From Lentibacter algarum (GTDB taxonomy: Bacteria; Pseudomonadota; Alphaproteobacteria; Rhodobacterales; Rhodobacteraceae), in NCBI RefSeq assembly GCF_018860975.1, contig NZ_JAHKQI010000003.1, positions 62,001 to 126,000 of the forward strand: a DNA stretch of 64,000 nt, written 5' to 3'. Shown here one piece after another: positions 1-64,000 of the stretch. The stretch's first letter is position 1, and each line of letters starts with the position of its first letter. The position numbers and the translations under genes were made by a program. The notes beneath the pieces were generated by a model. That model had not been told where the DNA came from. It worked only from the letters and a program-made list of their open reading frames with translations, and searched no databases.

Positions 1-139
1 AGGTCGGAACCCCGCGATAGCCCGCCAGAACCTCTGACAAATAGCCCGCACCTGCGCCGCTATCTGCCTCATGCGCTTCTTTGCGCCGTGCAAACGCCTC
101 CTTGCGCGCTGCCGCTTTTCTCTCGCTCAAATCGTTCAT
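1..139 (-). CDS. 5-formyltetrahydrofolate cyclo-ligase, N-terminal fragment
   Basis: Partial gene running off the left edge; only the first 46 codons are present. The translation begins MNDLSERKAAARKEAFARRK and continues to a G-Y-R-G-V-P segment, the usual N-terminus of the MTHFS family, which uses ATP to convert 5-formyl-THF to 5,10-methenyl-THF in the cytoplasm. The start ATG overlaps the mgtE stop codon (ATGA), so it is probably translationally coupled to mgtE on the same transcript. The family call rests on a short segment; catalytic residues lie outside the window. Confidence 0.7.
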   Translation of the reverse strand, partial: MNDLSERKAAARKEAFARRKEAHEADSGAGAGYLSEVLAGYRGVPT

Positions 140-1515
140 ATCAACACCCATGCTGCCAAGCCCAAAAAGGCAAAAAAACCAACAACGTCTGTCACAGTGG
201 TCACGAACGCCCCCGATGCCAAAGCCGGATCAATGCCCATTTTCTCAAGCAAAACCGGGATCACCGTCCCTGCCAGCCCCGCGACCACCATGTTGATCAC
301 CATCGCCGCTGCAATCACCCCGCCGAGCACCGGCGAGAAGAAAAACACGCAGACCGCGCCCATCACCACCGCAAAGATCAACCCGTTCACCGCTCCAACC
401 AGAACCTCGCGTCGGATCACCCGCCACACGTTCGAGCCTGTCAAATCCTTGGTGGCAATTGCACGCACAGCCACAGTCAGGCTTTGCGTTCCCGCGTTCC
501 CGCCCATTGACGCCACAATCGGCATCAAAACCGCCAAAGCGACGAAATCGCTGATCACCGTATCAAACTGCGCAATCACCAAGCTGGCCAGGATCGCCGT
601 GACAAGGTTCACAGCCAGCCAGGGGAAGCGGCGCTTGGTGGTGTTGATCACACGGTCCGTCAGGCTGCCCTCGCTGACACCGGCAAGGCGCAGGATGTCT
701 TCCTCGTGTTCCTCATCAAGCACGATCATCGCGTCATCAATGGTGATCACTCCGACAAGCCGCCCCTCGTCGTCAACAACAGGTGCCGAAATCAGGTGAT
801 ACTGCTTGAAAGCATAGGCGACATCTTCCTCGTCCTGCTCAACAGGAATGACTTCGAAGAGCTCTTCAACCAACTCGCTTAATGGCTGTGCGCGCGGCGC
901 CCCCATGATCCGCCCGAGCGTGATGTTCCCGATAGGCCGCATACGCGGGTCGACCAGCACAACATGGTAAAACTGCTCCGGCAGGTCTTCGGAATTGCGC
1001 ATGAAATCAATCGCATCTCCGACACTCCAATGCTCGGGGGCGGCGACAACCTCGCGCTGCATGAGCCTGCCAGCGGAGTCTTCCGGATAGGACATCGCCT
1101 GCCGCGCGACCATTTCGTCAGCATCGTCCAATGCTTCAAAAATGGCTTCTTGCTGCGGCGCATCCAAATCTTCCAGAAGGTCAACAACATCGTCGCTTTC
1201 CAGCTCGCGGACGGCCTCGGCAAGAACCTCGGGGCGCAGATCCGCGATCACTTCCTCGCGCAGGCTCTCGTCAAGTTCCGACAGGATCTCTCCGTCAAAC
1301 TCGACGCCGTATAGCTCGATCAGCGCCCGCCGTTCACTGCTTGAAACCTGCTCAAGCAAGTCGGCAATGTCCGCCGCGTGCATGGGCTCCATGAGCTCAA
1401 GAAGCAGCGTGCGGTCGCCCAACTCGACAGCCGCAAGAAGCGCGGAAACGTCACGCCGTGTCAGCTCATACACTTCATCTTCAATGTCTGGTTGAATGTC
1501 GCCAAGTTCAGCCAT
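136..1515 (-). CDS. mgtE: Magnesium transporter MgtE
   Basis: 459 residues from the chosen ATG. An acidic helical MgtE N domain covers about residues 20-125 (many Leu-Leu-Glu-Asp repeats), a CBS pair about 130-255, and about five membrane helices from 280 to the end, including the P-I-V-A-S-M-G-G-N-A-G-T-Q segment typical of the family's pore. MgtE imports Mg2+ through the inner membrane and is gated by Mg2+ bound to the cytosolic domains. I chose the ATG at 1515 over a GTG at 1542 because AGGGG sits about 7 bases upstream; that ribosome site lies inside a small hairpin. The downstream folate gene overlaps its stop. Confidence 0.92.
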   Translation of the reverse strand: MAELGDIQPDIEDEVYELTRRDVSALLAAVELGDRTLLLELMEPMHAADIADLLEQVSSSERRALIELYGVEFDGEILSELDESLREEVIADLRPEVLAEAVRELESDDVVDLLEDLDAPQQEAIFEALDDADEMVARQAMSYPEDSAGRLMQREVVAAPEHWSVGDAIDFMRNSEDLPEQFYHVVLVDPRMRPIGNITLGRIMGAPRAQPLSELVEELFEVIPVEQDEEDVAYAFKQYHLISAPVVDDEGRLVGVITIDDAMIVLDEEHEEDILRLAGVSEGSLTDRVINTTKRRFPWLAVNLVTAILASLVIAQFDTVISDFVALAVLMPIVASMGGNAGTQSLTVAVRAIATKDLTGSNVWRVIRREVLVGAVNGLIFAVVMGAVCVFFFSPVLGGVIAAAMVINMVVAGLAGTVIPVLLEKMGIDPALASGAFVTTVTDVVGFFAFLGLAAWVLI

Positions 1516-1522
1516 TTGCGCG

Positions 1523-1539
1523 CCCCTGCTCTTCAGGGG
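1523..1539 (-). promoter_or_regulatory. Hairpin over the mgtE ribosome binding site
   Basis: On the transcribed strand CCCCTG, a five-base loop and CAGGGG form a 6-bp GC-rich stem. The 3' arm contains the AGGGG that serves as the mgtE Shine-Dalgarno sequence. Pairing would hide the ribosome site; whether it is regulatory is inference. Confidence 0.4.
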
Positions 1540-1582
1540 CACGTTAACGTCATTCCTGCCTTAGGGGCAATCGCAAAGCCGC

Positions 1583-2029
1583 CTAGCAGTCGCCTCTTTT
1601 ACCCGCAACGACCAGCACCCAATAGTTGCTCTTGGTGCGTACAACGCCGATCTCGGTCACGCCCTTTTTGAGCATGTTCGCTTTGTGGGCCGGTGATTTT
1701 GTCCAATCCCGCATCGCCTCTTGAGCGCTTTTTTGGCCCTGCGCGATATTCTCGCCAATGGTGCAATACTTGTAGCCCCCACGCTTGGCGCGCCTGCCAA
1801 TCGTTGAGCCGTCAGAGCCTGTGTGCGAGAAAAAACCGCGTTTCTCCATATCCTGCGCGTGTTTGTTCGCAATCTTTTCGAGCTTGCTACTTGTTTTCAG
1901 GGGCCCGAGCCCGTTTTGTGCCCGCAGCTGGCTTACCCATCCGGCAAACTCGCGCACAGGTTCGGCACTGGTGACACTGGCGCTCAAAACCAACCCAAAA
2001 ACCATTGTCGCTAAAGTCGTAATTCGCAT
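1583..2029 (-). CDS. CAP/SCP-domain secreted protein
   Basis: 148 residues. An N-terminal signal peptide (hydrophobic stretch ending near A-S-V-T-S-A) is followed by one CAP (SCP/PR-1) domain. Visible landmarks are the H-A-Q-D-M helix, G-F-F-S-H-T, G-E-N-I-A-Q-G and W-x-x-S-P-A-H-K-A-N-M, the standard bacterial YkwD-like pattern. The protein is probably periplasmic; bacterial CAP proteins have no single agreed activity. ATG 2029 is preferred over TTG 2035 because GGAGGG lies six bases upstream. The preceding amidohydrolase gene ends at 2032, so the two are likely co-transcribed. Confidence 0.85.
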   Translation of the reverse strand: MRITTLATMVFGLVLSASVTSAEPVREFAGWVSQLRAQNGLGPLKTSSKLEKIANKHAQDMEKRGFFSHTGSDGSTIGRRAKRGGYKYCTIGENIAQGQKSAQEAMRDWTKSPAHKANMLKKGVTEIGVVRTKSNYWVLVVAGKRGDC

Positions 2030-2031
2030 TC

Positions 2032-3387
2032 TCAACCCTCCATGAGCTTCTTTGCCAAAGCATTTTGTTGCCCAATGATGGATCTCAAGTCCAAATGCGG
2101 CATTTGCCCATCCTGCACAATATGGCGGCCTTGAACAAACAATTCCTTAACTTTGTTTGGCCCCGCGAGCAGCAGCGCAGCCGGATCCCAGCTTCCCGCA
2201 GTGTCGACGCCGGAGACATCCCAAACAGCGATATCGGCTTGCTTTCCGACGCTCAACTGCCCGCAGTCCGGCCGCCCGAGCACTTCAGCCCCACCGCGTG
2301 TGGCGATCTCAAGTGCTTCGCGCGCACTCATCGCGTCGGCTCCGCTAGCAACCCGCTGCAACAACATTGATTGGCGCGCCTCCAACATCAGATTGCCAGC
2401 ATCGTTGCTCGCCGAGCCATCAACGCCGAGGCCAACATTCACGCCGCGATCGCGCATCTTGCGCACAGGAGCAATGCCAGAGCCAAGTCGGCAATTGCTG
2501 CAGGGGCAATGCGCAACGCCGGTGCCGGAACGTGCAAATAAATCAATCTCTTGACCGTCAAGTTTAACGCAGTGTGCGTGCCAGACATCCGACCCCGTCC
2601 AGCCCAGATCTTCAGCATATTGCCCGGGCCGACAGCCGAACTTTTCTAGCGAATAGGCAATGTCTTCCTCGTTTTCCGCCAAATGAGTGTGCAGCATCAC
2701 GCCCTTATCGCGTGCCAGAATTGCGGCATCGCGCATCAACTCGCGGCTCACAGAAAACGGCGAGCACGGCGCCACGCCAACCCGCACCATAGCGCCCTCG
2801 CGCGCATCGTGGTGGGCGTCAATCACGCGAATGCAATCTTCCAGAATGGCGGCCTCGCGCTCAACCAAGCTGTCGGGTGGCAGGCCGCCGTCGCTCTCGC
2901 CAATACTCATTGCGCCGCGCGTAGGATGAAAGCGTAGCCCAACGGTCTTGGCCGCCTCTATGGTGTCGTCAAGCCGAGCGCCGTTGGGGTAGAGATACAG
3001 ATGATCCGAGCTCATCGTGCAGCCTGATAACGCCAGTTCGGCAAGCCCGACTTGCGCGCTTACAAACATCTCTTCCGGCCCGAAGCGTGCCCAGATCGGA
3101 TAGAGCGTTTGCAGCCAACCAAACAAGAGCGCATCCTGGCCGCCGGGCACCGCACGCGTGAGCGTTTGGAACAAGTGGTTGTGGGTGTTCACAAGCCCCG
3201 GTGTCACAACGCAACCTCTTGCATCGAGCACCTTACCCGCACCTTCAAGATTGTGCCCTATAGCCTTGATAACATTACCTTTAACCAAAACATCAGCGCC
3301 GCGAAGCTCTTCACGGGAGTCGTTCATCGTCAGGATATGATCAGCGTTTTTGATCAGGGTTTCTGGTTCGTTCAATGAGTTAATCAT
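2032..3387 (-). CDS. Amidohydrolase, 8-oxoguanine deaminase-like
   Basis: 451 residues of the metal-dependent amidohydrolase superfamily (ATZ/TRZ group). The metal motif N-T-H-N-H is at about 67-71, followed by L-F-Q-T-L-T-R, a H-T-H-L-A-E-N-E metal segment in the middle, W-H-A-H-C, and G-V-D-G-S-A-S-N-D with the catalytic Asp. The W-L-Q-T-L-Y-P-I-W region and the H-C-P-C-S-N-C-R-L segment resemble bacterial 8-oxoguanine deaminases, which turn 8-oxoguanine into urate; hydroxyatrazine hydrolases are the nearest alternative. ATG 3387 has GAGG five bases upstream and is preferred to GTG 3393. Substrate is inferred from motif similarity only. Confidence 0.78.
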   Translation of the reverse strand: MINSLNEPETLIKNADHILTMNDSREELRGADVLVKGNVIKAIGHNLEGAGKVLDARGCVVTPGLVNTHNHLFQTLTRAVPGGQDALLFGWLQTLYPIWARFGPEEMFVSAQVGLAELALSGCTMSSDHLYLYPNGARLDDTIEAAKTVGLRFHPTRGAMSIGESDGGLPPDSLVEREAAILEDCIRVIDAHHDAREGAMVRVGVAPCSPFSVSRELMRDAAILARDKGVMLHTHLAENEEDIAYSLEKFGCRPGQYAEDLGWTGSDVWHAHCVKLDGQEIDLFARSGTGVAHCPCSNCRLGSGIAPVRKMRDRGVNVGLGVDGSASNDAGNLMLEARQSMLLQRVASGADAMSAREALEIATRGGAEVLGRPDCGQLSVGKQADIAVWDVSGVDTAGSWDPAALLLAGPNKVKELFVQGRHIVQDGQMPHLDLRSIIGQQNALAKKLMEG

Positions 3388-3484
3388 GCGCACCTCTTTG
3401 GTTGCGCCCCCTCAGAACCGGCTGTTGCGTGTTGGAAAAGGGCAGAGAAACACGCTGACGTAACCCTAAACTGTCCGCGGGCCG

Positions 3485-4282
3485 TTATGCAATCCTGCGT
3501 AAAATTTGCAAAGCCGCAGCATGTTGCTCAGCGCTCGCCGCAGCCAGAACACGCCCCCCGTCATGCGCTGGTTCACCTTGCCAGTTGGTTACGATTCCGC
3601 CTGCCGCTTCGATAACAGCAATAGGTGCGCAGATGTCATAGTTTGACAGGCCCGCCTCGACCACCAAGTCGATCTGCCCCGCCGCCAGCAGTGCATAGGC
3701 GTAGCAATCCATGCCGTAGCGCGTCAGTTGCACCTCGGCAGCGACCGCTTCAAAACCCTTGCGCTCATCCGCGCTTCCAACCTCGGGAAAAGTGGTGAAC
3801 AACACGGCCTCGCTCAGAGGGCGGCTATCGCGGGCTTTCAATGCGTTAGCCCCCTGTGGGCCTTGCATTTCGGCATAGCCCAGCCCGCCCCAGAAACGCT
3901 CGCCGATGTAGGGCTGGTCGATCATCCCGAAAACCGGCCCGGAACTGTCGTTCAACCCGATCAGCACGCCCCATGTTGGCGTGCCGGATACAAACCCCCG
4001 TGTGCCATCTATCGGGTCAAGCACCCACGTCAGCCCGGTGCTGCCAGCATCGCTGCCATATTCCTCACCAATGATCGCATCATCGGGGCGCATATCAGCC
4101 AGCACCGCACGCATAGCCCGCTCCGCGCCTTTGTCAGCTTCGGTAACAGGGTCATAACCGCCTGCAAGTTTGTTGGCCGTTCCAAGGTTATTGCCACGGA
4201 AAAACGGAAGAACCGCGCCGCGAGCGGCCTCGGCCATCGCATGCGCGGTTCTCAAAATTTCAATTGCGTCTATGTCAGGCAT
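3485..4282 (-). CDS. hisN: Histidinol-phosphatase / inositol monophosphatase family protein
   Basis: 265 residues. The Li+-sensitive phosphatase fold is marked by D-P-V-T-E-A-D near 44-50, G-E-E-Y-G at 72-76, W-V-L-D-P-I-D-G-T at about 86-94 with the metal-binding Asp89 and Asp92, and Y-D-I-C-A-P near the end. These residues bind two Mg2+ ions that activate water for phosphate ester hydrolysis. The short G-T-R-G-F-V-S-G after the Asp motif fits the HisN subgroup of histidine biosynthesis rather than SuhB, but inositol or CysQ-type substrates cannot be excluded. No other his genes lie nearby. Confidence 0.8.
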   Translation of the reverse strand: MPDIDAIEILRTAHAMAEAARGAVLPFFRGNNLGTANKLAGGYDPVTEADKGAERAMRAVLADMRPDDAIIGEEYGSDAGSTGLTWVLDPIDGTRGFVSGTPTWGVLIGLNDSSGPVFGMIDQPYIGERFWGGLGYAEMQGPQGANALKARDSRPLSEAVLFTTFPEVGSADERKGFEAVAAEVQLTRYGMDCYAYALLAAGQIDLVVEAGLSNYDICAPIAVIEAAGGIVTNWQGEPAHDGGRVLAAASAEQHAAALQILRRIA

Positions 4283-4334
4283 CGTCGGCTCCGCGCTATT
4301 GCTACGTAAGCCCTACCCAATCAACGCGTCAGGC

Positions 4335-4706
4335 TCAAGCGACGTCGCTCAAAACCCGTGCCAGATCAAACAAGCGGCGACGCTGGTTCTCGGGGATCGC
4401 ATAGTAAGAGCGGATCAACTCCATCGCCTCTTTGTCGCCCAGCAAATCCGCCGGAAGTTGCTCTGACAAAGTCTCGGCAGCATCGCTGACATCAAGGCCC
4501 TCAAAGAAAAAGCTTACAGGCACATCCAGTGTTTCCGAAATATCCCAAAGCCTTGACGCGCTGACGCGGTTTGCTCCGGTTTCATATTTCTGAATCTGCT
4601 GGAACTTGATCCCAACTTCCTCAGCAAGTTGTTGCTGTGTCATCCCAACAAGCCAGCGGCGGTGCCGAACTCGTTTTCCTACGTGCACATCTACGGGGTG
4701 AGCCAT
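4335..4706 (-). CDS. XRE-family helix-turn-helix regulator
   Basis: 123 residues. An N-terminal helix-turn-helix of the Cro/C1 type spans about 11-65, with the pattern G-M-T-Q-Q-Q-L-A-E-E-V-G-I-K-F-Q-Q-I-Q-K then Y-E-T-G-A-N-R-V-S-A-S-R-L. The C-terminal half is acidic and helical, ending in R-R-R-L-F-D-L-A-R-V-L. It is probably a soluble DNA-binding dimer. This short XRE type is common in alphaproteobacteria; the target is unknown. It lies 52 bp upstream of the hisN-like gene on the same strand. Confidence 0.88.
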   Translation of the reverse strand: MAHPVDVHVGKRVRHRRWLVGMTQQQLAEEVGIKFQQIQKYETGANRVSASRLWDISETLDVPVSFFFEGLDVSDAAETLSEQLPADLLGDKEAMELIRSYYAIPENQRRRLFDLARVLSDVA

Positions 4707-5065
4707 TTAACATTCCTCATCTTACATAAAGCTTCCAACAAACCCAATCCCCCGGGGCTCGCTCTTCGCGGCATAACCCGAAAAAAGCAGAAGCGTATTT
4801 ACACCATTTTACTCGCTAGACAACGTCTAAACATAACTCATAGCGCGTCAAACACAAAAACACTACCGTAAAAGGCTAGGGAAACAAACAATCACACGTT
4901 TTACGCGAATCTCTACTCACAAAGTCAGCCTCCATCGATCGGTCAAGTCAAACATTAGGACACCAACGCTAACAAATAGTGAAAACGGGATGAGCTTAAC
5001 TTTCAATACTACTATAACGAGACTGCACTGTCGGCTATCAGGTGAAAACATAGCAGGAATTCCCC
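4707..5065. other. Divergent intergenic region, AT-rich
   Basis: About 360 bp between the divergently transcribed XRE regulator and the quinone reductase. It is clearly richer in A+T than its surroundings, especially 4780-4900 and 4960-5040, as expected of two promoters facing apart. I found no open reading frame with a convincing start, no tRNA and no strong hairpin. Confidence 0.5.
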
Positions 5066-6061
5066 ATGACCAGAACTGATCAAACCTCCCAAAATATGCG
5101 CGCTCTGCGGCTTCGCGCTTTCGGGCAAGATCCTCAAATCGAGATGATTCCCCGCCCCGTGCCGGCCACTGGAGAGGTGCGTATCCGAATCAAAGCCTGT
5201 GGTCTTAACTTCGCTGACCTGCTGATGATCAACGGCACATACCAAGACACCCCCCCGCTTCCTTTCACTTTGGGAATGGAGATCTCGGGCATCGTCGAGG
5301 CGCACGGTGAAGGTGTCAGCAGTCCGCCGATTGGCAGCTCTGTTGCCGTGTTCGGCGGCTCGGGCGGTCTTGCTGACTACACTTGCGTCAATGCGGCCCG
5401 TGTCACGCCCTTGCCTGAAGGCACCGATATGAACGCCGCGGCCGCTTTGCAAGTCGCATATGGCACCAGCCATGTAGCATTAGACTACAAAGCAAAGTTG
5501 AAAAAAGGCGAAGTTCTTCTCGTGCTTGGCGCTGCCGGAGGTGTCGGCCTCACGGCTGTCGAAATCGGCAAGCTCATGGGAGCAACCGTAATTGCATGTG
5601 CACGCGGGGCCGACAAACTGGCCATTGCCAAGGCCGCAGGAGCAGATCACCTGATTGACGCCTCTTGCGAAGACATCCATGCAGCCGTCAAAGCGCTCGG
5701 AGGGGCCGATGTTGTCTATGACCCTGTCGGCGGCAAGCAGTTCACCGCCGCCATGCGCGCCTGCAACCCCGAAGCCCGCCTGCTCAGCATCGGCTTTGCC
5801 TCGGGCGACGTGCCGCAGATCAAAGCCAATCACCTGTTGGTCAAAAACCTCACTGTTATCGGGTTTTATTGGGGCGGGTACATGGGCTTTAAGCCCGAAG
5901 TCGTCACCGACAGCCTGACCACGCTGGCAGGCTGGCTGCACGAGGGCCGCATCACCCCTCACATCAGCCACGCGCTGCCGCTTGATCAGGCTCTCGAAGG
6001 CATGGCGCTCTTGAAAACGCGCAAATCAACCGGCAAAGTCGTGATCACACTTGTTGACTAA
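5066..6061 (+). CDS. NADPH:quinone oxidoreductase family protein (zinc-free MDR)
   Basis: 331 residues. An N-terminal GroES-like domain (about 10-130) contains the C-G-L-N-F-A-D segment, and a Rossmann domain has L-V-L-G-A-A-G-G-V-G-L-T-A-V at about 152-165. The structural and catalytic zinc ligands of alcohol dehydrogenases are absent, as in QOR-type enzymes that reduce quinones or enones with NADPH in the cytosol. AGGA precedes the ATG at 5066; a second in-frame ATG at 5096 starts M-R-A-L-R-L, a common QOR beginning, and could be the true start. The pentapeptide gene follows 26 bp later. Confidence 0.88.
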   Translation: MTRTDQTSQNMRALRLRAFGQDPQIEMIPRPVPATGEVRIRIKACGLNFADLLMINGTYQDTPPLPFTLGMEISGIVEAHGEGVSSPPIGSSVAVFGGSGGLADYTCVNAARVTPLPEGTDMNAAAALQVAYGTSHVALDYKAKLKKGEVLLVLGAAGGVGLTAVEIGKLMGATVIACARGADKLAIAKAAGADHLIDASCEDIHAAVKALGGADVVYDPVGGKQFTAAMRACNPEARLLSIGFASGDVPQIKANHLLVKNLTVIGFYWGGYMGFKPEVVTDSLTTLAGWLHEGRITPHISHALPLDQALEGMALLKTRKSTGKVVITLVD

Positions 6062-6087
6062 AACAGCGTGTCGAAAGGCTAAATCAA

Positions 6088-6729
6088 ATGCAGATCATTG
6101 CCGACATCGCCAATCTTGACGGCAATGATTTCACATCCTGCACATTCAAATCACTGCGTTTTGATGACATGGATCTTTCACAATATCACTTTGACAATTG
6201 CACCTTTCAGGACTGCACGTTCAAAAACGCACTCCTTGAGGACAGCTCTTTTGTAAAATGCTCCGCAATGCAGGCCGACTTCAGCTATGCGCGCGCCTCC
6301 GACACGTGGTTTACAGGGTGCAATCTGTCTCTCACAAAGTGGTCGAGCGCAGATATCTCAAGCGCAAGGTTCCATGATTGCAAGCTCACAGGCGCCGACT
6401 TTCAGGATGCACGCGCTCTGGGATCAGACTTCAAAGGCTCCCTTCTTACAGGGGCTTTCCTGCGCAAAATGAACTTTCGGAAATGTCAGTTAGACGGGAT
6501 AGACTTTACAGAGGCTGACCTCGCCGAATGCGACTTTCGCGACGCTACCTTTGACAGGTGCCGACTGAACAATGCCCATTTAGCAACCGCTCGTTTTGAG
6601 GGTGCCGACCTGCGATCAGCCGACCTCGGCGTTCTGACGCTCTCCACCGCGACGTGCTTCAAAGGCGCGGTCATTTCCAAGGCGCAAGCCACCGAGTTAT
6701 TGCATGGTTTGGGCGTTTTGGTTCTTTGA
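6088..6729 (+). CDS. Pentapeptide-repeat protein, Qnr-like
   Basis: 213 residues built almost wholly of A(D/N)LXX-type pentapeptides, with many C-x-F and A-D-F steps (for example F-D-N-C-T-F-Q-D-C-T-F and G-A-D-F-Q-D-A). Such proteins fold as right-handed quadrilateral beta-helices. The length and a C-terminal helix after the repeats (A-T-E-L-L-H-G-L-G-V-L-V-L) match Qnr proteins (about 218 residues), which mimic DNA and protect gyrase from quinolones; chromosomal relatives occur in aquatic bacteria. Gyrase binding here is inference. The gene follows the quinone reductase closely and may share its transcript. Confidence 0.82.
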   Translation: MQIIADIANLDGNDFTSCTFKSLRFDDMDLSQYHFDNCTFQDCTFKNALLEDSSFVKCSAMQADFSYARASDTWFTGCNLSLTKWSSADISSARFHDCKLTGADFQDARALGSDFKGSLLTGAFLRKMNFRKCQLDGIDFTEADLAECDFRDATFDRCRLNNAHLATARFEGADLRSADLGVLTLSTATCFKGAVISKAQATELLHGLGVLVL

Positions 6730-6745
6730 TGAGTCTTTGAGCTTG

Positions 6746-7618
6746 TTACGCAGAGCGCACCATTGGCAGCACAGCCTTGCCATAGCCCTGCCGGATCAAA
6801 TCCGCCAAATGCGCAGTTGCCTCGTCGCGGGCAATCGCCCCGTAAAGGTTGATCTTCTGACGGCCAAGGTCTGGTAAGCCACAGTTCGCAGGCAGCGCTT
6901 CCAAGTGTGGCGGGATACTGTCTTCCATCATCGCGCCGATGGCGAGATCAGCGCTGATCATTGCTTCGACAGAGCGGTCTTCAGACGACTCTATCGCCAT
7001 ATCCCACACCATGTCTGCCAGCTCCAACTTGCTCAGAACCAGCGGACGAAAGATACAAGACGAGCAAAAAGCCAGCGGCAACGGCGTCTTACGCCACACC
7101 TGCCCGCCAATTGCACCAACCCAACGCAGCGGCATCTCTGTCAGGGTCTCGCCCCCCGACAGTGGCTGCGCTTCGGTGGTCAATATCAAGTCGGCCTCGC
7201 CCTTTGACAGCGTATCATGCAGGCTCATCGTGCTTGACGACAGCAGCCTCACCTTGACCCTCGGGTAAGCCGCATGAAACGCCTTCAGCACCTGCGGAAC
7301 AATCGGATACACCACGTCATGCGGTGCGCCGAGGGTGATCTCGCCCTCAAACACATCTTCTGTCAGCCGCCCCACGGCCTCGTCATTGAGCGCAACCATG
7401 CGCCGCGCAAAGGTGAGCAATTGCTCGCCATCACTGCTCAACGCGATCTTGCGACTGCTGCGGTCAAGCAGGTTGACGCCCAAAAGCTCTTCCAGCCGTT
7501 TGAGCTGCATCGACACGGCTGATTGGGTGAGATTGAGCATCCCTGCCGCCCGGGTGACGCCGCCGTAGTCAGCCACGGCCAAAAACGAGCGCAGTGTGGT
7601 GATGTCGAGGTTTCTCAT
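6746..7618 (-). CDS. LysR-family transcriptional regulator
   Basis: 290 residues from the ATG at 7618, which has GGAG about eight bases upstream; an upstream in-frame extension to 7759 is non-coding. The winged helix-turn-helix covers 1-60 (L-R-S-F-L-A-V-A-D-Y-G-G-V-T-R-A-A, then Q-S-A-V-S-M-Q-L-K-R-L-E). The substrate-binding domain starts near residue 88 with G-E-I-T-L-G-A-P. It is divergent from a DUF1127 gene 114 bp away, so that gene is the likeliest target besides its own promoter. The ligand is unknown. Confidence 0.9.
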   Translation of the reverse strand: MRNLDITTLRSFLAVADYGGVTRAAGMLNLTQSAVSMQLKRLEELLGVNLLDRSSRKIALSSDGEQLLTFARRMVALNDEAVGRLTEDVFEGEITLGAPHDVVYPIVPQVLKAFHAAYPRVKVRLLSSSTMSLHDTLSKGEADLILTTEAQPLSGGETLTEMPLRWVGAIGGQVWRKTPLPLAFCSSCIFRPLVLSKLELADMVWDMAIESSEDRSVEAMISADLAIGAMMEDSIPPHLEALPANCGLPDLGRQKINLYGAIARDEATAHLADLIRQGYGKAVLPMVRSA

Positions 7619-7732
7619 ATCAAACTCCGTGATGATGCCTAAACAAACATTCATTTTCCTTATGTCAGAAGCCCGGCTACATATCAATACATAGAATGTA
7701 ACACCGCAACATATCACAAAAGGAGAATTGAT

Positions 7733-7951
7733 ATGACACGAGCACTGACAAACACCCACGCCATCCGCGCAACACCAGCACGTGAGGTTCGCTCCGGATG
7801 GCTCTCAGCCCTGTTGCAAACCCGCAAATCACGCCGCGCTCTTGGCGCGCTCAGCGCCGAGCAGCTCAGAGATATTGGCCTCACCCAAGCGCAGGCCAAA
7901 GCCGAAAGCCGCCGCCCTGCATGGGACGTGCCGCAATATTGGTGCAAATAA
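7733..7951 (+). CDS. DUF1127 small arginine-rich protein
   Basis: 72 residues. The C-terminal half carries the DUF1127 signature: R-R-A-L-G-A-L-S-A-E-Q-L-R-D-I-G-L-T then E-S-R-R-P-A-W-D. AGGAG lies eight bases before the ATG. In alphaproteobacteria some DUF1127 proteins bind RNA and influence sRNA processing or phosphate and carbon metabolism (CcaF1 in Rhodobacter is an example). The N-terminal 25 residues are not conserved in pattern. It is divergent from the LysR gene and followed by an intrinsic terminator, so it is probably monocistronic. Confidence 0.85.
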   Translation: MTRALTNTHAIRATPAREVRSGWLSALLQTRKSRRALGALSAEQLRDIGLTQAQAKAESRRPAWDVPQYWCK

Positions 7952-8013
7952 GCTGACTTAGGGCACCGGTTGTCCTTGAAATATGCTGCGACCTCACCGA
8001 TATTGAATAAGAA

Positions 8014-8045
8014 GGCCCTGCCAAACACGGCGGGGCCACTGTTTT
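8014..8045 (+). terminator. Intrinsic terminator after the DUF1127 gene
   Basis: A 9-bp GC-rich stem (GGCCCTGCC at 8014-8022 with GGCGGGGCC at 8029-8037, one G-T wobble) is followed within four bases by TTTT. Confidence 0.6.
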
Positions 8046-8067
8046 AACCTTTCTCGGAGGCTAGCAC

Positions 8068-8844
8068 ATGGCAGAATTTGGAAACATTCAATCCGGCGTC
8101 GGCACACGCACCGCAGCGATTGATGCCGGGCTACGCGCCCATATGAACAAGGTCTACGGCACGATGTCCGTCGGCATGCTGATCACAGCACTCGCGGCTT
8201 GGGCCATCGCCGGCCTCGCGACCACAACTGATCCGGCCACCGCCGCAGGCGTTATGCCAAACGGCACCATGCTCACAAGCTTCGGCGCCGCGATCTACAC
8301 CTCGGCCCTGCGTTGGGTCATCATGCTCGCACCGCTCGGCATGATCTTCGCTTTTGGCGCGGTCACCAACCGTATCTCAGCCGCAGGCGCACAGCTGTTC
8401 TTCTTTGCCTTCGCAGCCCTCATCGGTGTGTCGCTTAGCTCGATCTTCATCTTCTACACAACCTTCTCGATTGTGCAGACTTTCCTCGTAACAGCCATCG
8501 CCTTTGCTGGCCTGTCACTCTGGGGCTACACCACCAAGAAAGACATCAGCGGTTGGGGCAGCTTCCTGATCATGGGTGTTATCGGCCTTTTGGTTGCCAT
8601 GGTGATCAACTGGTTCCTCCAGTCACCTGCAATGATGTACGCGATCTCGATGATCGGTGTGCTGATCTTTGCTGGCCTCACAGCCTATGACACGCAGCAG
8701 ATCAAAACCACATACCTCGCCCACGCCCACCACGGCGATCAGGAGTGGCTCGACAAATCAGCCATCCACGGCGCGCTGAACCTCTACCTCGACTTCCTGA
8801 ACATGTTCCAGTTCCTGCTCATGTTCCTCGGCAATTCCGAGTAG
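8068..8844 (+). CDS. Bax inhibitor-1/YccA family membrane protein
   Basis: 258 residues with about seven membrane helices after a soluble N-terminus of 25 residues. The N-terminal helix enters with H-M-N-K-V-Y-G-T-M-S-V-G-M, and the C-terminus has the family's A-Y-D-T-Q-Q-I-K and A-L-N-L-Y-L-D-F-L-N-M-F-Q pattern with conserved aspartates. BI-1 proteins are inner-membrane proteins thought to leak calcium or influence membrane protein turnover. CGGAGG precedes the ATG. A strong terminator follows, so it is probably a single-gene unit. Confidence 0.93.
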   Translation: MAEFGNIQSGVGTRTAAIDAGLRAHMNKVYGTMSVGMLITALAAWAIAGLATTTDPATAAGVMPNGTMLTSFGAAIYTSALRWVIMLAPLGMIFAFGAVTNRISAAGAQLFFFAFAALIGVSLSSIFIFYTTFSIVQTFLVTAIAFAGLSLWGYTTKKDISGWGSFLIMGVIGLLVAMVINWFLQSPAMMYAISMIGVLIFAGLTAYDTQQIKTTYLAHAHHGDQEWLDKSAIHGALNLYLDFLNMFQFLLMFLGNSE

Positions 8845-8870
8845 TCAGGCGAGCGAAGCAAACAAGACAT

Positions 8871-8898
8871 AGGGCCAGTCACCGCGACTGGCCCTTTT
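8871..8898 (+). terminator. Intrinsic terminator after the Bax inhibitor-1 gene
   Basis: GGGCCAGTC (8872-8880), a five-base loop and GACTGGCCC (8886-8894) form a perfect 9-bp stem followed directly by TTTT. Confidence 0.85.
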
Positions 8899-8932
8899 CA
8901 TTTCAAGCAAGCAAATTTGGCAGGCTGACCTC

Positions 8933-9526
8933 ATGAAAAATATCGTCTTTGACATCGGCAATGTGCTCGTAGCCTGGGATGCCCACGCGGCCTTCCGGCA
9001 CGCCTTTGACGATGCAACTGCAATCGAACAGTTCTTCACCGAATCAGACTTCTTCGCATGGAACCTTGAACAAGACCGTGGTCGCTCGATCGCAGAGGCT
9101 ATCCAAGCAGCCCATCCCGACCACGCCCCCCTGCTGGCGGGTTTCTTTGAGCGCTTCCCCGACACGATACAGCACAAGATAGAAGGCACATGGAGCATTC
9201 TGCATGAGCTAAAGCACTCTGGGCATCGCATTTTCGGCCTCACCAACTGGGGGGCCGAGACATGGCCCCTGGGCCTCGCCGCCCACCCCGAGCTTGCGGA
9301 AGTGTTTGAAGATACCGTGGTGTCCGGCGTCGAGAAAATGATCAAACCACAACCCGAGATCTACCGCCTCCTCACCCAGCGCAACGGCCTCACCCCGCAA
9401 GACTGCCTGTTCATCGACGACAGCCTCGCAAACGTTGAAGGCGCACGTGCTGTTGGCTGGCAGGCTGTGCATTTTACCTCGCCCGATACCCTGCGAACAG
9501 AGCTGCAAGAGCATAGCTTGCTCTAA
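8933..9526 (+). CDS. HAD-superfamily hydrolase (YihX-like)
   Basis: 197 residues. Motif I is F-D-I-G-N-V-L at 6-12, with the nucleophile Asp7 but Gly9 where phosphatases usually carry a second Asp, as in the YihX-type group. A helical cap covers about 15-90. Motif II is G-L-T-N-W and motif III/IV is K-P-Q-P-E-I-Y followed by F-I-D-D-S-L-A-N-V-E-G-A. Relatives remove phosphate from small sugar phosphates such as glucose-1-phosphate; the substrate here is not evident. The stop overlaps that of the convergent endonuclease-like gene by a few bases. Confidence 0.85.
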   Translation: MKNIVFDIGNVLVAWDAHAAFRHAFDDATAIEQFFTESDFFAWNLEQDRGRSIAEAIQAAHPDHAPLLAGFFERFPDTIQHKIEGTWSILHELKHSGHRIFGLTNWGAETWPLGLAAHPELAEVFEDTVVSGVEKMIKPQPEIYRLLTQRNGLTPQDCLFIDDSLANVEGARAVGWQAVHFTSPDTLRTELQEHSLL

Positions 9527-10215
9527 ACCGCGCTCACCTCTGCCAGAATCGGCAGGTGATCGGACGGGTGGCTGCCCTTCGTGGCGCGTGGAATATCCAG
9601 TGGTTTCACCCGCAAGCGCTCGCAATGGGCGATCCTGTCAAGCGCGGCAACAGGCAGGCTTGAAGGAAAAGTGCGCCCTGGTGTCAGAATGTTGTAACTC
9701 TGCGCCAGCCGCCCCAGCCCCGCCTTGCGCGACCACTCGTTGAAGTCCCCCAGAATGATCGTGGGGCGTTCTGGCAAAGCATCAAGCGCCTCGCGAATGT
9801 GGTCAAGCTGCAACCGCCGCGAGCGCCGCAACAGGCCCAGATGCACACCAACCACACGCAGGTGAGGCAGATCAACCGCCACAGCCCCGCGCGGCTCAAG
9901 CCCCGGCAACGGGAAGCGGTGGACATCAGCAGCCTGCAAATCGGGCCGCGCCAAAAGCGCTATGCCGTGCCAACCAAGGCTCACCTCATTGTCTGCGACA
10001 GGCAGGGCTCGCAGCCCTGTGTGGCTCTCGATCAACTCCCGCGGCAACGCCGCAGGCCGCGCGCCCATGCGAAAGTCAGCTTCTTGCAGGGCCACGACGT
10101 CGGCCTTAAACGCCGCAATTGCCCGCAGCACACGCAATGGTTCGCGCCGCAAATCGCTGCCAAGACCTGCGCGAATGTTGTAGCTTGCCAGCCGTAATGG
10201 TGCAAAATTACTCAT
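9523..10215 (-). CDS. Endonuclease/exonuclease/phosphatase family protein
   Basis: 230 residues from ATG 10215. The EEP (DNase I-like) fold is marked by A-S-Y-N-I-R-A-G-L at the N-terminus, A-L-Q-E-A-D with the metal-binding Glu, G-V-H-L-G-L in the middle, I-L-G-D-F-N-E-W-S, and the C-terminal S-H-P-S-D-H-L-P-I. These residues bind Mg2+ and cleave phosphodiesters or phosphomonoesters; the substrate could be nucleic acid or lipid headgroup. An in-frame upstream GTG/ATG region to 10269 would add a hydrophobic leader but overlaps the divergent membrane-protein gene, so the shorter form is preferred. Confidence 0.85.
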   Translation of the reverse strand: MSNFAPLRLASYNIRAGLGSDLRREPLRVLRAIAAFKADVVALQEADFRMGARPAALPRELIESHTGLRALPVADNEVSLGWHGIALLARPDLQAADVHRFPLPGLEPRGAVAVDLPHLRVVGVHLGLLRRSRRLQLDHIREALDALPERPTIILGDFNEWSRKAGLGRLAQSYNILTPGRTFPSSLPVAALDRIAHCERLRVKPLDIPRATKGSHPSDHLPILAEVSAV

Positions 10216-10256
10216 AGCCCCTATATTGGGTGCAAGTGCCCAAACTGAAAGCCCCA

Positions 10257-10910
10257 ATGCAACAATCACGCCCCTATGTCGTCTGGATCATTCAGTCTGT
10301 GCTGCTCTTGGAGGCCGTTGCAGGCGGTGTCGCGCAGGCTTGGTCGACGGTGTTTGTTGCCACTGCAACGCTGGTGCTCACCTTTCTGCCGCAGCGCTTT
10401 GCACGGGTCTTTGGCCTTCGCTTGCCCAACTCCCTGCTTACGGCGGCTGTCTTGTTCATCTTTGCCACACTGTTCCTCGGCGAGGTCGCAGATTTCTACG
10501 GCAAGTTCTGGTGGTGGGATGTCGCCTTGCATTTCCTTTCTGCCCTCAGCTTTGCCATGCTCGGTTTCTTGCTGATCTTTATGCTGTTTGAGGGCGACCG
10601 CTACGCCGCCCCGCCTTGGGCACTGGCTATGCTGGCCTTTTGCGTCAGCCTCTCGATCGGCGCGTTGTGGGAGGTGTTCGAGTTTGCCATGGATCAGACC
10701 TTTGGCATGAACATGCAAAAATCCGGCCTTGTGGACACGATGAAAGACCTGATCATCGACACAGGCGGCGCAACCCTCGGCGCAATCGCGGGGTTCTTTT
10801 ACCTCAAGGGTCGGCAAGTCGGCGGTGTCGGCCCGATGATCGACGCCTTTATCGTCGCCAACAAGAGCTGGTATCGCAAACTGCGGAACAAGCCAGCCGA
10901 CAAATACTAG
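10257..10910 (+). CDS. Integral membrane protein, DUF2238/YjdF-like
   Basis: 217 residues with about six membrane helices. The F-W-W-W-D-V-A-L-H-F-L-S-A segment, the G-A-L-W-E-V-F-E-F-A-M-D motif and the following D-T-M-K-D-L-I-I-D-T-G-G-A match the pattern of DUF2238/YjdF inner-membrane proteins of unknown function; the conserved His, Glu and Asp residues within membrane segments suggest a metal or proton role, which is inference. An upstream GTG at 10230 is an alternative start but leaves only 14 bp from the divergent gene. The stop overlaps the convergent TetR gene. Confidence 0.75.
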   Translation: MQQSRPYVVWIIQSVLLLEAVAGGVAQAWSTVFVATATLVLTFLPQRFARVFGLRLPNSLLTAAVLFIFATLFLGEVADFYGKFWWWDVALHFLSALSFAMLGFLLIFMLFEGDRYAAPPWALAMLAFCVSLSIGALWEVFEFAMDQTFGMNMQKSGLVDTMKDLIIDTGGATLGAIAGFFYLKGRQVGGVGPMIDAFIVANKSWYRKLRNKPADKY

Positions 10911-11506
10911 GCACCAACGCGCAATCCAAGCGTCTCTTGCGTCATGTCCGCAGCAAGGTTGGCGACATCGGCATCCGAAGTTCCGCGCTGCAACTCAACA
11001 CGCAGCGCTGTGATATTGGCCTGATAACGCCGCGCAAGCCGCTTTGGATCAGCGTCAGCCGATATTTCTCCCAAATCGCGTGCGGCCTCAAACGCCTGCG
11101 CAAACTCGGCGCATATTGCCTCAAGATAGCTCTTTGAAACCTCCGCAATCTTGGGGTCGGTTGATCTGGTATCCACCAGCGTTTTCATCAACATACAGGC
11201 TTGGCGTGTCGCGTCCTCATCTGCAAGGTCAACATAACTCTGGAACTGGGAGGCCAACCCCGCCAAGGGAGAGTCAAAGCCAGCCAACTGTGTGCGAAAC
11301 CCGCGACGCGACGCCTCAAAATAGCGTTGCAGCGCCAACAGATAGAGGTTCTCTTTGCTTTCAAACGCCGCATAGATACTGCCGGGTTTCATGCTCAGAG
11401 CGGCTTCCAAGTCCTTGAGCGACGTCGCATGAAAGCCCTTGCGCCAAAACACGGTCATGGCGGCGTCAAGCGCTGCATCACGATCATAGTTAGCGGCACG
11501 GGCCAT
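10907..11506 (-). CDS. TetR/AcrR-family transcriptional regulator
   Basis: 199 residues. The N-terminal helix-turn-helix spans about 10-55 (A-A-L-D-A-A-M-T-V-F-W-R-K-G-F then T-S-L-K-D-L-E-A-A-L and K-P-G-S-I-Y-A-A-F). The rest is an all-helical ligand and dimer domain with one Cys near A-T-R-Q-A-C-M-L-M. It lies four bases downstream of the DsbA-like gene and so is probably in the same transcript. The tandem palindromes upstream of the AhpD-like gene at 12.94 kb are its most likely operators. The inducer is unknown; the neighbours suggest a redox or electrophile signal. Confidence 0.9.
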   Translation of the reverse strand: MARAANYDRDAALDAAMTVFWRKGFHATSLKDLEAALSMKPGSIYAAFESKENLYLLALQRYFEASRRGFRTQLAGFDSPLAGLASQFQSYVDLADEDATRQACMLMKTLVDTRSTDPKIAEVSKSYLEAICAEFAQAFEAARDLGEISADADPKRLARRYQANITALRVELQRGTSDADVANLAADMTQETLGLRVGA

Positions 11507-11509
11507 GGG

Positions 11510-12154
11510 CTAGTCCTTCATCTCGGCAAGTTGCTTCAGTATGCTGGTGTAGTTTTCCACGCCCTGCGCCCCTGTGACAAGGTGCTTGCCCTTAAACACC
11601 ACAGCAGGCACGCCGGAAATTCCCTGCTGCTGCCAAAAAGCCTCTGCACTGCGTACGTCATCTGCAAACCGCTGATCGTCCAGCACAGCCAAGGCCTCGT
11701 CACGGTCCAAGCCGATCTCGCCGGCAACATCCGCCAGCACGTTGTTGTCTGACAGGTTGCGCTGGTCGGTGAAATGCGCCGAAAACAACGCCATCTTCAG
11801 ATCATGGCGGCGATTATGCGCATCGGCCCAGTGCAAAAGCTGATGGGTGTTGAAAGTGTTGTGCATCCGCGACGCATCAGTCCAGGCAAACTTGAAGCCG
11901 AGACTGTCGCCCAAAGCCGCCATCTGCTGACGCGACTGCTCTGATTGCTCCGGTGTGCTGCCGTATTTCTCGATGATATGCTCGCGGGTGTTCTGCCCTT
12001 CCGGCGGCATCTGCGGGTTAAGCTCAAACGGGTGCCAATGTATTTCATGCGCTGTGTCCGACGCCTCAAGCGCCTGTGCAAGCTGGCGATATCCGATGAT
12101 GCACCAAGGGCACATCACGTCAGAAACGATGTCGATGCGAAGAGGATCTGTCAT
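11510..12154 (-). CDS. DsbA-family oxidoreductase, FrnE-like
   Basis: 214 residues with no signal peptide, so cytoplasmic. The thioredoxin-like active site is M-C-P-W-C at 14-18, preceded by a beta strand (I-D-I-V-S-D-V). The helical insert and the C-terminal G-V-P-A-V-V-F-K-G-K cis-proline segment follow the FrnE/2-hydroxychromene-2-carboxylate isomerase-like subgroup, which acts on thiols or polyketide-like substrates and is linked with oxidative stress. It is the first gene of a likely two-gene unit with the TetR regulator. A 162-bp gap containing a terminator separates it from the AhpD-like gene. Confidence 0.88.
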   Translation of the reverse strand: MTDPLRIDIVSDVMCPWCIIGYRQLAQALEASDTAHEIHWHPFELNPQMPPEGQNTREHIIEKYGSTPEQSEQSRQQMAALGDSLGFKFAWTDASRMHNTFNTHQLLHWADAHNRRHDLKMALFSAHFTDQRNLSDNNVLADVAGEIGLDRDEALAVLDDQRFADDVRSAEAFWQQQGISGVPAVVFKGKHLVTGAQGVENYTSILKQLAEMKD

Positions 12155-12281
12155 GTCTGCTCCTTAAGAAAACACTGCCCGAACACAGCCCGATCACCAG
12201 CCAACCATAGGCCGAGTTCCGAGATATCAAACAAGTTCAAGATGATGTTGATGACCAGCAAGATTGTCAAACAGGTGTTAA

Positions 12282-12307
12282 AGGCGCGCCCACATTCGAG
12301 CGCGCCT
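12282..12307 (-). terminator. Terminator-like hairpin after the AhpD-like gene
   Basis: AGGCGCGC (12282-12289) and GCGCGCCT (12300-12307) form a perfect 8-bp stem just past the stop of the minus-strand gene at 12317. The transcribed strand continues TTAA, so the U-tract is short and termination may be partial. Confidence 0.5.
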
Positions 12308-12316
12308 CAGGTTTAC

Positions 12317-12883
12317 TTACTCGGCGGCAACGGCCTGCTTTTCCCAAGCAAACTTCTGGAACACTTGGTCAACAGGCGTTTTTGCGAAGTGGTTGGTGTA
12401 GTTTGACATCAACTTCTGCGCCGCACCAAGAATGATCTCAAGGATGTTTGTCTCGCTAAAGCCAGCATCCAGGAACGCTTGCGTGTCGGCATCAGCAACA
12501 AAGCCACGGTCGCGCACCAAAGCCAGTGTAAATGTGCGAAGGGCTTCAAGCTTGGCGGTCGGCAGCGGCGTTTCGTTGCGCAGCGCTTCTGTGATCGCGT
12601 CATCGATCTTCATCATCTTGGCGATGCCCGTGTGCGCTGGCACACAGTAATGACAATTGCTCTCAACGTTGATCGTTTGCCAAACAACGGTCTTCTCTTC
12701 GTCGGTCATAGACGTCGCCATGAACTGCTGATGCGCGAAGTTGTAGGCGGCCAGCAGCGGCGGGGCGGCGGCCATTGTGCCGTGCAAACCCGGGATGCGG
12801 CCGTTGTTCTTCAGCGAAGTTTCCAAAAGCGGTTTGCCCGCGTCCGGTGCGGTTTCGATCGTGTGAATAGTAAAGGTCGCCAT
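12317..12883 (-). CDS. Carboxymuconolactone decarboxylase/AhpD-like protein
   Basis: 188 residues. The AhpD-like helical fold is shown by the redox motif C-H-Y-C at 77-80 with His84 (C-x-x-C-x-x-x-H), within N-V-E-S-N-C-H-Y-C-V-P-A-H. Proteins of this type reduce peroxides or act as thiol-based peroxidase partners. ATG 12883 has AAAGGG upstream; the in-frame extension to 12949 would run into the operators and is rejected. Two identical palindromes 55-94 bp upstream, and a TetR gene on the same strand downstream, indicate TetR control. Confidence 0.87.
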   Translation of the reverse strand: MATFTIHTIETAPDAGKPLLETSLKNNGRIPGLHGTMAAAPPLLAAYNFAHQQFMATSMTDEEKTVVWQTINVESNCHYCVPAHTGIAKMMKIDDAITEALRNETPLPTAKLEALRTFTLALVRDRGFVADADTQAFLDAGFSETNILEIILGAAQKLMSNYTNHFAKTPVDQVFQKFAWEKQAVAAE

Positions 12884-12934
12884 AATATGCCCTTTCAGGG
12901 TGTGTTGCGTTATCCGATACACAGCACCTAAGGG

Positions 12935-12977
12935 TTGTTGAGCGATCACTCAAGCTAATTGTTGAGCGATCACTCAA
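12935..12977 (-). promoter_or_regulatory. Two tandem TetR-type operators
   Basis: The 16-mer TTGAGCGATCACTCAA occurs at 12938-12953 and again at 12962-12977, each extended by a shared TTG on the left (19-bp direct repeat). Each copy is an inverted repeat of TTGAG and CTCAA around GATC. The 24-bp spacing places the second dimer on a turned face of the helix, as when two dimers bind cooperatively. They lie just upstream of the AhpD-like gene; binding by the nearby TetR protein is inferred. Confidence 0.75.
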
Positions 12978-13081
12978 AAGTGAGAAGTCCTATCTATCCC
13001 ACGGCTGGCAACTCTCCCTGAACACCGCCACATGCTCGGCAAACACGCTGAGGATTTTATAATCATTTCAAGAGCAAAGAG

Positions 13082-13282
13082 GTGCTATATTCGGCAACGG
13101 TCGAGAGCTTTCTCATGGGCCGTGGCGCTATCTGGCGTGCCGAGGCCGGTATCGACATGAGCGCACTTTCCCCGAAAATGGCGCAGCACATGCTCGACAG
13201 CTACCTTTCCGAGTGCCACCTCAGTGGTAGAATGCCAGCGAAAAGCCTTCGTCTTCTGTTGGTGCTTCAAAGTGCTTGTTGA
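13082..13282 (+). CDS. Possible small ORF or gene remnant
   Basis: A GTG-started frame of 66 codons. Up to about 13215 the codons look like real coding sequence for this genome (C/G-rich third positions) and read S-P-K-M-A-Q-H-M-L-D-S-Y-L-S-E; after that the frame only mirrors the antisense kinase gene, which ends at 13221. I recognise no family. It may be a short gene converging on the kinase or a decayed fragment. Confidence 0.25.
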   Translation: MLYSATVESFLMGRGAIWRAEAGIDMSALSPKMAQHMLDSYLSECHLSGRMPAKSLRLLLVLQSAC

Positions 13283-13697
13283 TCTGCCAAAACTGATCTT
13301 CCGAAACTGCAAACGGGTGCTCCCCGAGGGCATTTCTACGTTGCAAGCGTTCCAGACAGATCTCACTTGCCACATCCAGATAATGCAGTTGCGCCTCAGC
13401 GCCAGCAGCTTCAGCGAGGCTCAACATCCAGGCCCGATCAACCCGCCGGTTGGCGGCAAAGTCCATCACAACTGAAGCCCCCGCGCGCAAGATATCAACA
13501 CAAAGCGGGCCAGCGATTGCTCGCACCTTAGCCGAGCATTGCACATAATCCGCGATCGCGTTCATCTGGTCGCCGAACAGCCCCGAAAGCCACATATCTT
13601 CGGCCAAACAAACCATGTCTCCATGAGCCGTCAGCTCGGCACTCAGCGTCGACTTTCCCGAGGCGATCCGCCCGCATAACACATGTAACTCCGGCAT
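13221..13697 (-). CDS. P-loop kinase-like ATPase (AAA_33 type)
   Basis: 158 residues. A Walker A loop, G-R-I-A-S-G-K-S-T, sits at 9-17, followed by a V-V-M-D-F-A-A-N segment in the position of Walker B and a C-terminal lid with C-L-E-R-L-Q-R-R-N. This is the arrangement of small nucleoside/zeta-toxin-like kinases that phosphorylate small molecules or sugars; the substrate is unknown and no antitoxin-like partner lies beside it. ATG 13697 is preferred because GAGGG lies about five bases upstream. Confidence 0.75.
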   Translation of the reverse strand: MPELHVLCGRIASGKSTLSAELTAHGDMVCLAEDMWLSGLFGDQMNAIADYVQCSAKVRAIAGPLCVDILRAGASVVMDFAANRRVDRAWMLSLAEAAGAEAQLHYLDVASEICLERLQRRNALGEHPFAVSEDQFWQINKHFEAPTEDEGFSLAFYH

Positions 13698-13723
13698 ATT
13701 GCCCTCTTCTGTCAGCAAAACGA

Positions 13724-13757
13724 AAAACCGCGCCCCCTGTGCTGGGAGCGCGGCTCT
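13724..13757 (-). terminator. Intrinsic terminator after rpmG
   Basis: CCGCGCCCC and GGAGCGCGG form a 9-bp stem with one mismatch. On the minus strand it is followed by TTTTT, placing it 25-58 bp past the rpmG stop. Confidence 0.65.
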
Positions 13758-13781
13758 GAAACTCTCAGATGAAGCCAGATC

Positions 13782-13949
13782 TTACTTGATCTTGCCTTCT
13801 TTGTATTCAACATGCTTACGCACAACAGGGTCGTACTTACGAACAACCATCTTTTCGGTCATCGTGCGCGCGTTCTTTTTGGTCACGTAGAAGTGGCCAG
13901 TGCCTGCGGTCGAGTTCAGGCGGATTTTGATCGTGGTTGGCTTCGCCAT
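13782..13949 (-). CDS. rpmG: Large ribosomal subunit protein bL33
   Basis: 55 residues, the usual bL33 length. The sequence [20 protein letters not shown] and the following Y-V-T-K-K-N-A-R-T segment are typical of proteobacterial L33, and K-Y-D-P-V-V-R-K-H closes the protein. It has no cysteines, so it is the zinc-independent form. It sits alone with its own terminator, as is common for rpmG in alphaproteobacteria. Confidence 0.96.
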
Positions 13950-14119
13950 TGGTCATCTCCAGCAGTGGGGCAGGCACATTTGCGTGCGGCCCATGAATTC
14001 TATATCAGACCAGCCTTTTAAGCGCTCGCTCGCCCGAGTCAACCGCAAAGACACGCCAGCGCCCTCTTTTCACCGAGGTTGCGATCTGCCATAGGCGAAT
14101 AAACACCGGAAACGCGCCT

Positions 14120-14992
14120 ATGTCACGTAACTCAGCCATCATCGCCGTTCTCGTAGCCGCTATGCTCTGGGGCACAACCGGCACATTCCAGAGCTTTCTG
14201 CCTGACGCGCGCGAGCCTCTCGTCGTCGGTGCCTTACGCCTGCTTATCGGTGCAATAGCTCTGTGCGCTCTTGCGCTCGCACAGCCGACAGCGCGCCGCG
14301 CCTTCAGCCAACTCCCGCGCAGACCGCTCCTCTTGGCCAGTGTGGCAATCGCCGCCTACAACCTGCTGTTCTTCGCCGCAGTCCTGCGCGCAGGGGTGGG
14401 CATCGGCACGGCGATCACCATCGGCTCGGCCCCGCTTTGGGTCGCGCTTTATGACCTCACCCAAGGCCGCAAGCCAACCGCCCGCAAGCTCACCGGACAA
14501 GCCAGCGCCATCTTCGGTGCCTGCCTGCTTGTGCTCTCCGGCCAGACGGAAGGCCTCACTTGGGCCGGCATCATACTGGCCCTCGCCGCTGGCCTCACTT
14601 ACGCAACTTACTCGCTCGCCAGCAGCCGCATGTCACCACACGCCCCATCCGCAACCATCGCCGCAAGCACCTTCGCGCTCGCCGCGATCTTCACTTTGCC
14701 AGTCTTCGCCTTCATCCCGTGGCACTGGGCACTCACAGGCACAGCCCCCTACACATTGCTCGCCCTTGGCCTGCTCTCAACAGGCGTCGCCTATGCGCTT
14801 TACACTTGGGGCCTCAAGGCCCTGCCCGCCTCAACGGCCGTTACACTGGCGTTGGCAGAACCTTTCACAGCATGGGTTCTTGCAACCTTCATTGTCGGAG
14901 AACCGCTCACATACACAAAGCTCACAGGCGCCGCTCTTTTGCTCCTGGGCCTTTATTTCGTAACATCAGAAAAACGCGCGGAGGGCCTATAA
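14120..14992 (+). CDS. DMT-superfamily (EamA) transporter
   Basis: 290 residues with ten predicted membrane helices arranged as two EamA repeats (about 8-135 and 145-285). The first helix begins I-I-A-V-L-V-A-A-M-L-W-G-T-T-G and the repeat ends in A-L-A-E-P-F-T-A-W-V. These inner-membrane carriers mostly export amino acids or metabolites; the substrate cannot be read from the sequence. The last codons and stop lie inside the 3' P1 strand of the convergent rnpB gene. Confidence 0.9.
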   Translation: MSRNSAIIAVLVAAMLWGTTGTFQSFLPDAREPLVVGALRLLIGAIALCALALAQPTARRAFSQLPRRPLLLASVAIAAYNLLFFAAVLRAGVGIGTAITIGSAPLWVALYDLTQGRKPTARKLTGQASAIFGACLLVLSGQTEGLTWAGIILALAAGLTYATYSLASSRMSPHAPSATIAASTFALAAIFTLPVFAFIPWHWALTGTAPYTLLALGLLSTGVAYALYTWGLKALPASTAVTLALAEPFTAWVLATFIVGEPLTYTKLTGAALLLLGLYFVTSEKRAEGL

Positions 14993-15338
14993 GCCGGATC
15001 TTGTCCAGACGGGTTGCCCCGCCCTGTGTGACCATTCATCTCAAGACGCTGTTGCCAACGCCCCTCTAGCTGCCAACCCGAACCTTGAGCCAAGGCGGCC
15101 CATGTAAGGTTCCTATTCGGCATTGCTCCCGGTGGGGTTTGCCATGCGGGTGCTGTTACCAGAACCCCGGTGGGCTCTTACCCCACCGTTTCACCCTTAC
15201 CCACGAAACCGCAGGCGGTCTCTTCTCTGTGGCACTTTCCGTCAGGTTGCCCTGCCCGGGCGTTACCCGGCACCGTTTCCTTGTGGAGTCCGGACTTTCC
15301 TCTCGGGTTGCCCCAAGCGGTCACCCGGCCCTCCGCGC
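14976..15338 (-). ncRNA. rnpB: RNase P RNA, bacterial type A
   Basis: About 363 nt on the minus strand. The universal core near the 5' end (GAGGAAAGTCCGGACTCC, complement of 15285-15302) is present, followed by the A-rich G-C-C-A-C-A-G segment, G-G-T-A-A-G-A-G, and the 3' conserved A-C-A-A-G-A-T-C-C-G-G-C-T-T-A. The ends pair perfectly as helix P1: 15327-15338 with 14976-14987, 12 bp. This RNA is the catalytic subunit that trims tRNA 5' ends. Ends are set by P1 and by the promoter and may shift by a few bases. Confidence 0.95.
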
Positions 15339-15344
15339 CCTTGC

Positions 15345-15374
15345 GCCATACGCGACAAGCCCCCCCCACGTCAA
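15345..15374 (-). promoter_or_regulatory. rnpB: rnpB promoter
   Basis: On the minus strand TTGACG (15374-15369) and TATGGC (15350-15345) are separated by 18 bp, placing the transcription start five to seven bases later at about 15338-15340, exactly where helix P1 begins. Confidence 0.65.
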
Positions 15375-15470
15375 TCGAGCGCCGTAAAGAACCCCGCAAC
15401 CAGCCCTTTCTCTTTCAGCTTTTTCTTTGCACCAACCCATACAAACTCCCCCATAGAGCGAAGGAAGGCA

Positions 15471-15881
15471 CTGATACGCAGAAGCAAGTATGCAACAGTA
15501 CTCGCTGTTCTCGCGATCACGGTTCTCGCAGCCCTGTTCTGGATCAAGCGCGATCCATGGTCAGGCCTCTCCGAGCCACAGGGTTTTGTCTTTGCGAAAT
15601 CGCGGGTCATGGATAGCGAAGTGAACCGCGAAGTGAGCGACCTGTCTAAAGACTACGGACTGTTCGCTCCGGCAATCACACACATGCAAAGCACTTTGGA
15701 CGCGGCCTCCAAGGAGGGCTACCTCCTTTATGATCCGCAAACCGCACAGGTGACGTCCTTTGTCGGCGGCGAGGCGATCAACGCGCCGCTGCCACAAGAC
15801 GGTGTCATAAAGCTTCTCGAAGGCGACAAAGAGCTCTTCTACTCAATCCCCGAAAGGCGGTTTATCGAGCCCGAGCAATAG
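15471..15881 (+). CDS. Hypothetical membrane-anchored protein with non-canonical start
   Basis: About 135 residues: a short basic N-terminus (R-R-S-K-Y), one hydrophobic helix (V-L-A-V-L-A-I-T-V-L-A-A-L-F), then a soluble domain of about 110 residues, including K-E-G-Y-L-L-Y-D-P-Q-T and F-Y-S-I-P-E-R-R-F. A type II anchor or uncleaved signal is likely. No ATG, GTG or TTG occurs in frame between rnpB and the helix. An AAGGAAGG ribosome site at 15461-15468 points to CTG 15471 or ATA 15474 as the start. I recognise no family. Coding is judged likely from the clean membrane helix and codon use. Confidence 0.6.
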   Translation: MIRRSKYATVLAVLAITVLAALFWIKRDPWSGLSEPQGFVFAKSRVMDSEVNREVSDLSKDYGLFAPAITHMQSTLDAASKEGYLLYDPQTAQVTSFVGGEAINAPLPQDGVIKLLEGDKELFYSIPERRFIEPEQ

Positions 15882-15919
15882 CGCTGCTTCACTCACGCAG
15901 CACGCAACTGCAAAGCACG

Positions 15920-16615
15920 CTATACAGAGACCAAAGAGAGCAACTCACTCTTGGCAATGCTGTCGCGCGCACCTGACTGGATCACCTCTCCACGCCGCAG
16001 GACTACGAACTTGTCTGCAAGTTCATAGGCAAACTCGAAGTATTGCTCGACCAGAACAATCGCCATTTGCCCCTCAGAGCGCAACTGCTCGATCACCCGC
16101 CCGATGTGCTGGATGATGTTGGGCTGTATGCCCTCGGTTGGCTCATCCAGTAACAAGAGCTTTGGCCGCGTGATCAAGGCCCGCGCGATGGCCAGTTGCT
16201 GCTGCTGGCCACCCGACAGATCACCGCCGCGGCGTGTCCGCATCTCTTTGAGCACGGGGAACAGTTCGAAAATCTCGTCAGGCACCCGCCGCTCGCCCTT
16301 TGGCAGGCAGTTAAAACCGGTCTCAAGGTTCTCCTGAACAGTCAGCAGCGGAAACACCTCACGCCCCTGCGCGACATATCCAATGCCCTTGTGTGCCAGC
16401 CCAAAGGCAGGCAGCTTGCCAAGCGGTTGCCCGTCGAGCGTTACGGCCCCGGCCGAGCGCATATGTCTGCCCGAGATCGCCTTGATCAGGCTCGTTTTGC
16501 CGACACCGTTGGTGCCCATAACACAGGTGATCTCACCAATCTCGGCTTCCATCGAAATGCCATTGAGAATCTGGGAGTGCCCGTAGTGTAGGGTTAGGTC
16601 TTTGATACTTAACAT
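15920..16615 (-). CDS. urtE: Urea ABC transporter ATP-binding protein UrtE
   Basis: 231 residues. Walker A is G-T-N-G-V-G-K-T-S near 35-43, the ABC signature is D-L-S-G-G-Q-Q-Q-Q-L-A-I-A, and Walker B ends in L-L-L-D-E-P-T-E-G-I-Q-P, the LivF-like pattern with Q-P-N-I found in UrtE. It supplies ATP hydrolysis for urea import with UrtD. It is the last gene of the urtABCDE unit, starting two bases from the urtD stop, and converges on the hypothetical gene at 15.5 kb. Confidence 0.93.
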   Translation of the reverse strand: MLSIKDLTLHYGHSQILNGISMEAEIGEITCVMGTNGVGKTSLIKAISGRHMRSAGAVTLDGQPLGKLPAFGLAHKGIGYVAQGREVFPLLTVQENLETGFNCLPKGERRVPDEIFELFPVLKEMRTRRGGDLSGGQQQQLAIARALITRPKLLLLDEPTEGIQPNIIQHIGRVIEQLRSEGQMAIVLVEQYFEFAYELADKFVVLRRGEVIQSGARDSIAKSELLSLVSV

Positions 16616-16616
16616 T

Positions 16617-17357
16617 TTATCTCCCCAAATAGACGTCAACAACGTCTTTGTTGGCGGTCACATGGTCCAGACTGCCCTCAGCCAGAACCGAGCCTTCATG
16701 CAAAACCGTGACTTTGCAATCAAGCCGGCGCACGAACTCCATGTCGTGCTCTACAACAACGACTGCGCGCGTCTTTGCGGCCTCGACAAGTATGTTTGTT
16801 GTGTGCTCACGCTCCGCTGGCGTCATCCCCGCTGCAGGCTCATCCACCAGCAACAAGCGCGGCTCTTGCGCCAATAACATACCGATTTCCAACCACTGTT
16901 TCTGCCCGTGACTTAGCTCGCCTGATTTGCGCATAAGCGCATCCGCAAGGCCGATCTCTTCTGCAAAGGCTTCCACCCGCGCGAGATCGTCGTTCTTGGC
17001 CCGATAGAGCAGCACAGAAAACGGCCCGCGCTTGTTTTTGAGGGCCATCAGCAGGTTCTCCTGCACGGTTTGATCTTCAAAAACTGTCGGCTTTTGAAAC
17101 TTGCGCCCGACACCTTCCCGCGCAATGCGGGCTTCTGACAGGCCCAGCAGCGAAACGCTCTTTTCACCCCAAAGAATGCGCCCCTCGTCCGGCTTGGTCT
17201 TGCCGGTGACAATGTCCATGAAGGTTGTCTTGCCTGCACCGTTGGGGCCAATGATGGCGCGCATTTCAGCGCTGGCAATGCGAAACGACAAGTTGTTGAT
17301 CGCCCGAAACCCGTCAAAGCTGACGCTAACTCCCGAGACTTCTAGTAAGGTGTTCAT
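16617..17357 (-). CDS. urtD: Urea ABC transporter ATP-binding protein UrtD
   Basis: 246 residues. Walker A is G-P-N-G-A-G-K-T-T near 37-45, the signature is E-L-S-H-G-Q-K-Q-W-L-E-I-G, where S-H-G-Q replaces S-G-G-Q as is typical of LivG/UrtD proteins, and Walker B is L-L-L-V-D-E-P-A-A-G-M-T. It energises urea import together with UrtE on the cytoplasmic face of the UrtBC channel. The start overlaps the urtC stop by four bases. Confidence 0.93.
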   Translation of the reverse strand: MNTLLEVSGVSVSFDGFRAINNLSFRIASAEMRAIIGPNGAGKTTFMDIVTGKTKPDEGRILWGEKSVSLLGLSEARIAREGVGRKFQKPTVFEDQTVQENLLMALKNKRGPFSVLLYRAKNDDLARVEAFAEEIGLADALMRKSGELSHGQKQWLEIGMLLAQEPRLLLVDEPAAGMTPAEREHTTNILVEAAKTRAVVVVEHDMEFVRRLDCKVTVLHEGSVLAEGSLDHVTANKDVVDVYLGR

Positions 17358-18586
17358 TCTCTTGCCTCCCGCTCGCGTAGGGCGCCGTCATCAGGCCCAA
17401 GGTCTGCTCCGTGCCTGTCTGGCATGATGCGACTGCTGATCAGGTCAAACAATCCGCCAATGCCCTTGGGCGCGAAGAGTGTCACCAGAACAAACGAGAG
17501 GCCCAAGACCACAAGCCACCAGTCAACCCATTGAATTGTATAGAACCCGAGGTCGATGTTTGGCGCGCGTCCACCTGTGAACCACGACGACAGCAGACTT
17601 ACAAAAACCGCGCCGATGACGGCTCCGTATATGCGCCCTCGTCCACCGATGGCCACCCAAACCGCGAGATAGATCGAGGCAATCGGCGCGATCTCTGCGG
17701 GGTTGATGATCCCCGCTTGCGGGTAGTAAAGCGCGCCAGCGATGCCCGCCATGCAAGCGGTTCCGGTGAAGAGCACGAGCTTGTAGCTCTCAACCGAGTA
17801 GCCGAGAAAGCGCACGCGGGCTTCGTCATCGCGAATGCCGCGTAGCACCGAGCCGAACTTGCCGGAAACAACCCAAGCCGCAAGCACATAGCCAAGCCCG
17901 AGCGCCAGCGCAGAGCCCCAGAGAAACCACAGCGAGACCAGCGCTTGCGGAACATCCGTAAGCCCCGGCAGGTTCTGCAGCCCCGAAAGCCCGTTGTTGC
18001 CGCGCAATCCGCTGTCATTCTGAAACAGGTATAGCGAGAGCGCCAGTGTCATCGCCTGCGTCAGGATCGACAGGTAGACACCTGCCACGCGGCTGCGAAA
18101 CGCCAGCCAGCCAAAGGCCAGCGCCAGCAACCCCGGCACCAGAACAACCAAGGCAAGCTGCAACACCAGCGAGTCTGAAAAAGCCCAGATCAGCGGGAAC
18201 TCGGCACTGCCGACAACCCCGAATATCTGCGTGGCAATCGCATCGTTCAACTCTTGTGCCGACGCAGGAATGGGCGCGTCAGCAAGCGAGCTGACAACCA
18301 CATCCCGCGTGCGTTCATACATCAGCCACATGCCGATCATATAGCCACCAAGCCCGAAAAACGCGAAATGCCCAAGCGAGAGAATGCCCGCATACCCCCA
18401 GACAAGATCCATCGAGATCGCCACCAAGCCAAGGCAGAGCGTCTTGCCGAGAGTTTTCACAAAGCTGGTTGAGACAAACCCCATGCCGAGACCCTCAGAC
18501 AACAGCGTCACAACAATGGTGAAGAGCGCCAGCGCTGCCAGAAAGATCAGGGTTGAAGGGTTGCGAGCGAGAAAGCTGTTTTGCAT
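17354..18586 (-). CDS. urtC: Urea ABC transporter permease UrtC
   Basis: 410 residues with about nine or ten membrane helices, of the LivM-like branched permease family. The segment W-G-Y-A-G-I-L-S-L-G-H-F-A-F-F-G-L-G-G-Y follows the second helix, and G-R-G-R-I-Y-G-A-V-I-G-A lies toward the C-terminus. With UrtB it forms the inner-membrane urea channel. The C-terminal 30 residues are polar and cytoplasmic. It lies three bases downstream of urtB and overlaps urtD. Confidence 0.93.
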   Translation of the reverse strand: MQNSFLARNPSTLIFLAALALFTIVVTLLSEGLGMGFVSTSFVKTLGKTLCLGLVAISMDLVWGYAGILSLGHFAFFGLGGYMIGMWLMYERTRDVVVSSLADAPIPASAQELNDAIATQIFGVVGSAEFPLIWAFSDSLVLQLALVVLVPGLLALAFGWLAFRSRVAGVYLSILTQAMTLALSLYLFQNDSGLRGNNGLSGLQNLPGLTDVPQALVSLWFLWGSALALGLGYVLAAWVVSGKFGSVLRGIRDDEARVRFLGYSVESYKLVLFTGTACMAGIAGALYYPQAGIINPAEIAPIASIYLAVWVAIGGRGRIYGAVIGAVFVSLLSSWFTGGRAPNIDLGFYTIQWVDWWLVVLGLSFVLVTLFAPKGIGGLFDLISSRIMPDRHGADLGPDDGALREREARE

Positions 18587-18589
18587 AGC

Positions 18590-20554
18590 TCAATCCCCCG
18601 CCGCGCGGCCTTTGAGGGCAATAATGCCCCTTGGCCTGAACTGTATGAAGATGATGATGAAAATGATCATGAATGTCTGCGCCGCCAACGTGTTTGACGG
18701 GTTGAGCCACTCGATACCCTTTTGCATGAAACCGATCATTGCCGCGCCAAACAGAGTGCCCCAGATATTGCCGACCCCGCCGACAACCACCGTCATGAAG
18801 CTTTGCACAATGTAGTCACTGCCAAGTTCCGAGGTGACTTTGGCAAACAACCCGATCGCCACTCCGGCAACCCCCGCAATGCCCGATCCGAGCCCAAAGG
18901 TGAGCATGTTCACACGGTTCGGGTTGATGCCCATGCTCGCAGCCATGCCCGGGTTTTGAGTGACCGCGCGGGTTTCAAGGCCCAGCCGCGTGCGCTTCAT
19001 GATGAACAGAAAGATCGCCAGAAACCCGAGAGCGAGCACAAAAATAGCGATGCGAATGTAGCTGATCGACACCACATCATTGAGCACCCAGGCCCCGTCA
19101 AGCCAGGCCGGAGCCGTGAGCGGCCGCGCCTGCGTGCCAAAAATGTTCTTGGCCAGCTGCTGCAAAGCAATCGACACACCAAACGTCGCCAGCAGCGTTT
19201 CAAGTGGGCGGTTGTATAGCCAGCGGATCACCAAACGCTCCATCGCCACACCCGCGGCAAACGTCACCGCAAAGGCCAGCGGGATCGCCACGATAATGCT
19301 GATGGTGTGGTTGGGAACAACCTGCTGCACAACGTAGCCTGTGTAAGCGCCCATCATGATGAACTCACCATGCGCCATGTTGATCACGCCCATGACGCCA
19401 AAAGTAATGGCCAGCCCGATCGCGGCAAGAAAGTAGATCGACGCCAGCGAAATCCCGTCAAGCGCCAGATCGGCCGCCTGATTAAGCCCAACATGAACCG
19501 AGGTGCTTTGCATCGCTTTTTCGGCAGCCTGCGTGACCGCCGCAGAAGGCTCGTCGTAAAGCTCGGCAAAAATGTGCTGTGACAGAGCCGCGTTAACTTC
19601 GGCCTCGGTTGGAGCGGGCTCGGCAAGCCCTTCAGCAACCAACGCGCCGTAGGCTTTCTCGCGCTGCACAGCCTCCGTAAGGGCCGCAACGCTGACGCCT
19701 CCAACCTTGCCATCCGTCACATGTTGGGCAAGCGTCAGGCGGATGTCGTTCTGGCTCACAAGGGGCGGCACTAACTGCCGATCAACCAGCAACTGATAAG
19801 CCTCAGCGGAGGAAATGGCATCACCAACTTCAAGCCTGCGCGCGACATTCACATTGTCCGGCGGTGCGTCGGTAAACACATCTGTTTTGCTGGCAAGCAA
19901 GCGGTTCAACGTCGCCCGCGCATCAACTCCCAAATCGCCAGAAATATACTCGATGGCCTCTATGCGCGCGGCTTCATCCGCGCCAAACGAGATGGTTAGC
20001 AGGCGTTCGGCCCGTAGTTTCATCTCCTTTAGGCCTTCGTCGCTTTCGGTGGTGATCGAGGCCCGCAATGGCGCAAGCAGGCTCTCGCTCGGGTTGCGCT
20101 CGATCGAGACAAGGGCAGCACGGCGACGCTCCGGATCAGGATCATTGAGCTGAAACTGCACAAGCGCAACGCCGATCAAAGCCCGAACACCGCTGTTGGG
20201 TTTAAGCTGCTTTAACTCGGACTTGGGAGCTTCTCCAACACGCTCACCGCTGTCAAAGTCAAACAACTTGTAAGTCTTGCTATCGAGCTTCTCGGCCCTA
20301 AAGAACAGCCCGTCCGCCTTGCGCAGCCACATGTCCTTGCCTTGCCAAGCCTGCAAAACATCCTGCGCTTGCGGCAATCCGCTTTCGGTGATCGCATCAA
20401 TCGCTGGTGCAATTGACTTGCGCGAGCTTTTAACAATCAGTTCGCTTTGCTCTTGCAAAACAGCCTGCATCGGAGTTTGCACCGAGGTGCTTTGCGCGAC
20501 AGCAAGCGAGCAGTTGAGCAGCACGAACAGGCCGGTGAGAAACAGTCGGATCAT
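18590..20554 (-). CDS. urtB: Urea ABC transporter permease UrtB with long periplasmic N-terminus
   Basis: 654 residues. A signal peptide (ending S-L-A-V-A-Q) is followed by about 330 residues of mostly helical, soluble, probably periplasmic sequence, then a LivH-type permease of eight or so helices from about residue 365 (F-G-V-M-G-V-I-N-M-A-H-G-E-F-I-M-M-G-A-Y). The extra N-terminal domain is a known trait of proteobacterial UrtB but is long here. It forms the urea channel with UrtC and receives urea from UrtA. A stem-loop lies between urtA and this gene. Confidence 0.9.
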   Translation of the reverse strand: MIRLFLTGLFVLLNCSLAVAQSTSVQTPMQAVLQEQSELIVKSSRKSIAPAIDAITESGLPQAQDVLQAWQGKDMWLRKADGLFFRAEKLDSKTYKLFDFDSGERVGEAPKSELKQLKPNSGVRALIGVALVQFQLNDPDPERRRAALVSIERNPSESLLAPLRASITTESDEGLKEMKLRAERLLTISFGADEAARIEAIEYISGDLGVDARATLNRLLASKTDVFTDAPPDNVNVARRLEVGDAISSAEAYQLLVDRQLVPPLVSQNDIRLTLAQHVTDGKVGGVSVAALTEAVQREKAYGALVAEGLAEPAPTEAEVNAALSQHIFAELYDEPSAAVTQAAEKAMQSTSVHVGLNQAADLALDGISLASIYFLAAIGLAITFGVMGVINMAHGEFIMMGAYTGYVVQQVVPNHTISIIVAIPLAFAVTFAAGVAMERLVIRWLYNRPLETLLATFGVSIALQQLAKNIFGTQARPLTAPAWLDGAWVLNDVVSISYIRIAIFVLALGFLAIFLFIMKRTRLGLETRAVTQNPGMAASMGINPNRVNMLTFGLGSGIAGVAGVAIGLFAKVTSELGSDYIVQSFMTVVVGGVGNIWGTLFGAAMIGFMQKGIEWLNPSNTLAAQTFMIIFIIIFIQFRPRGIIALKGRAAGD

Positions 20555-20580
20555 CTGAAAAACGCCCTATAAAATAAGTC

Positions 20581-20602
20581 GGAAGGGGCACTAGCCCCCT
20601 CC
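20581..20602 (-). promoter_or_regulatory. Intercistronic stem-loop between urtA and urtB
   Basis: GGAAGGGGC (20581-20589) pairs with GCCCCCTCC (20594-20602) with one imperfect step, 18 bases past the urtA stop. There is no clean U-tract. Such structures after binding-protein genes usually stabilise the upstream mRNA or cause partial termination, giving excess binding protein. Confidence 0.5.
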
Positions 20603-20619
20603 GGTTTGTTTTGGTCGGC

Positions 20620-21903
20620 TTAGTAGTTTGACAAAAGCTGAACGCAGCTCTTTGTCTCGGTGTTGTACATGCCGCATGCCAGATCTTTCCAATCTGACTT
20701 GAGCACAGCACTCGCCGGCAGGAAGTCCGTCCAGGCATCGCCGGGCACTTCGCTGGTCTGGCTGACGATATCAAACTGTCCGTCTTCCTGAATTTCGCCA
20801 ATCAACACCGGTTTTGCCAAGTGGTGGTTGGGAAGCATCACAGCCGTGCCGCCCGTCAGATTGGGAAACTCTTGGCCATACATCGCCGTGCGCACCGCAT
20901 CAACGTCGGTTGTCTCAGCCGCCGTCGCCGCGTTCACCCACATGTTAAAGCCGATGTAATGCGCTTCCATCGGGTCGTTGGTGACACGCTCAGCACCCAT
21001 CTTGGCTTTCCATGCTTCGATGAAAGCTGTGTTGCTCTCTGCCTCGGCTGACTGGAAGTAGTTCCAGGCCGCGAGGTGACCAACAAGGTTTGCTGTGTCC
21101 AGTCCCGAAAGTTCTTCCTCACCAACCGAGAAGGCCACAACCGGAATGTCGTCAGCCGAGATGCCGGCAGCTGCCAGCTCTTTGTAAAAGCCGATATTGG
21201 CGTCGCCGTTGATCGTGCTGATCACGCCGACTTTCTTGCCGTCAGCGCCAAGCGCCACAACATCCGCGACGATCTTTGACCAATCAGAATGGCCGAAAGG
21301 CGTGTAGTTCACAAAGATGTCTTCAGCAGCAACACCCTTTTGCTTCAGGTAGCTTTCCAAAATGTTGTTCGTCGTGCGCGGGTAAACATAGTCAGTGCCC
21401 AAAAGCGCGAACTTCTCGACACCGAGCTCCTCAAGAAAGTAATCTGTCGCAGGAATAGCCTGCTGGTTCGGCGCGGCACCGGTGTAAAACACGTTCTTGG
21501 AGCTTTCTTCACCTTCGTATTGCACAGGGTAAAACAACAGCCCGTTGAGCTCTTCAAGCACTGGCAGAACAGACTTGCGGCTTACCGATGTCCAGTTGCC
21601 GAAGATCACATCAACATTGTGAACACTCAAAAGCTCGCGGCCTTTTTCGGCAAACAGCGGCCAGTCAGAGGCAGGGTCAACCACGACAGCTTCAAGCTCG
21701 CAGCCCAGAAGGCCACCCTTGGCATTTTGCTGTTCGATGAGCATCAGCATGGTGTCTTTCAACGTGGTTTCCGAAATCGCCATCGTGCCGGACAGTGAGT
21801 GCAGAACGCCGACTTTGATCGGGCAGTCCGCCGCCATGGCAGGCGCAGTCAAACCAGCGAGAGCAAACGCCCCGGCCATTGTAGAATTGAGTAGTTTCAT
21901 CAT
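20620..21903 (-). CDS. urtA: Urea ABC transporter substrate-binding protein UrtA
   Basis: 427 residues from ATG 21903. A signal peptide ends in T-A-P-A-M-A-A-D, followed by the start of the mature domain, P-I-K-V-G-V-L-H-S-L-S-G-T-M-A-I-S, typical of UrtA in the Leu/Ile/Val-binding (type I) family. Y-D-Y-V-Y-P-like segments and G-N-W-T-S line the ligand site region. It binds urea in the periplasm and passes it to UrtBC. GAGGAG lies just upstream; ATG 21900 is an equally possible start. First gene of urtABCDE, divergent from ureD. Confidence 0.94.
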   Translation of the reverse strand: MMKLLNSTMAGAFALAGLTAPAMAADCPIKVGVLHSLSGTMAISETTLKDTMLMLIEQQNAKGGLLGCELEAVVVDPASDWPLFAEKGRELLSVHNVDVIFGNWTSVSRKSVLPVLEELNGLLFYPVQYEGEESSKNVFYTGAAPNQQAIPATDYFLEELGVEKFALLGTDYVYPRTTNNILESYLKQKGVAAEDIFVNYTPFGHSDWSKIVADVVALGADGKKVGVISTINGDANIGFYKELAAAGISADDIPVVAFSVGEEELSGLDTANLVGHLAAWNYFQSAEAESNTAFIEAWKAKMGAERVTNDPMEAHYIGFNMWVNAATAAETTDVDAVRTAMYGQEFPNLTGGTAVMLPNHHLAKPVLIGEIQEDGQFDIVSQTSEVPGDAWTDFLPASAVLKSDWKDLACGMYNTETKSCVQLLSNY

Positions 21904-22269
21904 GTTCTCCTCGCAGGGAGGGCCGAAAGGCTTGCGCAATGGCGCAGGGCTTACTACCTCTAACCTGCAACTTTGTGTTGCAATCCGTGTGACGGCTGGC
22001 GCGGGCTTCACTTCGTCCGGTCGTCACACACCTTTACGTCGCATCTTCGTGCTTGCTCCGGCGCCCCGAGCATTTCTGCACTGCAGCGTAATCAACAGGT
22101 TTGAATCCGGATTCCCCTCCCGGAAATGAGCAACTGCTCAATTTTTGCCCCTCATTAGCAGTCATCGCCTAAATTTCAGGCAAGCTTGCCGCCTGCCCTG
22201 CCAGAAACACGCTTGTGGCTGACTCGCTCGGTGGCCTGTGATGAAACCACAACACACGAGCATTCATGC
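21904..22269. promoter_or_regulatory. Divergent control region between urtA and ureD
   Basis: About 366 bp separating uptake and urease transcripts. It contains an inverted repeat TGAGCA-AC-TGCTCA at 22127-22140 and a perfect 12-bp palindrome GGCAAGCTTGCC at 22179-22190, either of which could be an operator. I saw no clear sigma-54 promoter. The region just upstream of ureD stays open in the ureD frame, so the ureD start may lie within it. Confidence 0.45.
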
Positions 22270-23154
22270 TTGGCATCTATCCGGAGCGCCTCAATTTCAC
22301 CGACTGTCACCATAACCACGCCTCGCGCACGCCCGTCCGTAGCCAAGGCTCAACCGCGATCGGTTGGCGCTGTTGAGGTGACCACCAAGCAAGGCTCGCG
22401 CGGCAGCGCACTGGCTGACCTACGGCAATCAGGTGCGATGAAAGTGTTGTTTCCGCAGTCTCTCACCGACGAGTTGCACGCCATCATGATCAACACATCA
22501 GGCGGCATCACTGGCGGCGACAACTTCTCCTTTCGCGCCTGTGCCGGCGCAGGCTCGACTCTGGGCCTCACGACACAGGCCGCCGAGCGGCTCTATCGCT
22601 CTCAACCTGACGAATACGCCACTCTGCGCAACCGCCTTGAGGTAGAGGCTGGTGCACGGATCAACTGGCTGCCGCAGGAAACCATCCTCTTTGAGGGCTG
22701 TGCGCTGAGCCGTCAGATGCACGTCGAACTGGCGCAAGACGCATCTCTGCTGCTGGTCGAGCCGCTGATTTTCGGACGTGCGGCAATGGGTGAAACCCTG
22801 CACAACGTTAACTTCAAGGACAGGGTCAGCCTTCACAGACAGGGTAAGCCACTGTTTCTAGACGCCATGACCCTGACTGGCGACCTGACGCAGCACCTCG
22901 CGACAAAGGCCGTTGGCCAAGAAACCGCAAGCACCGGCGCGATGGCTTTGATCCTCTATGTCGCAGCAGACGCCGAAACAAAGCTAACCGCTTTGCGCGC
23001 GCTGCTACCGGACAGCGCGGGCGCAAGCCTTATTGGCAATGACCTACTCGTTGCGCGTTGTCTGGCTCCCGACAGCTTTGAGCTGCGCAAGTCACTGGTT
23101 CCCGCCATCGAACTTCTCTCAAACACCGCCCCTCCCCGATCATGGATGACGTAA
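22270..23154 (+). CDS. ureD: Urease accessory protein UreD
   Basis: About 294 residues. The core reads [10 protein letters not shown] near the start, then [18 protein letters not shown] and [12 protein letters not shown], the defining UreD motifs. UreD forms the scaffold on apo-urease to which UreF and UreG bind for nickel delivery. No ATG suits the N-terminus; TTG 22270 and GTG 22231 are the candidates and neither has a strong ribosome site, so the start is uncertain. ureA begins two bases after the stop. Confidence 0.9.
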
Positions 23155-23155
23155 A

Positions 23156-23458
23156 ATGCAACTGACACCACGTGAAAAAGACAAGCTCCTCATTTCAATG
23201 GCCGCCGAAGTGGCCCGCAAACGCCTTGCGCGCGGCGTTAAGCTCAATCACCCCGAAGCCATCGCGCTTATCACTGATGCCGTCGTCGAAGGCGCTCGTG
23301 ACGGGCGCTCGGTTGCGGACATGATGCAAGCCGGCGCTCTTATCATTACGCGCGAGCAGTGCATGGAAGGCGTCTCCGAGATGATCCCTGAAGTGCAAGT
23401 CGAAGCGACATTCCCCGACGGCACCAAGCTCGTCACCGTTCACAACCCTATCAGATAA
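23156..23458 (+). CDS. ureA: Urease subunit gamma
   Basis: 100 residues, the standard size for separate UreA. It begins [12 protein letters not shown] and contains [11 protein letters not shown] and [11 protein letters not shown], all family landmarks, and ends with V-T-V-H-N-P-I. It is a structural subunit of the cytoplasmic (UreABC)3 urease that splits urea into ammonia and carbamate. It is followed after ten bases by a small membrane-protein gene rather than by ureB. Confidence 0.97.
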
Positions 23459-23468
23459 GGATATTCAC

Positions 23469-23681
23469 ATGAGATACTTCGCTACATTCCTTCTCGCTGC
23501 TCTGTCGGCCCTTCTGTCGGCCCCTCTTGCCGCGCACCAAGCCGAACTTGCCCATGTGCATACCTCCGAAACGACATGGCTACCGACCGCCCTCTTGCTG
23601 GCTGCGGTTCTGGCTGCGGTTCTGGCTGTTGTGGCACTGGTGTTCAAAGACCAGATCCTCAAAGCACTGGCAAAATCATGA
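23469..23681 (+). CDS. Small membrane protein inserted in the urease operon
   Basis: 70 residues: a hydrophobic signal-like helix (about 5-22), a short polar loop rich in His (H-Q-A-E-L-A-H-V-H), and a second helix (about 38-60) with the duplicated run A-A-V-L-A-A-V-L encoded by a direct repeat. It ends in a basic tail. The gene lies between ureA and ureB and its stop overlaps the ureB start as ATGA, so translation is coupled. I do not recognise a named family. A link to nickel, urea or proton handling is only suggested by position and the His residues. Confidence 0.72.
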
Positions 23682-23982
23682 TCCCGGGAGAGCTTTTCCC
23701 CGCGAGCGGCACTCTTACGCTCAACCCGACGCGCGAGGCGATCACCTTGATGGTTGCCAACACCGGCGACAGGCCAGTGCAAGTTGGCAGTCACTATCAC
23801 TTCGCAGAGAGCAACCCCGCGCTTGAGTTTGACCGCAGCGCCGCGCACGGCAAACGCCTCGATATCGCCGCCGGAACTGCCGTGCGCTTTGAGCCGGGCC
23901 AGCGCCGCGAAGTGCAGCTGATCGCCATGTCGGGCACGCGCCGTATCTTTGGCTTTAACCAAGCCGTGATGGGAGACATCTA

Positions 23983-23983
<1 letters not shown>
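23678..23983 (+). CDS. ureB: Urease subunit beta
   Basis: 101 residues. The start M-I-P-G-E-L is the standard UreB N-terminus, followed by [34 protein letters not shown] and the closing R-I-F-G-F-N. It is a structural subunit of urease. Its ATG overlaps the stop of the small membrane protein, and its TAA overlaps the ureC ATG (TAATG). Confidence 0.97.
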
Positions 23984-25719
<1,736 letters not shown>

Positions 25720-25727
25720 GAGAGACT

Positions 25728-26234
25728 ATGACGCAACCTACCAGCCAGAAAATCATCCGCGCGGGCAAAACGCCGACCACGCAAGATACAGTAGAGCTCA
25801 CCTACGACGCCCGCTTCTTGCGCCGCAAGGTGCTGACCACAAGCAAAGGCACCCGCTTTCTGGTTGATCTTGAGCACACCACTTCCCTTGATCATGGCGA
25901 TGCCTTTGAGCTTGAAAACGGCGCGCTGATCGAGGTGATCGCAGCTCGTGAGGAGCTACTGGAAGTTACTGGCGAGGGCCTTGCGCGCATCGCGTGGCAT
26001 ATCGGCAACCGCCATACGCCCTGTCAGATCGAGGAACGGCGGCTGGTCATTCAACGTGACAAAGTCATCCGCGATATGCTGCACCAGATCGGCGCGCAAA
26101 CCCGCGAGGTTAGCGAGCCGTTTGTGCCTGAAGGCGGTGCCTATGGTCACGGGCGCACCCACGGCCACGACCACACAGCAAGCCACAATCATCACGACCA
26201 CGACCACGAACATGCACATGACCACACAGACTGA
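25728..26234 (+). CDS. ureE: Urease accessory protein UreE (nickel metallochaperone)
   Basis: 168 residues from ATG 25728. The N-terminal peptide-binding domain has V-E-L-T-Y-D-A-R-F-L-R-R-K, and the metal domain contains I-A-W-H-I-G-N-R-H-T-P-C-Q. The C-terminus is a histidine-rich tail (about residues 140-168) with repeated H-D-H and H-E-H that should bind nickel. UreE hands nickel to UreG. The end of the tail overlaps the ureF start by 17 bases. Confidence 0.95.
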   Translation: MTQPTSQKIIRAGKTPTTQDTVELTYDARFLRRKVLTTSKGTRFLVDLEHTTSLDHGDAFELENGALIEVIAAREELLEVTGEGLARIAWHIGNRHTPCQIEERRLVIQRDKVIRDMLHQIGAQTREVSEPFVPEGGAYGHGRTHGHDHTASHNHHDHDHEHAHDHTD

Positions 26235-26859
26235 GCAAATTCTCACGCTCGCGCAGTGGCTTTCGCCCGCCTACCCTGTCGGCGCGTTCGCCTATAGCCA
26301 CGGGCTTGAGTGGGCCGTGGAAAGCCGGCAAGTGACAAGCAGTGAAAGCCTTAAGGCGTGGCTGCAAACTGTGCTGAGCCACGGCGCGGGGCAAGCCGAC
26401 GCGCTCTTGCTCGCTGCCGCCTACAGCGCCGAAGACCCGACCAGGGCAGATGCTATCGCGCGGGCCTTTGCCGCCTCTGCCGAGCGCCTCAAAGAGACCG
26501 TGCTGCAAGGCGAGGCCTTCACCCGCGCCACCGCCGATATCTGGGGCGTAACCCTGCCAAGCCTCACTTACCCCGTCGCCGTCGGCCACGCCGCTCGCCA
26601 GCAAGGCCTGCCGCTTGATTTGACGCTGACGATGTATCTGCAAGCCTTCCTGTCAAACCTCGCCGCCGCGGGCATGCGCCTTGTGCCTTTGGGCCAGACC
26701 GAAGGGCAAAGCCTCATCAAAGCGCTCACGCCGCTCTGCATCGAAATCGCTGCAAAAGCCGAGGCCGGAAGCTTGGAAGACCTCTCCTCAACAGCTTTCA
26801 TGGCCGACATCGCCGCGATGAAACACGAAACGCAATACTCAAGGATTTTTCGCACATGA
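26218..26859 (+). CDS. ureF: Urease accessory protein UreF
   Basis: 213 residues from the ATG at 26218; an ATG at 26212 is two codons further up. The opening [21 protein letters not shown] is the UreF signature, and the rest is all-helical with [12 protein letters not shown] near 150. UreF bridges UreD and UreG on apo-urease and acts on the GTPase step. The gene lies in a different frame over the His-tail codons of ureE and overlaps ureG by four bases. Confidence 0.95.
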
Positions 26860-27545
26860 CCGGACAAAACGGACCTCTTCGCGTCGGCATCGGCGGCCCT
26901 GTCGGCGCGGGCAAAACCACGCTCACAGCCGCGCTTTGCCGCGCCTTGAGCGCCACGCATTCGATCGGCGTGATCACCAACGATATCTACACTCAAGAAG
27001 ACGCCGAAGCCCTGATGCGCCTGCAAGTTCTGCCGCAAGACCGCATCATCGGCGTCGAAACCGGCGGCTGTCCGCATACCGCAATCCGCGAGGACGCCTC
27101 GATCAACCTCGCCGCCGTAGCTGAAATGGTCTCGCGTCACCCCGAGGTCGAGATCGTGTTGATCGAAAGCGGAGGCGACAACCTCTCCGCCACATTCAGC
27201 CCCGAGTTGGCCGATGTCACCCTCTACGTGATCGACGTTGCCGCCGGAGAGGAGATCCCCCGCAAAGGCGGCCCCGCGATCACCAAATCCGATGTGCTTG
27301 TGATCAACAAAACCGACTTAGCACCCTATGTCGGTGCGTCTCTGGACGTTATGCAGCGCGACAGCAAAATGATGCGCCCGACCCTGCCAACGGTGTTCTG
27401 TGCTCTGAAGCATGGTGAAGGCGTCGAGACTGTGGTTGAGTTCCTTGCCGAAATCGGCGGGCTGAGCGTCAGTAACGCCCCTCAAAAGCCTCAAGAACCG
27501 CCACAGCAGCCCCTTCAAATCACGATCAACGCGTCTGGCTCATAG
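26856..27545 (+). CDS. ureG: Urease accessory protein UreG (GTPase)
   Basis: 229 residues, about 20 more than usual because of a proline- and glutamine-rich C-terminal tail. The P-loop is G-P-V-G-A-G-K-T-T at about 14-22; other motifs are T-N-D-I-Y-T-Q-E-D, the nickel-binding [15 protein letters not shown] and N-K-T-D-L. UreG uses GTP to drive nickel transfer to urease. Last gene of the urease unit; its 3' end overlaps the convergent amidase gene by 20 bases, within the unusual tail. Confidence 0.96.
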
Positions 27546-28203
27546 CAGGCCAGCGCGCCGCCAAATCAGCCATAAGGGTCGCATCCGTGGCGTCAAGCGG
27601 GCCTCTGGCCGCCGGCCGGAACCGCAGCCGGAAAGCCTTGAGCAAAACCTCGGGGTCAACCGCGTCTACCGGATAACCGAACACCGCTGCATCAGCGTAA
27701 AAATCGCCTGCCTCGCCGGCTTTGGGCCAGATCGACAGCCCACCCCGCGCCAACCTTTGCCAATCAAAGCGCCCGCCCGGATCAACCTTGCGGCCAGGGG
27801 CCATGTCCGAGTGCCCGATCACCCTTTCAGGTGCAATGTTCCAGCGGCTTAGAATGCCTTCAGCCAGCCCCTCAAGCGCACTCATCTGTGGTTCAGAAAA
27901 CGGGTGGTCTCCGCGATTGTCGAGCTCGATCCCGATAGAACGCGAGTTGACATCATCCACCCCGCCCCAGCGGCCAGCACCCGCATGCCACGCGCGCTCT
28001 CGCTCATCAACCATCTGATAAACAACACCTTTTTCACAAATCAGATAGTGTGCCGAAACTTCTATTGCCGGATCACACAGCCGCTCGAGCGCCGCTTGAG
28101 CAGAGGCCATAGCCGTATAATGCAGCACAAGAATATCAGGTGTTGCACCGCCCCTGCGCGGGCCAAAGCTGGGCGAAGGACGCGCGCAAATGCCCGCAGC
28201 CAT
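27526..28203 (-). CDS. N-acetylmuramoyl-L-alanine amidase (AmpD-like)
   Basis: 225 residues with no signal peptide from ATG 28203 (GGAAGAG just upstream). The amidase_2 fold is marked by I-L-V-L-H-Y-T with zinc ligand His28, the W-H-A-G segment, S-I-G-I-E-L-D-N, and [19 protein letters not shown] with the further zinc ligands. It cleaves the bond between N-acetylmuramic acid and the stem peptide, most likely on recycled anhydro-muropeptides in the cytoplasm as AmpD does. It follows the Excalibur lipoprotein gene directly. Confidence 0.9.
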
Positions 28204-28205
28204 GC

Positions 28206-28922
28206 TCACTCTTCCGGAAGTTTCTCGACGACTTCAACAACACCGTCTTTTGCCACTGCATTTTTGGCAGATCTGAACGGTGCCGGATCCCAATCACAGG
28301 CAAAACCGTCGCCGTCAGGGTCAAGCGCCAGACGGTCGCGCAGCGGCCCGCCCTTTTGCAAGAATTCGGCCTGCGCCATGTCCGGTGAAGGATACTTGCC
28401 GCAGTTTTTCTTGTGGCGCGCGGCCAGGTTTACGCCGCGGCGCTGATATTGGCTTTGGCCGACAGGGTTTGTCGTGTTCAAAGCATACTCAACCAAGCTC
28501 GCACCGCCGCCGTCGCCTGCGCGTGTCGGCACGGCTGTCACTTCTGCTTGCTGATACTGCGCTTTCAAAGCTTCGCGGCGGGCCGCATCAGCTTCAATGG
28601 TGCGCTGTGAGCCAACGGCGTCAAAGTCGTTCTCGTTTGATATCCCGACAGAATTCACAAGCGCGGGCTGTGGGCTGGTCGGGCTGACAGAAGCCGGACG
28701 CGTGGCACTCAACACCGCCTGCGTTTCACCGCCGATAGTCTGGGTGCTCACCGGAGAGGCTCCGCTCAGCTGCGCATCGCGCGTGGCTTGTTGTTTCTGG
28801 TAGTCGTCATAACTGCCAAAGCCAACGCCAGCGCCCGCGTCTGGTGCACCCGAATTGGGAACAGTCGGAGCACAAGCGGCCAGCGCCAACGCGGCGGCAC
28901 TCATCAAAAGGATATGTTTCAC
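28206..28922 (-). CDS. Excalibur-domain lipoprotein
   Basis: 238 residues. A lipoprotein signal peptide ends in the lipobox L-A-A-C at 14-17. A low-complexity, Ser/Pro/Ala-rich linker follows to about 130. The C-terminal 60 residues contain C-G-K-Y-P-S and the calcium-loop motif D-P-D-G-D-G-F-A-C-D-W, characteristic of the Excalibur domain, which binds calcium and often sits with envelope or nuclease domains. It is the gene before the cell-wall amidase, and the two junctions nearly touch, suggesting a shared envelope role. Confidence 0.85.
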   Translation of the reverse strand: MKHILLMSAAALALAACAPTVPNSGAPDAGAGVGFGSYDDYQKQQATRDAQLSGASPVSTQTIGGETQAVLSATRPASVSPTSPQPALVNSVGISNENDFDAVGSQRTIEADAARREALKAQYQQAEVTAVPTRAGDGGGASLVEYALNTTNPVGQSQYQRRGVNLAARHKKNCGKYPSPDMAQAEFLQKGGPLRDRLALDPDGDGFACDWDPAPFRSAKNAVAKDGVVEVVEKLPEE

Positions 28923-28958
28923 GGATCTATCTGCCTATCTGCATATTTTGGCGAGGGT

Positions 28959-30446
28959 TTACCACCATTTCGCCGGTTTGGCCACAAATCCGGCAGCTTG
29001 CTCAAGCGCATAGGCGGTATTTAGCAAATCGCCCTCTTCCCAAGGGCGGCCAATAAGCTGCAAACCAAGCGGAAGGCCTTGTTTATCAACGCCCGCTGGC
29101 ACAGAAACGCCGGGAAGGCCCGCGAGGTTAACTGTTACAGTAAAGACATCATTGAGATACATCGCGATCGGATCGGCATCGACCATTTCACCCAAACCAA
29201 AGGCCGCAGAGGGCGTTGCTGGTGTCAAAATCGCGTCAACGCCTTGGGCGAACACATCCTCGAAGTCTTTCTTTATCAAGGTGCGCACACGCCGCGCGCG
29301 GTTGTAATAGGCGTCATAAAAGCCCGCCGAAAGCACATATGTGCCGATCATAACACGGCGTTGCACCTCGTGGCCAAAGCCCTCGGCGCGGGTCTTTTCA
29401 TACATCTCGGTGATGCCGTCACCAGCGCCGATTTTGGCGCGGTGCCCGTAGCGCACGCCGTCATAGCGCGCGAGGTTTGAAGACGCCTCGGCAGGCGCGA
29501 TCACATAATAAGCCGGAAGCGCATACTTGGTGTGCGGCAAGCTGATATCAACGATCTCGGCGCCCGCATCCTTGAGCATCTTGGTGCCCTCGGCCCAGAG
29601 ATTTTCGATCTCTTCGGGCATGCCGTCCATGCGGTATTCGCGCGGAATGCCGATCTTCTTGCCTTTGATGTCACCTGTCAGCATGGCTTCAAAATTTGGC
29701 ACAGCCAGCTCAACCGAGGTGCTGTCTTTGGCATCATGTCCGCACATCGCCTCAAGCATAATCGCCGCATCGCGCACGTCTTTTGTCATTGGGCCAGCTT
29801 GGTCAAGGCTTGAGGCAAAAGCCACAACACCCCAACGCGAGCAGCGGCCATATGTCGGCTTGATGCCGGTGATACCGGTAAACGCCGCTGGCTGGCGGAT
29901 CGAGCCGCCGGTGTCAGTGCCCGTCGCCGCGAGGCACAAGTCAGCCGCAACCGCAGCTGCCGAACCGCCCGACGAGCCGCCAGGCGTGAGCGCCGCATCA
30001 TCGTTGCCGCGCCGCCACGGGTTCACGGCATTGCCATAAACCGAAGTCTCGTTTGACGAGCCCATCGCGAACTCGTCCATGTTGAGTTTGCCGAGCATCA
30101 CAGCACCAGCGTCAAACAGCTGGCTCGTGATCGTGCTTTCGTATTCGGGTTTGAAACCCTCCAAGATGCGCGAAGCCGCTTGCGAGGGAACGCCCTTGGT
30201 GCAGAACAGGTCTTTGATGCCGAGCGGGATGCCGCACATGTCAGGTGCATCGCCAGCTTTGATGCGCGTATCAGCAGCCTTGGCCTGCTCCGCTGCAATC
30301 TCCGGCGTGTGGTGAACAAATGCGTTCAACTCGCCTGCTGTGTCGATCTCTTTGAGGCAAGCCTCCGTCAACTCGGCGGAGGTCAAGTCACCTTTGCGCA
30401 TCGCATCTCGTGCGGCAGCGATTGTCAGTTTGTTTAGATCAGCCAT
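28959..30446 (-). CDS. gatA: Asp-tRNA(Asn)/Glu-tRNA(Gln) amidotransferase subunit A
   Basis: 495 residues. The amidase-signature triad is complete: Lys78 in G-I-K-D-L-F, cis-Ser158 in G-G-S-S-G-G-S, and nucleophile Ser182 in D-T-G-G-S-I-R-Q-P. The K-G-V-P-S-Q-A-A-S and [12 protein letters not shown] segments are typical of GatA rather than of other amidases. It releases ammonia from glutamine for the transamidation of misacylated tRNA. It overlaps the gatC stop by one base; gatB is not in the window. Confidence 0.97.
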
Positions 30447-30733
30447 TACTCAACCACCTTCGGAACCGCAAAAAAGCCTTCACGCGCATCAGGCGCATTG
30501 GCGAGCACTTTGTCTTGCTGCCCCCCATCGGTGATCTCGTCAACGCGGCGCGGCAGGCGCATCGGTGTGACAGAAACCATCGGCTCGACACCCTCGACAT
30601 CAACTTCGCTCAACTGCTCGATAAAGCCGAGCACGGCGTTGAACTCGTCGGCCAGCGCAGGCAAGTCTTCGTCTTCCACTTTGATCCGCGCAAGCTTGGC
30701 AACTTTGGCGGCTGTGTCCTTGTCAATCGACAT
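30446..30733 (-). CDS. gatC: Asp-tRNA(Asn)/Glu-tRNA(Gln) amidotransferase subunit C
   Basis: 95 residues, the usual GatC length. It starts [17 protein letters not shown] and ends with the extended [13 protein letters not shown] tail that wraps the GatA-GatB interface. It stabilises the GatCAB complex. It is the promoter-proximal gene of gatCA; the upstream spacer holds a tandem repeat element. Confidence 0.96.
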
Positions 30734-30857
30734 AGGTTCGCTCCGTGTTTTTTGTTGCCCTGCCTTTACCGCTCCGCCGCTCTGTCTTCAAGCGCAAGTT
30801 GCTCGCGCCTGGCCTCGGCTCGTTAACCATTCATCGGTGGTTTTGGCTCTCAAAACT

Positions 30858-30903
30858 GTCTGCACGCATTATGCACTGTGGTATGCACTGCGGTATGCAC
30901 GCG
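30858..30903. repeat. 12-bp tandem repeat element, copy 1
   Basis: In the gatC-tadA spacer, the unit TATGCACTGYGG occurs at 30870-30881 and 30882-30893, followed by a partial TATGCAC at 30894-30900; GTCTGCACGC precedes it. The same arrangement, inverted, is found at 50881-50923. GTTAAC lies nearby in both places. The function is unknown. Confidence 0.75.
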
Positions 30904-30957
30904 AGTCACAAGGAGTTTTGCGACATCAAAGGGGCGTTAACCACACCGTGCGCTGCC

Positions 30958-31413
30958 TTAAGGCTTGCTGCGTCTGGCTGTGAAAAACGCCTCCAAAAGC
31001 GCTTTCGAGGCGGTCGCTCCGATGCCGGAATAAACCTCCGGAACATGGTGGCACTGGGCATGCTCAAACACCCTCGGCCCCTGCTCAACCCCGCCTGACT
31101 TGGCGTCGGATGCACCATAGTAAAGCCGTGCCACGCGGGCCGCTGAAATGGCCGCAGCGCACATCGGGCAAGGCTCTAGCGTGACGTAGAGCTCTGCGCC
31201 CTCAAGTCTTTCTTTTGAAAGAGTTTTACAGGCTTCTCGAATGACCAGAACCTCGGCATGCGCCGTCGGATCATTGAGCTCGCGACAGCGGTTGCCTGCC
31301 CGCGCGATCACCTTGCCATCAAGCGCCAAAGCCGCGCCCACAGGCACCTCGCCACGTGCACCAGCGGCCTCAGCCTCTTTCAGGGCGACATTCATATGCG
31401 TTGCAAACACCAT
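30958..31413 (-). CDS. tadA: tRNA adenosine(34) deaminase TadA
   Basis: 151 residues. The cytidine-deaminase-like zinc site is complete: His52 and Glu54 in A-H-A-E, and Cys82 and Cys85 in [13 protein letters not shown] and the D-A-K-S-G-G-V segment identify TadA, which converts adenosine 34 to inosine in tRNA-Arg(ACG). The start is ATG 31413; it is divergent from the pseudouridine synthase gene, with 62 bp between the chosen starts. Confidence 0.95.
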
Positions 31414-31475
31414 ATGCTCTCATGGCGAAAACTGCCCCCTTTCGCAAGCGCTCGCTTTGCTCTAAGGCCCTAAGC

Positions 31476-32261
31476 ATGAGTGATACACCCACCCCAAAAG
31501 GCGACCGCATCGCCAAAGTCATCGCCCGCGCAGGACTTGCGTCCCGGCGTGATGCCGAGCGGATGATCGAAGCTGGTCGCGTGACCGTAAATGGCAGCAA
31601 AATAAGCTCTCCGGCGCTTAACGTGCAGGCAAGTGACAAGGTTACTGTCGACGGGAAACCGCTTGAAACGCCCGAGCCCGCGCGCCTCTGGCTCTATCAC
31701 AAACCTGCCGGCTTGGTGACGACGACGCGCGACGAAAAAGATCGCAAAACCATCTTTGATGCCCTGCCTGACACCATGCCGCGGGTGATGTCTGTGGGTC
31801 GGCTTGACCTCAACTCCGAAGGCTTGCTCCTGCTGACAAATGATGGCGGCGTGAAGCGCAAGCTTGAGCTGCCTTCAACCGGTTGGCTGCGCAAATATCG
31901 CGTGCGTATAAACGGACGGCCAACCGACGACGCCTTCAAGCCCCTGCGCCAAGGTATTGTTGTTGATGGAGAAAAATTTCTCGGGATGGAGGTTGTGCTG
32001 GATCGCCAGCAAGGCGCGAACGCTTGGGCCACCATCGGGTTGCGCGAAGGCAAGAACCGCGAAATCCGCCGCGCCATGGAGGCTGTCGGCTTTCGGGTGA
32101 ACCGACTTATTCGGGTGTCCTACGGCCCGTTTCAGCTTGGCGAACTCCAGGCAGGCGAAGTGCAGGAAATTCGCCAACGTGTGATGCGAGATCAACTCGG
32201 GATGGAAGGCGGAACGCCCCCAGAAGAGCGCAAAACCACTACTCGTAAGCGCAAACGCTAG
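31476..32261 (+). CDS. rRNA pseudouridine synthase, RluB/RsuA family
   Basis: 261 residues from ATG 31476. An S4 domain ([19 protein letters not shown]) covers about 8-65; the catalytic domain has [18 protein letters not shown] with the nucleophilic Asp, and [11 protein letters not shown]. RluB-type enzymes modify U2605 of 23S rRNA; RsuA or RluE-type specificity is possible. The C-terminus is basic. An in-frame ATG at 31422 would add 18 residues and overlap little; the shorter form is the more usual. Confidence 0.9.
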
Positions 32262-32343
32262 GCAAACCACACGTTTCCGGCTATTGCACCCTGCAACGGC
32301 TGCGCTATGAAGCGGGCAACCACACCAAACAGGAACAGACACC

Positions 32344-33156
32344 ATGGCCGATCTTTTAACCATTGAGAACATGGGCAACCTGCTCATGCTCTGCTTTCTT
32401 CAAGCCGTTCTGGGCTTTGACAACCTTCTGTATATCTCGATCGAAAGCCAACGCGCACCGGTTGCTCACCAAAAGGCAGTGCGCTTTTGGGGCATTATCA
32501 TCGCCGTCGCTTTGCGAGTTGTTTTACTCTTCGTCATGGTCCGGTTGATTGATGCGATGGCCGAACCCTTTTACATTTTCAACTGGGTTGGCATCCTTGA
32601 AGGCGGTGTCAACTTCGCCACATGCGTGTTCATTTTCGGCGGTGTTTTCATCATGTATACCGCCGTGAAAGAGATCGGCCACATGCTCTCGATCGAACAT
32701 ATCGGCGCAGACTTGAACAACAAAGGCAGCAAATCCGCCACTCAAGTTGTTATCCTGATCGTGATGATGAACCTGATTTTCTCTTTTGACTCAGTGCTTT
32801 CTGCGCTGGCGATCACTGATGTCTTCCCAATTCTTGCTGCCGCAATCATCCTTTCAGGTGTGGCAATGCTGGCGCTGGCTGACGGTGTCACAACCTTCCT
32901 GCAGAAGAACCGGATGTATGAGGTCCTTGGTCTTTTCATCCTGTTGATCGTCGGTGTCGTCTTGTTGGGCGAAGCAGGCCAAGCGGCGGCCCATGCCAAC
33001 CATGACGCCGCCCTCGCACTCAAACTGTTTGGCTACGAAGTTGTGCCAATGTCCAAGTCAACATTCTACTTCTCGGTCATCGTGCTCTTTGCGGTTGAAA
33101 TCTTGCAATCGGGATACAGCCGCAAGCTAAATGCGGAGCGTAAATCGCAGCACTAA
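32344..33156 (+). CDS. TerC-family integral membrane protein
   Basis: 270 residues with seven or eight membrane helices. The first helix has F-L-Q-A-V-L-G-F-D-N-L-L-Y-I-S-I, and a later one F-S-F-D-S-V-L-S-A-L-A-I-T-D, the two acidic motifs that define TerC. TerC proteins are linked to tellurite resistance and to manganese export that supplies exported metalloproteins. AACAG-type spacing gives no strong ribosome site. It lies just upstream of the XpaC/TelA cluster on the same strand, with a GC-rich hairpin (33165-33195) between. Confidence 0.92.
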   Translation: MADLLTIENMGNLLMLCFLQAVLGFDNLLYISIESQRAPVAHQKAVRFWGIIIAVALRVVLLFVMVRLIDAMAEPFYIFNWVGILEGGVNFATCVFIFGGVFIMYTAVKEIGHMLSIEHIGADLNNKGSKSATQVVILIVMMNLIFSFDSVLSALAITDVFPILAAAIILSGVAMLALADGVTTFLQKNRMYEVLGLFILLIVGVVLLGEAGQAAAHANHDAALALKLFGYEVVPMSKSTFYFSVIVLFAVEILQSGYSRKLNAERKSQH

Positions 33157-33295
33157 ACAGCTTGCCTGTCGTGCTTTGAGCACGGCGGGCAACATCCCGC
33201 TCTGATAGAAGTCGGGAAATCTTCCCCCTAGCGCTGAGCAGGGCCATGCCATAGGTTGCAAACAACGGAACACTTGTGACAAATCTGGGGGATTA

Positions 33296-33379
33296 ATGTC
33301 AGAAACCGGCCTTCAAAAACTTGCCTTCGCCCTATTGGTGCTACTGGTGCTTTATGTCTCCGTTTGGGGAAGCGCCTGA
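33296..33379 (+). CDS. 27-residue membrane peptide upstream of xpaC-like gene
   Basis: The frame reads M-S-E-T-G-L-Q-K-L-A, then a run of hydrophobic residues (F-A-L-L-V-L-L-V-L-Y-V-S-V-W) and a short G-S-A end: a single membrane helix with an amphipathic N-terminus. Its TGA overlaps the next gene's ATG (ATGA at 33376-33381 region), and GGGGG lies before its own start, both signs of real translation. The function is unknown; it may be a leader that couples translation or a small partner of the membrane protein XpaC. Confidence 0.65.
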   Translation: MSETGLQKLAFALLVLLVLYVSVWGSA

Positions 33380-34245
33380 TGGCACAGCGATATGGCGGCA
33401 AGCATAGCCCTGAGACAGGCGACAGTAGCTATCGGGGCGCACGGCGCACGCGAGCTGGCGGGCGGGTAAACCTATTGTTTCTCGCGCCTTTGCCTATGGT
33501 TTGGCAGGCGTTCACATCCCCTCCTGCTGAAATGTTCATGTGGCTTGTAGCGCTCGGATCAATGCTGCTTGCGGCTTGGCTGACACGTGATGGCTTGATC
33601 GCTCAGGAGGCGTATGATGCGCGCAAGGTTGCCCGCCGTCCGGCTGTTCCGCGCAAAATTCTTGGCTCTTTGCTCACTGGCGCCGGCTTGGCTGTTGCCG
33701 GTTACGTAGGTTTCGGTCTTGGCTCTGCTGTTATCTTTGCCGTTCTTGGCGCCGTATTGCACTTTGCTGCGTTCGGTGCTGACCCTCTGAAGAACAAAGG
33801 CATGGACGGTGTTGACGAATTCCAAACCGACCGCGTCGCACGAGCAGTTGAAAAAGCCGAGGAGCATCTCAAAGCCATGACAAGCGCCGCGCACCGCGCA
33901 GGTGACAGGCAGGTTGAAGCCCGCGTAGAGAGTTTTCAGATGCAAGTGCGAGAGTTGCTGCGCACAGTCGAGGAAGACCCGCGCGATCTCACCGGCGCAC
34001 GCAAGTTTATGGGCGTCTACCTCAAAGGCGCACGCGATGCCTGTGAGAAGTTTGCTGACGTTTACACCCGCGCGCAGTCACCTGATGCCAAGGCCGACTT
34101 CATGACGCTATTGAGTGATTTGCAAGCCAGTTTTGACGCCAAAACCAAACACCTTTTACTCGACAATCACAGCGATCTGACTGTCGAGATCGAAGTTCTT
34201 CGCGATCGCCTGAAGCAAGAAGGCATTCGCCTCGACCAATCATAG
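33379..34245 (+). CDS. XpaC-like protein (5-bromo-4-chloroindolyl phosphate hydrolysis family)
   Basis: 288 residues. A basic Gly/Arg-rich N-terminus is followed by two hydrophobic hairpins (about 35-75 and 95-125) and a long helical, cytoplasmic C-terminal half (about 140-288) with conserved K-F-M-G-V-Y-L-K-G-A. This is the XpaC domain, named after a Bacillus phosphatase phenotype but without a proven activity; it is regularly found beside TelA. The TelA-like gene follows after 22 bp, supporting a joint membrane complex. Confidence 0.82.
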   Translation: MAQRYGGKHSPETGDSSYRGARRTRAGGRVNLLFLAPLPMVWQAFTSPPAEMFMWLVALGSMLLAAWLTRDGLIAQEAYDARKVARRPAVPRKILGSLLTGAGLAVAGYVGFGLGSAVIFAVLGAVLHFAAFGADPLKNKGMDGVDEFQTDRVARAVEKAEEHLKAMTSAAHRAGDRQVEARVESFQMQVRELLRTVEEDPRDLTGARKFMGVYLKGARDACEKFADVYTRAQSPDAKADFMTLLSDLQASFDAKTKHLLLDNHSDLTVEIEVLRDRLKQEGIRLDQS

Positions 34246-34267
34246 ATTAACGAAAGTGAGCTCCCTC

Positions 34268-35464
34268 ATGACTACGAAAATCCAAGAAAAAGCCAAAGAG
34301 ACACTCGCCATGGTGGAAGAGGTGAACGCCGTTGTTTTGCCCGAGCCCGTCGCTGCTAATGCTGTCGTTCCGATGGCAGAAGCGAAAGGCGAAGTGAGCA
34401 AGGAAATCAAGTCGCGTATGGGTGAACTTGATATGTCTGACACACAGTCAATCGTATCATTCGGCTCAGCGGCTCAGGCGGAATTGCAAGAAATCTCCCA
34501 GTCAATGCTGCAAGGCGTGCGCAACAAAGACGTCGGCCCTGCGGGCGACAGCCTTCGCGGCATCGTCACCACAATCCGTGGTTTTTCAGTTAGCGAGCTT
34601 GATGTTCGCCGCAAGCGCACATGGTGGGAGCGCCTGCTCGGCCGGGCAGCACCCTTCGCTAAGTTCACGGCAAAGTTCGAGCAGGTCCAAGGCCAGATCG
34701 ACCGCGTGACAGAAGACCTTCACGAGCATGAGCACACGCTTTTGAAAGATATCAAGTCACTCGATATGCTCTATGAAAAGACGCTTGATTTCTACGACGA
34801 GCTGGCGCTTTACATCGCCGCTGGCGAAGAAAAGCTGCGTATTCTGGATGAAAAAGACATCCCGGCTTATGAGAAAAAAGTGGAGAAAGCCGCCGAGAAG
34901 AACAAGGTGATGAAGGCCCAAGAACTGCGTGATTTGCGCGCTGCTCGTGATGACCTGGAGCGCCGGGTTCACGACCTCAAGCTCACGCGGCAAGTGACGA
35001 TGCAGTCACTCCCCTCGATCCGCCTCGTGCAGGAGAACGACAAATCGCTGGTGACAAAGATCAACTCGACTTTAGTGAACACCGTGCCTCTTTGGGAGAC
35101 GCAATTGGCGCAAGCCGTGACGATCCAACGCTCGGCCGAAGCCGCCGCAGCGGTGCGTGACGCCAATGATCTGACCAACGAGTTGCTCACTTCGAACGCC
35201 AAGAACCTACGCGAGAGTAACAAGATGATCCGCGAAGAGATGGAACGTGGTGTGTTTGACATCGAAGCTGTCAAAGCCGCCAACGCCGACTTGATCGGCA
35301 CCATCGAGGAGAGCTTGCAAATTGCCGACGAAGGCAAGGCGCGCCGTGCATCGGCTGAAGTCGAGCTCAAGAAGATGGAAGCTGAACTGCGCGACACCTT
35401 GGCCTCGGCCAAAGCACGTAAAACGGGCACAGGCGACAATGCCAGTACCGCTGTTCCCTCGTAA
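34268..35464 (+). CDS. Toxic anion resistance protein, TelA family
   Basis: 398 residues, soluble and strongly helical, with long coiled-coil stretches (about 190-250 and 330-390). The segments R-K-R-T-W-W-E-R-L-L-G and L-P-S-I-R-L-V-Q-E-N and the N-T-V-P-L-W-E-T-Q-L-A-Q-A-V region are typical of TelA. TelA is named for tellurite resistance on plasmid RK2, and its relatives respond to cell-envelope stress; the mechanism is unknown. ATG 34268 is chosen over GTG 34256. It sits between XpaC and a DUF2927 lipoprotein in one unbroken plus-strand unit. Confidence 0.9.
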   Translation: MTTKIQEKAKETLAMVEEVNAVVLPEPVAANAVVPMAEAKGEVSKEIKSRMGELDMSDTQSIVSFGSAAQAELQEISQSMLQGVRNKDVGPAGDSLRGIVTTIRGFSVSELDVRRKRTWWERLLGRAAPFAKFTAKFEQVQGQIDRVTEDLHEHEHTLLKDIKSLDMLYEKTLDFYDELALYIAAGEEKLRILDEKDIPAYEKKVEKAAEKNKVMKAQELRDLRAARDDLERRVHDLKLTRQVTMQSLPSIRLVQENDKSLVTKINSTLVNTVPLWETQLAQAVTIQRSAEAAAAVRDANDLTNELLTSNAKNLRESNKMIREEMERGVFDIEAVKAANADLIGTIEESLQIADEGKARRASAEVELKKMEAELRDTLASAKARKTGTGDNASTAVPS

Positions 35465-35470
35465 GAACGG

Positions 35471-36442
35471 ATGTTTGCGGGTAAAACATTTCGAACAATC
35501 GGGCTGGCCTTTATAGGGCTGGCCCTTTTGGCCGGATGCGACTTGCCGATGCGAGAAAGCCTCAAGCCGCAAGCGCGCCCTGCAGACTTGATAAAACCGG
35601 CAACCGCGCCTTCAGCCAAGCCCAAGCCCCAATCGAAAACGTCACTGGCTTTGTCAGAGCACTACGTCAAATTGCAGGCACATTTGCTTGCACAAGGTTT
35701 GCTACGTCGTGACGGCGGTGGCCCTGACACCGGCTTTCGTGCCGCCGATCTGGCGCGGAACTTTGAAGCTATTGCCTTTCACAGTGAGCATGGCGCTAGC
35801 CCTCTGATCTCAAACGCAGGCACGATCACCCGCTTTCATCGCTGGCGCGGTTCCGTGCGTGTCGCAGCGCATTTCGGCGCGTCCTCCGATCCTGCCCAAC
35901 GGGCAAAAGACCAGGCCGCACTCAAGACTTATCTGCCAAGACTAAGTCGTGTAAGTCGCCATGCAATCGGCTCTGCCCCTGAAAGCGGGGCAAACTTTCA
36001 TGTGCTGTTTTTTGGCGCTGACGAGACCGAGGAACTGCGCAAAACTGTGCAGCAAGTCTGGCCCGGCTTTCCTCAAAGCAGCCTTAACCAGATGACCAAC
36101 CTGCCGCGCGACATCTACTGTCTGGTTTATTCCAACGTATCCTCGGCGGCGATGGGCGCAGAACAAGCGATAGCCCTTATCCGCACCGAACACCCTGACC
36201 TTATGCGCCTGTCGTGCATCCACGAGGAAGTCGCGCAAGGGCTAGGCCTGTCCAATGACAGCCCTTACGCGCGGCCTTCTATCTTTAACGATGACGAAGA
36301 GTTTGCGACACTTACAACGCATGACGAACTGCTGCTGAAAATGCTCTATGATCCGCGCCTCAAAAACGGGATGACACTTCAAGAGGCGCGTCCGATCATT
36401 GCCACGATCGCTGCCGAACTCACCGGAGAAGTAGCGTCATGA
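35471..36442 (+). CDS. DUF2927 lipoprotein (cluster copy)
   Basis: 323 residues. A lipoprotein signal ends in L-L-A-G-C at 18-22. After a proline- and lysine-rich linker, the DUF2927 domain occupies about 90-310: R-F-H-R-W-R-G-S-V-R-V, then I-Y-C-L-V-Y-S-N and the conserved C-I-H-E-E-V-A-Q-G-L-G-L-S-N-D with S-I-F-N-D-D-E-E. The H-E-E segment resembles a metalloprotease zinc site, but catalysis is unproven. It starts six bases after telA, so it belongs to that operon. A second, more distant copy is at 57.98 kb. Confidence 0.83.
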   Translation: MFAGKTFRTIGLAFIGLALLAGCDLPMRESLKPQARPADLIKPATAPSAKPKPQSKTSLALSEHYVKLQAHLLAQGLLRRDGGGPDTGFRAADLARNFEAIAFHSEHGASPLISNAGTITRFHRWRGSVRVAAHFGASSDPAQRAKDQAALKTYLPRLSRVSRHAIGSAPESGANFHVLFFGADETEELRKTVQQVWPGFPQSSLNQMTNLPRDIYCLVYSNVSSAAMGAEQAIALIRTEHPDLMRLSCIHEEVAQGLGLSNDSPYARPSIFNDDEEFATLTTHDELLLKMLYDPRLKNGMTLQEARPIIATIAAELTGEVAS

Positions 36443-36536
36443 TTGCCGGTCTTCACAGGGCGCGCAAGCAACGGGCTCTAACGCGACACACCAATTTCGG
36501 CTGACGAGCCAAACACCACAAGCAAAGGAGACACCC

Positions 36537-37634
36537 ATGGGTATTTTTGATTTTCTGACAGGCGAATTCATCGACGTCATTCACTGGGTTGATGACAGCC
36601 GCGACACGATGGTCTGGCGCTTTGAGCGCGAAGACCATGAGATCAAATATGGTGCAAAGCTCACTGTGCGAGAGGGCCAAGCCGCTGTTTTCATTCACGA
36701 AGGCCAGATGGCAGATGTGTTCACGCCCGGGCTTTACATGCTTGAAACCAACAACATGCCGGTTCTGACAACGCTCAATCACTGGGATCACGGCTTTGAA
36801 AGCCCGTTCAAATCCGAGGTCTACTTTGTCAACACCACGCGCTTCAACGACTTGAAGTGGGGCACCAAAAACCCGATCATTGCGCGCGATCCGGAGTTCG
36901 GCCCCGTGCGTCTGCGCGCCTACGGCAGCTACACTGTCAAGGTCAGTGATCCGGCGAAGTTCCTTGTTGAGATCGTTGGAACAGACGGTGAGTTCACTAT
37001 GGACGAGATCAGCTATCAGATCCGCAACATCATTGTGCAGGAGTTCTCGCGCACAATCGCCCGCTCAGGCATTCCGGTGCTTGATATGGCTGCAAACACC
37101 CGCGAACTCGGCACTATTGTTGGCCGTGACATCGCGCCGCGCCTTGCGGAATACGGCCTTGAAATGCCGGAGCTCTACATCGAGAATATCTCGCTCCCCG
37201 AAGCCGTCGAAGCCGTGTTGGACAAGCGTACCTCGATGGGCGTGGTGGGTGATCTGTCGACCTATATGAACTTCCAGGCTGCCGAGAGCCTCACTCACGA
37301 GGGCGCAGGAGGCGCCGCTTTGCAAGCCGGTGTTGGTGCCGGTTTGGGGATGCAGATTGCCCGTGAGAGTGCTCAGTCAGGCTCTTTGGGGGCAAGCACA
37401 TCTAAAACGCCCCCGCCGCCACCGGTTGAGAAGGTTTGGCACATTGCCGAGAATGGCGAGAGCAAGGGCCCCTATTCGCGCGCCGCTATGGGCCGCATGG
37501 TAGCCGATGGCGCACTCACTCGCGAAACGCTGGTTTGGACCGCAGGTCAAAACGGCTGGCTCGCCGCGGCACAAGTCACCGAACTTGCGCAACTCTTCAC
37601 GATCCTGCCGCCGCCCCTGCCGACGAACTCATAG
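36537..37634 (+). CDS. SPFH-domain protein with C-terminal GYF_2 domain
   Basis: 365 residues. An SPFH (band 7-like) domain covers about 20-250: Y-G-A-K-L-T-V-R-E-G-Q-A-A-V-F at 39-53, P-G-L-Y-M-L, then R-L-R-A-Y-G-S-Y and V-L-D-M-A-A-N. This is the YdjI/'virion core protein-like' subgroup without a membrane anchor. A Gly/Ala and Pro-rich linker leads to a GYF_2 domain at about 300-350 (G-P-Y-S-R-A-A-M-G-R-M, W-T-A-G-Q-N-G-W). Such proteins assemble at membranes as scaffolds. AAAGGAG precedes the ATG. It is followed by the zinc-ribbon membrane protein. Confidence 0.85.
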   Translation: MGIFDFLTGEFIDVIHWVDDSRDTMVWRFEREDHEIKYGAKLTVREGQAAVFIHEGQMADVFTPGLYMLETNNMPVLTTLNHWDHGFESPFKSEVYFVNTTRFNDLKWGTKNPIIARDPEFGPVRLRAYGSYTVKVSDPAKFLVEIVGTDGEFTMDEISYQIRNIIVQEFSRTIARSGIPVLDMAANTRELGTIVGRDIAPRLAEYGLEMPELYIENISLPEAVEAVLDKRTSMGVVGDLSTYMNFQAAESLTHEGAGGAALQAGVGAGLGMQIARESAQSGSLGASTSKTPPPPPVEKVWHIAENGESKGPYSRAAMGRMVADGALTRETLVWTAGQNGWLAAAQVTELAQLFTILPPPLPTNS

Positions 37635-37679
37635 GGCTTTGCCCTTGGCACAATTACTTTCGCCGAAGGCCTAGAACTC

Positions 37680-38792
37680 ATGGATGAGCACACGCCTACA
37701 GAAGTGACAGAAAGTCACCGCTTTCCCTGCCCTCAATGCGGGGCAGACTTCCGCTTTGATCCGGGGCAAGAGCAGCTTGTCTGCGACCACTGCGGCAGCA
37801 CCGAGGAAATTGGTGTCGGCCGCGGGAATGGTATCAAGGAACTTGATATCGAGGCCGGCCTCGGGGCGGTTCTTCCTTCGCAAGATTTTGAAGAAACCCG
37901 TGTTTCGAAATGCCCTAATTGCGCAGCACAAGTCGAGTTTGATGCCAACACCCATGCCGCCGAGTGCCCGTTTTGCGCCACCCCTGTTGTCACTGACACC
38001 GGGCTGCACCGGCAGATCAAACCGCGTGCAGTGTTGCCTTTCGCCCTTGACGAGCCAACCGCACGTAGCGCAATGAAAGACTGGCTCGGGGCACTCTGGT
38101 TCGCCCCCAACGGTCTTAAGAAATATGCTCGCAAGGGCCGCAAGATGAACGGTGTTTACGTGCCTTACTGGACGTATGACGCGAAGACAGTCTCGGCATA
38201 TTCAGGCGAGCGGGGCACAGTCTATTACGAAACCCGGTCAGTCATGCGTGACGGCAAACGCGTTCAACAGCGCGTTGCCAAAATCCGCTGGCAAGGCGTG
38301 CGCGGCCGTGTGGCGCGTTTCTTTGATGACGTGCTGGTGCTCGCCTCCAAGAGCCTGCCGAAAAGGTTTACTGATGCCCTCGAGCCTTGGGATCTGGCTG
38401 CACTTGAACCTTACCGCCCCGAGTATCTCGCCGGATTTCGCGCTGAAGGCTACAGCGTTAGTCTTGCGGACGGCTACGAGGAGGCCCGCATGCATATGGC
38501 CCGCGTCATCGAGCGCGATGTGAAGTTTGATATCGGCGGCGACCGGCAGCGCATTCATGATATCAACACCGACGTCAGTGATGTGACATTCAAACACATC
38601 CTGCTGCCTGTCTGGCTCGCGGCTTACAAGTATCGTGGGCGCACCTACCGCTTTGTCATCAATGGCCGCACAGGGCGTGTGCAAGGCGAACGGCCCTACT
38701 CGGCTTGGAAGATTTTCTTTGCCGTTCTCACAGGCCTGATGCTGGCGTTGATCATCGGCTACATTTACGGCGTCAATGAAGGAGCCTTCTGA
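37680..38792 (+). CDS. Double zinc-ribbon protein with C-terminal membrane helix
   Basis: 370 residues. Two zinc ribbons occupy the N-terminus: C-P-Q-C-G-A with C-D-H-C-G-S (about 19-41), and C-P-N-C-A-A with C-P-F-C-A-T (about 79-101). A large middle domain contains Y-V-P-Y-W-T-Y-D-A, and one hydrophobic helix lies near the end (F-F-A-V-L-T-G-L-M-L-A-L-I). Relatives are often mislabelled as primosomal protein N-like helicases but have no helicase motifs. Its place after the SPFH-GYF2 gene is a recurring pairing; it is probably a membrane-tethered partner. Confidence 0.8.
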   Translation: MDEHTPTEVTESHRFPCPQCGADFRFDPGQEQLVCDHCGSTEEIGVGRGNGIKELDIEAGLGAVLPSQDFEETRVSKCPNCAAQVEFDANTHAAECPFCATPVVTDTGLHRQIKPRAVLPFALDEPTARSAMKDWLGALWFAPNGLKKYARKGRKMNGVYVPYWTYDAKTVSAYSGERGTVYYETRSVMRDGKRVQQRVAKIRWQGVRGRVARFFDDVLVLASKSLPKRFTDALEPWDLAALEPYRPEYLAGFRAEGYSVSLADGYEEARMHMARVIERDVKFDIGGDRQRIHDINTDVSDVTFKHILLPVWLAAYKYRGRTYRFVINGRTGRVQGERPYSAWKIFFAVLTGLMLALIIGYIYGVNEGAF

Positions 38793-39463
38793 TGCAACCC
38801 GAATTTGATAGCTTAACGCGCGTTATGAAAGCTCGCTATTCTTGCCGAGCATTTCTGTCACAACCTGTTAAACGTGATTTGATCGAGCAGATCGTGCATA
38901 CCGCCCGCCGTTCGCCTTCATGGTGTAACGCGCAACCATGGCAACTGACAATCACAACAGCCGAAGAGACGGCAAAGCTCGGTAAGGCGCTCTATGAGCA
39001 CGCCTCCCAGAACACTATGCAGCCAGATCTGCCTTGGCCGGAAGGCTATAGCGGTGCCTACAAAGCGCGGCGCTTCACCTGTGGTATGCAGCTTTATGAT
39101 GCGCTTGACATTGGCCGCACAGACAAGCCCGCTCGTGCTGCTCAAATGCTTGAGAACTTTCGCTTCTTTGGCGCTCCACATGTCGCAATTGTTACGTCCC
39201 CCCGCGAGTTGGGCGCTTATGGTGCACTTGATGCAGGCGGGTTTGTCACAGCCTTTACCCTTGCTGCGCAGGCTTCGGGTGTAGCCAGCATCGCGCAAGC
39301 GGCTCCGGCTGGCTACGCCCCGTTCCTGCGCAACTACTTCGGTCTTTCGGACGACAAGCTCGTCCTTTGCGCAGTCTCGTTTGGATATGCAGATGAAGCC
39401 CATAAAGCCAACAGCTTTCGCACCGAGCGCGCGACAACTGATGAGATTATTGACTGGCATTAA
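38792..39463 (+). CDS. Nitroreductase-family protein
   Basis: 223 residues. The FMN-binding N-terminus is S-C-R-A-F-L-S-Q-P-V, followed by A-R-R-S-P-S-W-C-N-A-Q-P-W, and the C-terminal Y-G-L/F-G-Y-A-D segment. These dimeric flavoenzymes reduce nitro groups, quinones or enones with NAD(P)H in the cytosol. The start overlaps the zinc-ribbon gene stop by one base (TGATG), so it is co-translated with the cluster, though its function may be unrelated. It converges on the lipoprotein gene at 39.47 kb. Confidence 0.9.
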   Translation: MQPEFDSLTRVMKARYSCRAFLSQPVKRDLIEQIVHTARRSPSWCNAQPWQLTITTAEETAKLGKALYEHASQNTMQPDLPWPEGYSGAYKARRFTCGMQLYDALDIGRTDKPARAAQMLENFRFFGAPHVAIVTSPRELGAYGALDAGGFVTAFTLAAQASGVASIAQAAPAGYAPFLRNYFGLSDDKLVLCAVSFGYADEAHKANSFRTERATTDEIIDWH

Positions 39464-39470
39464 GCGGGCC

Positions 39471-39989
39471 TTAACTTGGCAGGTCGATCGCAACAAGCCC
39501 GAGCTTGCGAGCCGCCCAAAGCGACAGGATCGAGCTATCGAGCCCCTGAGGCGCTTGGAAACTGCGGATCGCGTGGCGTGTGCGCGCGTCTAAAACTCCG
39601 CTCAAAGCACCTGAATACAGCCCTCGCGCCTTAAGCGCACGCTGCAACGTTGCAATGATATCGGGTGTGAGCGTGTCCTGACAGGGCGTTTCGAACCAGA
39701 CTTCGCGACGTTCTTTGACAATCCGGCGCTGAGCCTTGTCCTTATACTCAGCTTCGCTCAGAACTGTTCCGTCTTCTGAGAGCACTTCCGGCGTTATCAG
39801 CACACGCTCGGTCACAGTTTCGATCACTGCCGGGCTGATATCCTTCCCCCAACAAGCGTTGGGGTCTGACCCTTTGAGCGGTGCTTCATAACTGCGGATC
39901 GGCCCTGTGGACGCCACATTGGAGGCGTTTTGCTCTGTGCAAGCCGCCAAAACACCCACCAAGCCAAGAGAAATCACTACCAGTTTCAC
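39471..39989 (-). CDS. Peptidoglycan-binding-domain lipoprotein
   Basis: 172 residues from GTG 39989 (GTG 40001 is an alternative). The signal peptide M-K-L-V-V-I-S-L-G-L-V-G-V-L ends in lipobox L-A-A-C. The middle has a Cys pair (A-C-W-G-K and P-C-Q-D-T) that may form a disulfide. The C-terminus is a PG_binding_1 repeat: I-A-T-L-Q-R-A-L-K-A-R-G-L-Y-S-G-A-L-S-G-V-L-D-A-R-T in parts, with A-I-R-S-F-Q. It probably anchors in the membrane and binds the wall. Its partner is unknown. Confidence 0.82.
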   Translation of the reverse strand: MKLVVISLGLVGVLAACTEQNASNVASTGPIRSYEAPLKGSDPNACWGKDISPAVIETVTERVLITPEVLSEDGTVLSEAEYKDKAQRRIVKERREVWFETPCQDTLTPDIIATLQRALKARGLYSGALSGVLDARTRHAIRSFQAPQGLDSSILSLWAARKLGLVAIDLPS

Positions 39990-40144
39990 GTGTCTGCCCA
40001 CTTGTTTTACAGCACATTACAAGCAAACCGAGCCATGGCAAAGCGCCACCGAAGGCCAAACCACGAAGATTTGTCGCCTGTGGCATCGTTGCCTGTCGCA
40101 ATTAGGGCTGGCGGCCCTTAGCTGCCTTTTGTAACAACAAGTAA

Positions 40145-40494
<350 letters not shown>

Positions 40495-40495
<1 letters not shown>

Positions 40496-41235
40496 TGCTC
40501 CGGCTCGCCCTAACATGTTGGCTTGCCTCCTTTGGGTTGGCACATGCCTGCGAGCAAAGCTACACCGGACCACCCAAGGCGCAGTATTCGCAACTCAGTG
40601 ACCGCTACGATCATGGCGTGCTTGGGGATGCGCTTGAGCCGACACGACTAACGCTGACTTACCAAGCTAAAGGCACTGGCTGCATCAAAGAGCTGCAAGT
40701 GCAGCTTAATGCACCTTATGTGTTCGAGGACACCGCACCGCGTCTTGCAGATGTCACTGGCGATGGCTTTCCCGAAGTCATCACTGTGCGAAGCCATGCC
40801 AAGCTCGGGGCGCAATTGGCGGTATATGGTGTCAAAAACCACCGCCTGCAGCTGATCGCCAAGACGCCACATATCGGCCAGAAAAACCGCTGGCTTGCCC
40901 CTGTTGCCACCGCCGACCTTGACGGTGACGGCCATGTGGAGATCGCCTTTGTCGACAGGCCCCACCTTGCCAAAATCATGCGTATCTGGCGCTACAAGAA
41001 CGGCAAGCTTCGCGAGATCGCCTCTGTTGGCGATGTCACCAACCACAAGATCGGCTGGAACTTCATCGCCTCGGGCTTGCGCAACTGCGGGCAATACCCC
41101 GAGCTCATTACAATTGATAGCACATGGAAAAACATCGTTGCGACCCGCCTGACAGCGACGAAGATCACAACCCGAAAGATTGCGCCTTACACTGGGCCGC
41201 AAAGCGTCACCTACGCCCTTTCTTGCTCCTCCTGA
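40495..41235 (+). CDS. Secreted FG-GAP/VCBS-repeat-like protein
   Basis: 246 residues from a GTG. A signal peptide (L-A-L-T-C-W-L-A-S-F-G-L-A-H-A) is followed by beta-rich sequence with two calcium-loop repeats typical of FG-GAP blades: D-V-T-G-D-G-F-P-E-V-I and D-L-D-G-D-G-H-V-E-I-A. Cysteines near both ends may form disulfides. It is probably periplasmic; no enzymatic motif is visible. The stop-start overlap with the ferredoxin gene is unusual given the different compartments. Confidence 0.8.
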
Positions 41236-41253
41236 GCATGGCATAAAGCAAGA

Positions 41254-42300
41254 ATGACTCGTCTGCTTACATTCCTGTTGGTCTTTTGCGTTGCGGCATG
41301 CACCCGCCCTCAAACGACAGGCTTCAGTGCGCCACACCCGGAAGCCAAAACGGAAACAGTTTTTGTTGCAACAATGCGAAACCCCGGCCAGCACGGGCAA
41401 ATGTTCGGGCAAACACGCGCAACCGAAATGTCTTTTGCCAAAACACGCATTTCAGTGCCACCAACACACAAGATCGGTCATATAGAGCGCACCACCGGGC
41501 CCGCAGATGCAAAACGGCATTTCGCGCCGTTAAGCGCCGACATCCTGCCGTCCGTGCAAACGCTTAGTCGCAACATCACCTCGGCACAAACCAACGCTCA
41601 AGAGCCACTTTTGTTGTTCGTGCACGGCTACAACAACACGCTTGAAGATGCTGTGTTCCGCCTCGCGCAAATTCAGCACGACTTTGAACTGACAAACCCG
41701 AGCCTGCTTTTTTCATGGCCCTCGGCCGGTGATCCGCGGGGGTATATCTATGATCGGGATTCAGTCCTTTTTGCCCGTTCAGATTTTGCCCACCTGATCA
41801 GTGACCTCGAGCACTCAGGTCAGCGCCGCATCATGATCCTGGCACATTCCATGGGCGGAAATCTGGTGATGGAAGCTCTGCGTCAACTCGCCATCGAGGG
41901 CAATAGCAAGGCCATGTCGGCGATAGAAAGTGTCGTGCTCATGGCGCCTGATATCGACACGGGCCTCTTTCAAAGGCAAGCGCAGGAGATCGGAAAACTA
42001 CCTGAGCCTTTTGTGATCATGACGACACAGAAAGACCAGGTTCTCAACATCTCCGGTCTACTCTCGGGACGCAAAGCCAGGCTGGGGCGGATCGAAAATG
42101 CTGACATTATCGGAGATCTTGGTGTCTTCGTGCTCGACTTTTCACTGTTTGATACCGATGATAACTTTGGACATATGGTGCCTGTTTCAACACCTGAAGC
42201 CATCACCTTTTTGCGCAGGCTCTCTCTCGGGCTTACGAATGCGCCGAATGCCTTCTCGCGCTATGTGCTGCTTGGTGATGACAGGCGCAAGCCAAACTGA
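41254..42300 (+). CDS. Alpha/beta hydrolase lipoprotein (DUF900)
   Basis: 348 residues. A lipoprotein signal ends in V-A-A-C at about 13-16. The DUF900 alpha/beta-hydrolase core begins L-L-L-F-V-H-G-Y-N-N-T and has the nucleophile elbow A-H-S-M-G-G-N (Ser near residue 205), then L-M-A-P-D-I-D and a C-terminal His within F-G-H-M-V-P. It is probably an envelope-anchored serine esterase or lipase. It follows the FG-GAP-like gene by 18 bp and precedes the zinc-finger gene. Confidence 0.88.
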   Translation: MTRLLTFLLVFCVAACTRPQTTGFSAPHPEAKTETVFVATMRNPGQHGQMFGQTRATEMSFAKTRISVPPTHKIGHIERTTGPADAKRHFAPLSADILPSVQTLSRNITSAQTNAQEPLLLFVHGYNNTLEDAVFRLAQIQHDFELTNPSLLFSWPSAGDPRGYIYDRDSVLFARSDFAHLISDLEHSGQRRIMILAHSMGGNLVMEALRQLAIEGNSKAMSAIESVVLMAPDIDTGLFQRQAQEIGKLPEPFVIMTTQKDQVLNISGLLSGRKARLGRIENADIIGDLGVFVLDFSLFDTDDNFGHMVPVSTPEAITFLRRLSLGLTNAPNAFSRYVLLGDDRRKPN

Positions 42301-42319
42301 GCAAAATGAGGATGCTAAA

Positions 42320-42589
42320 ATGGCCGGAGGATGGGCAAAAGACGGCGCCGTTAGCGAACAGATCGAAGCCTCGATCAGTGACGAGCTTGCACGTCTCAAA
42401 CAACGAAAAGCACCGCAGGGAGAAAGCCTAACGTTCTGTGCGGAATGTGACGAAGAAATCCCGACGGCCCGCCGCCTTGCAATTCCAGGTGTTAAACTAT
42501 GCATCGACTGCATGAGCGAACGCGACACCTCTCAAAAAATGCGCGCAGGCATCAATCGCCGCGGCTCAAAAGACAGCCAACTCAAATAG
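42320..42589 (+). CDS. DksA/TraR-type C4 zinc-finger protein, YbiI-like
   Basis: 89 residues from ATG 42320. It begins M-A-G-G-W-A-K-D-G-A-V-S-E-Q-I-E, has the zinc finger C-A-E-C-D-E-E-I-P-x-A-R-R ... G-V-K-L-C-I-D-C, and ends N-R-R-G-S-K-D-S-Q-L-K. This closely follows the pattern of E. coli YbiI (88 residues), a short DksA relative lacking the long coiled-coil tip, so it is unlikely to act in the RNA polymerase channel exactly as DksA does. The function is unknown. Two hairpins follow. Confidence 0.9.
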   Translation: MAGGWAKDGAVSEQIEASISDELARLKQRKAPQGESLTFCAECDEEIPTARRLAIPGVKLCIDCMSERDTSQKMRAGINRRGSKDSQLK

Positions 42590-42623
42590 GGCCCGGCTTT
42601 TTCTTGGGAAAAGTATCCCGGGG

Positions 42624-42672
42624 GTTTGGGGGCTGGCCCCCAATCTTGCCCGTGTTTGGGGGCTGGCCCCAA
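42624..42672. repeat. Two copies of a GC-rich hairpin repeat
   Basis: GTTTGGGGGCTGGCCCC occurs at 42624-42640 and again at 42654-42670, 30 bp apart; each folds into TTGGGGG-CTGG-CCCCCAA-like stems (first 7 bp, second slightly shorter). They lie between two converging genes, where they could stop transcription from both sides. Similar motifs recur as intergenic repeats in Rhodobacterales (from memory). Confidence 0.7.
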
Positions 42673-42691
42673 GTTGCGAACAATCAAGCCT

Positions 42692-44512
42692 TCACTCTTC
42701 CATCGCTTCCAGTTCATCAATGAACCCCGAGATCATGCTAAGGCCTTTGTCCCAAAACTTCGGGTCCGATGCGTCCAGCCCGAAAGGTGCAAGCAACTCT
42801 TTGTGATGCTTTGAACCGCCTGCTTTGAGCATGTCAAAATACTTATCCTGAAAGCCTTCGGGGGTTTCTTCAAAGACAGCATAAAGCGCGTTCACGAGGC
42901 CATCGCCAAAAGCATAGGCATAAACATAAAACGGCGAATGCACGAAGTGCGGGATGTAGCTCCAGAAGTTTTCATAGCCATCCATATACTCGAACGCCGG
43001 CCCAAGGCTCTCGGCTTGCACGCTCATCCAAAGCGCGCCAATGTCTTCTGGCGTCAACTCGCCCTCGCGCCGCGCGGCATGCAGTTTGCATTCAAAGTCG
43101 TAGAACGCAATTTGCCGCACGACGGTGTTGATCATATCCTCGACTTTACCTGCCAACATCACCCGACGCTCGTCAACGCTCTCGGCCTCTGACAACATCT
43201 TGCGAAAGGTCAGCATCTCGCCAAAAACACTCGCCGTTTCGGCCAGTGTCAGCGGGGTTGAGGAGAGCATTTCGCCTTGTTCAGCGGCGAGCACCTGGTG
43301 CACACCGTGGCCAAGCTCATGCGCCAGCGTCATAACATCGCGTGGTTTGCCGAGGTAGTTGAGCATCACATATGGGTGCACGTCGGTCACTGTCGGGTGG
43401 GCAAACGCGCCCGGGGCCTTGCCTGGTTTTACACCTGCATCAATCCAGCCATCCGAGAAGAACGGTTTGGCAATTTCGGCCATACGCGGGTCAAACTCAC
43501 CATAGGCGCCCATCACTGTGGCGGTCGCGTCAGCCCAGCTCACAATGCGCGTGTCTTCCATCGGCAGTGGCGCGTTGCGGTCCCACATCTGCATCACATC
43601 AAGGCCAAGCCATTTGCGCTTGAGTTCGTAGTAGCGATGCGACAGCTTGGGGTAAGCCGCAACAACAGCGTCGCGCAGAGCTTCAACCACCTCTGGCTCA
43701 ACGTCGTTTGAGAGGTGACGCCCCGTCTGCGCTGTCGGCATCCCGCGCCAGCGATCAACGATCTCTTTTTCCTTGGCTTGGGTGTTGTGCACACGGGCAA
43801 ATGTTTTGACGTTGGCAGCAAAAACACGCGCCAACTCGCGCGCAGCAGCCTCGCGGTTCGCGCGCACAGGGTCGGTCAAAAGGTTGAGCGTGCCTTCAAT
43901 ATTGAGCTCCTCACCATCGACTTCAAACTCAAGCCCGGCAATCGTCTCGTCAAACATCCGCTCCCACGCATCACCAACGACTCCTAGATCGTGGAGAAAC
44001 TTTTCGAGCTCATCACTCAGTTGATAGGGCTTCATCGCACGGATGCGTTCAAACACTGGCTTATAACGCGCGAGATCAGCATTGGCGTTAAACAGAGCGT
44101 CAAGCGTAGCGTCTTCAATCCGGTTGATCTCAAGAGTGAAAAACACCAGCGGGGTGGTGTAGTTGGTTATCTTTTCTTGCGCGTCCGAAAGGAACTTGGC
44201 GCGTTCGGCGTCAGTTGTCAGTTGGTAGTATCGCAGTCCGGCATAAGACATGATGCGCCCTGCGACGCCGTTGATCTTTTCATTGCGCAAGACGCAGGCA
44301 AGCAGGCCAGCGGCATCGATATCAGCCAGTTTGCCCTCATAGTCTGCTGCAAAGGAGGCGCATTCGCCTTCCAGCCAAGCCAGATCACGGGTTAGCTCCG
44401 GCGCATCATCTGCTGTATAAAGATCGCTCAAATCCCACTCGGGCAGGCCCTCTAACCCGTCGGCTCCAGAAACGGCGTTGGCATCACGAACAGGGAACGA
44501 AAGTCTAAACAT
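42692..44512 (-). CDS. pepF: Oligoendopeptidase F (M3 metallopeptidase)
   Basis: 606 residues from ATG 44512. The zinc motif is H-E-L-G-H at 398-402 (His398, Glu399, His402), with the third ligand expected in the following E-T-A-S-V-F-G-E segment. The N-terminus W-D-L-S-D-L-Y is typical of PepF. It cleaves short peptides in the cytosol. An upstream extension to 44602 is not supported. It converges on the zinc-finger gene through the hairpin pair. Confidence 0.94.
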   Translation of the reverse strand: MFRLSFPVRDANAVSGADGLEGLPEWDLSDLYTADDAPELTRDLAWLEGECASFAADYEGKLADIDAAGLLACVLRNEKINGVAGRIMSYAGLRYYQLTTDAERAKFLSDAQEKITNYTTPLVFFTLEINRIEDATLDALFNANADLARYKPVFERIRAMKPYQLSDELEKFLHDLGVVGDAWERMFDETIAGLEFEVDGEELNIEGTLNLLTDPVRANREAAARELARVFAANVKTFARVHNTQAKEKEIVDRWRGMPTAQTGRHLSNDVEPEVVEALRDAVVAAYPKLSHRYYELKRKWLGLDVMQMWDRNAPLPMEDTRIVSWADATATVMGAYGEFDPRMAEIAKPFFSDGWIDAGVKPGKAPGAFAHPTVTDVHPYVMLNYLGKPRDVMTLAHELGHGVHQVLAAEQGEMLSSTPLTLAETASVFGEMLTFRKMLSEAESVDERRVMLAGKVEDMINTVVRQIAFYDFECKLHAARREGELTPEDIGALWMSVQAESLGPAFEYMDGYENFWSYIPHFVHSPFYVYAYAFGDGLVNALYAVFEETPEGFQDKYFDMLKAGGSKHHKELLAPFGLDASDPKFWDKGLSMISGFIDELEAMEE

Positions 44513-44646
44513 AGTGGGCCTCTTTGAAGTTATCTCTTTGACATAGAGCCTGACGAGGTTGATCTCAAGGCACGCAGGCAAGCTATGCGCAGTTTGTCTC
44601 ACCCTCAGACAAGGCTTCGGCTCCGCGCTGGTGCGAATTGAAGAGG

Positions 44647-45588
44647 TTAAACTTGAAAAAACGCCAAGATTTGCGCGTGGATCCGGCTTCGGTTTTCTGA
44701 TGTTTCCATCAAAACCTCATGCTCTGCGCCTTCAACCATTTGCAAAGTTCCGTTGCTCCAGCCCGACATTTTGACATGAACGCTAGGCGCGTCAACAATA
44801 CGCTCGTTGGTGCCAAGAAAGGTGAGCGTGCGTGTCGTCGGGGCTGGCAATGCTGCGAGAGCCTTGCACTCAACCAGCGCCTCATGCAGCCAATGTAGCG
44901 AAGGGCCTGCGAGTGTCAGCTTCGGCTGCTCTTGGGCTTGCCGCTTCATGTAGTCCCACATCTCAGGGTCGGTCGTCAGCGAGTTGCCCTCGAATGGAGC
45001 ATCCAGAACATAAGTGGTTGCGCTCGTTCCCGGAGCAAGGCGCGCGCCAATACCGAGCCTGCTGGTGACCGCTGCGAGAACCGTCGCAACCGGACGCATT
45101 GCAGGGGCCAGCTTGATGCCCCACATCGGCGCTGAAAACACCGCTGAAGCAACAGGCAAGCCGTCATGCAGCGCCCTTAGTCCGATACAACCGCCCATCG
45201 AATGTGCCAACAAGTGATAGGGTTCAGGCGCGCCGAGTTCTTTTGCCGCCGCGAGCACGGCTTTGACGTCAAGTTGATAGTCGGCGAACTTGCCGACGTA
45301 ACCAAGCATCCTGTCGTCAGTGAGGCGATCAGCAAGCCCCTGCCCGCGCCAGTCTATGGCCAAGGTGGCAAAGCCGTCATCGGCAAGCGCCTTGGCGGTG
45401 CGGCCATATTTCTCGATATACTCGGTGCGGCCCGGAAAGAGCAGCACGGTTCCTTTAACGCTCTTGGCGTTTTGAGGCTCCCAATAGCCAACGCGCAGCC
45501 GCTTATCGTCAAACGATTGAATCCAAAAAGCGCGGCCCTTTTCGGGGCCTTCGCTCATTTCATTAAAAAAGGGAGCTTCGGTGAGCAT
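44647..45588 (-). CDS. Alpha/beta hydrolase, lysophospholipase/monoacylglycerol lipase-like
   Basis: 313 residues with no signal peptide. The fold is marked by V-L-L-F-P-G-R-T-E-Y-I-E-K-Y, D-W-R-G-Q-G-L, the nucleophile elbow A-H-S-M-G-G (Ser near 119), and a late E-G-A-E-H-E-V with the catalytic His. PldB-type enzymes in this group hydrolyse acyl chains from lysophospholipids; the substrate is inferred. The ATG overlaps the SCP2 gene stop by one base (TGATG), so both are co-translated and may share lipid substrates. Confidence 0.87.
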   Translation of the reverse strand: MLTEAPFFNEMSEGPEKGRAFWIQSFDDKRLRVGYWEPQNAKSVKGTVLLFPGRTEYIEKYGRTAKALADDGFATLAIDWRGQGLADRLTDDRMLGYVGKFADYQLDVKAVLAAAKELGAPEPYHLLAHSMGGCIGLRALHDGLPVASAVFSAPMWGIKLAPAMRPVATVLAAVTSRLGIGARLAPGTSATTYVLDAPFEGNSLTTDPEMWDYMKRQAQEQPKLTLAGPSLHWLHEALVECKALAALPAPTTRTLTFLGTNERIVDAPSVHVKMSGWSNGTLQMVEGAEHEVLMETSENRSRIHAQILAFFQV

Positions 45589-45878
45589 CAACCCAGCACT
45601 GCACCGAGTTGCATGGCCATGCCCATGTCACCGTCAACTGTGAGTTTGCCGCCCATGAAAGCAGCCGTTGCATTCTGTTCACCGTTGAGGATGGCCTCAA
45701 AGGTTTCGCGGTCGGCCGTCATCGTTACATCGGCCTCTTCGTCGCCAGCGCGTGCTCCGTCGCTGTCGATCATCAAAGCGCCTTCGCCTTCGATCGCAAA
45801 CTTGGCTGTGCCGGCATCAAAGCCGCCGTCCATTTTTGCGTTTAGTGCCTCTACTGCTGCATTGATCACGTCACTCAT
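45588..45878 (-). CDS. SCP2 sterol-carrier-domain protein
   Basis: 96 residues from ATG 45878. It is a single SCP2 domain: D-V-I-N-A-A-V-E-A-L-N-A-K-M at the start, the acidic beta strands A-D-V-T-M-T-A-D, and F-M-G-G-K-L-T-V-D-G-D-M-G-M-A-M-Q-L typical of the lipid-binding pocket. Such small SCP2 proteins bind fatty-acyl or isoprenoid lipids. It is coupled to the hydrolase gene that follows, suggesting it presents lipid to that enzyme (inference). Confidence 0.9.
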   Translation of the reverse strand: MSDVINAAVEALNAKMDGGFDAGTAKFAIEGEGALMIDSDGARAGDEEADVTMTADRETFEAILNGEQNATAAFMGGKLTVDGDMGMAMQLGAVLG

Positions 45879-45948
45879 TGTGTTTCCCTTCACGTTATCG
45901 CGACAAAGGCTTCCTATGCGCCCTGCCTGCGGTTATCCTAACCATAGT

Positions 45949-46509
45949 ATGCGAAAAATAAGTGTCGATCTCAAACCTGCCGTTGGGGCACTTTTCCTCT
46001 CATGTGTTCTTGCCCTTGGGGCAAGCGCTGACGAGTCCTCGCTCGATTCCCTTTTTGAAACCCTAAAGACTGCCGAAGAAGCCGATGCAGTTAAGGTTGC
46101 ACGTGAGATCGAGCTTGAGTGGTCCAAATCGGGCTCGGCATCTGCCAACCTGTTGTATAAACGAGGAGAAAAGGCCCTGCGAGAAGACAACCCCTCGCTT
46201 GCAGTCGAGCATTTTACCGCCCTGACAGACCACGCGCCGCTGTTTGCCGAAGGCTGGCATGGCCGTGCGCGGGCGTTTTTTGCGCTCGGAGAATACGGCT
46301 TGGCACTGAATGACCTTAAGCAAGTTCTTGCTTTAACACCGCGTCATTTCGGGGCGATTTACGGTCTCGGCGCGATAATGGAACAGATCGACAAGCCCGA
46401 AGAGGCCTATGATGCCTATAAGATTCTCTTGAACCTCTATCCTGCGCATGAAAAAGCTTTGGCTGCGGTTGAGCGCCTCGAGAGCCGTGTTAACGGCACC
46501 AACCTGTAA
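45949..46509 (+). CDS. TPR-repeat protein with signal peptide
   Basis: 186 residues. A signal peptide (ending A-L-G-A-S-A-D) is followed by a helical region and about three tetratricopeptide repeats from 75 to 175 (A-L-R-E-D-N-P-S-L-A-V-E-H-F, A-F-F-A-L-G-E-Y-G-L-A-L-N-D-L, Y-D-A-Y-K-I-L-L-N-L-Y-P). It is probably periplasmic and acts as a protein-binding scaffold. It stands 21 bp before the helicase gene. Confidence 0.88.
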   Translation: MRKISVDLKPAVGALFLSCVLALGASADESSLDSLFETLKTAEEADAVKVAREIELEWSKSGSASANLLYKRGEKALREDNPSLAVEHFTALTDHAPLFAEGWHGRARAFFALGEYGLALNDLKQVLALTPRHFGAIYGLGAIMEQIDKPEEAYDAYKILLNLYPAHEKALAAVERLESRVNGTNL

Positions 46510-46530
46510 ACCGCGTCAAAGAGTTCCCTT

Positions 46531-49269
46531 ATGAGTTCCTCTTCAAGAACCGTGGCCGTGCTCGGCCCGACGAACACTGGCAAGACGCATTATGCTATCG
46601 AGCGGATGCTGAGCTATCGCTCTGGAGTGATCGGCCTGCCTCTGCGCCTACTGGCACGCGAGGTTTATGACAAGATCGTTGCCATTCGCGGGGCCAACGT
46701 CGTTGCCTTGGTGACGGGTGAAGAGCGCATCGTGCCCGAGCGGGCCGCTTATTGGGTTTGCACCGTTGAGGCGATGCCGCAGGCTATGAACGCAGAGTTT
46801 GTGGCTATCGACGAAATTCAGCTCTGCGCCGATCCCGAACGTGGGCATGTTTTCACTGATCGTTTGCTTAGAAGTCGCGGCATCATGGAGACGCTGTTTT
46901 TGGGCGCTGACTCTATGCGCGGGATCATCCGCAAGCTGGTTCCCGAGGCCGAGTTTCTGGGGCGTGAGCGCATGTCGCAGCTTTCCTATGGCGGGTCTAA
47001 AAAGATCAGCCGGATGCAGGCACGCTCGGCGATTGTCAGCTTCTCGATCGACAATGTTTATGGCATCGCCGAGCTGCTGAAGCGGCAAAAAGGCGGTGCC
47101 GCCGTGGTGATGGGCGCGTTGAGCCCCCGCACCCGCAATGCGCAGGTCGAGCTGTATCAGAACGGCGATGTTGATTTTCTGGTGGCGACTGATGCGATCG
47201 GCATGGGCCTTAACCTAGATATCAACCATGTCGCTTTTTCGGCCACGGCAAAGTTTGACGGCCAGCGCATGCGCCAGTTGATGCCGCATGAGCTTGGCCA
47301 AATCGCGGGCCGCGCGGGCCGTGGGATGAGCCACGGCACTTTTGGTGTCACAGGCGAGGCGAGGCCTTTGGAAGACGAGGTTGCCAATGCGATCATGGAG
47401 CACAGATTTGCTCCGGTAAAGAAGGTGATCTGGCGTAATCCACGGCTTGAGTTTGGCCAGCTTGATGCGCTCATCGCTTCGCTTGAAGTCGCGCCCAACG
47501 ACGACCTCTTGGTCAAGGCCCGCGAAGCAGATGATCTCTCGGCTCTCAAAGCCCTCGCGGACGACGCCGAAAGCCGCGCGCGTGCCTCGGACCCTGCCAG
47601 CATCCGCCTTTTGTGGGATGTTTGCCAAATTCCCGACTTCCGCTCGATCAGTTCTGCCGAGCATGCCAGCTTGCTTACGCAAATATTCGCTTACCTCCAT
47701 GAGCGTGGCCAGATACCGGAAGACTGGCTCGCACGGCATATAAAACACATAGATCGTCCCTCGGGTGACATCGACACATTGTCGAAAAGGCTGGCCTTTA
47801 TTCGCACTTGGACGTATGTGGCGCAGCGAAAAGGCTGGGTAAATGACGAAACCCATTGGCGCGAGAGCACGCGCGCTGTAGAAGACCGCTTGTCAGATGC
47901 GCTCCACGATGCCCTGACCCAGAGATTTGTCGACAGGCGCACATCGGTGCTCCTGCGACGTTTGAAACAAAAGGAGGCCATGTTGGCCGAAGTAAATGAT
48001 AACGGTGAAGTGACGGTTGAGGGCGAGTTTGTCGGCCGTCTTGAAGGATTCCGCTTTAGTCAGGACAAATCCGCAGCTGGGCAGGAAGCCAAGACGCTCA
48101 AGCAAGCAAGCCTTGCCGCGCTGGCGCCGCATTTCCACTTGCTGGCTGACCGCTTCTACAACGCGCCTGACACCGAGCTTGATTTTACCGAGCAAGGCGG
48201 CCTGATGTGGGGCAACAACGCCGTTGGCAAGCTTGTGAAAGGCTCCGAGGCTTTGAAGCCCTCTGTGAAAGCCTTTGTTGACGACGAAGCCGGCACGGAC
48301 GTCGCCGAGAAAGTCACTCGCCGCCTCCAGCATTTCATTGATCGCAAGATTGCCACTGCGTTTGAACCTCTGCTCAATCTCTCGCGTGATGAAGAGCTTT
48401 CAGGCCTCGCGCGCGGTTTCGCCTTCCAGATGGTTGAAGCCTTGGGCGTTATGCCCCGTGCAACTGTTGCCGATGACGTGAAAGCGCTTGATCAAGAAGC
48501 CCGTGGTGCCCTGCGTAAACACGGTATCCGCTTTGGTCAGTTCACCATCTTTATGCCATTGCTGCTCAAGCCTGCACCGACACGCCTGCGGCTTGTGCTT
48601 TGGTCGCTGGCGCAAGACTTGGCCGAGTTCCCCGAGGCGCCGCCCGCTGGCCTCGTGACCGTGCCGAACATGAAAGCCCAGCCACAAGGCACCGACACCA
48701 TGGCCGGCTATCGCAATGCAGGTGAGCGCGCAATTCGTATCGACATGCTCGAACGCCTCGCCGACATGCTGCGCTCTGAAGACAGCCGCGGTGGCTTTGA
48801 AGGCAAAGCCGACATGCTCTCGATCACCGGCATGACGCTTGAGCAGTTTGCTGACCTTATGCAAGGCCTTGGCTACAAAGCCGAAAAAGGCGAGCGCGTG
48901 AAGGTTAAGGCGGCTCCGGCCCCAGCCGAGGTCGAAAAACCTGCCGAGGCAGACGCGCCCGCGCCTGAAGAGGCTGCTGCAGAAGCTCCTTCTGAGGCTC
49001 CTGAAACGCCCGCCGAACCAGCCGAGCCTGAAATGGAAGTATTCTACACCTTTACGTGGGGTGGCAACCGTGGCAACGCCCGTCCGCAAGGCGCTAAGCC
49101 TGCTGGCAAACCACGCGGAAAAGCTGACGGAAAGCCACGCGGCAAAGGCAAACCGCGCGGCAAGCCTCAGGGTGCGCAAAACTTCCAATCTCGTCCGCCA
49201 AAGAAGGACAAGATCGACCCGGACAACCCCTTCGCCGCAGCGCTTATGGGGCTCGCCAAAAAGGACTAA
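46531..49269 (+). CDS. Suv3-like DExD/H RNA helicase
   Basis: 912 residues. Motif I is L-G-P-T-N-T-G-K-T-H at 11-20, motif II is D-E-I-Q at 94-97, and motif VI is Q-I-A-G-R-A-G-R near 256-263; these match the mitochondrial degradosome helicase Suv3 and its alphaproteobacterial relatives. A helical and winged domain follows, then an alanine-, proline- and glutamate-rich linker (about 790-840) and a basic tail with repeated K-P-R-G-K that should bind RNA. The role is probably RNA unwinding for decay or ribosome maturation. The S4 gene follows after three bases. Confidence 0.92.
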   Translation: MSSSSRTVAVLGPTNTGKTHYAIERMLSYRSGVIGLPLRLLAREVYDKIVAIRGANVVALVTGEERIVPERAAYWVCTVEAMPQAMNAEFVAIDEIQLCADPERGHVFTDRLLRSRGIMETLFLGADSMRGIIRKLVPEAEFLGRERMSQLSYGGSKKISRMQARSAIVSFSIDNVYGIAELLKRQKGGAAVVMGALSPRTRNAQVELYQNGDVDFLVATDAIGMGLNLDINHVAFSATAKFDGQRMRQLMPHELGQIAGRAGRGMSHGTFGVTGEARPLEDEVANAIMEHRFAPVKKVIWRNPRLEFGQLDALIASLEVAPNDDLLVKAREADDLSALKALADDAESRARASDPASIRLLWDVCQIPDFRSISSAEHASLLTQIFAYLHERGQIPEDWLARHIKHIDRPSGDIDTLSKRLAFIRTWTYVAQRKGWVNDETHWRESTRAVEDRLSDALHDALTQRFVDRRTSVLLRRLKQKEAMLAEVNDNGEVTVEGEFVGRLEGFRFSQDKSAAGQEAKTLKQASLAALAPHFHLLADRFYNAPDTELDFTEQGGLMWGNNAVGKLVKGSEALKPSVKAFVDDEAGTDVAEKVTRRLQHFIDRKIATAFEPLLNLSRDEELSGLARGFAFQMVEALGVMPRATVADDVKALDQEARGALRKHGIRFGQFTIFMPLLLKPAPTRLRLVLWSLAQDLAEFPEAPPAGLVTVPNMKAQPQGTDTMAGYRNAGERAIRIDMLERLADMLRSEDSRGGFEGKADMLSITGMTLEQFADLMQGLGYKAEKGERVKVKAAPAPAEVEKPAEADAPAPEEAAAEAPSEAPETPAEPAEPEMEVFYTFTWGGNRGNARPQGAKPAGKPRGKADGKPRGKGKPRGKPQGAQNFQSRPPKKDKIDPDNPFAAALMGLAKKD

Positions 49270-49272
49270 TCC

Positions 49273-49635
49273 TTGAGCAGTGAAAAGCTCCGCCTCGACA
49301 AATGGCTCTGGCACGCGCGGTTCTTCAAGACTCGCTCACTGTCAGCCAAGCAAGTTAGCGGCGGGCATGTGCGGGTGAACGGGAACAAGGTTCACAAACC
49401 TGCCCATGCCGTCACTTTGGAAGACGTTCTCACTTTCCCACAGGGCGATATAATTCGCGTGGTCAAAATCGTCGCGCTTGGCTCTCGGCGCGGCCCTGCG
49501 CCTGAAGCTCAGGCGCTCTATCTAGACATGACGCCGCCTCGCGAAGACCGCCCGCCCGAGCCAGCGCGAACCGGCCCGCGCCCTACCAAGAAAGACCGTC
49601 GCGATCTTGAGGCTTTCAAAGACAGTGATCACTAA
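49273..49635 (+). CDS. S4-domain RNA-binding protein, HslR-like
   Basis: 120 residues from a TTG with AAGGA upstream. An S4 domain at about 5-65 (L-R-L-D-K-W-L-W-H-A-R-F-F-K-T-R-S and G-H-V-R-V-N-G-N-K-V) is followed by a basic, proline-rich tail. HslR (Hsp15) binds stalled 50S subunits carrying nascent chains and helps to recycle them. It is next to the Suv3-like helicase, a frequent alphaproteobacterial order that fits a common RNA role. Confidence 0.9.
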   Translation: MSSEKLRLDKWLWHARFFKTRSLSAKQVSGGHVRVNGNKVHKPAHAVTLEDVLTFPQGDIIRVVKIVALGSRRGPAPEAQALYLDMTPPREDRPPEPARTGPRPTKKDRRDLEAFKDSDH

Positions 49636-49731
49636 AACGTCAAACCATTGCCTGCGTCACCGCTGCCGCTTGATTGATCGGTGAAAAACGATTAGCTGAC
49701 CCCCAAGAAAGCCCAACTTAGAGACACCAGC

Positions 49732-50070
49732 ATGACCTATATCGTCAATGACGCCTGCATCGCCTGCAAATACACCGACTGCGTTGAGGTTTGCCCCGTA
49801 GATTGTTTCTATGAGGGTGAAAACATGTTGGTTATCCACCCTGACGAATGCATCGACTGTGGCGTTTGCGAGCCCGAGTGCCCTGCCGACGCCATCCGCC
49901 CTGATACAGACGCAGGCACGGAAAAGTGGGTTGAGTTCAACCGCAAATACTCGGAAATGTGGCCGGTGATCATTACCAAGAAAGACCAACTTCCCGAGGC
50001 AGAAGAACGCGACGGTGAAGAAGGCAAGCTTGAGAAATACTTCTCCGAAGCCCCTGGCGAAGGCGGCTAA
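49732..50070 (+). CDS. fdxA: 7Fe ferredoxin FdxA
   Basis: 112 residues. Cysteines at 9, 12, 17, 21, 25, 40, 43, 46 and 50 give the pattern of a [3Fe-4S] plus [4Fe-4S] ferredoxin ([17 protein letters not shown] and [12 protein letters not shown]). The helical C-terminal extension (W-V-E-F-N-R-K-Y-S) is typical of FdxA. It carries electrons in the cytosol. It lies upstream of carD, as in many alphaproteobacteria, with a possible short RNA in the gap. Confidence 0.96.
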
Positions 50071-50114
50071 TACGCGTCGGTTTTGCTCCGCTTTCTTTTG
50101 GGGTCGATTCGTGC

Positions 50115-50197
50115 TATACTGTCTATAGAAATGAAGAAAAAAGCCTAACCCAACCATAGCACCACCCATCAAGGCCTTGGCCTCGCTGGGTGTTTTT
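50115..50197 (+). ncRNA. Candidate short transcript or carD leader
   Basis: Between fdxA and carD, a -10-like TATACT (50115-50120) precedes a five-codon frame M-K-K-K-A (50131-50148) and then a hairpin (ACCCA at 50164-50168 with TGGGT at 50187-50191, inner AGG/CCT) followed by TTTTT. This would give an RNA of about 70-75 nt ending in an intrinsic terminator. It may be a small RNA, or an attenuator with a leader peptide controlling carD. No good -35 box is visible. Confidence 0.45.
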
Positions 50198-50248
50198 GTG
50201 TCTTGTTTTGTTGAATTTGGCCGTATCACAAACGTAAGGAACTGCTGC

Positions 50249-50767
50249 ATGAGCAAGTCAAAGAAGCTCGATTTTCGGGCCAATGAATATGTTGTCTACC
50301 CCGCCCATGGTGTTGGACAGGTCGTTTCGATCGAAAAGCAGGAAGTTGCGGGCTTTGAGCTTGAGCTCTTCGTGATCTCGTTTGAGAAAGACAAAATGAC
50401 ACTGCGCGTGCCAACCAACAAGGCAACCGAAGTCGGAATGCGCGGGCTTTCCAGCCCTGATGTTGTGGCCCAGGCTATGAAAACCTTACGTGGCAAGGCC
50501 AAAGTCAAACGCGCCATGTGGTCGCGCCGCGCTCAGGAGTATGAGCAAAAGATCAACTCGGGCGACCTTATCGCCATTGCTGAAGTGGTGCGCGACTTGC
50601 ACCGCTCCGATGATCAGCGCGAGCAGAGCTACTCGGAACGGCAGCTTTATGAAGCCGCGCTTGAGCGCCTGACACGTGAAGTTTCTGCGGTTGCTGGCGG
50701 CGACGAACTCGCCGCGGCCAAGCAGATTGACGATGTCTTGGTCAGCCGCGCCGCGGCCGCCGCTTAA
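50249..50767 (+). CDS. carD: CarD-family transcriptional regulator
   Basis: 172 residues from ATG 50249, with AAGGA upstream. The N-terminal RNA-polymerase-interacting domain (about 8-65) reads Y-V-V-Y-P-A-H-G-V-G-Q-V, followed by the helical DNA-contact domain with M-W-S-R-R-A-Q-E-Y and the A-S/T-R-Q-L-Y-E-A-A-L-E-R-L segment. CarD binds the RNA polymerase beta subunit and stabilises open complexes, chiefly at rRNA promoters. A terminator follows. Confidence 0.95.
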   Translation: MSKSKKLDFRANEYVVYPAHGVGQVVSIEKQEVAGFELELFVISFEKDKMTLRVPTNKATEVGMRGLSSPDVVAQAMKTLRGKAKVKRAMWSRRAQEYEQKINSGDLIAIAEVVRDLHRSDDQREQSYSERQLYEAALERLTREVSAVAGGDELAAAKQIDDVLVSRAAAAA

Positions 50768-50785
50768 GCCAGCCAAACCCACAAA

Positions 50786-50820
50786 AAGCGGGCCGTGCTC
50801 ACCAGAGCGCGGCCTTTTTT
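50786..50820 (+). terminator. Intrinsic terminator after carD
   Basis: GGCCGTGCT (50791-50799) and AGCGCGGCC (50806-50814) form a 9-bp stem with one mismatch, followed by TTTTTT. AAAAA on the other side makes it potentially bidirectional. Confidence 0.8.
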
Positions 50821-50880
50821 GTTGCTGGTCGATCAGTCCAATCCTGCATGTTAAGGTTAACCTGTCATTAGGCCTATTGC

Positions 50881-50923
50881 GTGCATAAACCCGTGCATAC
50901 CGCAGTGCATAACGCGTGCAGAC
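50881..50923. repeat. 12-bp tandem repeat element, copy 2 (inverted)
   Basis: Read on the minus strand the units are TATGCACTGCGG, TATGCACGGGTT and a partial TATGCAC, preceded by GTCTGCACGCGT. This is the same order and 12-bp period as the element at 30858-30903. It lies in the spacer between carD and bioY. Confidence 0.75.
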
Positions 50924-50954
50924 AAATTTAAGGCAGACCTGAAAGGTTAACAAA

Positions 50955-50986
50955 AAAGGCGCTGTCACTTTCGCAACAACGCCTTC
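50955..50986 (-). terminator. Intrinsic terminator after bioY
   Basis: AAGGCG-C-TGT (from 50956) pairs with ACA-A-CGCCTT (to 50985), a stem with one mismatch. On the minus strand it is followed by TTTTTT, 20 bases past the bioY stop. Confidence 0.65.
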
Positions 50987-51006
50987 ACTTCAATTTGCAG
51001 AGGGTT

Positions 51007-51606
51007 TTAGCCGCGTGCGCGACCAACCAGTTTCCAAGCCGCTGGAAGCAAAACTGCCGCCAAGGCCAGCTTAACCGCGTCGCCGATCAGGAAGGGTGTA
51101 AGGCCCCAAGCGAGGATCGGTTTGTCAAAGCCGTAGAGCATGCCGAGCCAGATCAGGCCGGGAACATAGATCAGCGCATTGCCAACCAACATCGCCGCAG
51201 CCATTTTGGGTGCCGAGCGGTCCCATCCGGCGCGGGCAAAAGCCCCGAGTGCGACTGTCGCCAGCACATAGCCAACCAAATAGCCGCCTGTGCCGCCCAT
51301 CATATAAGTAAGGCCGTGTGCCTCGGCGGAAGAGCCTGCGAAAACGTCAAAGCCCATCACGCCGACCAGCATGTAAGCCGCGATTGTCGCAAGGCCGAGG
51401 CGCGGGCCGTAAGCCGCGCCGAGTGTCAGCACAGCAAAAGTGCCCATGGTGATCGGAACGGGCCACATTGGCACAGCGATCTTTGCAGAGATTGCCAGCA
51501 GCATGACCCCTGCAATCACCAGCACCGCGCGCTTTGCCCAAAGGGCCGCGCCTGTGTCTGCGCCGAATGTTTCTGTGAGAACTTTGTTCGAAAGGGCCGT
51601 GGCCAT
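51007..51606 (-). CDS. bioY: Biotin ECF-transporter S component BioY
   Basis: 199 residues from ATG 51606 (GGAGGAAT upstream). About six membrane helices; the first is followed by I-A-V-P-M-W-P-V-P-I-T-M-G-T-F, the BioY signature, with Y-M-M-G-G-T-G-G-Y-L-V-G-Y and G-L-I-W-L-G later. BioY binds and imports biotin. No bioM or bioN ATPase/permease is nearby in the window; solitary BioY can work with shared partners elsewhere. Confidence 0.95.
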   Translation of the reverse strand: MATALSNKVLTETFGADTGAALWAKRAVLVIAGVMLLAISAKIAVPMWPVPITMGTFAVLTLGAAYGPRLGLATIAAYMLVGVMGFDVFAGSSAEAHGLTYMMGGTGGYLVGYVLATVALGAFARAGWDRSAPKMAAAMLVGNALIYVPGLIWLGMLYGFDKPILAWGLTPFLIGDAVKLALAAVLLPAAWKLVGRARG

Positions 51607-51672
51607 AGGGTATTCCTCCAATTGTTGCAGCATTTCTGCACTAGCGAGGTGAGCTTCGCAAGCCGGAATGCT

Positions 51673-52101
51673 CTAATTGCGAACATACCGTGTAATCATT
51701 TCATAATCTTTGCGAGGGCCACGAACTTTCCAGCACACCTCAAAAACCGGCCATGAGGCGAAATCATAACTCACATTGTATTGATCAGGATCACACCAAT
51801 GCGCTGTGGCGCCGCCAAGGCGCGGCACCTGGTGAAAGAAGCGCCCGTCTTCAAAGTAGACATTGAGCTCGGCATCCCAGAAGTAGCGGCGCTCGGCTTG
51901 CATTGGTGGCTGGCCCTCAAGTGTCAGCACCCCCTGCTCGACATAGGCCAGCCCTGTATCTTTGCGAACCCACTCAGCGCGGCCGTCAAACTGCCCTTCT
52001 GGCCCATTGGCGGGTTTGATCCGGCGGTTAAGGCGCCAGAGGCCTTCAAACTCGCCAAGGTGTCGCTCGACTGGATGGGGGGACGTTTGCGGTTCGGTCA
52101 T
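51673..52101 (-). CDS. DUF6314 family protein
   Basis: 142 residues, soluble and beta-rich. F-E-G-L-W-R-L-N-R-R-I opens the domain; then G-R-A-E-W, Y-V-E-Q-G-V-L, R-R-Y-F-W and H-W-C-D-P-D-Q-Y-N-V-S-Y-D-F close it with W-K-V-R-G-P-R-K-D-Y. The pattern fits DUF6314, a lipocalin-like barrel of unknown ligand common in Rhodobacterales. It lies 66 bp upstream of bioY on the same strand. Confidence 0.78.
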   Translation of the reverse strand: MTEPQTSPHPVERHLGEFEGLWRLNRRIKPANGPEGQFDGRAEWVRKDTGLAYVEQGVLTLEGQPPMQAERRYFWDAELNVYFEDGRFFHQVPRLGGATAHWCDPDQYNVSYDFASWPVFEVCWKVRGPRKDYEMITRYVRN

Positions 52102-52187
52102 CTGGCAGGCTATTCGCTTGTATGAGGCCCGTTCAGTTAGTCGCCGCTAGCGTAGTTTTGCAAGCTGGTATCGCTAGAGCGTCTCGC

Positions 52188-52337
52188 CTAACGCCCCTCA
52201 CCGCATTGGTGGGTGCTTGTGCTCATGCTGCCCGTCTTTGGAGTGCTGCTCATGCCATCTTCAGTGCCGGCAGACACCGCTTGGGTCTGCCCGAAAGTGA
52301 AGCTTGAGACTATGAGCACAATTGCGAGGTGTTTCAT
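52188..52337 (-). CDS. 49-residue secreted small protein
   Basis: Starts at ATG 52337 with GGAG six bases upstream. A clear signal peptide (L-A-I-V-L-I-V-S-S-F-T-F with a cleavage site after A-V-S-A) leaves a 26-residue mature part rich in Ser, Thr and Gly with one Cys and one His near the end. The function is unknown. It lies in the spacer between DUF6314 and purB. Confidence 0.6.
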   Translation of the reverse strand: MKHLAIVLIVSSFTFGQTQAVSAGTEDGMSSTPKTGSMSTSTHQCGEGR

Positions 52338-52509
52338 CTGTTTCTCCAAAGCTGCGACACCTTAACACTACTGTCTGATTGCATCACTCGCACTACACAA
52401 GCGCGTGACAGTCATAGAGCGCCCTATTAGTTTTGCTCGCGGCTTGAGGTTGCCCGTGGCACAGTTTAGAACCGCCGCAACCCAACCCCTAACCCACGAA
52501 AGCGTCAAC

Positions 52510-53817
52510 ATGATCGAGCGTTACTCCCGCCCTGAAATGGTCTCTATTTGGTCCGCTGCGACCAAATTCAAAATCTGGTATGAGATCGAGGCACACGCTT
52601 GTGACGCGATGGCCGATATTGGCGTGATCCCGCGTGAGAACGCTGAAGCGGTGTGGAAGGCCAAGGATGTCGAGTTTGACGTCGCCCGCATCGACGAGAT
52701 CGAAGCTGTGACCAAGCATGATGTCATCGCCTTTCTCACACATCTTGCCGAGCACGTCGGCTCTGACGAGGCGCGCTTTGTGCACCAAGGCATGACCAGC
52801 TCGGATGTGCTTGATACCTGTCTGAATGTGCAGCTGGTTCGCGCGTCAGATATCTTGATCGCCGATATGGAAAAGCTGCTCGCAGCACTCAAGACCCGTG
52901 CGATGGAACACAAGATGACAGTGCGCGTTGGCCGCTCGCACGGCATTCACGCCGAGCCGACAACCATGGGCCTGACATTTGCCCGCTTTTACGCCGAGAT
53001 GGACCGCAACCTTGCACGCCTACGTGCTGTGCGTGAAGAGGTTGCAACGGGAGCGATCTCGGGTGCGGTTGGCACCTTTGCCAACATCGACCCGCGCGTT
53101 GAAGAGCATGTTTGCAAGCAGCTTGGCCTCACGCCCGAGCCGATCAGCACGCAGGTTATTCCGCGAGATCGCAACGCGATGTTCTTCTCTGTGCTCGGTG
53201 TGATTGCCTCGAGCATCGAAAACGTCGCCATCGAGATCCGCCACATGCAGCGCACCGAAGTTCTGGAAGGCGCCGAGTTCTTCTCGATGGGCCAGAAGGG
53301 CTCGTCAGCGATGCCGCACAAGAAAAACCCCGTGCTGACAGAAAACCTCACTGGCCTCGCGCGCCTCGTGCGCATGGCCGTTATTCCGGCAATGGAAAAT
53401 GTGGCGCTCTGGCATGAGCGCGATATTTCGCACTCTTCCGTTGAGCGCGCCATTGGCCCTGATGCCACGATCACGCTTGATTTCGCCCTCGCCCGCCTGA
53501 CGGGTGTTGTTGAGAAAATGCTGATCTTCCCTGACAACATGCTCGACAATATGAACAAGTTTCCGGGCCTCGTGATGTCGCAGCGCGTTTTGCTCGCCCT
53601 CACGCAAGCGGGTGTGTCGCGCGAAGACGCCTACTCGATGGTGCAACGCAATGCGCTTAAAGTCTGGGAAGAACGCCTTGATTTCCAAGAGCTTTTGCTG
53701 GCTGACGCCGAGGTTGTAGCAGCTCTTGGTGAGGACGCTATCAAAGAGAAGTTCGACATGGAGTATCACACCAAGCACGTCGATACGATCTTTGCGCGGG
53801 TGTTTGGCGAGGGCTGA
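52510..53817 (+). CDS. purB: Adenylosuccinate lyase
   Basis: 435 residues from ATG 52510, matching the usual 430-435. It begins M-I-E-R-Y-S-R-P-E-M and has T-S-S-D-V-L-D-T near 95, V-G-R-S-H-G-I-H-A-E with the catalytic His, and the signature G-S-S-A-M-P-H-K-K-N-P at about 264-274 with catalytic Ser266. It removes fumarate in two steps of purine synthesis. Earlier in-frame codons from 52405 are non-coding. Confidence 0.97.
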   Translation: MIERYSRPEMVSIWSAATKFKIWYEIEAHACDAMADIGVIPRENAEAVWKAKDVEFDVARIDEIEAVTKHDVIAFLTHLAEHVGSDEARFVHQGMTSSDVLDTCLNVQLVRASDILIADMEKLLAALKTRAMEHKMTVRVGRSHGIHAEPTTMGLTFARFYAEMDRNLARLRAVREEVATGAISGAVGTFANIDPRVEEHVCKQLGLTPEPISTQVIPRDRNAMFFSVLGVIASSIENVAIEIRHMQRTEVLEGAEFFSMGQKGSSAMPHKKNPVLTENLTGLARLVRMAVIPAMENVALWHERDISHSSVERAIGPDATITLDFALARLTGVVEKMLIFPDNMLDNMNKFPGLVMSQRVLLALTQAGVSREDAYSMVQRNALKVWEERLDFQELLLADAEVVAALGEDAIKEKFDMEYHTKHVDTIFARVFGEG

Positions 53818-53835
53818 AATTTCGATCGCAGCGCT

Positions 53836-54816
53836 ATGTTTCTACCCGATATTCACACCCTCGCCCGTTTGGCAGGCAAAGGGTCTGTCGGCCTGATCCT
53901 GCTCGGCATCGAAGTGCGCGAGGCGGGTGGCAATGCTGCCGAACACCGCATCCTTCGCGATCTGCTGCGCGGCAAGACTGTCTCGCACAGGCGCGTTGTC
54001 ACACTTTTTGCCGCTATTTTCGAACACTACGGAGCCACGCAGGAAGCCACGCTTGCGGCACTGAACGGCGTCGATGGCTCCGTTAGCCTCGATGCGCAGC
54101 TGGCTTCAGAGTGCCTTTGGGCATTTTTGGCAAAAAGCCTGCCTGACACGCGCAAGCACACGCGAGAGCACTTACGCCAGCTTATTAAGGCGTCCGAAAC
54201 ACTCAGCGCCTGTTTCACAAAAGCGGGTGCACACGGGCTGGCGAAGGAGCTCAGGCAAAACAACGAAGCCAAAGCGCCTGAGTTTTTTGTGCCCATAGCC
54301 GAACTCCTCGAGCAGGAAAGCCCCCAAACCGAGGCTGCCGAAGCGCTACTGGAAACATTCGGTGTTGTTTCTTTCGCCGCGGTATTTTCGGCGGAAAGCT
54401 ACGAGCTCACCCCTAACAAGATTCCAGCAATCCTAACCCAACTCTTCACCGCCACTGACGGAAAAGTTGATCCCATGAGATCGTTTGCGACTTGGTTACA
54501 GCGCCGCATGGAACAAAGCGACACGCCTGAAAAGATGGGTTTTATTAGCAAAGTGTTCGGCAATGACGAAAGCGCTGTGCGCGAGGCTCACCGCTATTTC
54601 GCAGCTACTGTCATCCCACCCTATCGTGCTGTGTTGGGCATAGTTGACAGTCTGGATTTCGAGAGTAACTCCGAAGAAAGGCACCAGGCAGAGTTCGGCG
54701 CGCTGTTCGTTCTGCTGGTTTCAAAATCCGCCAAGTTATTGCGCAACTATCCTGCGGTTTCCAACCCCGACATGGCGCATCAATATGTTTACGATTCCCT
54801 GTTGGCCCAACTCTAA
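53836..54816 (+). CDS. Uncharacterised helical protein, 326 residues
   Basis: I recognise no family. It begins M-F-L-P-D-I-H-T-L-A-R-L-A and has no signal peptide. Most of it is predicted helical, with many Ala, Leu and Glu and short repeats of hydrophobic helices, so an all-alpha solenoid is plausible. Cysteines occur singly (for example S-E-C-L-W-A-F and L-S-A-C-F-T). It starts 18 bp after purB. Codon use is like its neighbours, so coding is secure. Confidence 0.75.
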   Translation: MFLPDIHTLARLAGKGSVGLILLGIEVREAGGNAAEHRILRDLLRGKTVSHRRVVTLFAAIFEHYGATQEATLAALNGVDGSVSLDAQLASECLWAFLAKSLPDTRKHTREHLRQLIKASETLSACFTKAGAHGLAKELRQNNEAKAPEFFVPIAELLEQESPQTEAAEALLETFGVVSFAAVFSAESYELTPNKIPAILTQLFTATDGKVDPMRSFATWLQRRMEQSDTPEKMGFISKVFGNDESAVREAHRYFAATVIPPYRAVLGIVDSLDFESNSEERHQAEFGALFVLLVSKSAKLLRNYPAVSNPDMAHQYVYDSLLAQL

Positions 54817-54855
54817 GGTCGGGCCAACGTCGCGCTTTACGCACAAGATCGGCGT

Positions 54856-54984
54856 TTACTTGGGGTTGTCGATGTGATCCTCCCAATCCTCAAGCCGCCC
54901 TTCGTATCCGCGCGACTCCCAATACGCGTCATTGTTCGGGTTGATCTGGTTGGCGTGGTTGTCGGCATCTGTTTTGTCTGACAT
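54856..54984 (-). CDS. 42-residue small hydrophilic protein
   Basis: Starts at ATG 54984 with AAGGAG six bases upstream, a strong ribosome site. The protein is acidic and Asn/Asp-rich, with N-Q-I-N-P-N-N-D-A-Y-W-E-S-R-G-Y as its most striking segment and a W-E-D-H-I-D-N-P-K end. No membrane segment is present. I do not know the function. Confidence 0.7.
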   Translation of the reverse strand: MSDKTDADNHANQINPNNDAYWESRGYEGRLEDWEDHIDNPK

Positions 54985-55165
54985 GGATGTCTCCTTTTAA
55001 GCTGCCAGCGAATTGCTGGTTGACCCAGTTTAGAAGCTCACCAGCGGTCAACCATGTGGGTAAAGTGGGAAAACACACCTGACAGCAGGCGACAGATCAG
55101 CCACCCCATTTGGCACAAACACCAAACTGTGCTATCCTCCATTTACAACAGAAGAGGATAGCCTA

Positions 55166-55318
55166 ATGACCAAGTTCATTCTGACGACCGCCTTCATCTG
55201 TAGCGCCAGCGTTGGGTCTGCCATGTGTAACAAGGGCCATGATGCCGCGATGAGCTGTGCCGCTGGCAGCACCTATGACAGCGCGACGGGCACCTGCACG
55301 CCGATCATCAACAGTTAG
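55166..55318 (+). CDS. 50-residue secreted Cys-rich protein
   Basis: A signal peptide ends near S-V-G-S-A-M-C. The mature part, about 31 residues, has three cysteines (M-C-N-K-G-H-D, M-S-C-A-A-G-S and G-T-C-T-P) with G-S-T-Y-D-S-A-T-G-T-C, a spacing that recalls small chitin-binding or peritrophin-like loops, but too few cysteines are present to be sure. GAGGA lies about eight bases upstream. Confidence 0.65.
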   Translation: MTKFILTTAFICSASVGSAMCNKGHDAAMSCAAGSTYDSATGTCTPIINS

Positions 55319-55332
55319 ATCGGTTTAGGAAC

Positions 55333-55370
55333 AATTTTCGCTAAACTCCCGTTAAGTTACGGCGAAAATT
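55333..55370. promoter_or_regulatory. Perfect 9-bp inverted repeat upstream of fliG-like gene
   Basis: AATTTTCGC (55333-55341) and GCGAAAATT (55362-55370) are exact inverted repeats with a 20-base centre that itself holds a partial repeat (TAAACT/AAGTTA). There is no U-tract after it, so it could be an operator or an mRNA end structure for the small secreted protein. Confidence 0.4.
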
Positions 55371-55478
55371 ACGTTTTCTGCCTGCTTTTGGGCTTTGCTC
55401 GAAAGGCTTTCTTAGCCTGTGGGGGCTAGTGTCTGATAGGCAAGCCCGCTTGGGGTTTGTTTTTCAGGAGCCCCGCAG

Positions 55479-56564
55479 TTGCAGCAACTCGCCCAGATCA
55501 CCCCACAGAAGAGTCAACAGCCCAAGACTATTGGAGCGCATCAGCTTTCATCAAAGCAAAAAGCCGCTGTGATCGTGCGGTTCTTGCTCAACGAGGGCGC
55601 GGATGTGCCGCTTGAGAGGCTCACGGATGCAAGCCAGACAATGCTTGCCCAGCAAATGAGCGATATGCGCTACATTGATCGCGATACTTTGGCCAGCGTG
55701 CTATCAGAGTTTGCCGCCGAGATCGAAAAGATGGGCCTTACCTTTCCTCAAGGCCTTGCCGAGGCCTTGGCAGCACTTGAGGGGCGTATCTCGCCTCAGA
55801 CGGCTGCACGCCTGCGCAAAGAAGCCGGCGTGCGCCAGATAGGTGATCCCTGGGAGCGCATTCGCGCGCTCGATCTAGAAAAGCTCTTGCCGATTGTCGA
55901 AGAGGAGAGCACTGAAGTTGCCGCTGTTCTGCTCTCCAAGCTTCCGGTTTCAAAGGCTGCCGACCTGTTGGCAAAGCTGCCCGGCCCGCGCGCCCGAAAG
56001 ATCACCTATGCTGTGTCGCTCACAGGCAAAGTCACCCCAGAAGCTGTTGACAGAATAGGCCTGTCGCTTGCCGCCCAATTTGAAACCGAAGCGCCCCGCG
56101 CTTTTGAGGAAGACCCTGTCGAAAGGCTCGGTGCTATTCTCAACATTTCGGCCTCGGGCACACGAGACGAAGTGCTTAGCGGGCTTGAGGAAGACGACGC
56201 TGCCTTCTCGCAAAAACTGCGACGTGCGATTTTTACCTTTGTGCATATTCCGGCACGTGTCGGGCCTGTCGATGTGCCCAAAATTATCCGCGAAGTTGAC
56301 GCCGACGACTTGCTCACAGCACTTGCCTTTGCCAAGGCCTCGGGCGACGCTGAGCTTGACGCCGCGGCAGAGTATATCCTTGGCAATATATCCAAGCGGA
56401 TGGGCGAAGGGCTGCGCGAAGAGATCAGCGAAAAAGGCGCAGTGAAAGCAAAGGATGGCGAAGCTGCTATGAACCTTCTGGTTGCCGGTATCGGCGAGCT
56501 GACGGCGCGTGGCGAGCTTGAGCTGATCCTTGAAGAAGTGAGCGAAGAAGACACTTCTAGCTAA
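55479..56564 (+). CDS. fliG: FliG-like flagellar motor switch protein
   Basis: 361 residues from a TTG with AGGAG upstream. FliG N- and middle-domain features are L-S-S-K-Q-K-A-A-V-I-V-R-F-L-L-N-E-G-A near 25-43 and A-A-V-L-L-S-K-L-P-V near 140; the C-terminal motor domain contains F-T-F-V-H-I-P, V-D-A-D-D-L-L-T-A-L-A-F-A and N-I-S-K-R-M-G-E-G-L-R-E. FliG couples stator motion to rotor torque. No other flagellar gene is in the window. Confidence 0.85.
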   Translation: MQQLAQITPQKSQQPKTIGAHQLSSKQKAAVIVRFLLNEGADVPLERLTDASQTMLAQQMSDMRYIDRDTLASVLSEFAAEIEKMGLTFPQGLAEALAALEGRISPQTAARLRKEAGVRQIGDPWERIRALDLEKLLPIVEEESTEVAAVLLSKLPVSKAADLLAKLPGPRARKITYAVSLTGKVTPEAVDRIGLSLAAQFETEAPRAFEEDPVERLGAILNISASGTRDEVLSGLEEDDAAFSQKLRRAIFTFVHIPARVGPVDVPKIIREVDADDLLTALAFAKASGDAELDAAAEYILGNISKRMGEGLREEISEKGAVKAKDGEAAMNLLVAGIGELTARGELELILEEVSEEDTSS

Positions 56565-56711
56565 CCCTCTTTTCCTCTGGGCATCATTTCCGGCTCTTAC
56601 AGAACAATCCCCACAACCAGCGGACAAAATAGTTGGCGCGCTTGTGATTGTTGCGGTGGGGCTTTATGTCTGGCATCGCGAAACCTTCGGAAAACCGAGA
56701 GCGATGCCGCG

Positions 56712-57629
56712 ATGGCCCCCAAACCGATGACACCACTCAGAACTGCCCGCTACTTCATAGCGAACCTCGTGTTTCGCGGGTTGATCTTACTCACTATGCT
56801 GCTGCCGTATCGCTGGCGCGTTCCTGCTATGGGCTGGGTTGTTTCGCGACTACTTGCGCCAATTGCAGGCTGGCGCCGCCGCATACGTGACAACCTTGCG
56901 CACGTTCTGCCTGATATATCAGAAGATAAAGCCCGTGAGATCAGCCTCGCGGTTCCCGACAACTTTGGTCGCACGCTAATTGAGATCTACTCAGGCGAGG
57001 CCTTCAAGAAACACGCAGTCGCCGCACCGGTTTCCGGCCCCGGGTATGACGCGCTTGAAGAGGCCCGCGCTGAGGGCCGCCCAGTAATTTTGGTGACCGG
57101 ACACTTCGGCAACTACGACGCGGTGCGCGCAGCTCTCATCGCGCGCGGCCACAACATGGGCGCGCTCTACAGGCCGATGCGCAACCCCTACTTTAACGCC
57201 CATTATGTGCGCGCCATCTCACAAATCGGAGAGCCGATGTTCGAGCAGGGCAAGCGCGGGATGATGCAGATCGTCAAACATCTGCGCAAAGGCGGGGTGT
57301 TAGGCATCCTGACCGATCTCAGTTTCGGGGCCGGTGAGGAGCTGGATTTCTTTGGCAAACCGGCGCTGACTTCGCTGATCACTGCGGAGCTGGCATTGAA
57401 ATACGATGCCGCGCTGATCCCTGTTTATGCCTCGCGGTGCGAAAACGGTCTGGACTTCGAGATCATTGTGCAAGCCGAAATAGCCCACTCGGACGCCCAA
57501 ACCATGACCCAGGCCGTTAATGACGGGCTTGAGTCACTGGTTCGCGAGTATCCCGGACAATGGTTCTGGATACACCGCCGCTGGAAGGCCCGGCGCAAAC
57601 CCGCACAGTCAAAATCTTCTTCGGGTTGA
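56712..57629 (+). CDS. Lipid A biosynthesis acyltransferase (LpxL/HtrB type)
   Basis: 305 residues. After one N-terminal hydrophobic segment the acyltransferase motif H-F-G-N-Y-D (H-x4-D) occurs within V-T-G-H-F-G-N-Y-D, followed by L-Y-R-P-M-R-N-P and G-G-V-L-G-I-L-T-D. The late segment W-F-W-I-H-R-R-W-K is a family hallmark. It transfers a secondary acyl chain to Kdo-lipid A at the inner membrane. The first ATG is at 56712. Confidence 0.92.
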   Translation: MAPKPMTPLRTARYFIANLVFRGLILLTMLLPYRWRVPAMGWVVSRLLAPIAGWRRRIRDNLAHVLPDISEDKAREISLAVPDNFGRTLIEIYSGEAFKKHAVAAPVSGPGYDALEEARAEGRPVILVTGHFGNYDAVRAALIARGHNMGALYRPMRNPYFNAHYVRAISQIGEPMFEQGKRGMMQIVKHLRKGGVLGILTDLSFGAGEELDFFGKPALTSLITAELALKYDAALIPVYASRCENGLDFEIIVQAEIAHSDAQTMTQAVNDGLESLVREYPGQWFWIHRRWKARRKPAQSKSSSG

Positions 57630-57982
57630 GCCGGTCTTCAGGCCGCACAAGCGCGATATCCGTGAACGTCTTCAAAAAGTTTAGGCCTAGTGTTGCGTAA
57701 AGACAATACCGCAACGCATTGTATTTGCTGAATTTTCAGAGATATCCACACTCCCACTCCCTTGCCAATTCAAATTGTCACTTTTTCGCCCCAATTCATC
57801 CTTAACCAAGTCAGGAAGGGCAGCGACAAGTCTGCTCAAAGAATAAGACCGAGGCAGAACCTGACAATGACGACCTATTCGCTTGCTACACATGAGTGTG
57901 TGCAGACGGGAGCGCTAGCTCTTGTCACGCACCTCGAACATCCAGCGCATATTCTGTGCTTCTCTATGTTGGAGGGCTTTTG
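57630..57982. other. Intergenic region before the second DUF2927 gene
   Basis: About 350 bp. It holds an inverted repeat GTTGCG-N12-CGCAAC at 57692-57715 and a 38-codon frame (57867-57983) whose TGA overlaps the next ATG but which has a weak ribosome site. Nothing else is evident. Confidence 0.4.
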
Positions 57983-59350
57983 ATGCGCAAGGTCGTGTTA
58001 CCGCTTTTGATGTCACTCGTGGGCTGTATGCCCGGCAATATGTCTGACACTGCCTCACGGGGCTTTGTGCAGGACACCGTCGCCCCAACCGGCTTGCCGC
58101 CTCTGAAAGTTTTCACCTCAACGCAGCCGACGCGCCCGACACGCTCCAACCGTGACATCGCCCGCGATTTTCTTGAGCTGTCGTTTAACTTGGAATCGGG
58201 CCGTGAACTGCCGGCGCTGACGCGGTTTGAGCACCCTATCAGCGTGCGGTTGACGGGGGCTCCACCCGCATCGTTGCTGCCTGATCTGACACGCCTTATC
58301 TACCGCATGAAAACCGAGGCGGGCCTCAATGTCTCACTCACCCGTGCGAGTGACGCCAACATCACGGTGCAAGCCGTCAGCCGCGCCGAAATCCGCAAGA
58401 GCCTGCCGTCGGCAGCTTGTTTTGTTGTGCCCAATATTTCGGACATTTCCGAGTATAAAGCCGCGCGGCGCACCGCGAAAACCAACTGGGCCCTGCTTCG
58501 CAACCGTGAAAAACTGGCGATTTTTGTTCCGAATGACGCAAGCCCGCAGGAAGTTCGCGATTGTCTGCATGAAGAGCTTGCCCAAGCGATCGGGCCACTG
58601 AATGATCTTTATCGCTTGCCTGACAGTGTTTTTAACGACGACAACATTCACACTGTTCTGACTGGCTTTGATATGCTGATTTTGCGGGCATATTACGCCC
58701 CCGAGTTGCGCACCGGAATGAGCAAACGCCAGGTTGCGGCTGTTCTGCCGACAGTTCTCGCGCGGCTCAACCCTGCCGGTGAAAACATTTCACCGCAACG
58801 CACGGCTCCAACACCACGCAGCTATATCACTGCCGTTCAAACTGCGCTTGGCCCGGGTTCTAGCATGCCGCAACGCCGTAAGGCGGCGCAAAAGGCGCTC
58901 GACATTTCACGCGCTTTTGGCTGGCAAGATCACCGTCGCGCCTTTGCACATTACGCCATGGGGCGGATCGCATCGCAAACCAACTCCGCGGAAGCGTTGA
59001 AGCAGTTTCAAGCTGCCGATCAGTTTTACGCCCGCACGCCGAACACCGGCTTGCACCGCGCCTATATCGCTTCGCAGCTGGCCTCGCATGCCCTCAGCCA
59101 AGGTAACGGAGTGCGTGCGCTTTCGCTTGTGAACCCGGCGATTCATGTTGCCAGACGCCACGAAAATGCCGCCCTGCTCAGCACCCTGATGCTGTTGCGC
59201 GCTGAAGCGCTCGAGTTGACGGGGCGTTCTTCAGAAGCGCGGCATGTCAGGCTGGACAGTCTTGGCTGGGCGCGTTACGGCTTTGGTTCGGACTGGGCAG
59301 TGCGTGCAAAGATGCGCGAAATCGCAGCGCTTAGCCCGACACGAGGTTAA
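57983..59350 (+). CDS. DUF2927 lipoprotein with C-terminal helical repeats
   Basis: 455 residues from ATG 57983 (GGAGGG upstream). A lipoprotein signal ends in L-V-G-C at about 12-15. The DUF2927 domain covers about 65-280, with R-D-C-L-H-E-E-L-A-Q-A-I-G-P-L-N-D and S-V-F-N-D-D-N-I, the same core as the 35.47-kb protein. From about 300 the sequence is TPR-like (A-F-A-H-Y-A-M-G-R-I-A, A-L-K-Q-F-Q-A-A-D-Q-F-Y). It probably acts in the envelope; it stands alone, not in the SPFH cluster. Confidence 0.83.
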   Translation: MRKVVLPLLMSLVGCMPGNMSDTASRGFVQDTVAPTGLPPLKVFTSTQPTRPTRSNRDIARDFLELSFNLESGRELPALTRFEHPISVRLTGAPPASLLPDLTRLIYRMKTEAGLNVSLTRASDANITVQAVSRAEIRKSLPSAACFVVPNISDISEYKAARRTAKTNWALLRNREKLAIFVPNDASPQEVRDCLHEELAQAIGPLNDLYRLPDSVFNDDNIHTVLTGFDMLILRAYYAPELRTGMSKRQVAAVLPTVLARLNPAGENISPQRTAPTPRSYITAVQTALGPGSSMPQRRKAAQKALDISRAFGWQDHRRAFAHYAMGRIASQTNSAEALKQFQAADQFYARTPNTGLHRAYIASQLASHALSQGNGVRALSLVNPAIHVARRHENAALLSTLMLLRAEALELTGRSSEARHVRLDSLGWARYGFGSDWAVRAKMREIAALSPTRG

Positions 59351-59375
59351 ACGGCGCTAACGCGGGAAGAGCATA

Positions 59376-59540
59376 ATGTTTGTAGCAATTGCATCGCTTA
59401 TCGGTGCCTTTATCGGGGCATTGCGGGCACGTAAAGCTAATGGCAAAATGCTTGATATGCTGCAATATGCTGGCGCTTTTGGCCTCATTTTCGCGATGCT
59501 CGGTCTGTTTGCAAACATCGCGATATTGCGGTTCATGTAG
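59376..59540 (+). CDS. 54-residue two-helix membrane protein
   Basis: Starts at ATG 59376 with GGAAGAG upstream. Two hydrophobic helices flank a basic turn (A-R-K-A-N-G-K): M-F-V-A-I-A-S-L-I-G-A-F-I-G-A-L and F-G-L-I-F-A-M-L-G-L-F-A. Relatives are often labelled apolipoprotein acyltransferase by mistake. It lies 10 bp before the VWA gene and is probably co-transcribed. Confidence 0.75.
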   Translation: MFVAIASLIGAFIGALRARKANGKMLDMLQYAGAFGLIFAMLGLFANIAILRFM

Positions 59541-59550
59541 GGATCGTCAG

Positions 59551-60732
59551 ATGTTTCTGCCTTTCTTTGAGAACCTGCGTGAAGCCAACATCCCTGTCTC
59601 TCTGCGCGAGTACCTGACCTTTCTTGAAGCCGTCAAGGCGGGGCTTGTCACTTATGACATCGAGGCATTTTACGTGCTCGGGCGTGTGGCGATGGTCAAA
59701 GACGAGCGTCACCTTGACCGCTACGACCGCGCATTTGCTGCAACATTTCAAGGGCTTGACGATATCAAACTCGGTGATGTGCTTGAGGCTGTCGACATCC
59801 CTGCTGACTGGCTTGAGAAGATGGCCGAGAAGCACTTGAGCGCAGAAGAGAAAGCCGAGATCGAGGCGATGGGCGGTTTTGACAAGCTCATGGAAACACT
59901 CAAAGAGCGCCTCAAGGAGCAAGAGGGCCGGCACCAAGGCGGCAACAAATGGGTCGGCACAGCTGGCACTTCGCCGTTTGGCGCCTATGGCTACAACCCC
60001 GAGGGCGTGCGCATTGGCCAAGCCGAAAGCCGTCACCAACGTGCGGTCAAGGTATGGGACAAGCGCGAGTTCAAAAACCTTGATGGCAATGTCGAGCTTG
60101 GCACCCGCAATATCAAGGTCGCGCTCAAACGTCTGCGGGCCTGGGCGCGCGACGGTGCACATGACGAGCTAGACCTCGACGGCACTATCCGCGCCACAGC
60201 CGAGCACGGCTACCTTGACGTAAAAACCCGCCCCGAGCGGCGCAATGCGGTTAAAGTACTGCTGTTTTTAGACATCGGCGGCTCGATGGACCCCTACATC
60301 AAGCTGGTTGAAGAGCTGTTTTCAGCGGCACGTTCCGAGTTCAAACATATGGAACATTTCTATTTCCATAACTGCCTTTATGAAGGCGTTTGGCGCGACA
60401 ATGCCCGCCGCTGGGACGCACAAACCCCGACATGGGAGGTGCTGCGCACCTACGGCCCCGACTACAAATGTATCTTTGTCGGCGACGCTTCGATGAGCCC
60501 TTATGAGATCGCCTACCCCGGCGGCGCGAATGAGCATTGGAACGCAGAAGCCGGCTCTGTCTGGCTTGAGCGTGCGCGAGAGCAGTGGCCAAATCACATC
60601 TGGATCAACCCCCTGCCCGAGCAGCACTGGCCCTATACACAGTCGATCAGCATGATTCAAAAGCAGTTCGAAAACCGTATGGTTCCAATGACACTCGATG
60701 GTATCAGCAAAGGCATGCGCGAGCTGATCTAG
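59551..60732 (+). CDS. VWA-domain (CoxE-like) protein
   Basis: 393 residues from ATG 59551. The N-terminal CoxE-like part starts M-F-L-P-F-F-E-N-L-R-E-A-N-I-P-V; a helical, charged region is at 110-150. The von Willebrand A domain lies near 230-390: the metal site reads F-L-D-I-G-G-S-M-D, where G-G-S replaces the usual S-x-S, as in this subfamily, and V-G-D-A-S-M-S-P-Y-E later. Such proteins usually work with a MoxR ATPase, which is absent here. Confidence 0.88.
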   Translation: MFLPFFENLREANIPVSLREYLTFLEAVKAGLVTYDIEAFYVLGRVAMVKDERHLDRYDRAFAATFQGLDDIKLGDVLEAVDIPADWLEKMAEKHLSAEEKAEIEAMGGFDKLMETLKERLKEQEGRHQGGNKWVGTAGTSPFGAYGYNPEGVRIGQAESRHQRAVKVWDKREFKNLDGNVELGTRNIKVALKRLRAWARDGAHDELDLDGTIRATAEHGYLDVKTRPERRNAVKVLLFLDIGGSMDPYIKLVEELFSAARSEFKHMEHFYFHNCLYEGVWRDNARRWDAQTPTWEVLRTYGPDYKCIFVGDASMSPYEIAYPGGANEHWNAEAGSVWLERAREQWPNHIWINPLPEQHWPYTQSISMIQKQFENRMVPMTLDGISKGMRELI

Positions 60733-60742
60733 AAAATATCTG

Positions 60743-61474
60743 TTATAATTTAAAGAGTTGCCCCGGCCCCCAGCCGGTGCTCTGCACCTTGGAAAGCCGC
60801 AGCATATGCCAGAGAAGGGCTTGGTTTGACGAGACAACAGGCCGCCCGACGGCTCGCTCGGCCTGCTCGATAATGCCAAAACTGCGCAGGTTTGTGCAGC
60901 TCACGAACACTGCATCACACTCGCTGTTTGCCACTTCGACAATCGCCTTCAGTGTCGAGGTTTCTGATATCTGCGCGACGGTTTTGTCGTCGGATTGCTC
61001 AAATGCCCCCTCGCTGACAATGCTGAAATGATTGTCACGCAACAGAGCTTTCATTGGCGCATTCACTTCTTTCACATAGGGAGTCACGAGAGCAATTTTG
61101 CGCGCGTTCAGAGCGCTCAAAGCAGCCATTACAGCAGTGATCGGGTTGCTAACTTGCGCTCCGACATGCCGCTTTTGCACCAGTTCCGCCACACGCCCGG
61201 GGCCGATAACAGTTGCAGCCGAAGTGCAGGCATAGCCAATCGCATCAAGCCCGATGGGAAGCAACTCCGTTGCAGCTGGCAGGCGGTTTTTCATTTTTTC
61301 AAGAGCGGCAGGCGTAACCTCAGGCTCAGCCATTATGCGCGTATGCACGAGGCGGACGTCGCGCCCAGCAAGCACTTGCCGCGCCTCGTTTTCAAGCGTT
61401 TCATCGGTTGAAAGCACGATCAGGCCGAGTTTTGTGGCATCTGCGCGGTGATCCAAGCTGTATGGCAGTGCCAT
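60743..61474 (-). CDS. Maleate isomerase / Asp-Glu racemase superfamily enzyme
   Basis: 243 residues from ATG 61474, which has AGGGG eight bases upstream; ATG 61489 is less likely. The two catalytic cysteines expected for the superfamily are in I-G-Y-A-C-T-S-A-A and F-V-S-C-T-N-L-R, with the ligand-site V-S-N-P-I-T-A segment. Families with this layout include maleate cis-trans isomerase and arylmalonate decarboxylase; the substrate is undecided. It converges on the VWA gene. Confidence 0.82.
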   Translation of the reverse strand: MALPYSLDHRADATKLGLIVLSTDETLENEARQVLAGRDVRLVHTRIMAEPEVTPAALEKMKNRLPAATELLPIGLDAIGYACTSAATVIGPGRVAELVQKRHVGAQVSNPITAVMAALSALNARKIALVTPYVKEVNAPMKALLRDNHFSIVSEGAFEQSDDKTVAQISETSTLKAIVEVANSECDAVFVSCTNLRSFGIIEQAERAVGRPVVSSNQALLWHMLRLSKVQSTGWGPGQLFKL

Positions 61475-61638
61475 TGTCAGGCCCCTCATGTGACGCAAGC
61501 AGTTAGCTGATCTTGCCCAACCTAACCACATGTCGAACGCCGCTGTCACGCATATTGCAGCCTGCTTTGCCGCCGAACTTTCTGCACTTGATGCGAGTAA
61601 AGCTTGCGTGGTTTCACGGCACGCACCATATCATGCAT

Positions 61639-62325
61639 ATGTTTAAACTTCTGCCCATTATTCTGCCGCTTGTTTACGGCTACTTTGTTTACAAGTTCTC
61701 TGCTTGGCAAACGGTTAAAGAGCTTAAAGCCAAGTCAAAACGTCTGCGCGACCCTGCGTTCGAGCCTATGCTTGAGCGACTAGCTGCTGCCTTGCAAATT
61801 CCGCAAGTCATTGTGAAGATTTACGAAATTTCACCAGTCAACGGGCTTGCCGCTCCCAACGGAGAGATATTCATCACCCGCGGCTTTTATGACAAGTTCA
61901 AAGCAGGTGAAGTCAGCGACGAAGAGTTGGCCTCGGTCATTGCTCATGAGTTGGGCCATGTCGCGCTCGGGCATTCGCGGCGCAGGATGATCGACTTCTC
62001 CGGCCAAAACGCGTTGCGCATGGCGCTTGGCGCGGTGATTTCACGGTTTATTCCCGGCATCGGGCCGTGGATCGCCCGCTCTGTTACCAGCCTGCTCGCC
62101 GCGCGGTTGTCACGCAAAGACGAGTATGAGGCCGACGAATATGCCGCCGCCTTGATGAGCAAGGCTGGCTTTGGTGTCGCGCCGCAAATTGCTATGTTTG
62201 AAAAGCTGGAACATCTGACAGGTGCGGTTGCTGGCAAGCCGCCTGCGTGGTTGCTCAGTCACCCCAAAACCAGCGAGAGAATTGCAGCTTTGCGGGCGTT
62301 GGAAGACCGTTGGTCACAGAGCTAG
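61639..62325 (+). CDS. M48-family metalloprotease (HtpX-like)
   Basis: 228 residues from ATG 61639 (ATG 61633 is two codons up). One N-terminal membrane helix is followed by the zinc motif H-E-L-G-H at 103-107 and the third-ligand region E-Y-E-A-D-E-Y-A. A second hydrophobic segment lies near 120-150. These enzymes cleave membrane or periplasmic proteins in quality control. The stop overlaps the convergent PIN gene by four bases. Confidence 0.9.
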   Translation: MFKLLPIILPLVYGYFVYKFSAWQTVKELKAKSKRLRDPAFEPMLERLAAALQIPQVIVKIYEISPVNGLAAPNGEIFITRGFYDKFKAGEVSDEELASVIAHELGHVALGHSRRRMIDFSGQNALRMALGAVISRFIPGIGPWIARSVTSLLAARLSRKDEYEADEYAAALMSKAGFGVAPQIAMFEKLEHLTGAVAGKPPAWLLSHPKTSERIAALRALEDRWSQS

Positions 62326-62870
62326 CCAAGCGTCTCGAGCGCTTTTCCGAGCCGCGGTAAGCGCGCCTTTTTGAGCAATCCGCGCATTGTCCAGTCGCTG
62401 CCTTCAAAGCTGCGCGCCTTGGCTAAAACCTTAAGTGCAACAGGCTCGACAAGCACTGGATCTGCTGCCCAAATGCCGCGCAAAAATGTGTCAGGGTCAG
62501 CGCGGCTCAGGCCTTCTTCCGACAGGACATTTGCCGGAAAATCCTTTTTGTTCAGGGTGATGATCACATCTGCCGAGCTGGCAACAGCCGCGGCCAGAAC
62601 ATGAATGTCACCGGCATCAGGCAGCCACAACCGCTGCTCGAGCGCCGCACCAAACTGCACGCGCGCCTTGGGCCAGCGCGCATTGAGCAACGCCAACTCA
62701 CCATGCACAAAGAGGCCGCCCCCTGCCCCGTGCTTTTCGGCGGTATGGGCCCATTCGCCCTCAATACCTTTCGACCAGAACGGCAGGAAGGCGCCCGCGT
62801 CAGCGACACCCAAGAGCATCTCGCGCATCACCGTCGGGTAGAGAACGCAGGTGTCGAGTAGGGCCTTCAA
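62322..62870 (-). CDS. PIN-domain ribonuclease-like protein
   Basis: 182 residues. It begins M-K-A-L-L-D-T-C-V-L-Y-P with the first PIN acidic residue Asp6; further acids occur in D-A-G-D-I-H-V-L and N-K-K-D-F-P. The domain is close in layout to toxin-type PIN nucleases, but no antitoxin gene adjoins. Instead its ATG overlaps the stop of an rRNA methyltransferase gene, a pairing known in Rhodobacter relatives. RNA cleavage activity is inferred from the fold. Confidence 0.82.
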   Translation of the reverse strand: MKALLDTCVLYPTVMREMLLGVADAGAFLPFWSKGIEGEWAHTAEKHGAGGGLFVHGELALLNARWPKARVQFGAALEQRLWLPDAGDIHVLAAAVASSADVIITLNKKDFPANVLSEEGLSRADPDTFLRGIWAADPVLVEPVALKVLAKARSFEGSDWTMRGLLKKARLPRLGKALETLG

Positions 62871-64000
62871 AGCCGGTAGTAGAGCGCTTTGAGGTAGCCG
62901 CTTTCAGCCAGTTGCGGCATGAGAGGGTGGTCTGGGCCTGCAAAACCGGTGCGCAACAGCTGGCTTTGCCGCCCTGCTCGGCCGATGCCGCGTGATGAAG
63001 CGGCGCGGAATTTTGCCAAATCAGCCGCGTGTGAGCAGGAGCAAACCACGAGATATCCGCCGTCTTTCACCAAGCCAGCGGCAAGGCGCGCGATGCGCTC
63101 GTAGGCGCGCAGGCCAGCATCCAGAGCCTTTTTGTTGGGGGCAAATGCAGGAGGATCGCAGACCACAACGTCAAACTTGCGGCCTTCGGCGCCAAGGCTT
63201 GCGAGCGTGTCAAAGGCGTCACCGGTGAGGGTTTCAAACTTGTCACCTGTACCGCTGGCTTTTGCGCCTGCTGCGGCCAACTCCAGTGCTGCGGCAGAGC
63301 CGTCAACCGCGAGAGCTGACGCCGCGCCATTGGCCAAAGCCGCAAGGGCAAAACCGCCGACATGGCTGAACACATCAAGCACATCAGCGCCCTGCGCGAG
63401 CTTGGCGGCAAAGGCATGGTTGTCACGTTGGTCATAGAACAGGCCGGTTTTTTGCCCGCCAGTTAAGTCGGCCATGTAAGTCGCGCCGTTCATCACCACG
63501 GGCAGCGGTGCATCCGGCGCTTTTCCGGCGAGCACAGCGTTCACATCGTCAAGGCCTTCAAGCCCGCGCGCGCGGCCACCGGCGTTTTTCAGAACGGTTG
63601 TAACGCCTTCAAGGCTCAGCAAAGCCTCTGTGAGTTCTGGTAATTTCACCTCGGCCCAAGCGGCGTTAGGTTGCAACACCACCGTGTCACCGAAGCGGTC
63701 TATCACCACGCCAGGGAGGCCGTCGGATTCGGCATGCACAAGGCGGTAGAACGGCGCGTCATACAGCCGCTCGCGCAGGGCCAGCGCCCGTGTCAGGCGG
63801 GCCTGAAACCAAGCCGTGTCGATCGGTATGTTCGCATCCCGTTCAAGCATCCGTCCGGTGATGCGCGAGCCGGTGTTGACCCCAACCAGCCCGAGCGGGG
63901 CATGATCGTTGTCTTCAAGCAGGGCAATCGCACCAGCGGGGATGTTTTTTGAGCGGCGGTCAAGCACGAGCTCATTGTCAAAGACCCAAGGAGCGCCATG
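62867..64000 (-). CDS. Class I SAM-dependent rRNA methyltransferase, RlmI-like (partial)
   Basis: 378 codons are in the window; the 5' end is cut by the right edge and the frame is open to base 64000 (H-G-A-P-W-V-F-D-N-E-L at the edge, a PUA-domain start). SAM motif I is near V-L-D-V-F-S-H-V-G-G-F-A-L, and V-V-C-D-P-P-A-F-A-P is the N/D-P-P-F/A catalytic motif of rRNA or nucleic-acid m5C/m2G enzymes. The product is likely a 23S rRNA modification. A shorter start at 63967 is not the true one. Confidence 0.88.
   Translation of the reverse strand, partial: HGAPWVFDNELVLDRRSKNIPAGAIALLEDNDHAPLGLVGVNTGSRITGRMLERDANIPIDTAWFQARLTRALALRERLYDAPFYRLVHAESDGLPGVVIDRFGDTVVLQPNAAWAEVKLPELTEALLSLEGVTTVLKNAGGRARGLEGLDDVNAVLAGKAPDAPLPVVMNGATYMADLTGGQKTGLFYDQRDNHAFAAKLAQGADVLDVFSHVGGFALAALANGAASALAVDGSAAALELAAAGAKASGTGDKFETLTGDAFDTLASLGAEGRKFDVVVCDPPAFAPNKKALDAGLRAYERIARLAAGLVKDGGYLVVCSCSHAADLAKFRAASSRGIGRAGRQSQLLRTGFAGPDHPLMPQLAESGYLKALYYRL

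Follow-up and report, generated by a model that had tools for sequence, protein, structure and literature searches.

A conserved gene cluster of Rhodobacteraceae appears to join two separately known membrane-protection modules

Gene content and conservation of the locus

In the 64-kb window (the whole stretch of Lentibacter algarum DNA that we analysed, 64,000 nucleotides), six genes follow one another on the + strand. The first encodes a membrane microprotein of 27 residues (MSETGLQKLAFALLVLLVLYVSVWGSA, an ORF at 33296..33379), whose stop codon TGA (33377-33379) overlaps the start ATG (33379) of an XpaC-like membrane protein (33379..34245; XpaC/Halogen_Hydrol, PF10112, E-value 2.6e-25). Next come a TelA-like helical protein (34268..35464; PF05816, 4.6e-107), a DUF2927 lipoprotein with a predicted metzincin-like fold (35471..36442; PF11150, 4.5e-60), an SPFH protein (36537..37634) combining Band_7_1 (PF13421, 9.1e-101) with a C-terminal GYF_2 domain (PF14237, 1.4e-19), and a zinc-ribbon (ZnR) protein with one C-terminal membrane segment (37680..38792; PF08271, 29.6 bits, cut-off 29). 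Reading frames and Pfam matches thus bear out, coordinates included, the six genes named by an earlier sequence-only reading. That reading had also described a run without a break: the genes do stand in series on one strand, but gaps of 94 nt and 45 nt precede and follow the SPFH gene. No + strand terminator-like site is listed in either gap. The longest TelA frame opens at GTG 34256. Its homologues have their start at the in-frame ATG at 34268, and tblastn matches mostly begin at residue 4-5 of the longer frame. A seventh gene, nitroreductase-like (38792..39463, + strand; PF00881, 6.5e-26), has an ATG at 38792 that shares one base with the ZnR stop codon; it lies directly downstream in 37 of 77 named loci and is a possible extra member.

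Among 61 Rhodobacteraceae genomes, one per genus, XpaC, TelA and a strong Band_7_1 SPFH protein occur jointly in the same 54 and are jointly missing from the same seven, two of which are less than 90% complete (G117, 85%; G128, 74%). Within the 54, XpaC, TelA, DUF2927 and SPFH keep this order on one strand in 50, and TelA and SPFH lie within 4 kb of each other in 52. Gene order is therefore kept far beyond one genus, and since the families co-occur across genera of Rhodobacteraceae, the earlier concern that the combination might be rare outside the genus does not apply. All five large genes were found together in 73 of 80 named loci picked by TelA; these are close relatives, as they were taken as the best 80 of 586 TelA matches (TelA 77-85% identical), and they include loci that are not independent (L076 and L145 on one contig, L079 and L154 apparently likewise). 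Six of the seven loci short of five genes (L112, L113, L129, L139, L147 and L161) end at a contig or locus edge, and the seventh, L153, is a true exception. The five-gene locus is well supported as one conserved genetic unit.

The arrangement holds across Rhodobacteraceae, but the combination is rare outside the family in our class and phylum samples. In the phylum sample (249 genomes), strong Band_7_1 matches were present in 19 genomes outside Rhodobacteraceae; TelA exceeded its cut-off in five of these and was never seen adjoining Band_7_1.

One could read the locus as a shared transcript and nothing more, in which XpaC-TelA and SPFH-ZnR are modules that work apart and DUF2927 is a passenger. 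Each pair does occur alone elsewhere: ZnR adjoins SPFH in other phyla too, and a Vibrio and a Tsukamurella plasmid each carry the SPFH-ZnR pair by itself. The two pairs are unlinked in G113 and G099, and in 14 of 41 loci ZnR lies more than 200 nt from SPFH, with genes inserted between them. Against this, the presence or absence of XpaC, TelA and SPFH agrees in 61 of 61 family genomes (strong Band_7_1 matches taken), DUF2927 sits between TelA and SPFH in 51 of 54, and the combination XpaC-TelA-SPFH-ZnR, without DUF2927, recurs in two other alphaproteobacterial families (L044 and L050). We therefore consider a mere shared transcript unlikely.

The microprotein and the promoter-like element

The 27-residue peptide put forward by the sequence-only reading is encoded by a real gene. 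Strict criteria place a comparable peptide before XpaC in 87 of 124 loci; of the 37 that remain, 20 have one by motif, judged by eye. Outside the search motif, pN/pS is 0.50 in frame compared with 0.91 to 2.20 for the two alternative frames, so that, judged by sequence comparison, the peptide is a conserved and selected microprotein. Conserved gene order in different genera and purifying selection on the peptide frame show that the arrangement goes beyond chance.

Ahead of the microprotein lies a promoter-like element on the + strand, composed of an upstream half, CTTCCCCCTAG (33221..33231), and a downstream half, ATAGGTT (33251..33257), located 19 nt after CTAG and agreeing with the family consensus CTAAGTT at five of seven positions. 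We scanned loci centred on the operon together with the 64-kb window. In 120 family loci (1,856,283 bases) we counted 45 copies of the exact core TTCCCCCTAG, all of them 0.6-1.5 kb upstream of the TelA frame, before the microprotein. At one mismatch or fewer, the core has a single match within the window, where 0.43 are expected. A CTAAGTT-like word accompanies 50 of the 59 element sites (nine lack it), with a half-to-half spacing of 19 nt in 44 of the 50. At up to two mismatches the element was not recognised in 60 of 119 loci, about half. Its sequence and position suggest that it may drive the unit. It also stands between the unit and terC, which the sequence-only reading had drawn in; membership of TerC is not supported, since it lies upstream in only 13 of those 77 named loci whose upstream sequence reaches 2.5 kb or more.

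Component proteins and comparable systems

XpaC and TelA are each single-copy in the genome, and their PF10112 and PF05816 genes are adjacent on one strand here and in 53 of the 54 family genomes. In Bacillus subtilis the pair is xpaC-yaaN. The structure model of TelA is poor (pLDDT 68.9), and none of the 50 structure matches listed for it has a PspA-like fold. In Listeria, lmo1966-lmo1967 resemble the pair as adjoining PF10112 and PF05816 genes; XpaC/TelA-like genes go up there when a bacteriocin is present, and in a TelA mutant the sensitivity to nisin is reported to be raised 4-fold and that to tellurite 2-fold (PMC12791056). Compared with such pairs elsewhere, the Rhodobacteraceae version is fused to SPFH-ZnR and a lipoprotein gene. 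Another alphaproteobacterial locus (L047) has the genes for TelA, a lipoprotein and XpaC in succession, but its lipoprotein combines solute-binding and VWA domains (SBP-VWA) instead of DUF2927, and neither SPFH nor ZnR adjoins.

The Pfam name of TelA, "toxic anion resistance", invites the reading of a tellurite or toxic-anion resistance operon in which TelA is the working part, the other proteins support it, and oxyanion tolerance is what is selected. The telA gene of Rhodobacter sphaeroides, which belongs to this gene family and, taxonomically, to Rhodobacteraceae as well, is counted among chromosomal tellurite determinants in a review (PMC6955997); it differs from the present unit in being described as a tellurite locus (O'Gara 1997, cited in PMC6955997). 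However, the gene set is single-copy, chromosomal and retained in 54 of 61 genera and thus looks like housekeeping rather than resistance, TerC is no steady neighbour, and the reported Listeria effect is stronger for nisin than for tellurite (PMC12791056), which together make this reading distinctly improbable. A Ter-like system for defence or conflict seems to us very remote: TelA belongs to Ter operons, thought to build sub-membrane structures in conflicts (PMC7824862), but none of the PADLOC families came near significance, and the locus is stable, single-copy and chromosomal in most genera of the family.

The Band_7_1 SPFH gene next to a gene for a zinc-ribbon protein with a membrane segment is a feature of the ydjGHI type. 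By hydropathy, the SPFH protein has no membrane segment and ZnR has a hydrophobic segment at residues 345-363; ZnR is likened to YdjG by domain make-up and membrane segment. The pspA-ydjGHI system of B. subtilis, which is linked to envelope stress, likewise places an SPFH protein free of membrane segments next to a two-ribbon protein that has one (PMC8581546, PMC11237479). YdjI brings PspA to the membrane together with YdjG/H (PMC8581546), and YdjG carries two zinc ribbons and a TM segment (PMC11237479). The Bacillus system contains PspA and a TPM protein, whereas the Rhodobacteraceae unit has neither (a Pfam scan of the window's six operon proteins gave no YdjH-like TPM domain) and adds XpaC, TelA, DUF2927 and the microprotein. 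Where the YdjI-type SPFH has a zinc ribbon (Ravi et al.), the Rhodobacteraceae protein has GYF_2 and proline runs. The sequence-only reading took GYF_2 for an adaptor to other proteins. The domain is present, but it is flanked on each side by a proline run of its own chain; of 109 family frames, 108 have one of these runs and all 109 the other, and none longer than PP occurs in the other four proteins of this window.

The DUF2927 protein, which some genomes such as G109 and G125 have without the operon, has a signal peptide with a lipobox ending at Cys23, a residue present in 40 of 40 aligned members. Residues 97-296 are predicted to adopt a metzincin (MMP-like) fold, as in matrix metalloproteinases, karilysin and snapalysin; sequence-profile comparison gave no match to PDB or Pfam peptidases. 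We know of no earlier fold assignment for DUF2927. Metzincins carry HExxHxxGxxH, whereas the 40 aligned members have HEExAQxxGxxND, with A/Q at the expected second metal histidine and N/D at the third (placed by motif). SIFNDD occupies the likely Met-turn position, inferred from sequence, with F272 in 40 of 40. DUF2927 is thus predicted to be a metzincin fold with a rewritten metal motif and, as the second and third metal histidines are gone, may bind peptides rather than cut them.

SPFH proteins are known to partner proteases, as HflKC does with FtsH and stomatin with NfeD, and the cluster might by analogy be a quality-control complex in which DUF2927 is an active periplasmic protease caged by SPFH, XpaC and TelA. 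The predicted fold fits, and H251, E252, E253, Q256, G259 and D263 are invariant in 40 of 40 members, as a working site would be. The missing HExxHxxGxxH and an SPFH protein that lacks a membrane segment by hydropathy speak against this, and we hold it to be highly doubtful.

A possible role in membrane maintenance

No match to PspA/IM30 (PF04012) was found at E ≤ 0.001 in the genome (99.89% complete), a search that was positive in 9 of 14 known genomes used as a control. PspA and the TelA operon are not mutually exclusive, as PspA exceeds the cut-off in 10 of the 54 operon-bearing genomes, and the class sample shows no clear avoidance (PspA in 1 of 9 TelA genomes versus 16 of 87 others).

The reading we prefer, whose chances we see as evenly balanced, is a membrane-maintenance unit in which a YdjI/YdjG-like SPFH/ZnR platform is joined to XpaC-TelA and a metzincin-like lipoprotein. 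The unit would be transcribed from its own promoter ahead of the microprotein. ZnR, held by the membrane segment at its C-terminus, would form a platform with the soluble SPFH protein at the inner face of the inner membrane, comparable to YdjG/YdjH and YdjI. The Bacillus subtilis platform recruits PspA; here, in a genome without PspA, XpaC and TelA would be the partners and TelA may take the place of PspA. Membrane-bound XpaC and the long, helical TelA would counter membrane-active agents and oxyanions. Through the proline runs on either side of GYF_2, SPFH subunits could bind one another or latch shut, DUF2927 may monitor the periplasmic side or act there via its metzincin-like domain, and the microprotein may tune XpaC in the membrane. 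The gene products would form one assembly, as proposed from the sequence earlier. In a more specific and rather less probable form, the unit would be a PspA-independent membrane-stress machine under one dedicated promoter, in which a metzincin-derived periplasmic DUF2927 sensor signals through the microprotein and XpaC to a self-latching SPFH-GYF_2 ring with TelA. In that case DUF2927 would be the founder of a group of metzincin-like domains that are lipid-anchored and have a remade metal site.

The cluster appears to join two separately known membrane-protection modules with a surface protein of protease-like fold and a tiny membrane peptide, and it probably helps the cell to withstand damage to its membrane. 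XpaC, TelA, DUF2927 and the YdjG/YdjI-like pair are all widespread, and little is understood about any of them. As they constantly occur together in Rhodobacteraceae, a family with many laboratory strains, whether they share a function can be tested by deleting and localising them. Our work adds an easily overlooked microprotein, and the promoter-like word offers a handle for finding the regulator.

Layout and conservation of the operon in Rhodobacteraceae

The sequence-only reading described six consecutive genes in the window (33296-38792, + strand), namely a 27-residue membrane peptide (the microprotein), XpaC, TelA, DUF2927, an SPFH protein with GYF_2 and a zinc-ribbon protein (ZnR), and frame and Pfam checks bore out both their positions and their family assignments. 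The stop of the peptide overlaps the start of XpaC (33377-33381), and TelA probably starts at the ATG at 34268, not the GTG at 34256. The nitroreductase gene (38792-39463) shares one base with the end of the zinc-ribbon gene, and the run may therefore be seven genes long. The genome encodes one copy each of XpaC and TelA. By eye, a strong-looking inverted repeat with no T run lies 3' of terC (about 33163-33193).

Four Pfam families were searched in 61 Rhodobacteraceae genomes, one per genus. TelA, XpaC and a strong match to Band_7_1, the SPFH family (E below 1e-97), were each detected in 54 genomes and these sets are identical; a 55th Band_7_1 match is weak (G154, 2e-6). Of the seven genomes lacking all three, five have a completeness of at least 97%. 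XpaC precedes TelA in 53 of the 54 operon-bearing genomes, SPFH is downstream of TelA within 4 kb in 52, and DUF2927 is located between TelA and SPFH in 51. The order XpaC-TelA-DUF2927-SPFH, part of the gene order that the sequence-only reading had put forward for checking, was found in 50/54 genomes, one per genus; the exceptions are G113 (SPFH and DUF2927 37 kb away), G099 (the XpaC-TelA and SPFH-ZnR pairs unlinked), G110 (no DUF2927 match between TelA and SPFH) and G118 (XpaC elsewhere).

We also inspected the best 80 of 586 TelA matches in named genomes, nearly all titled as Rhodobacteraceae genera. XpaC, TelA, DUF2927, SPFH and ZnR are encoded in order on one strand in 73 of these best 80 loci; six of the other seven are interrupted by an end, and the genuine exception (L153) has no ZnR nearby. 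Among the 77 of these loci with enough upstream sequence, TerC is upstream in 13 and nitroreductase downstream in 37. That the operon is one conserved genetic unit is well supported. In Paracoccus ferrooxidans, whose tested proteins include no match to XpaC, the run reads TelA-DUF2927-SPFH-ZnR. In five loci (L055, L064, L066, L076 and L086), the microprotein and XpaC are preceded by another, diverged XpaC-like gene. The operon is also present in a record titled Enemella evansiae, an actinobacterium (L145, JAFKDC010000001.1), an assembly that is probably mislabelled or contaminated.

DUF2927 was identified in 57/61 family genomes by Pfam search, against 54 for TelA and XpaC, because an additional copy lies elsewhere in most of them; DUF2927 also occurs in some genomes that lack the operon. 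The second DUF2927 protein in the window (57896-59350, + strand; 484 aa) has the motif HEELAQAIGPLND and a long C-terminal extension, and a comparable copy is present in most of the 61 genomes. A third match in the Lentibacter algarum genome is weak (G000:C6:35797-36285, E 3.4e-6). Locus L089 (genome G149) has a tandem pair of DUF2927 genes between TelA and SPFH (6132-7985).

Distribution of the components outside the family

TelA scored over the cut-off in 9 of 96 alphaproteobacterial genomes drawn across families, two of which, from other families, encode XpaC-TelA-SPFH-ZnR without DUF2927 (L044 and L050). Strong Band_7_1 was found in 32 of 249 phylum genomes: 13 are Rhodobacteraceae, all with TelA, and 5 of the remaining 19 have TelA, in none of which it was seen beside the SPFH gene (the contigs of G221 are too short to judge). 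In G347, XpaC-TelA is followed by a protein with a partial SPFH domain and a GYF_2 domain. Beside SPFH in 12 non-family loci, the ZnR match is strong in six, weak in two and absent in four, one of them an incomplete locus. The SPFH-ZnR pair stands alone on plasmids of Vibrio coralliilyticus (ZnR E 7.7e-113) and Tsukamurella (1.5e-80). By this distribution, SPFH-ZnR is an old two-gene module and XpaC-TelA a second one, and Rhodobacteraceae have turned their union into a fixture.

On the Vibrio plasmid (L193, 718-8154), the pair lies next to divergent genes with TIR-domain and TRAFs-binding annotations, and in L092 a lysylphosphatidylglycerol-synthase-like membrane gene (4206-5219, - strand) follows it. 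Another alphaproteobacterium (L047, 7238-11270, - strand) has a single run of TelA, a solute-binding/VWA lipoprotein and XpaC; in TelA operons, lipoproteins of at least two forms appear to have emerged.

Microprotein and upstream element

In 87/124 loci, judged by strict criteria, a hydrophobic peptide 25-43 residues long stops no more than a few bases from where XpaC starts, and a matching peptide, judged by eye, precedes XpaC in 20 of the 37 failing these criteria. Two forms recur, ending in ...LILYVSIAGGV and ...LFGVATGWLGGL. Outside the motif used for finding the peptides, the only part counted, both forms have an in-frame pN/pS of 0.50; in the shifted frames the values are 0.91 and 1.01 for frame +1, and 1.77 and 2.20 for frame +2. 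Selection therefore acts on the frame as protein.

Upstream lies a two-part element (33221-33231 and 33251-33257) consisting of CTTCCCCCTAG, 19 nt and CTAAGTT or a variant, the second half matching at 5/7 positions in the window. Of 50 scored sites, 44 have a spacing of 19 nt and five one of 18 nt, and this fixed spacing suggests a putative promoter. All 45 occurrences of the exact core TTCCCCCTAG in 120 family loci (1.86 Mb) precede the microprotein. With a weight matrix, 66/119 upstream regions outscore every control region; only 19/72 do so among regions outside its training set. By eye, many remaining regions retain a weaker CTAGC...CCTAT-like pair.

The SPFH protein, PspA and predicted function

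GYF domains bind proline-rich peptides. Among 109 family SPFH frames with a recognised GYF start (unrecognised frames left out), a proline run is found before the domain in 108 and after it in all 109. Since these runs flank a domain with such ligands, a natural reading is that SPFH subunits may self-associate or latch. No proline run longer than PP occurs in the operon's other four proteins in the window. The double run is shared by the SPFH proteins of L044, L050, L092, Vibrio and Tsukamurella and is missing in those of L095, Novosphingobium, Butyrivibrio and L106, the last having GYF_2 despite this.

PspA has no match in the Lentibacter algarum genome. It scored over the cut-off in 11/61 family genomes, 10 of them operon-bearing, and in 17/96 class genomes, including one of the nine with TelA, with no sign of mutual exclusion with the operon in either sample. 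No match reached the cut-off in 44/54 operon-bearing family genomes, and the unit thus works without PspA there. The structure model of TelA is too poor to decide its likeness to PspA; we infer that TelA would fill the PspA role. DUF2927 would likewise have a part in the operon's function, and the products would form one physical assembly. The novelty of the operon is a new combination with new parts.

In Bacillus subtilis, YdjI, with YdjG and YdjH, positions PspA at the membrane (PMC8581546). In Listeria, a bacteriocin elicits a response of the XpaC/TelA genes, and a mutant in TelA is reportedly nisin-sensitive and mildly tellurite-sensitive (PMC12791056). The tellurite determinants listed in PMC6955997 include telA of R. 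sphaeroides. Together, these reports point to membrane protection as the probable function of the operon.
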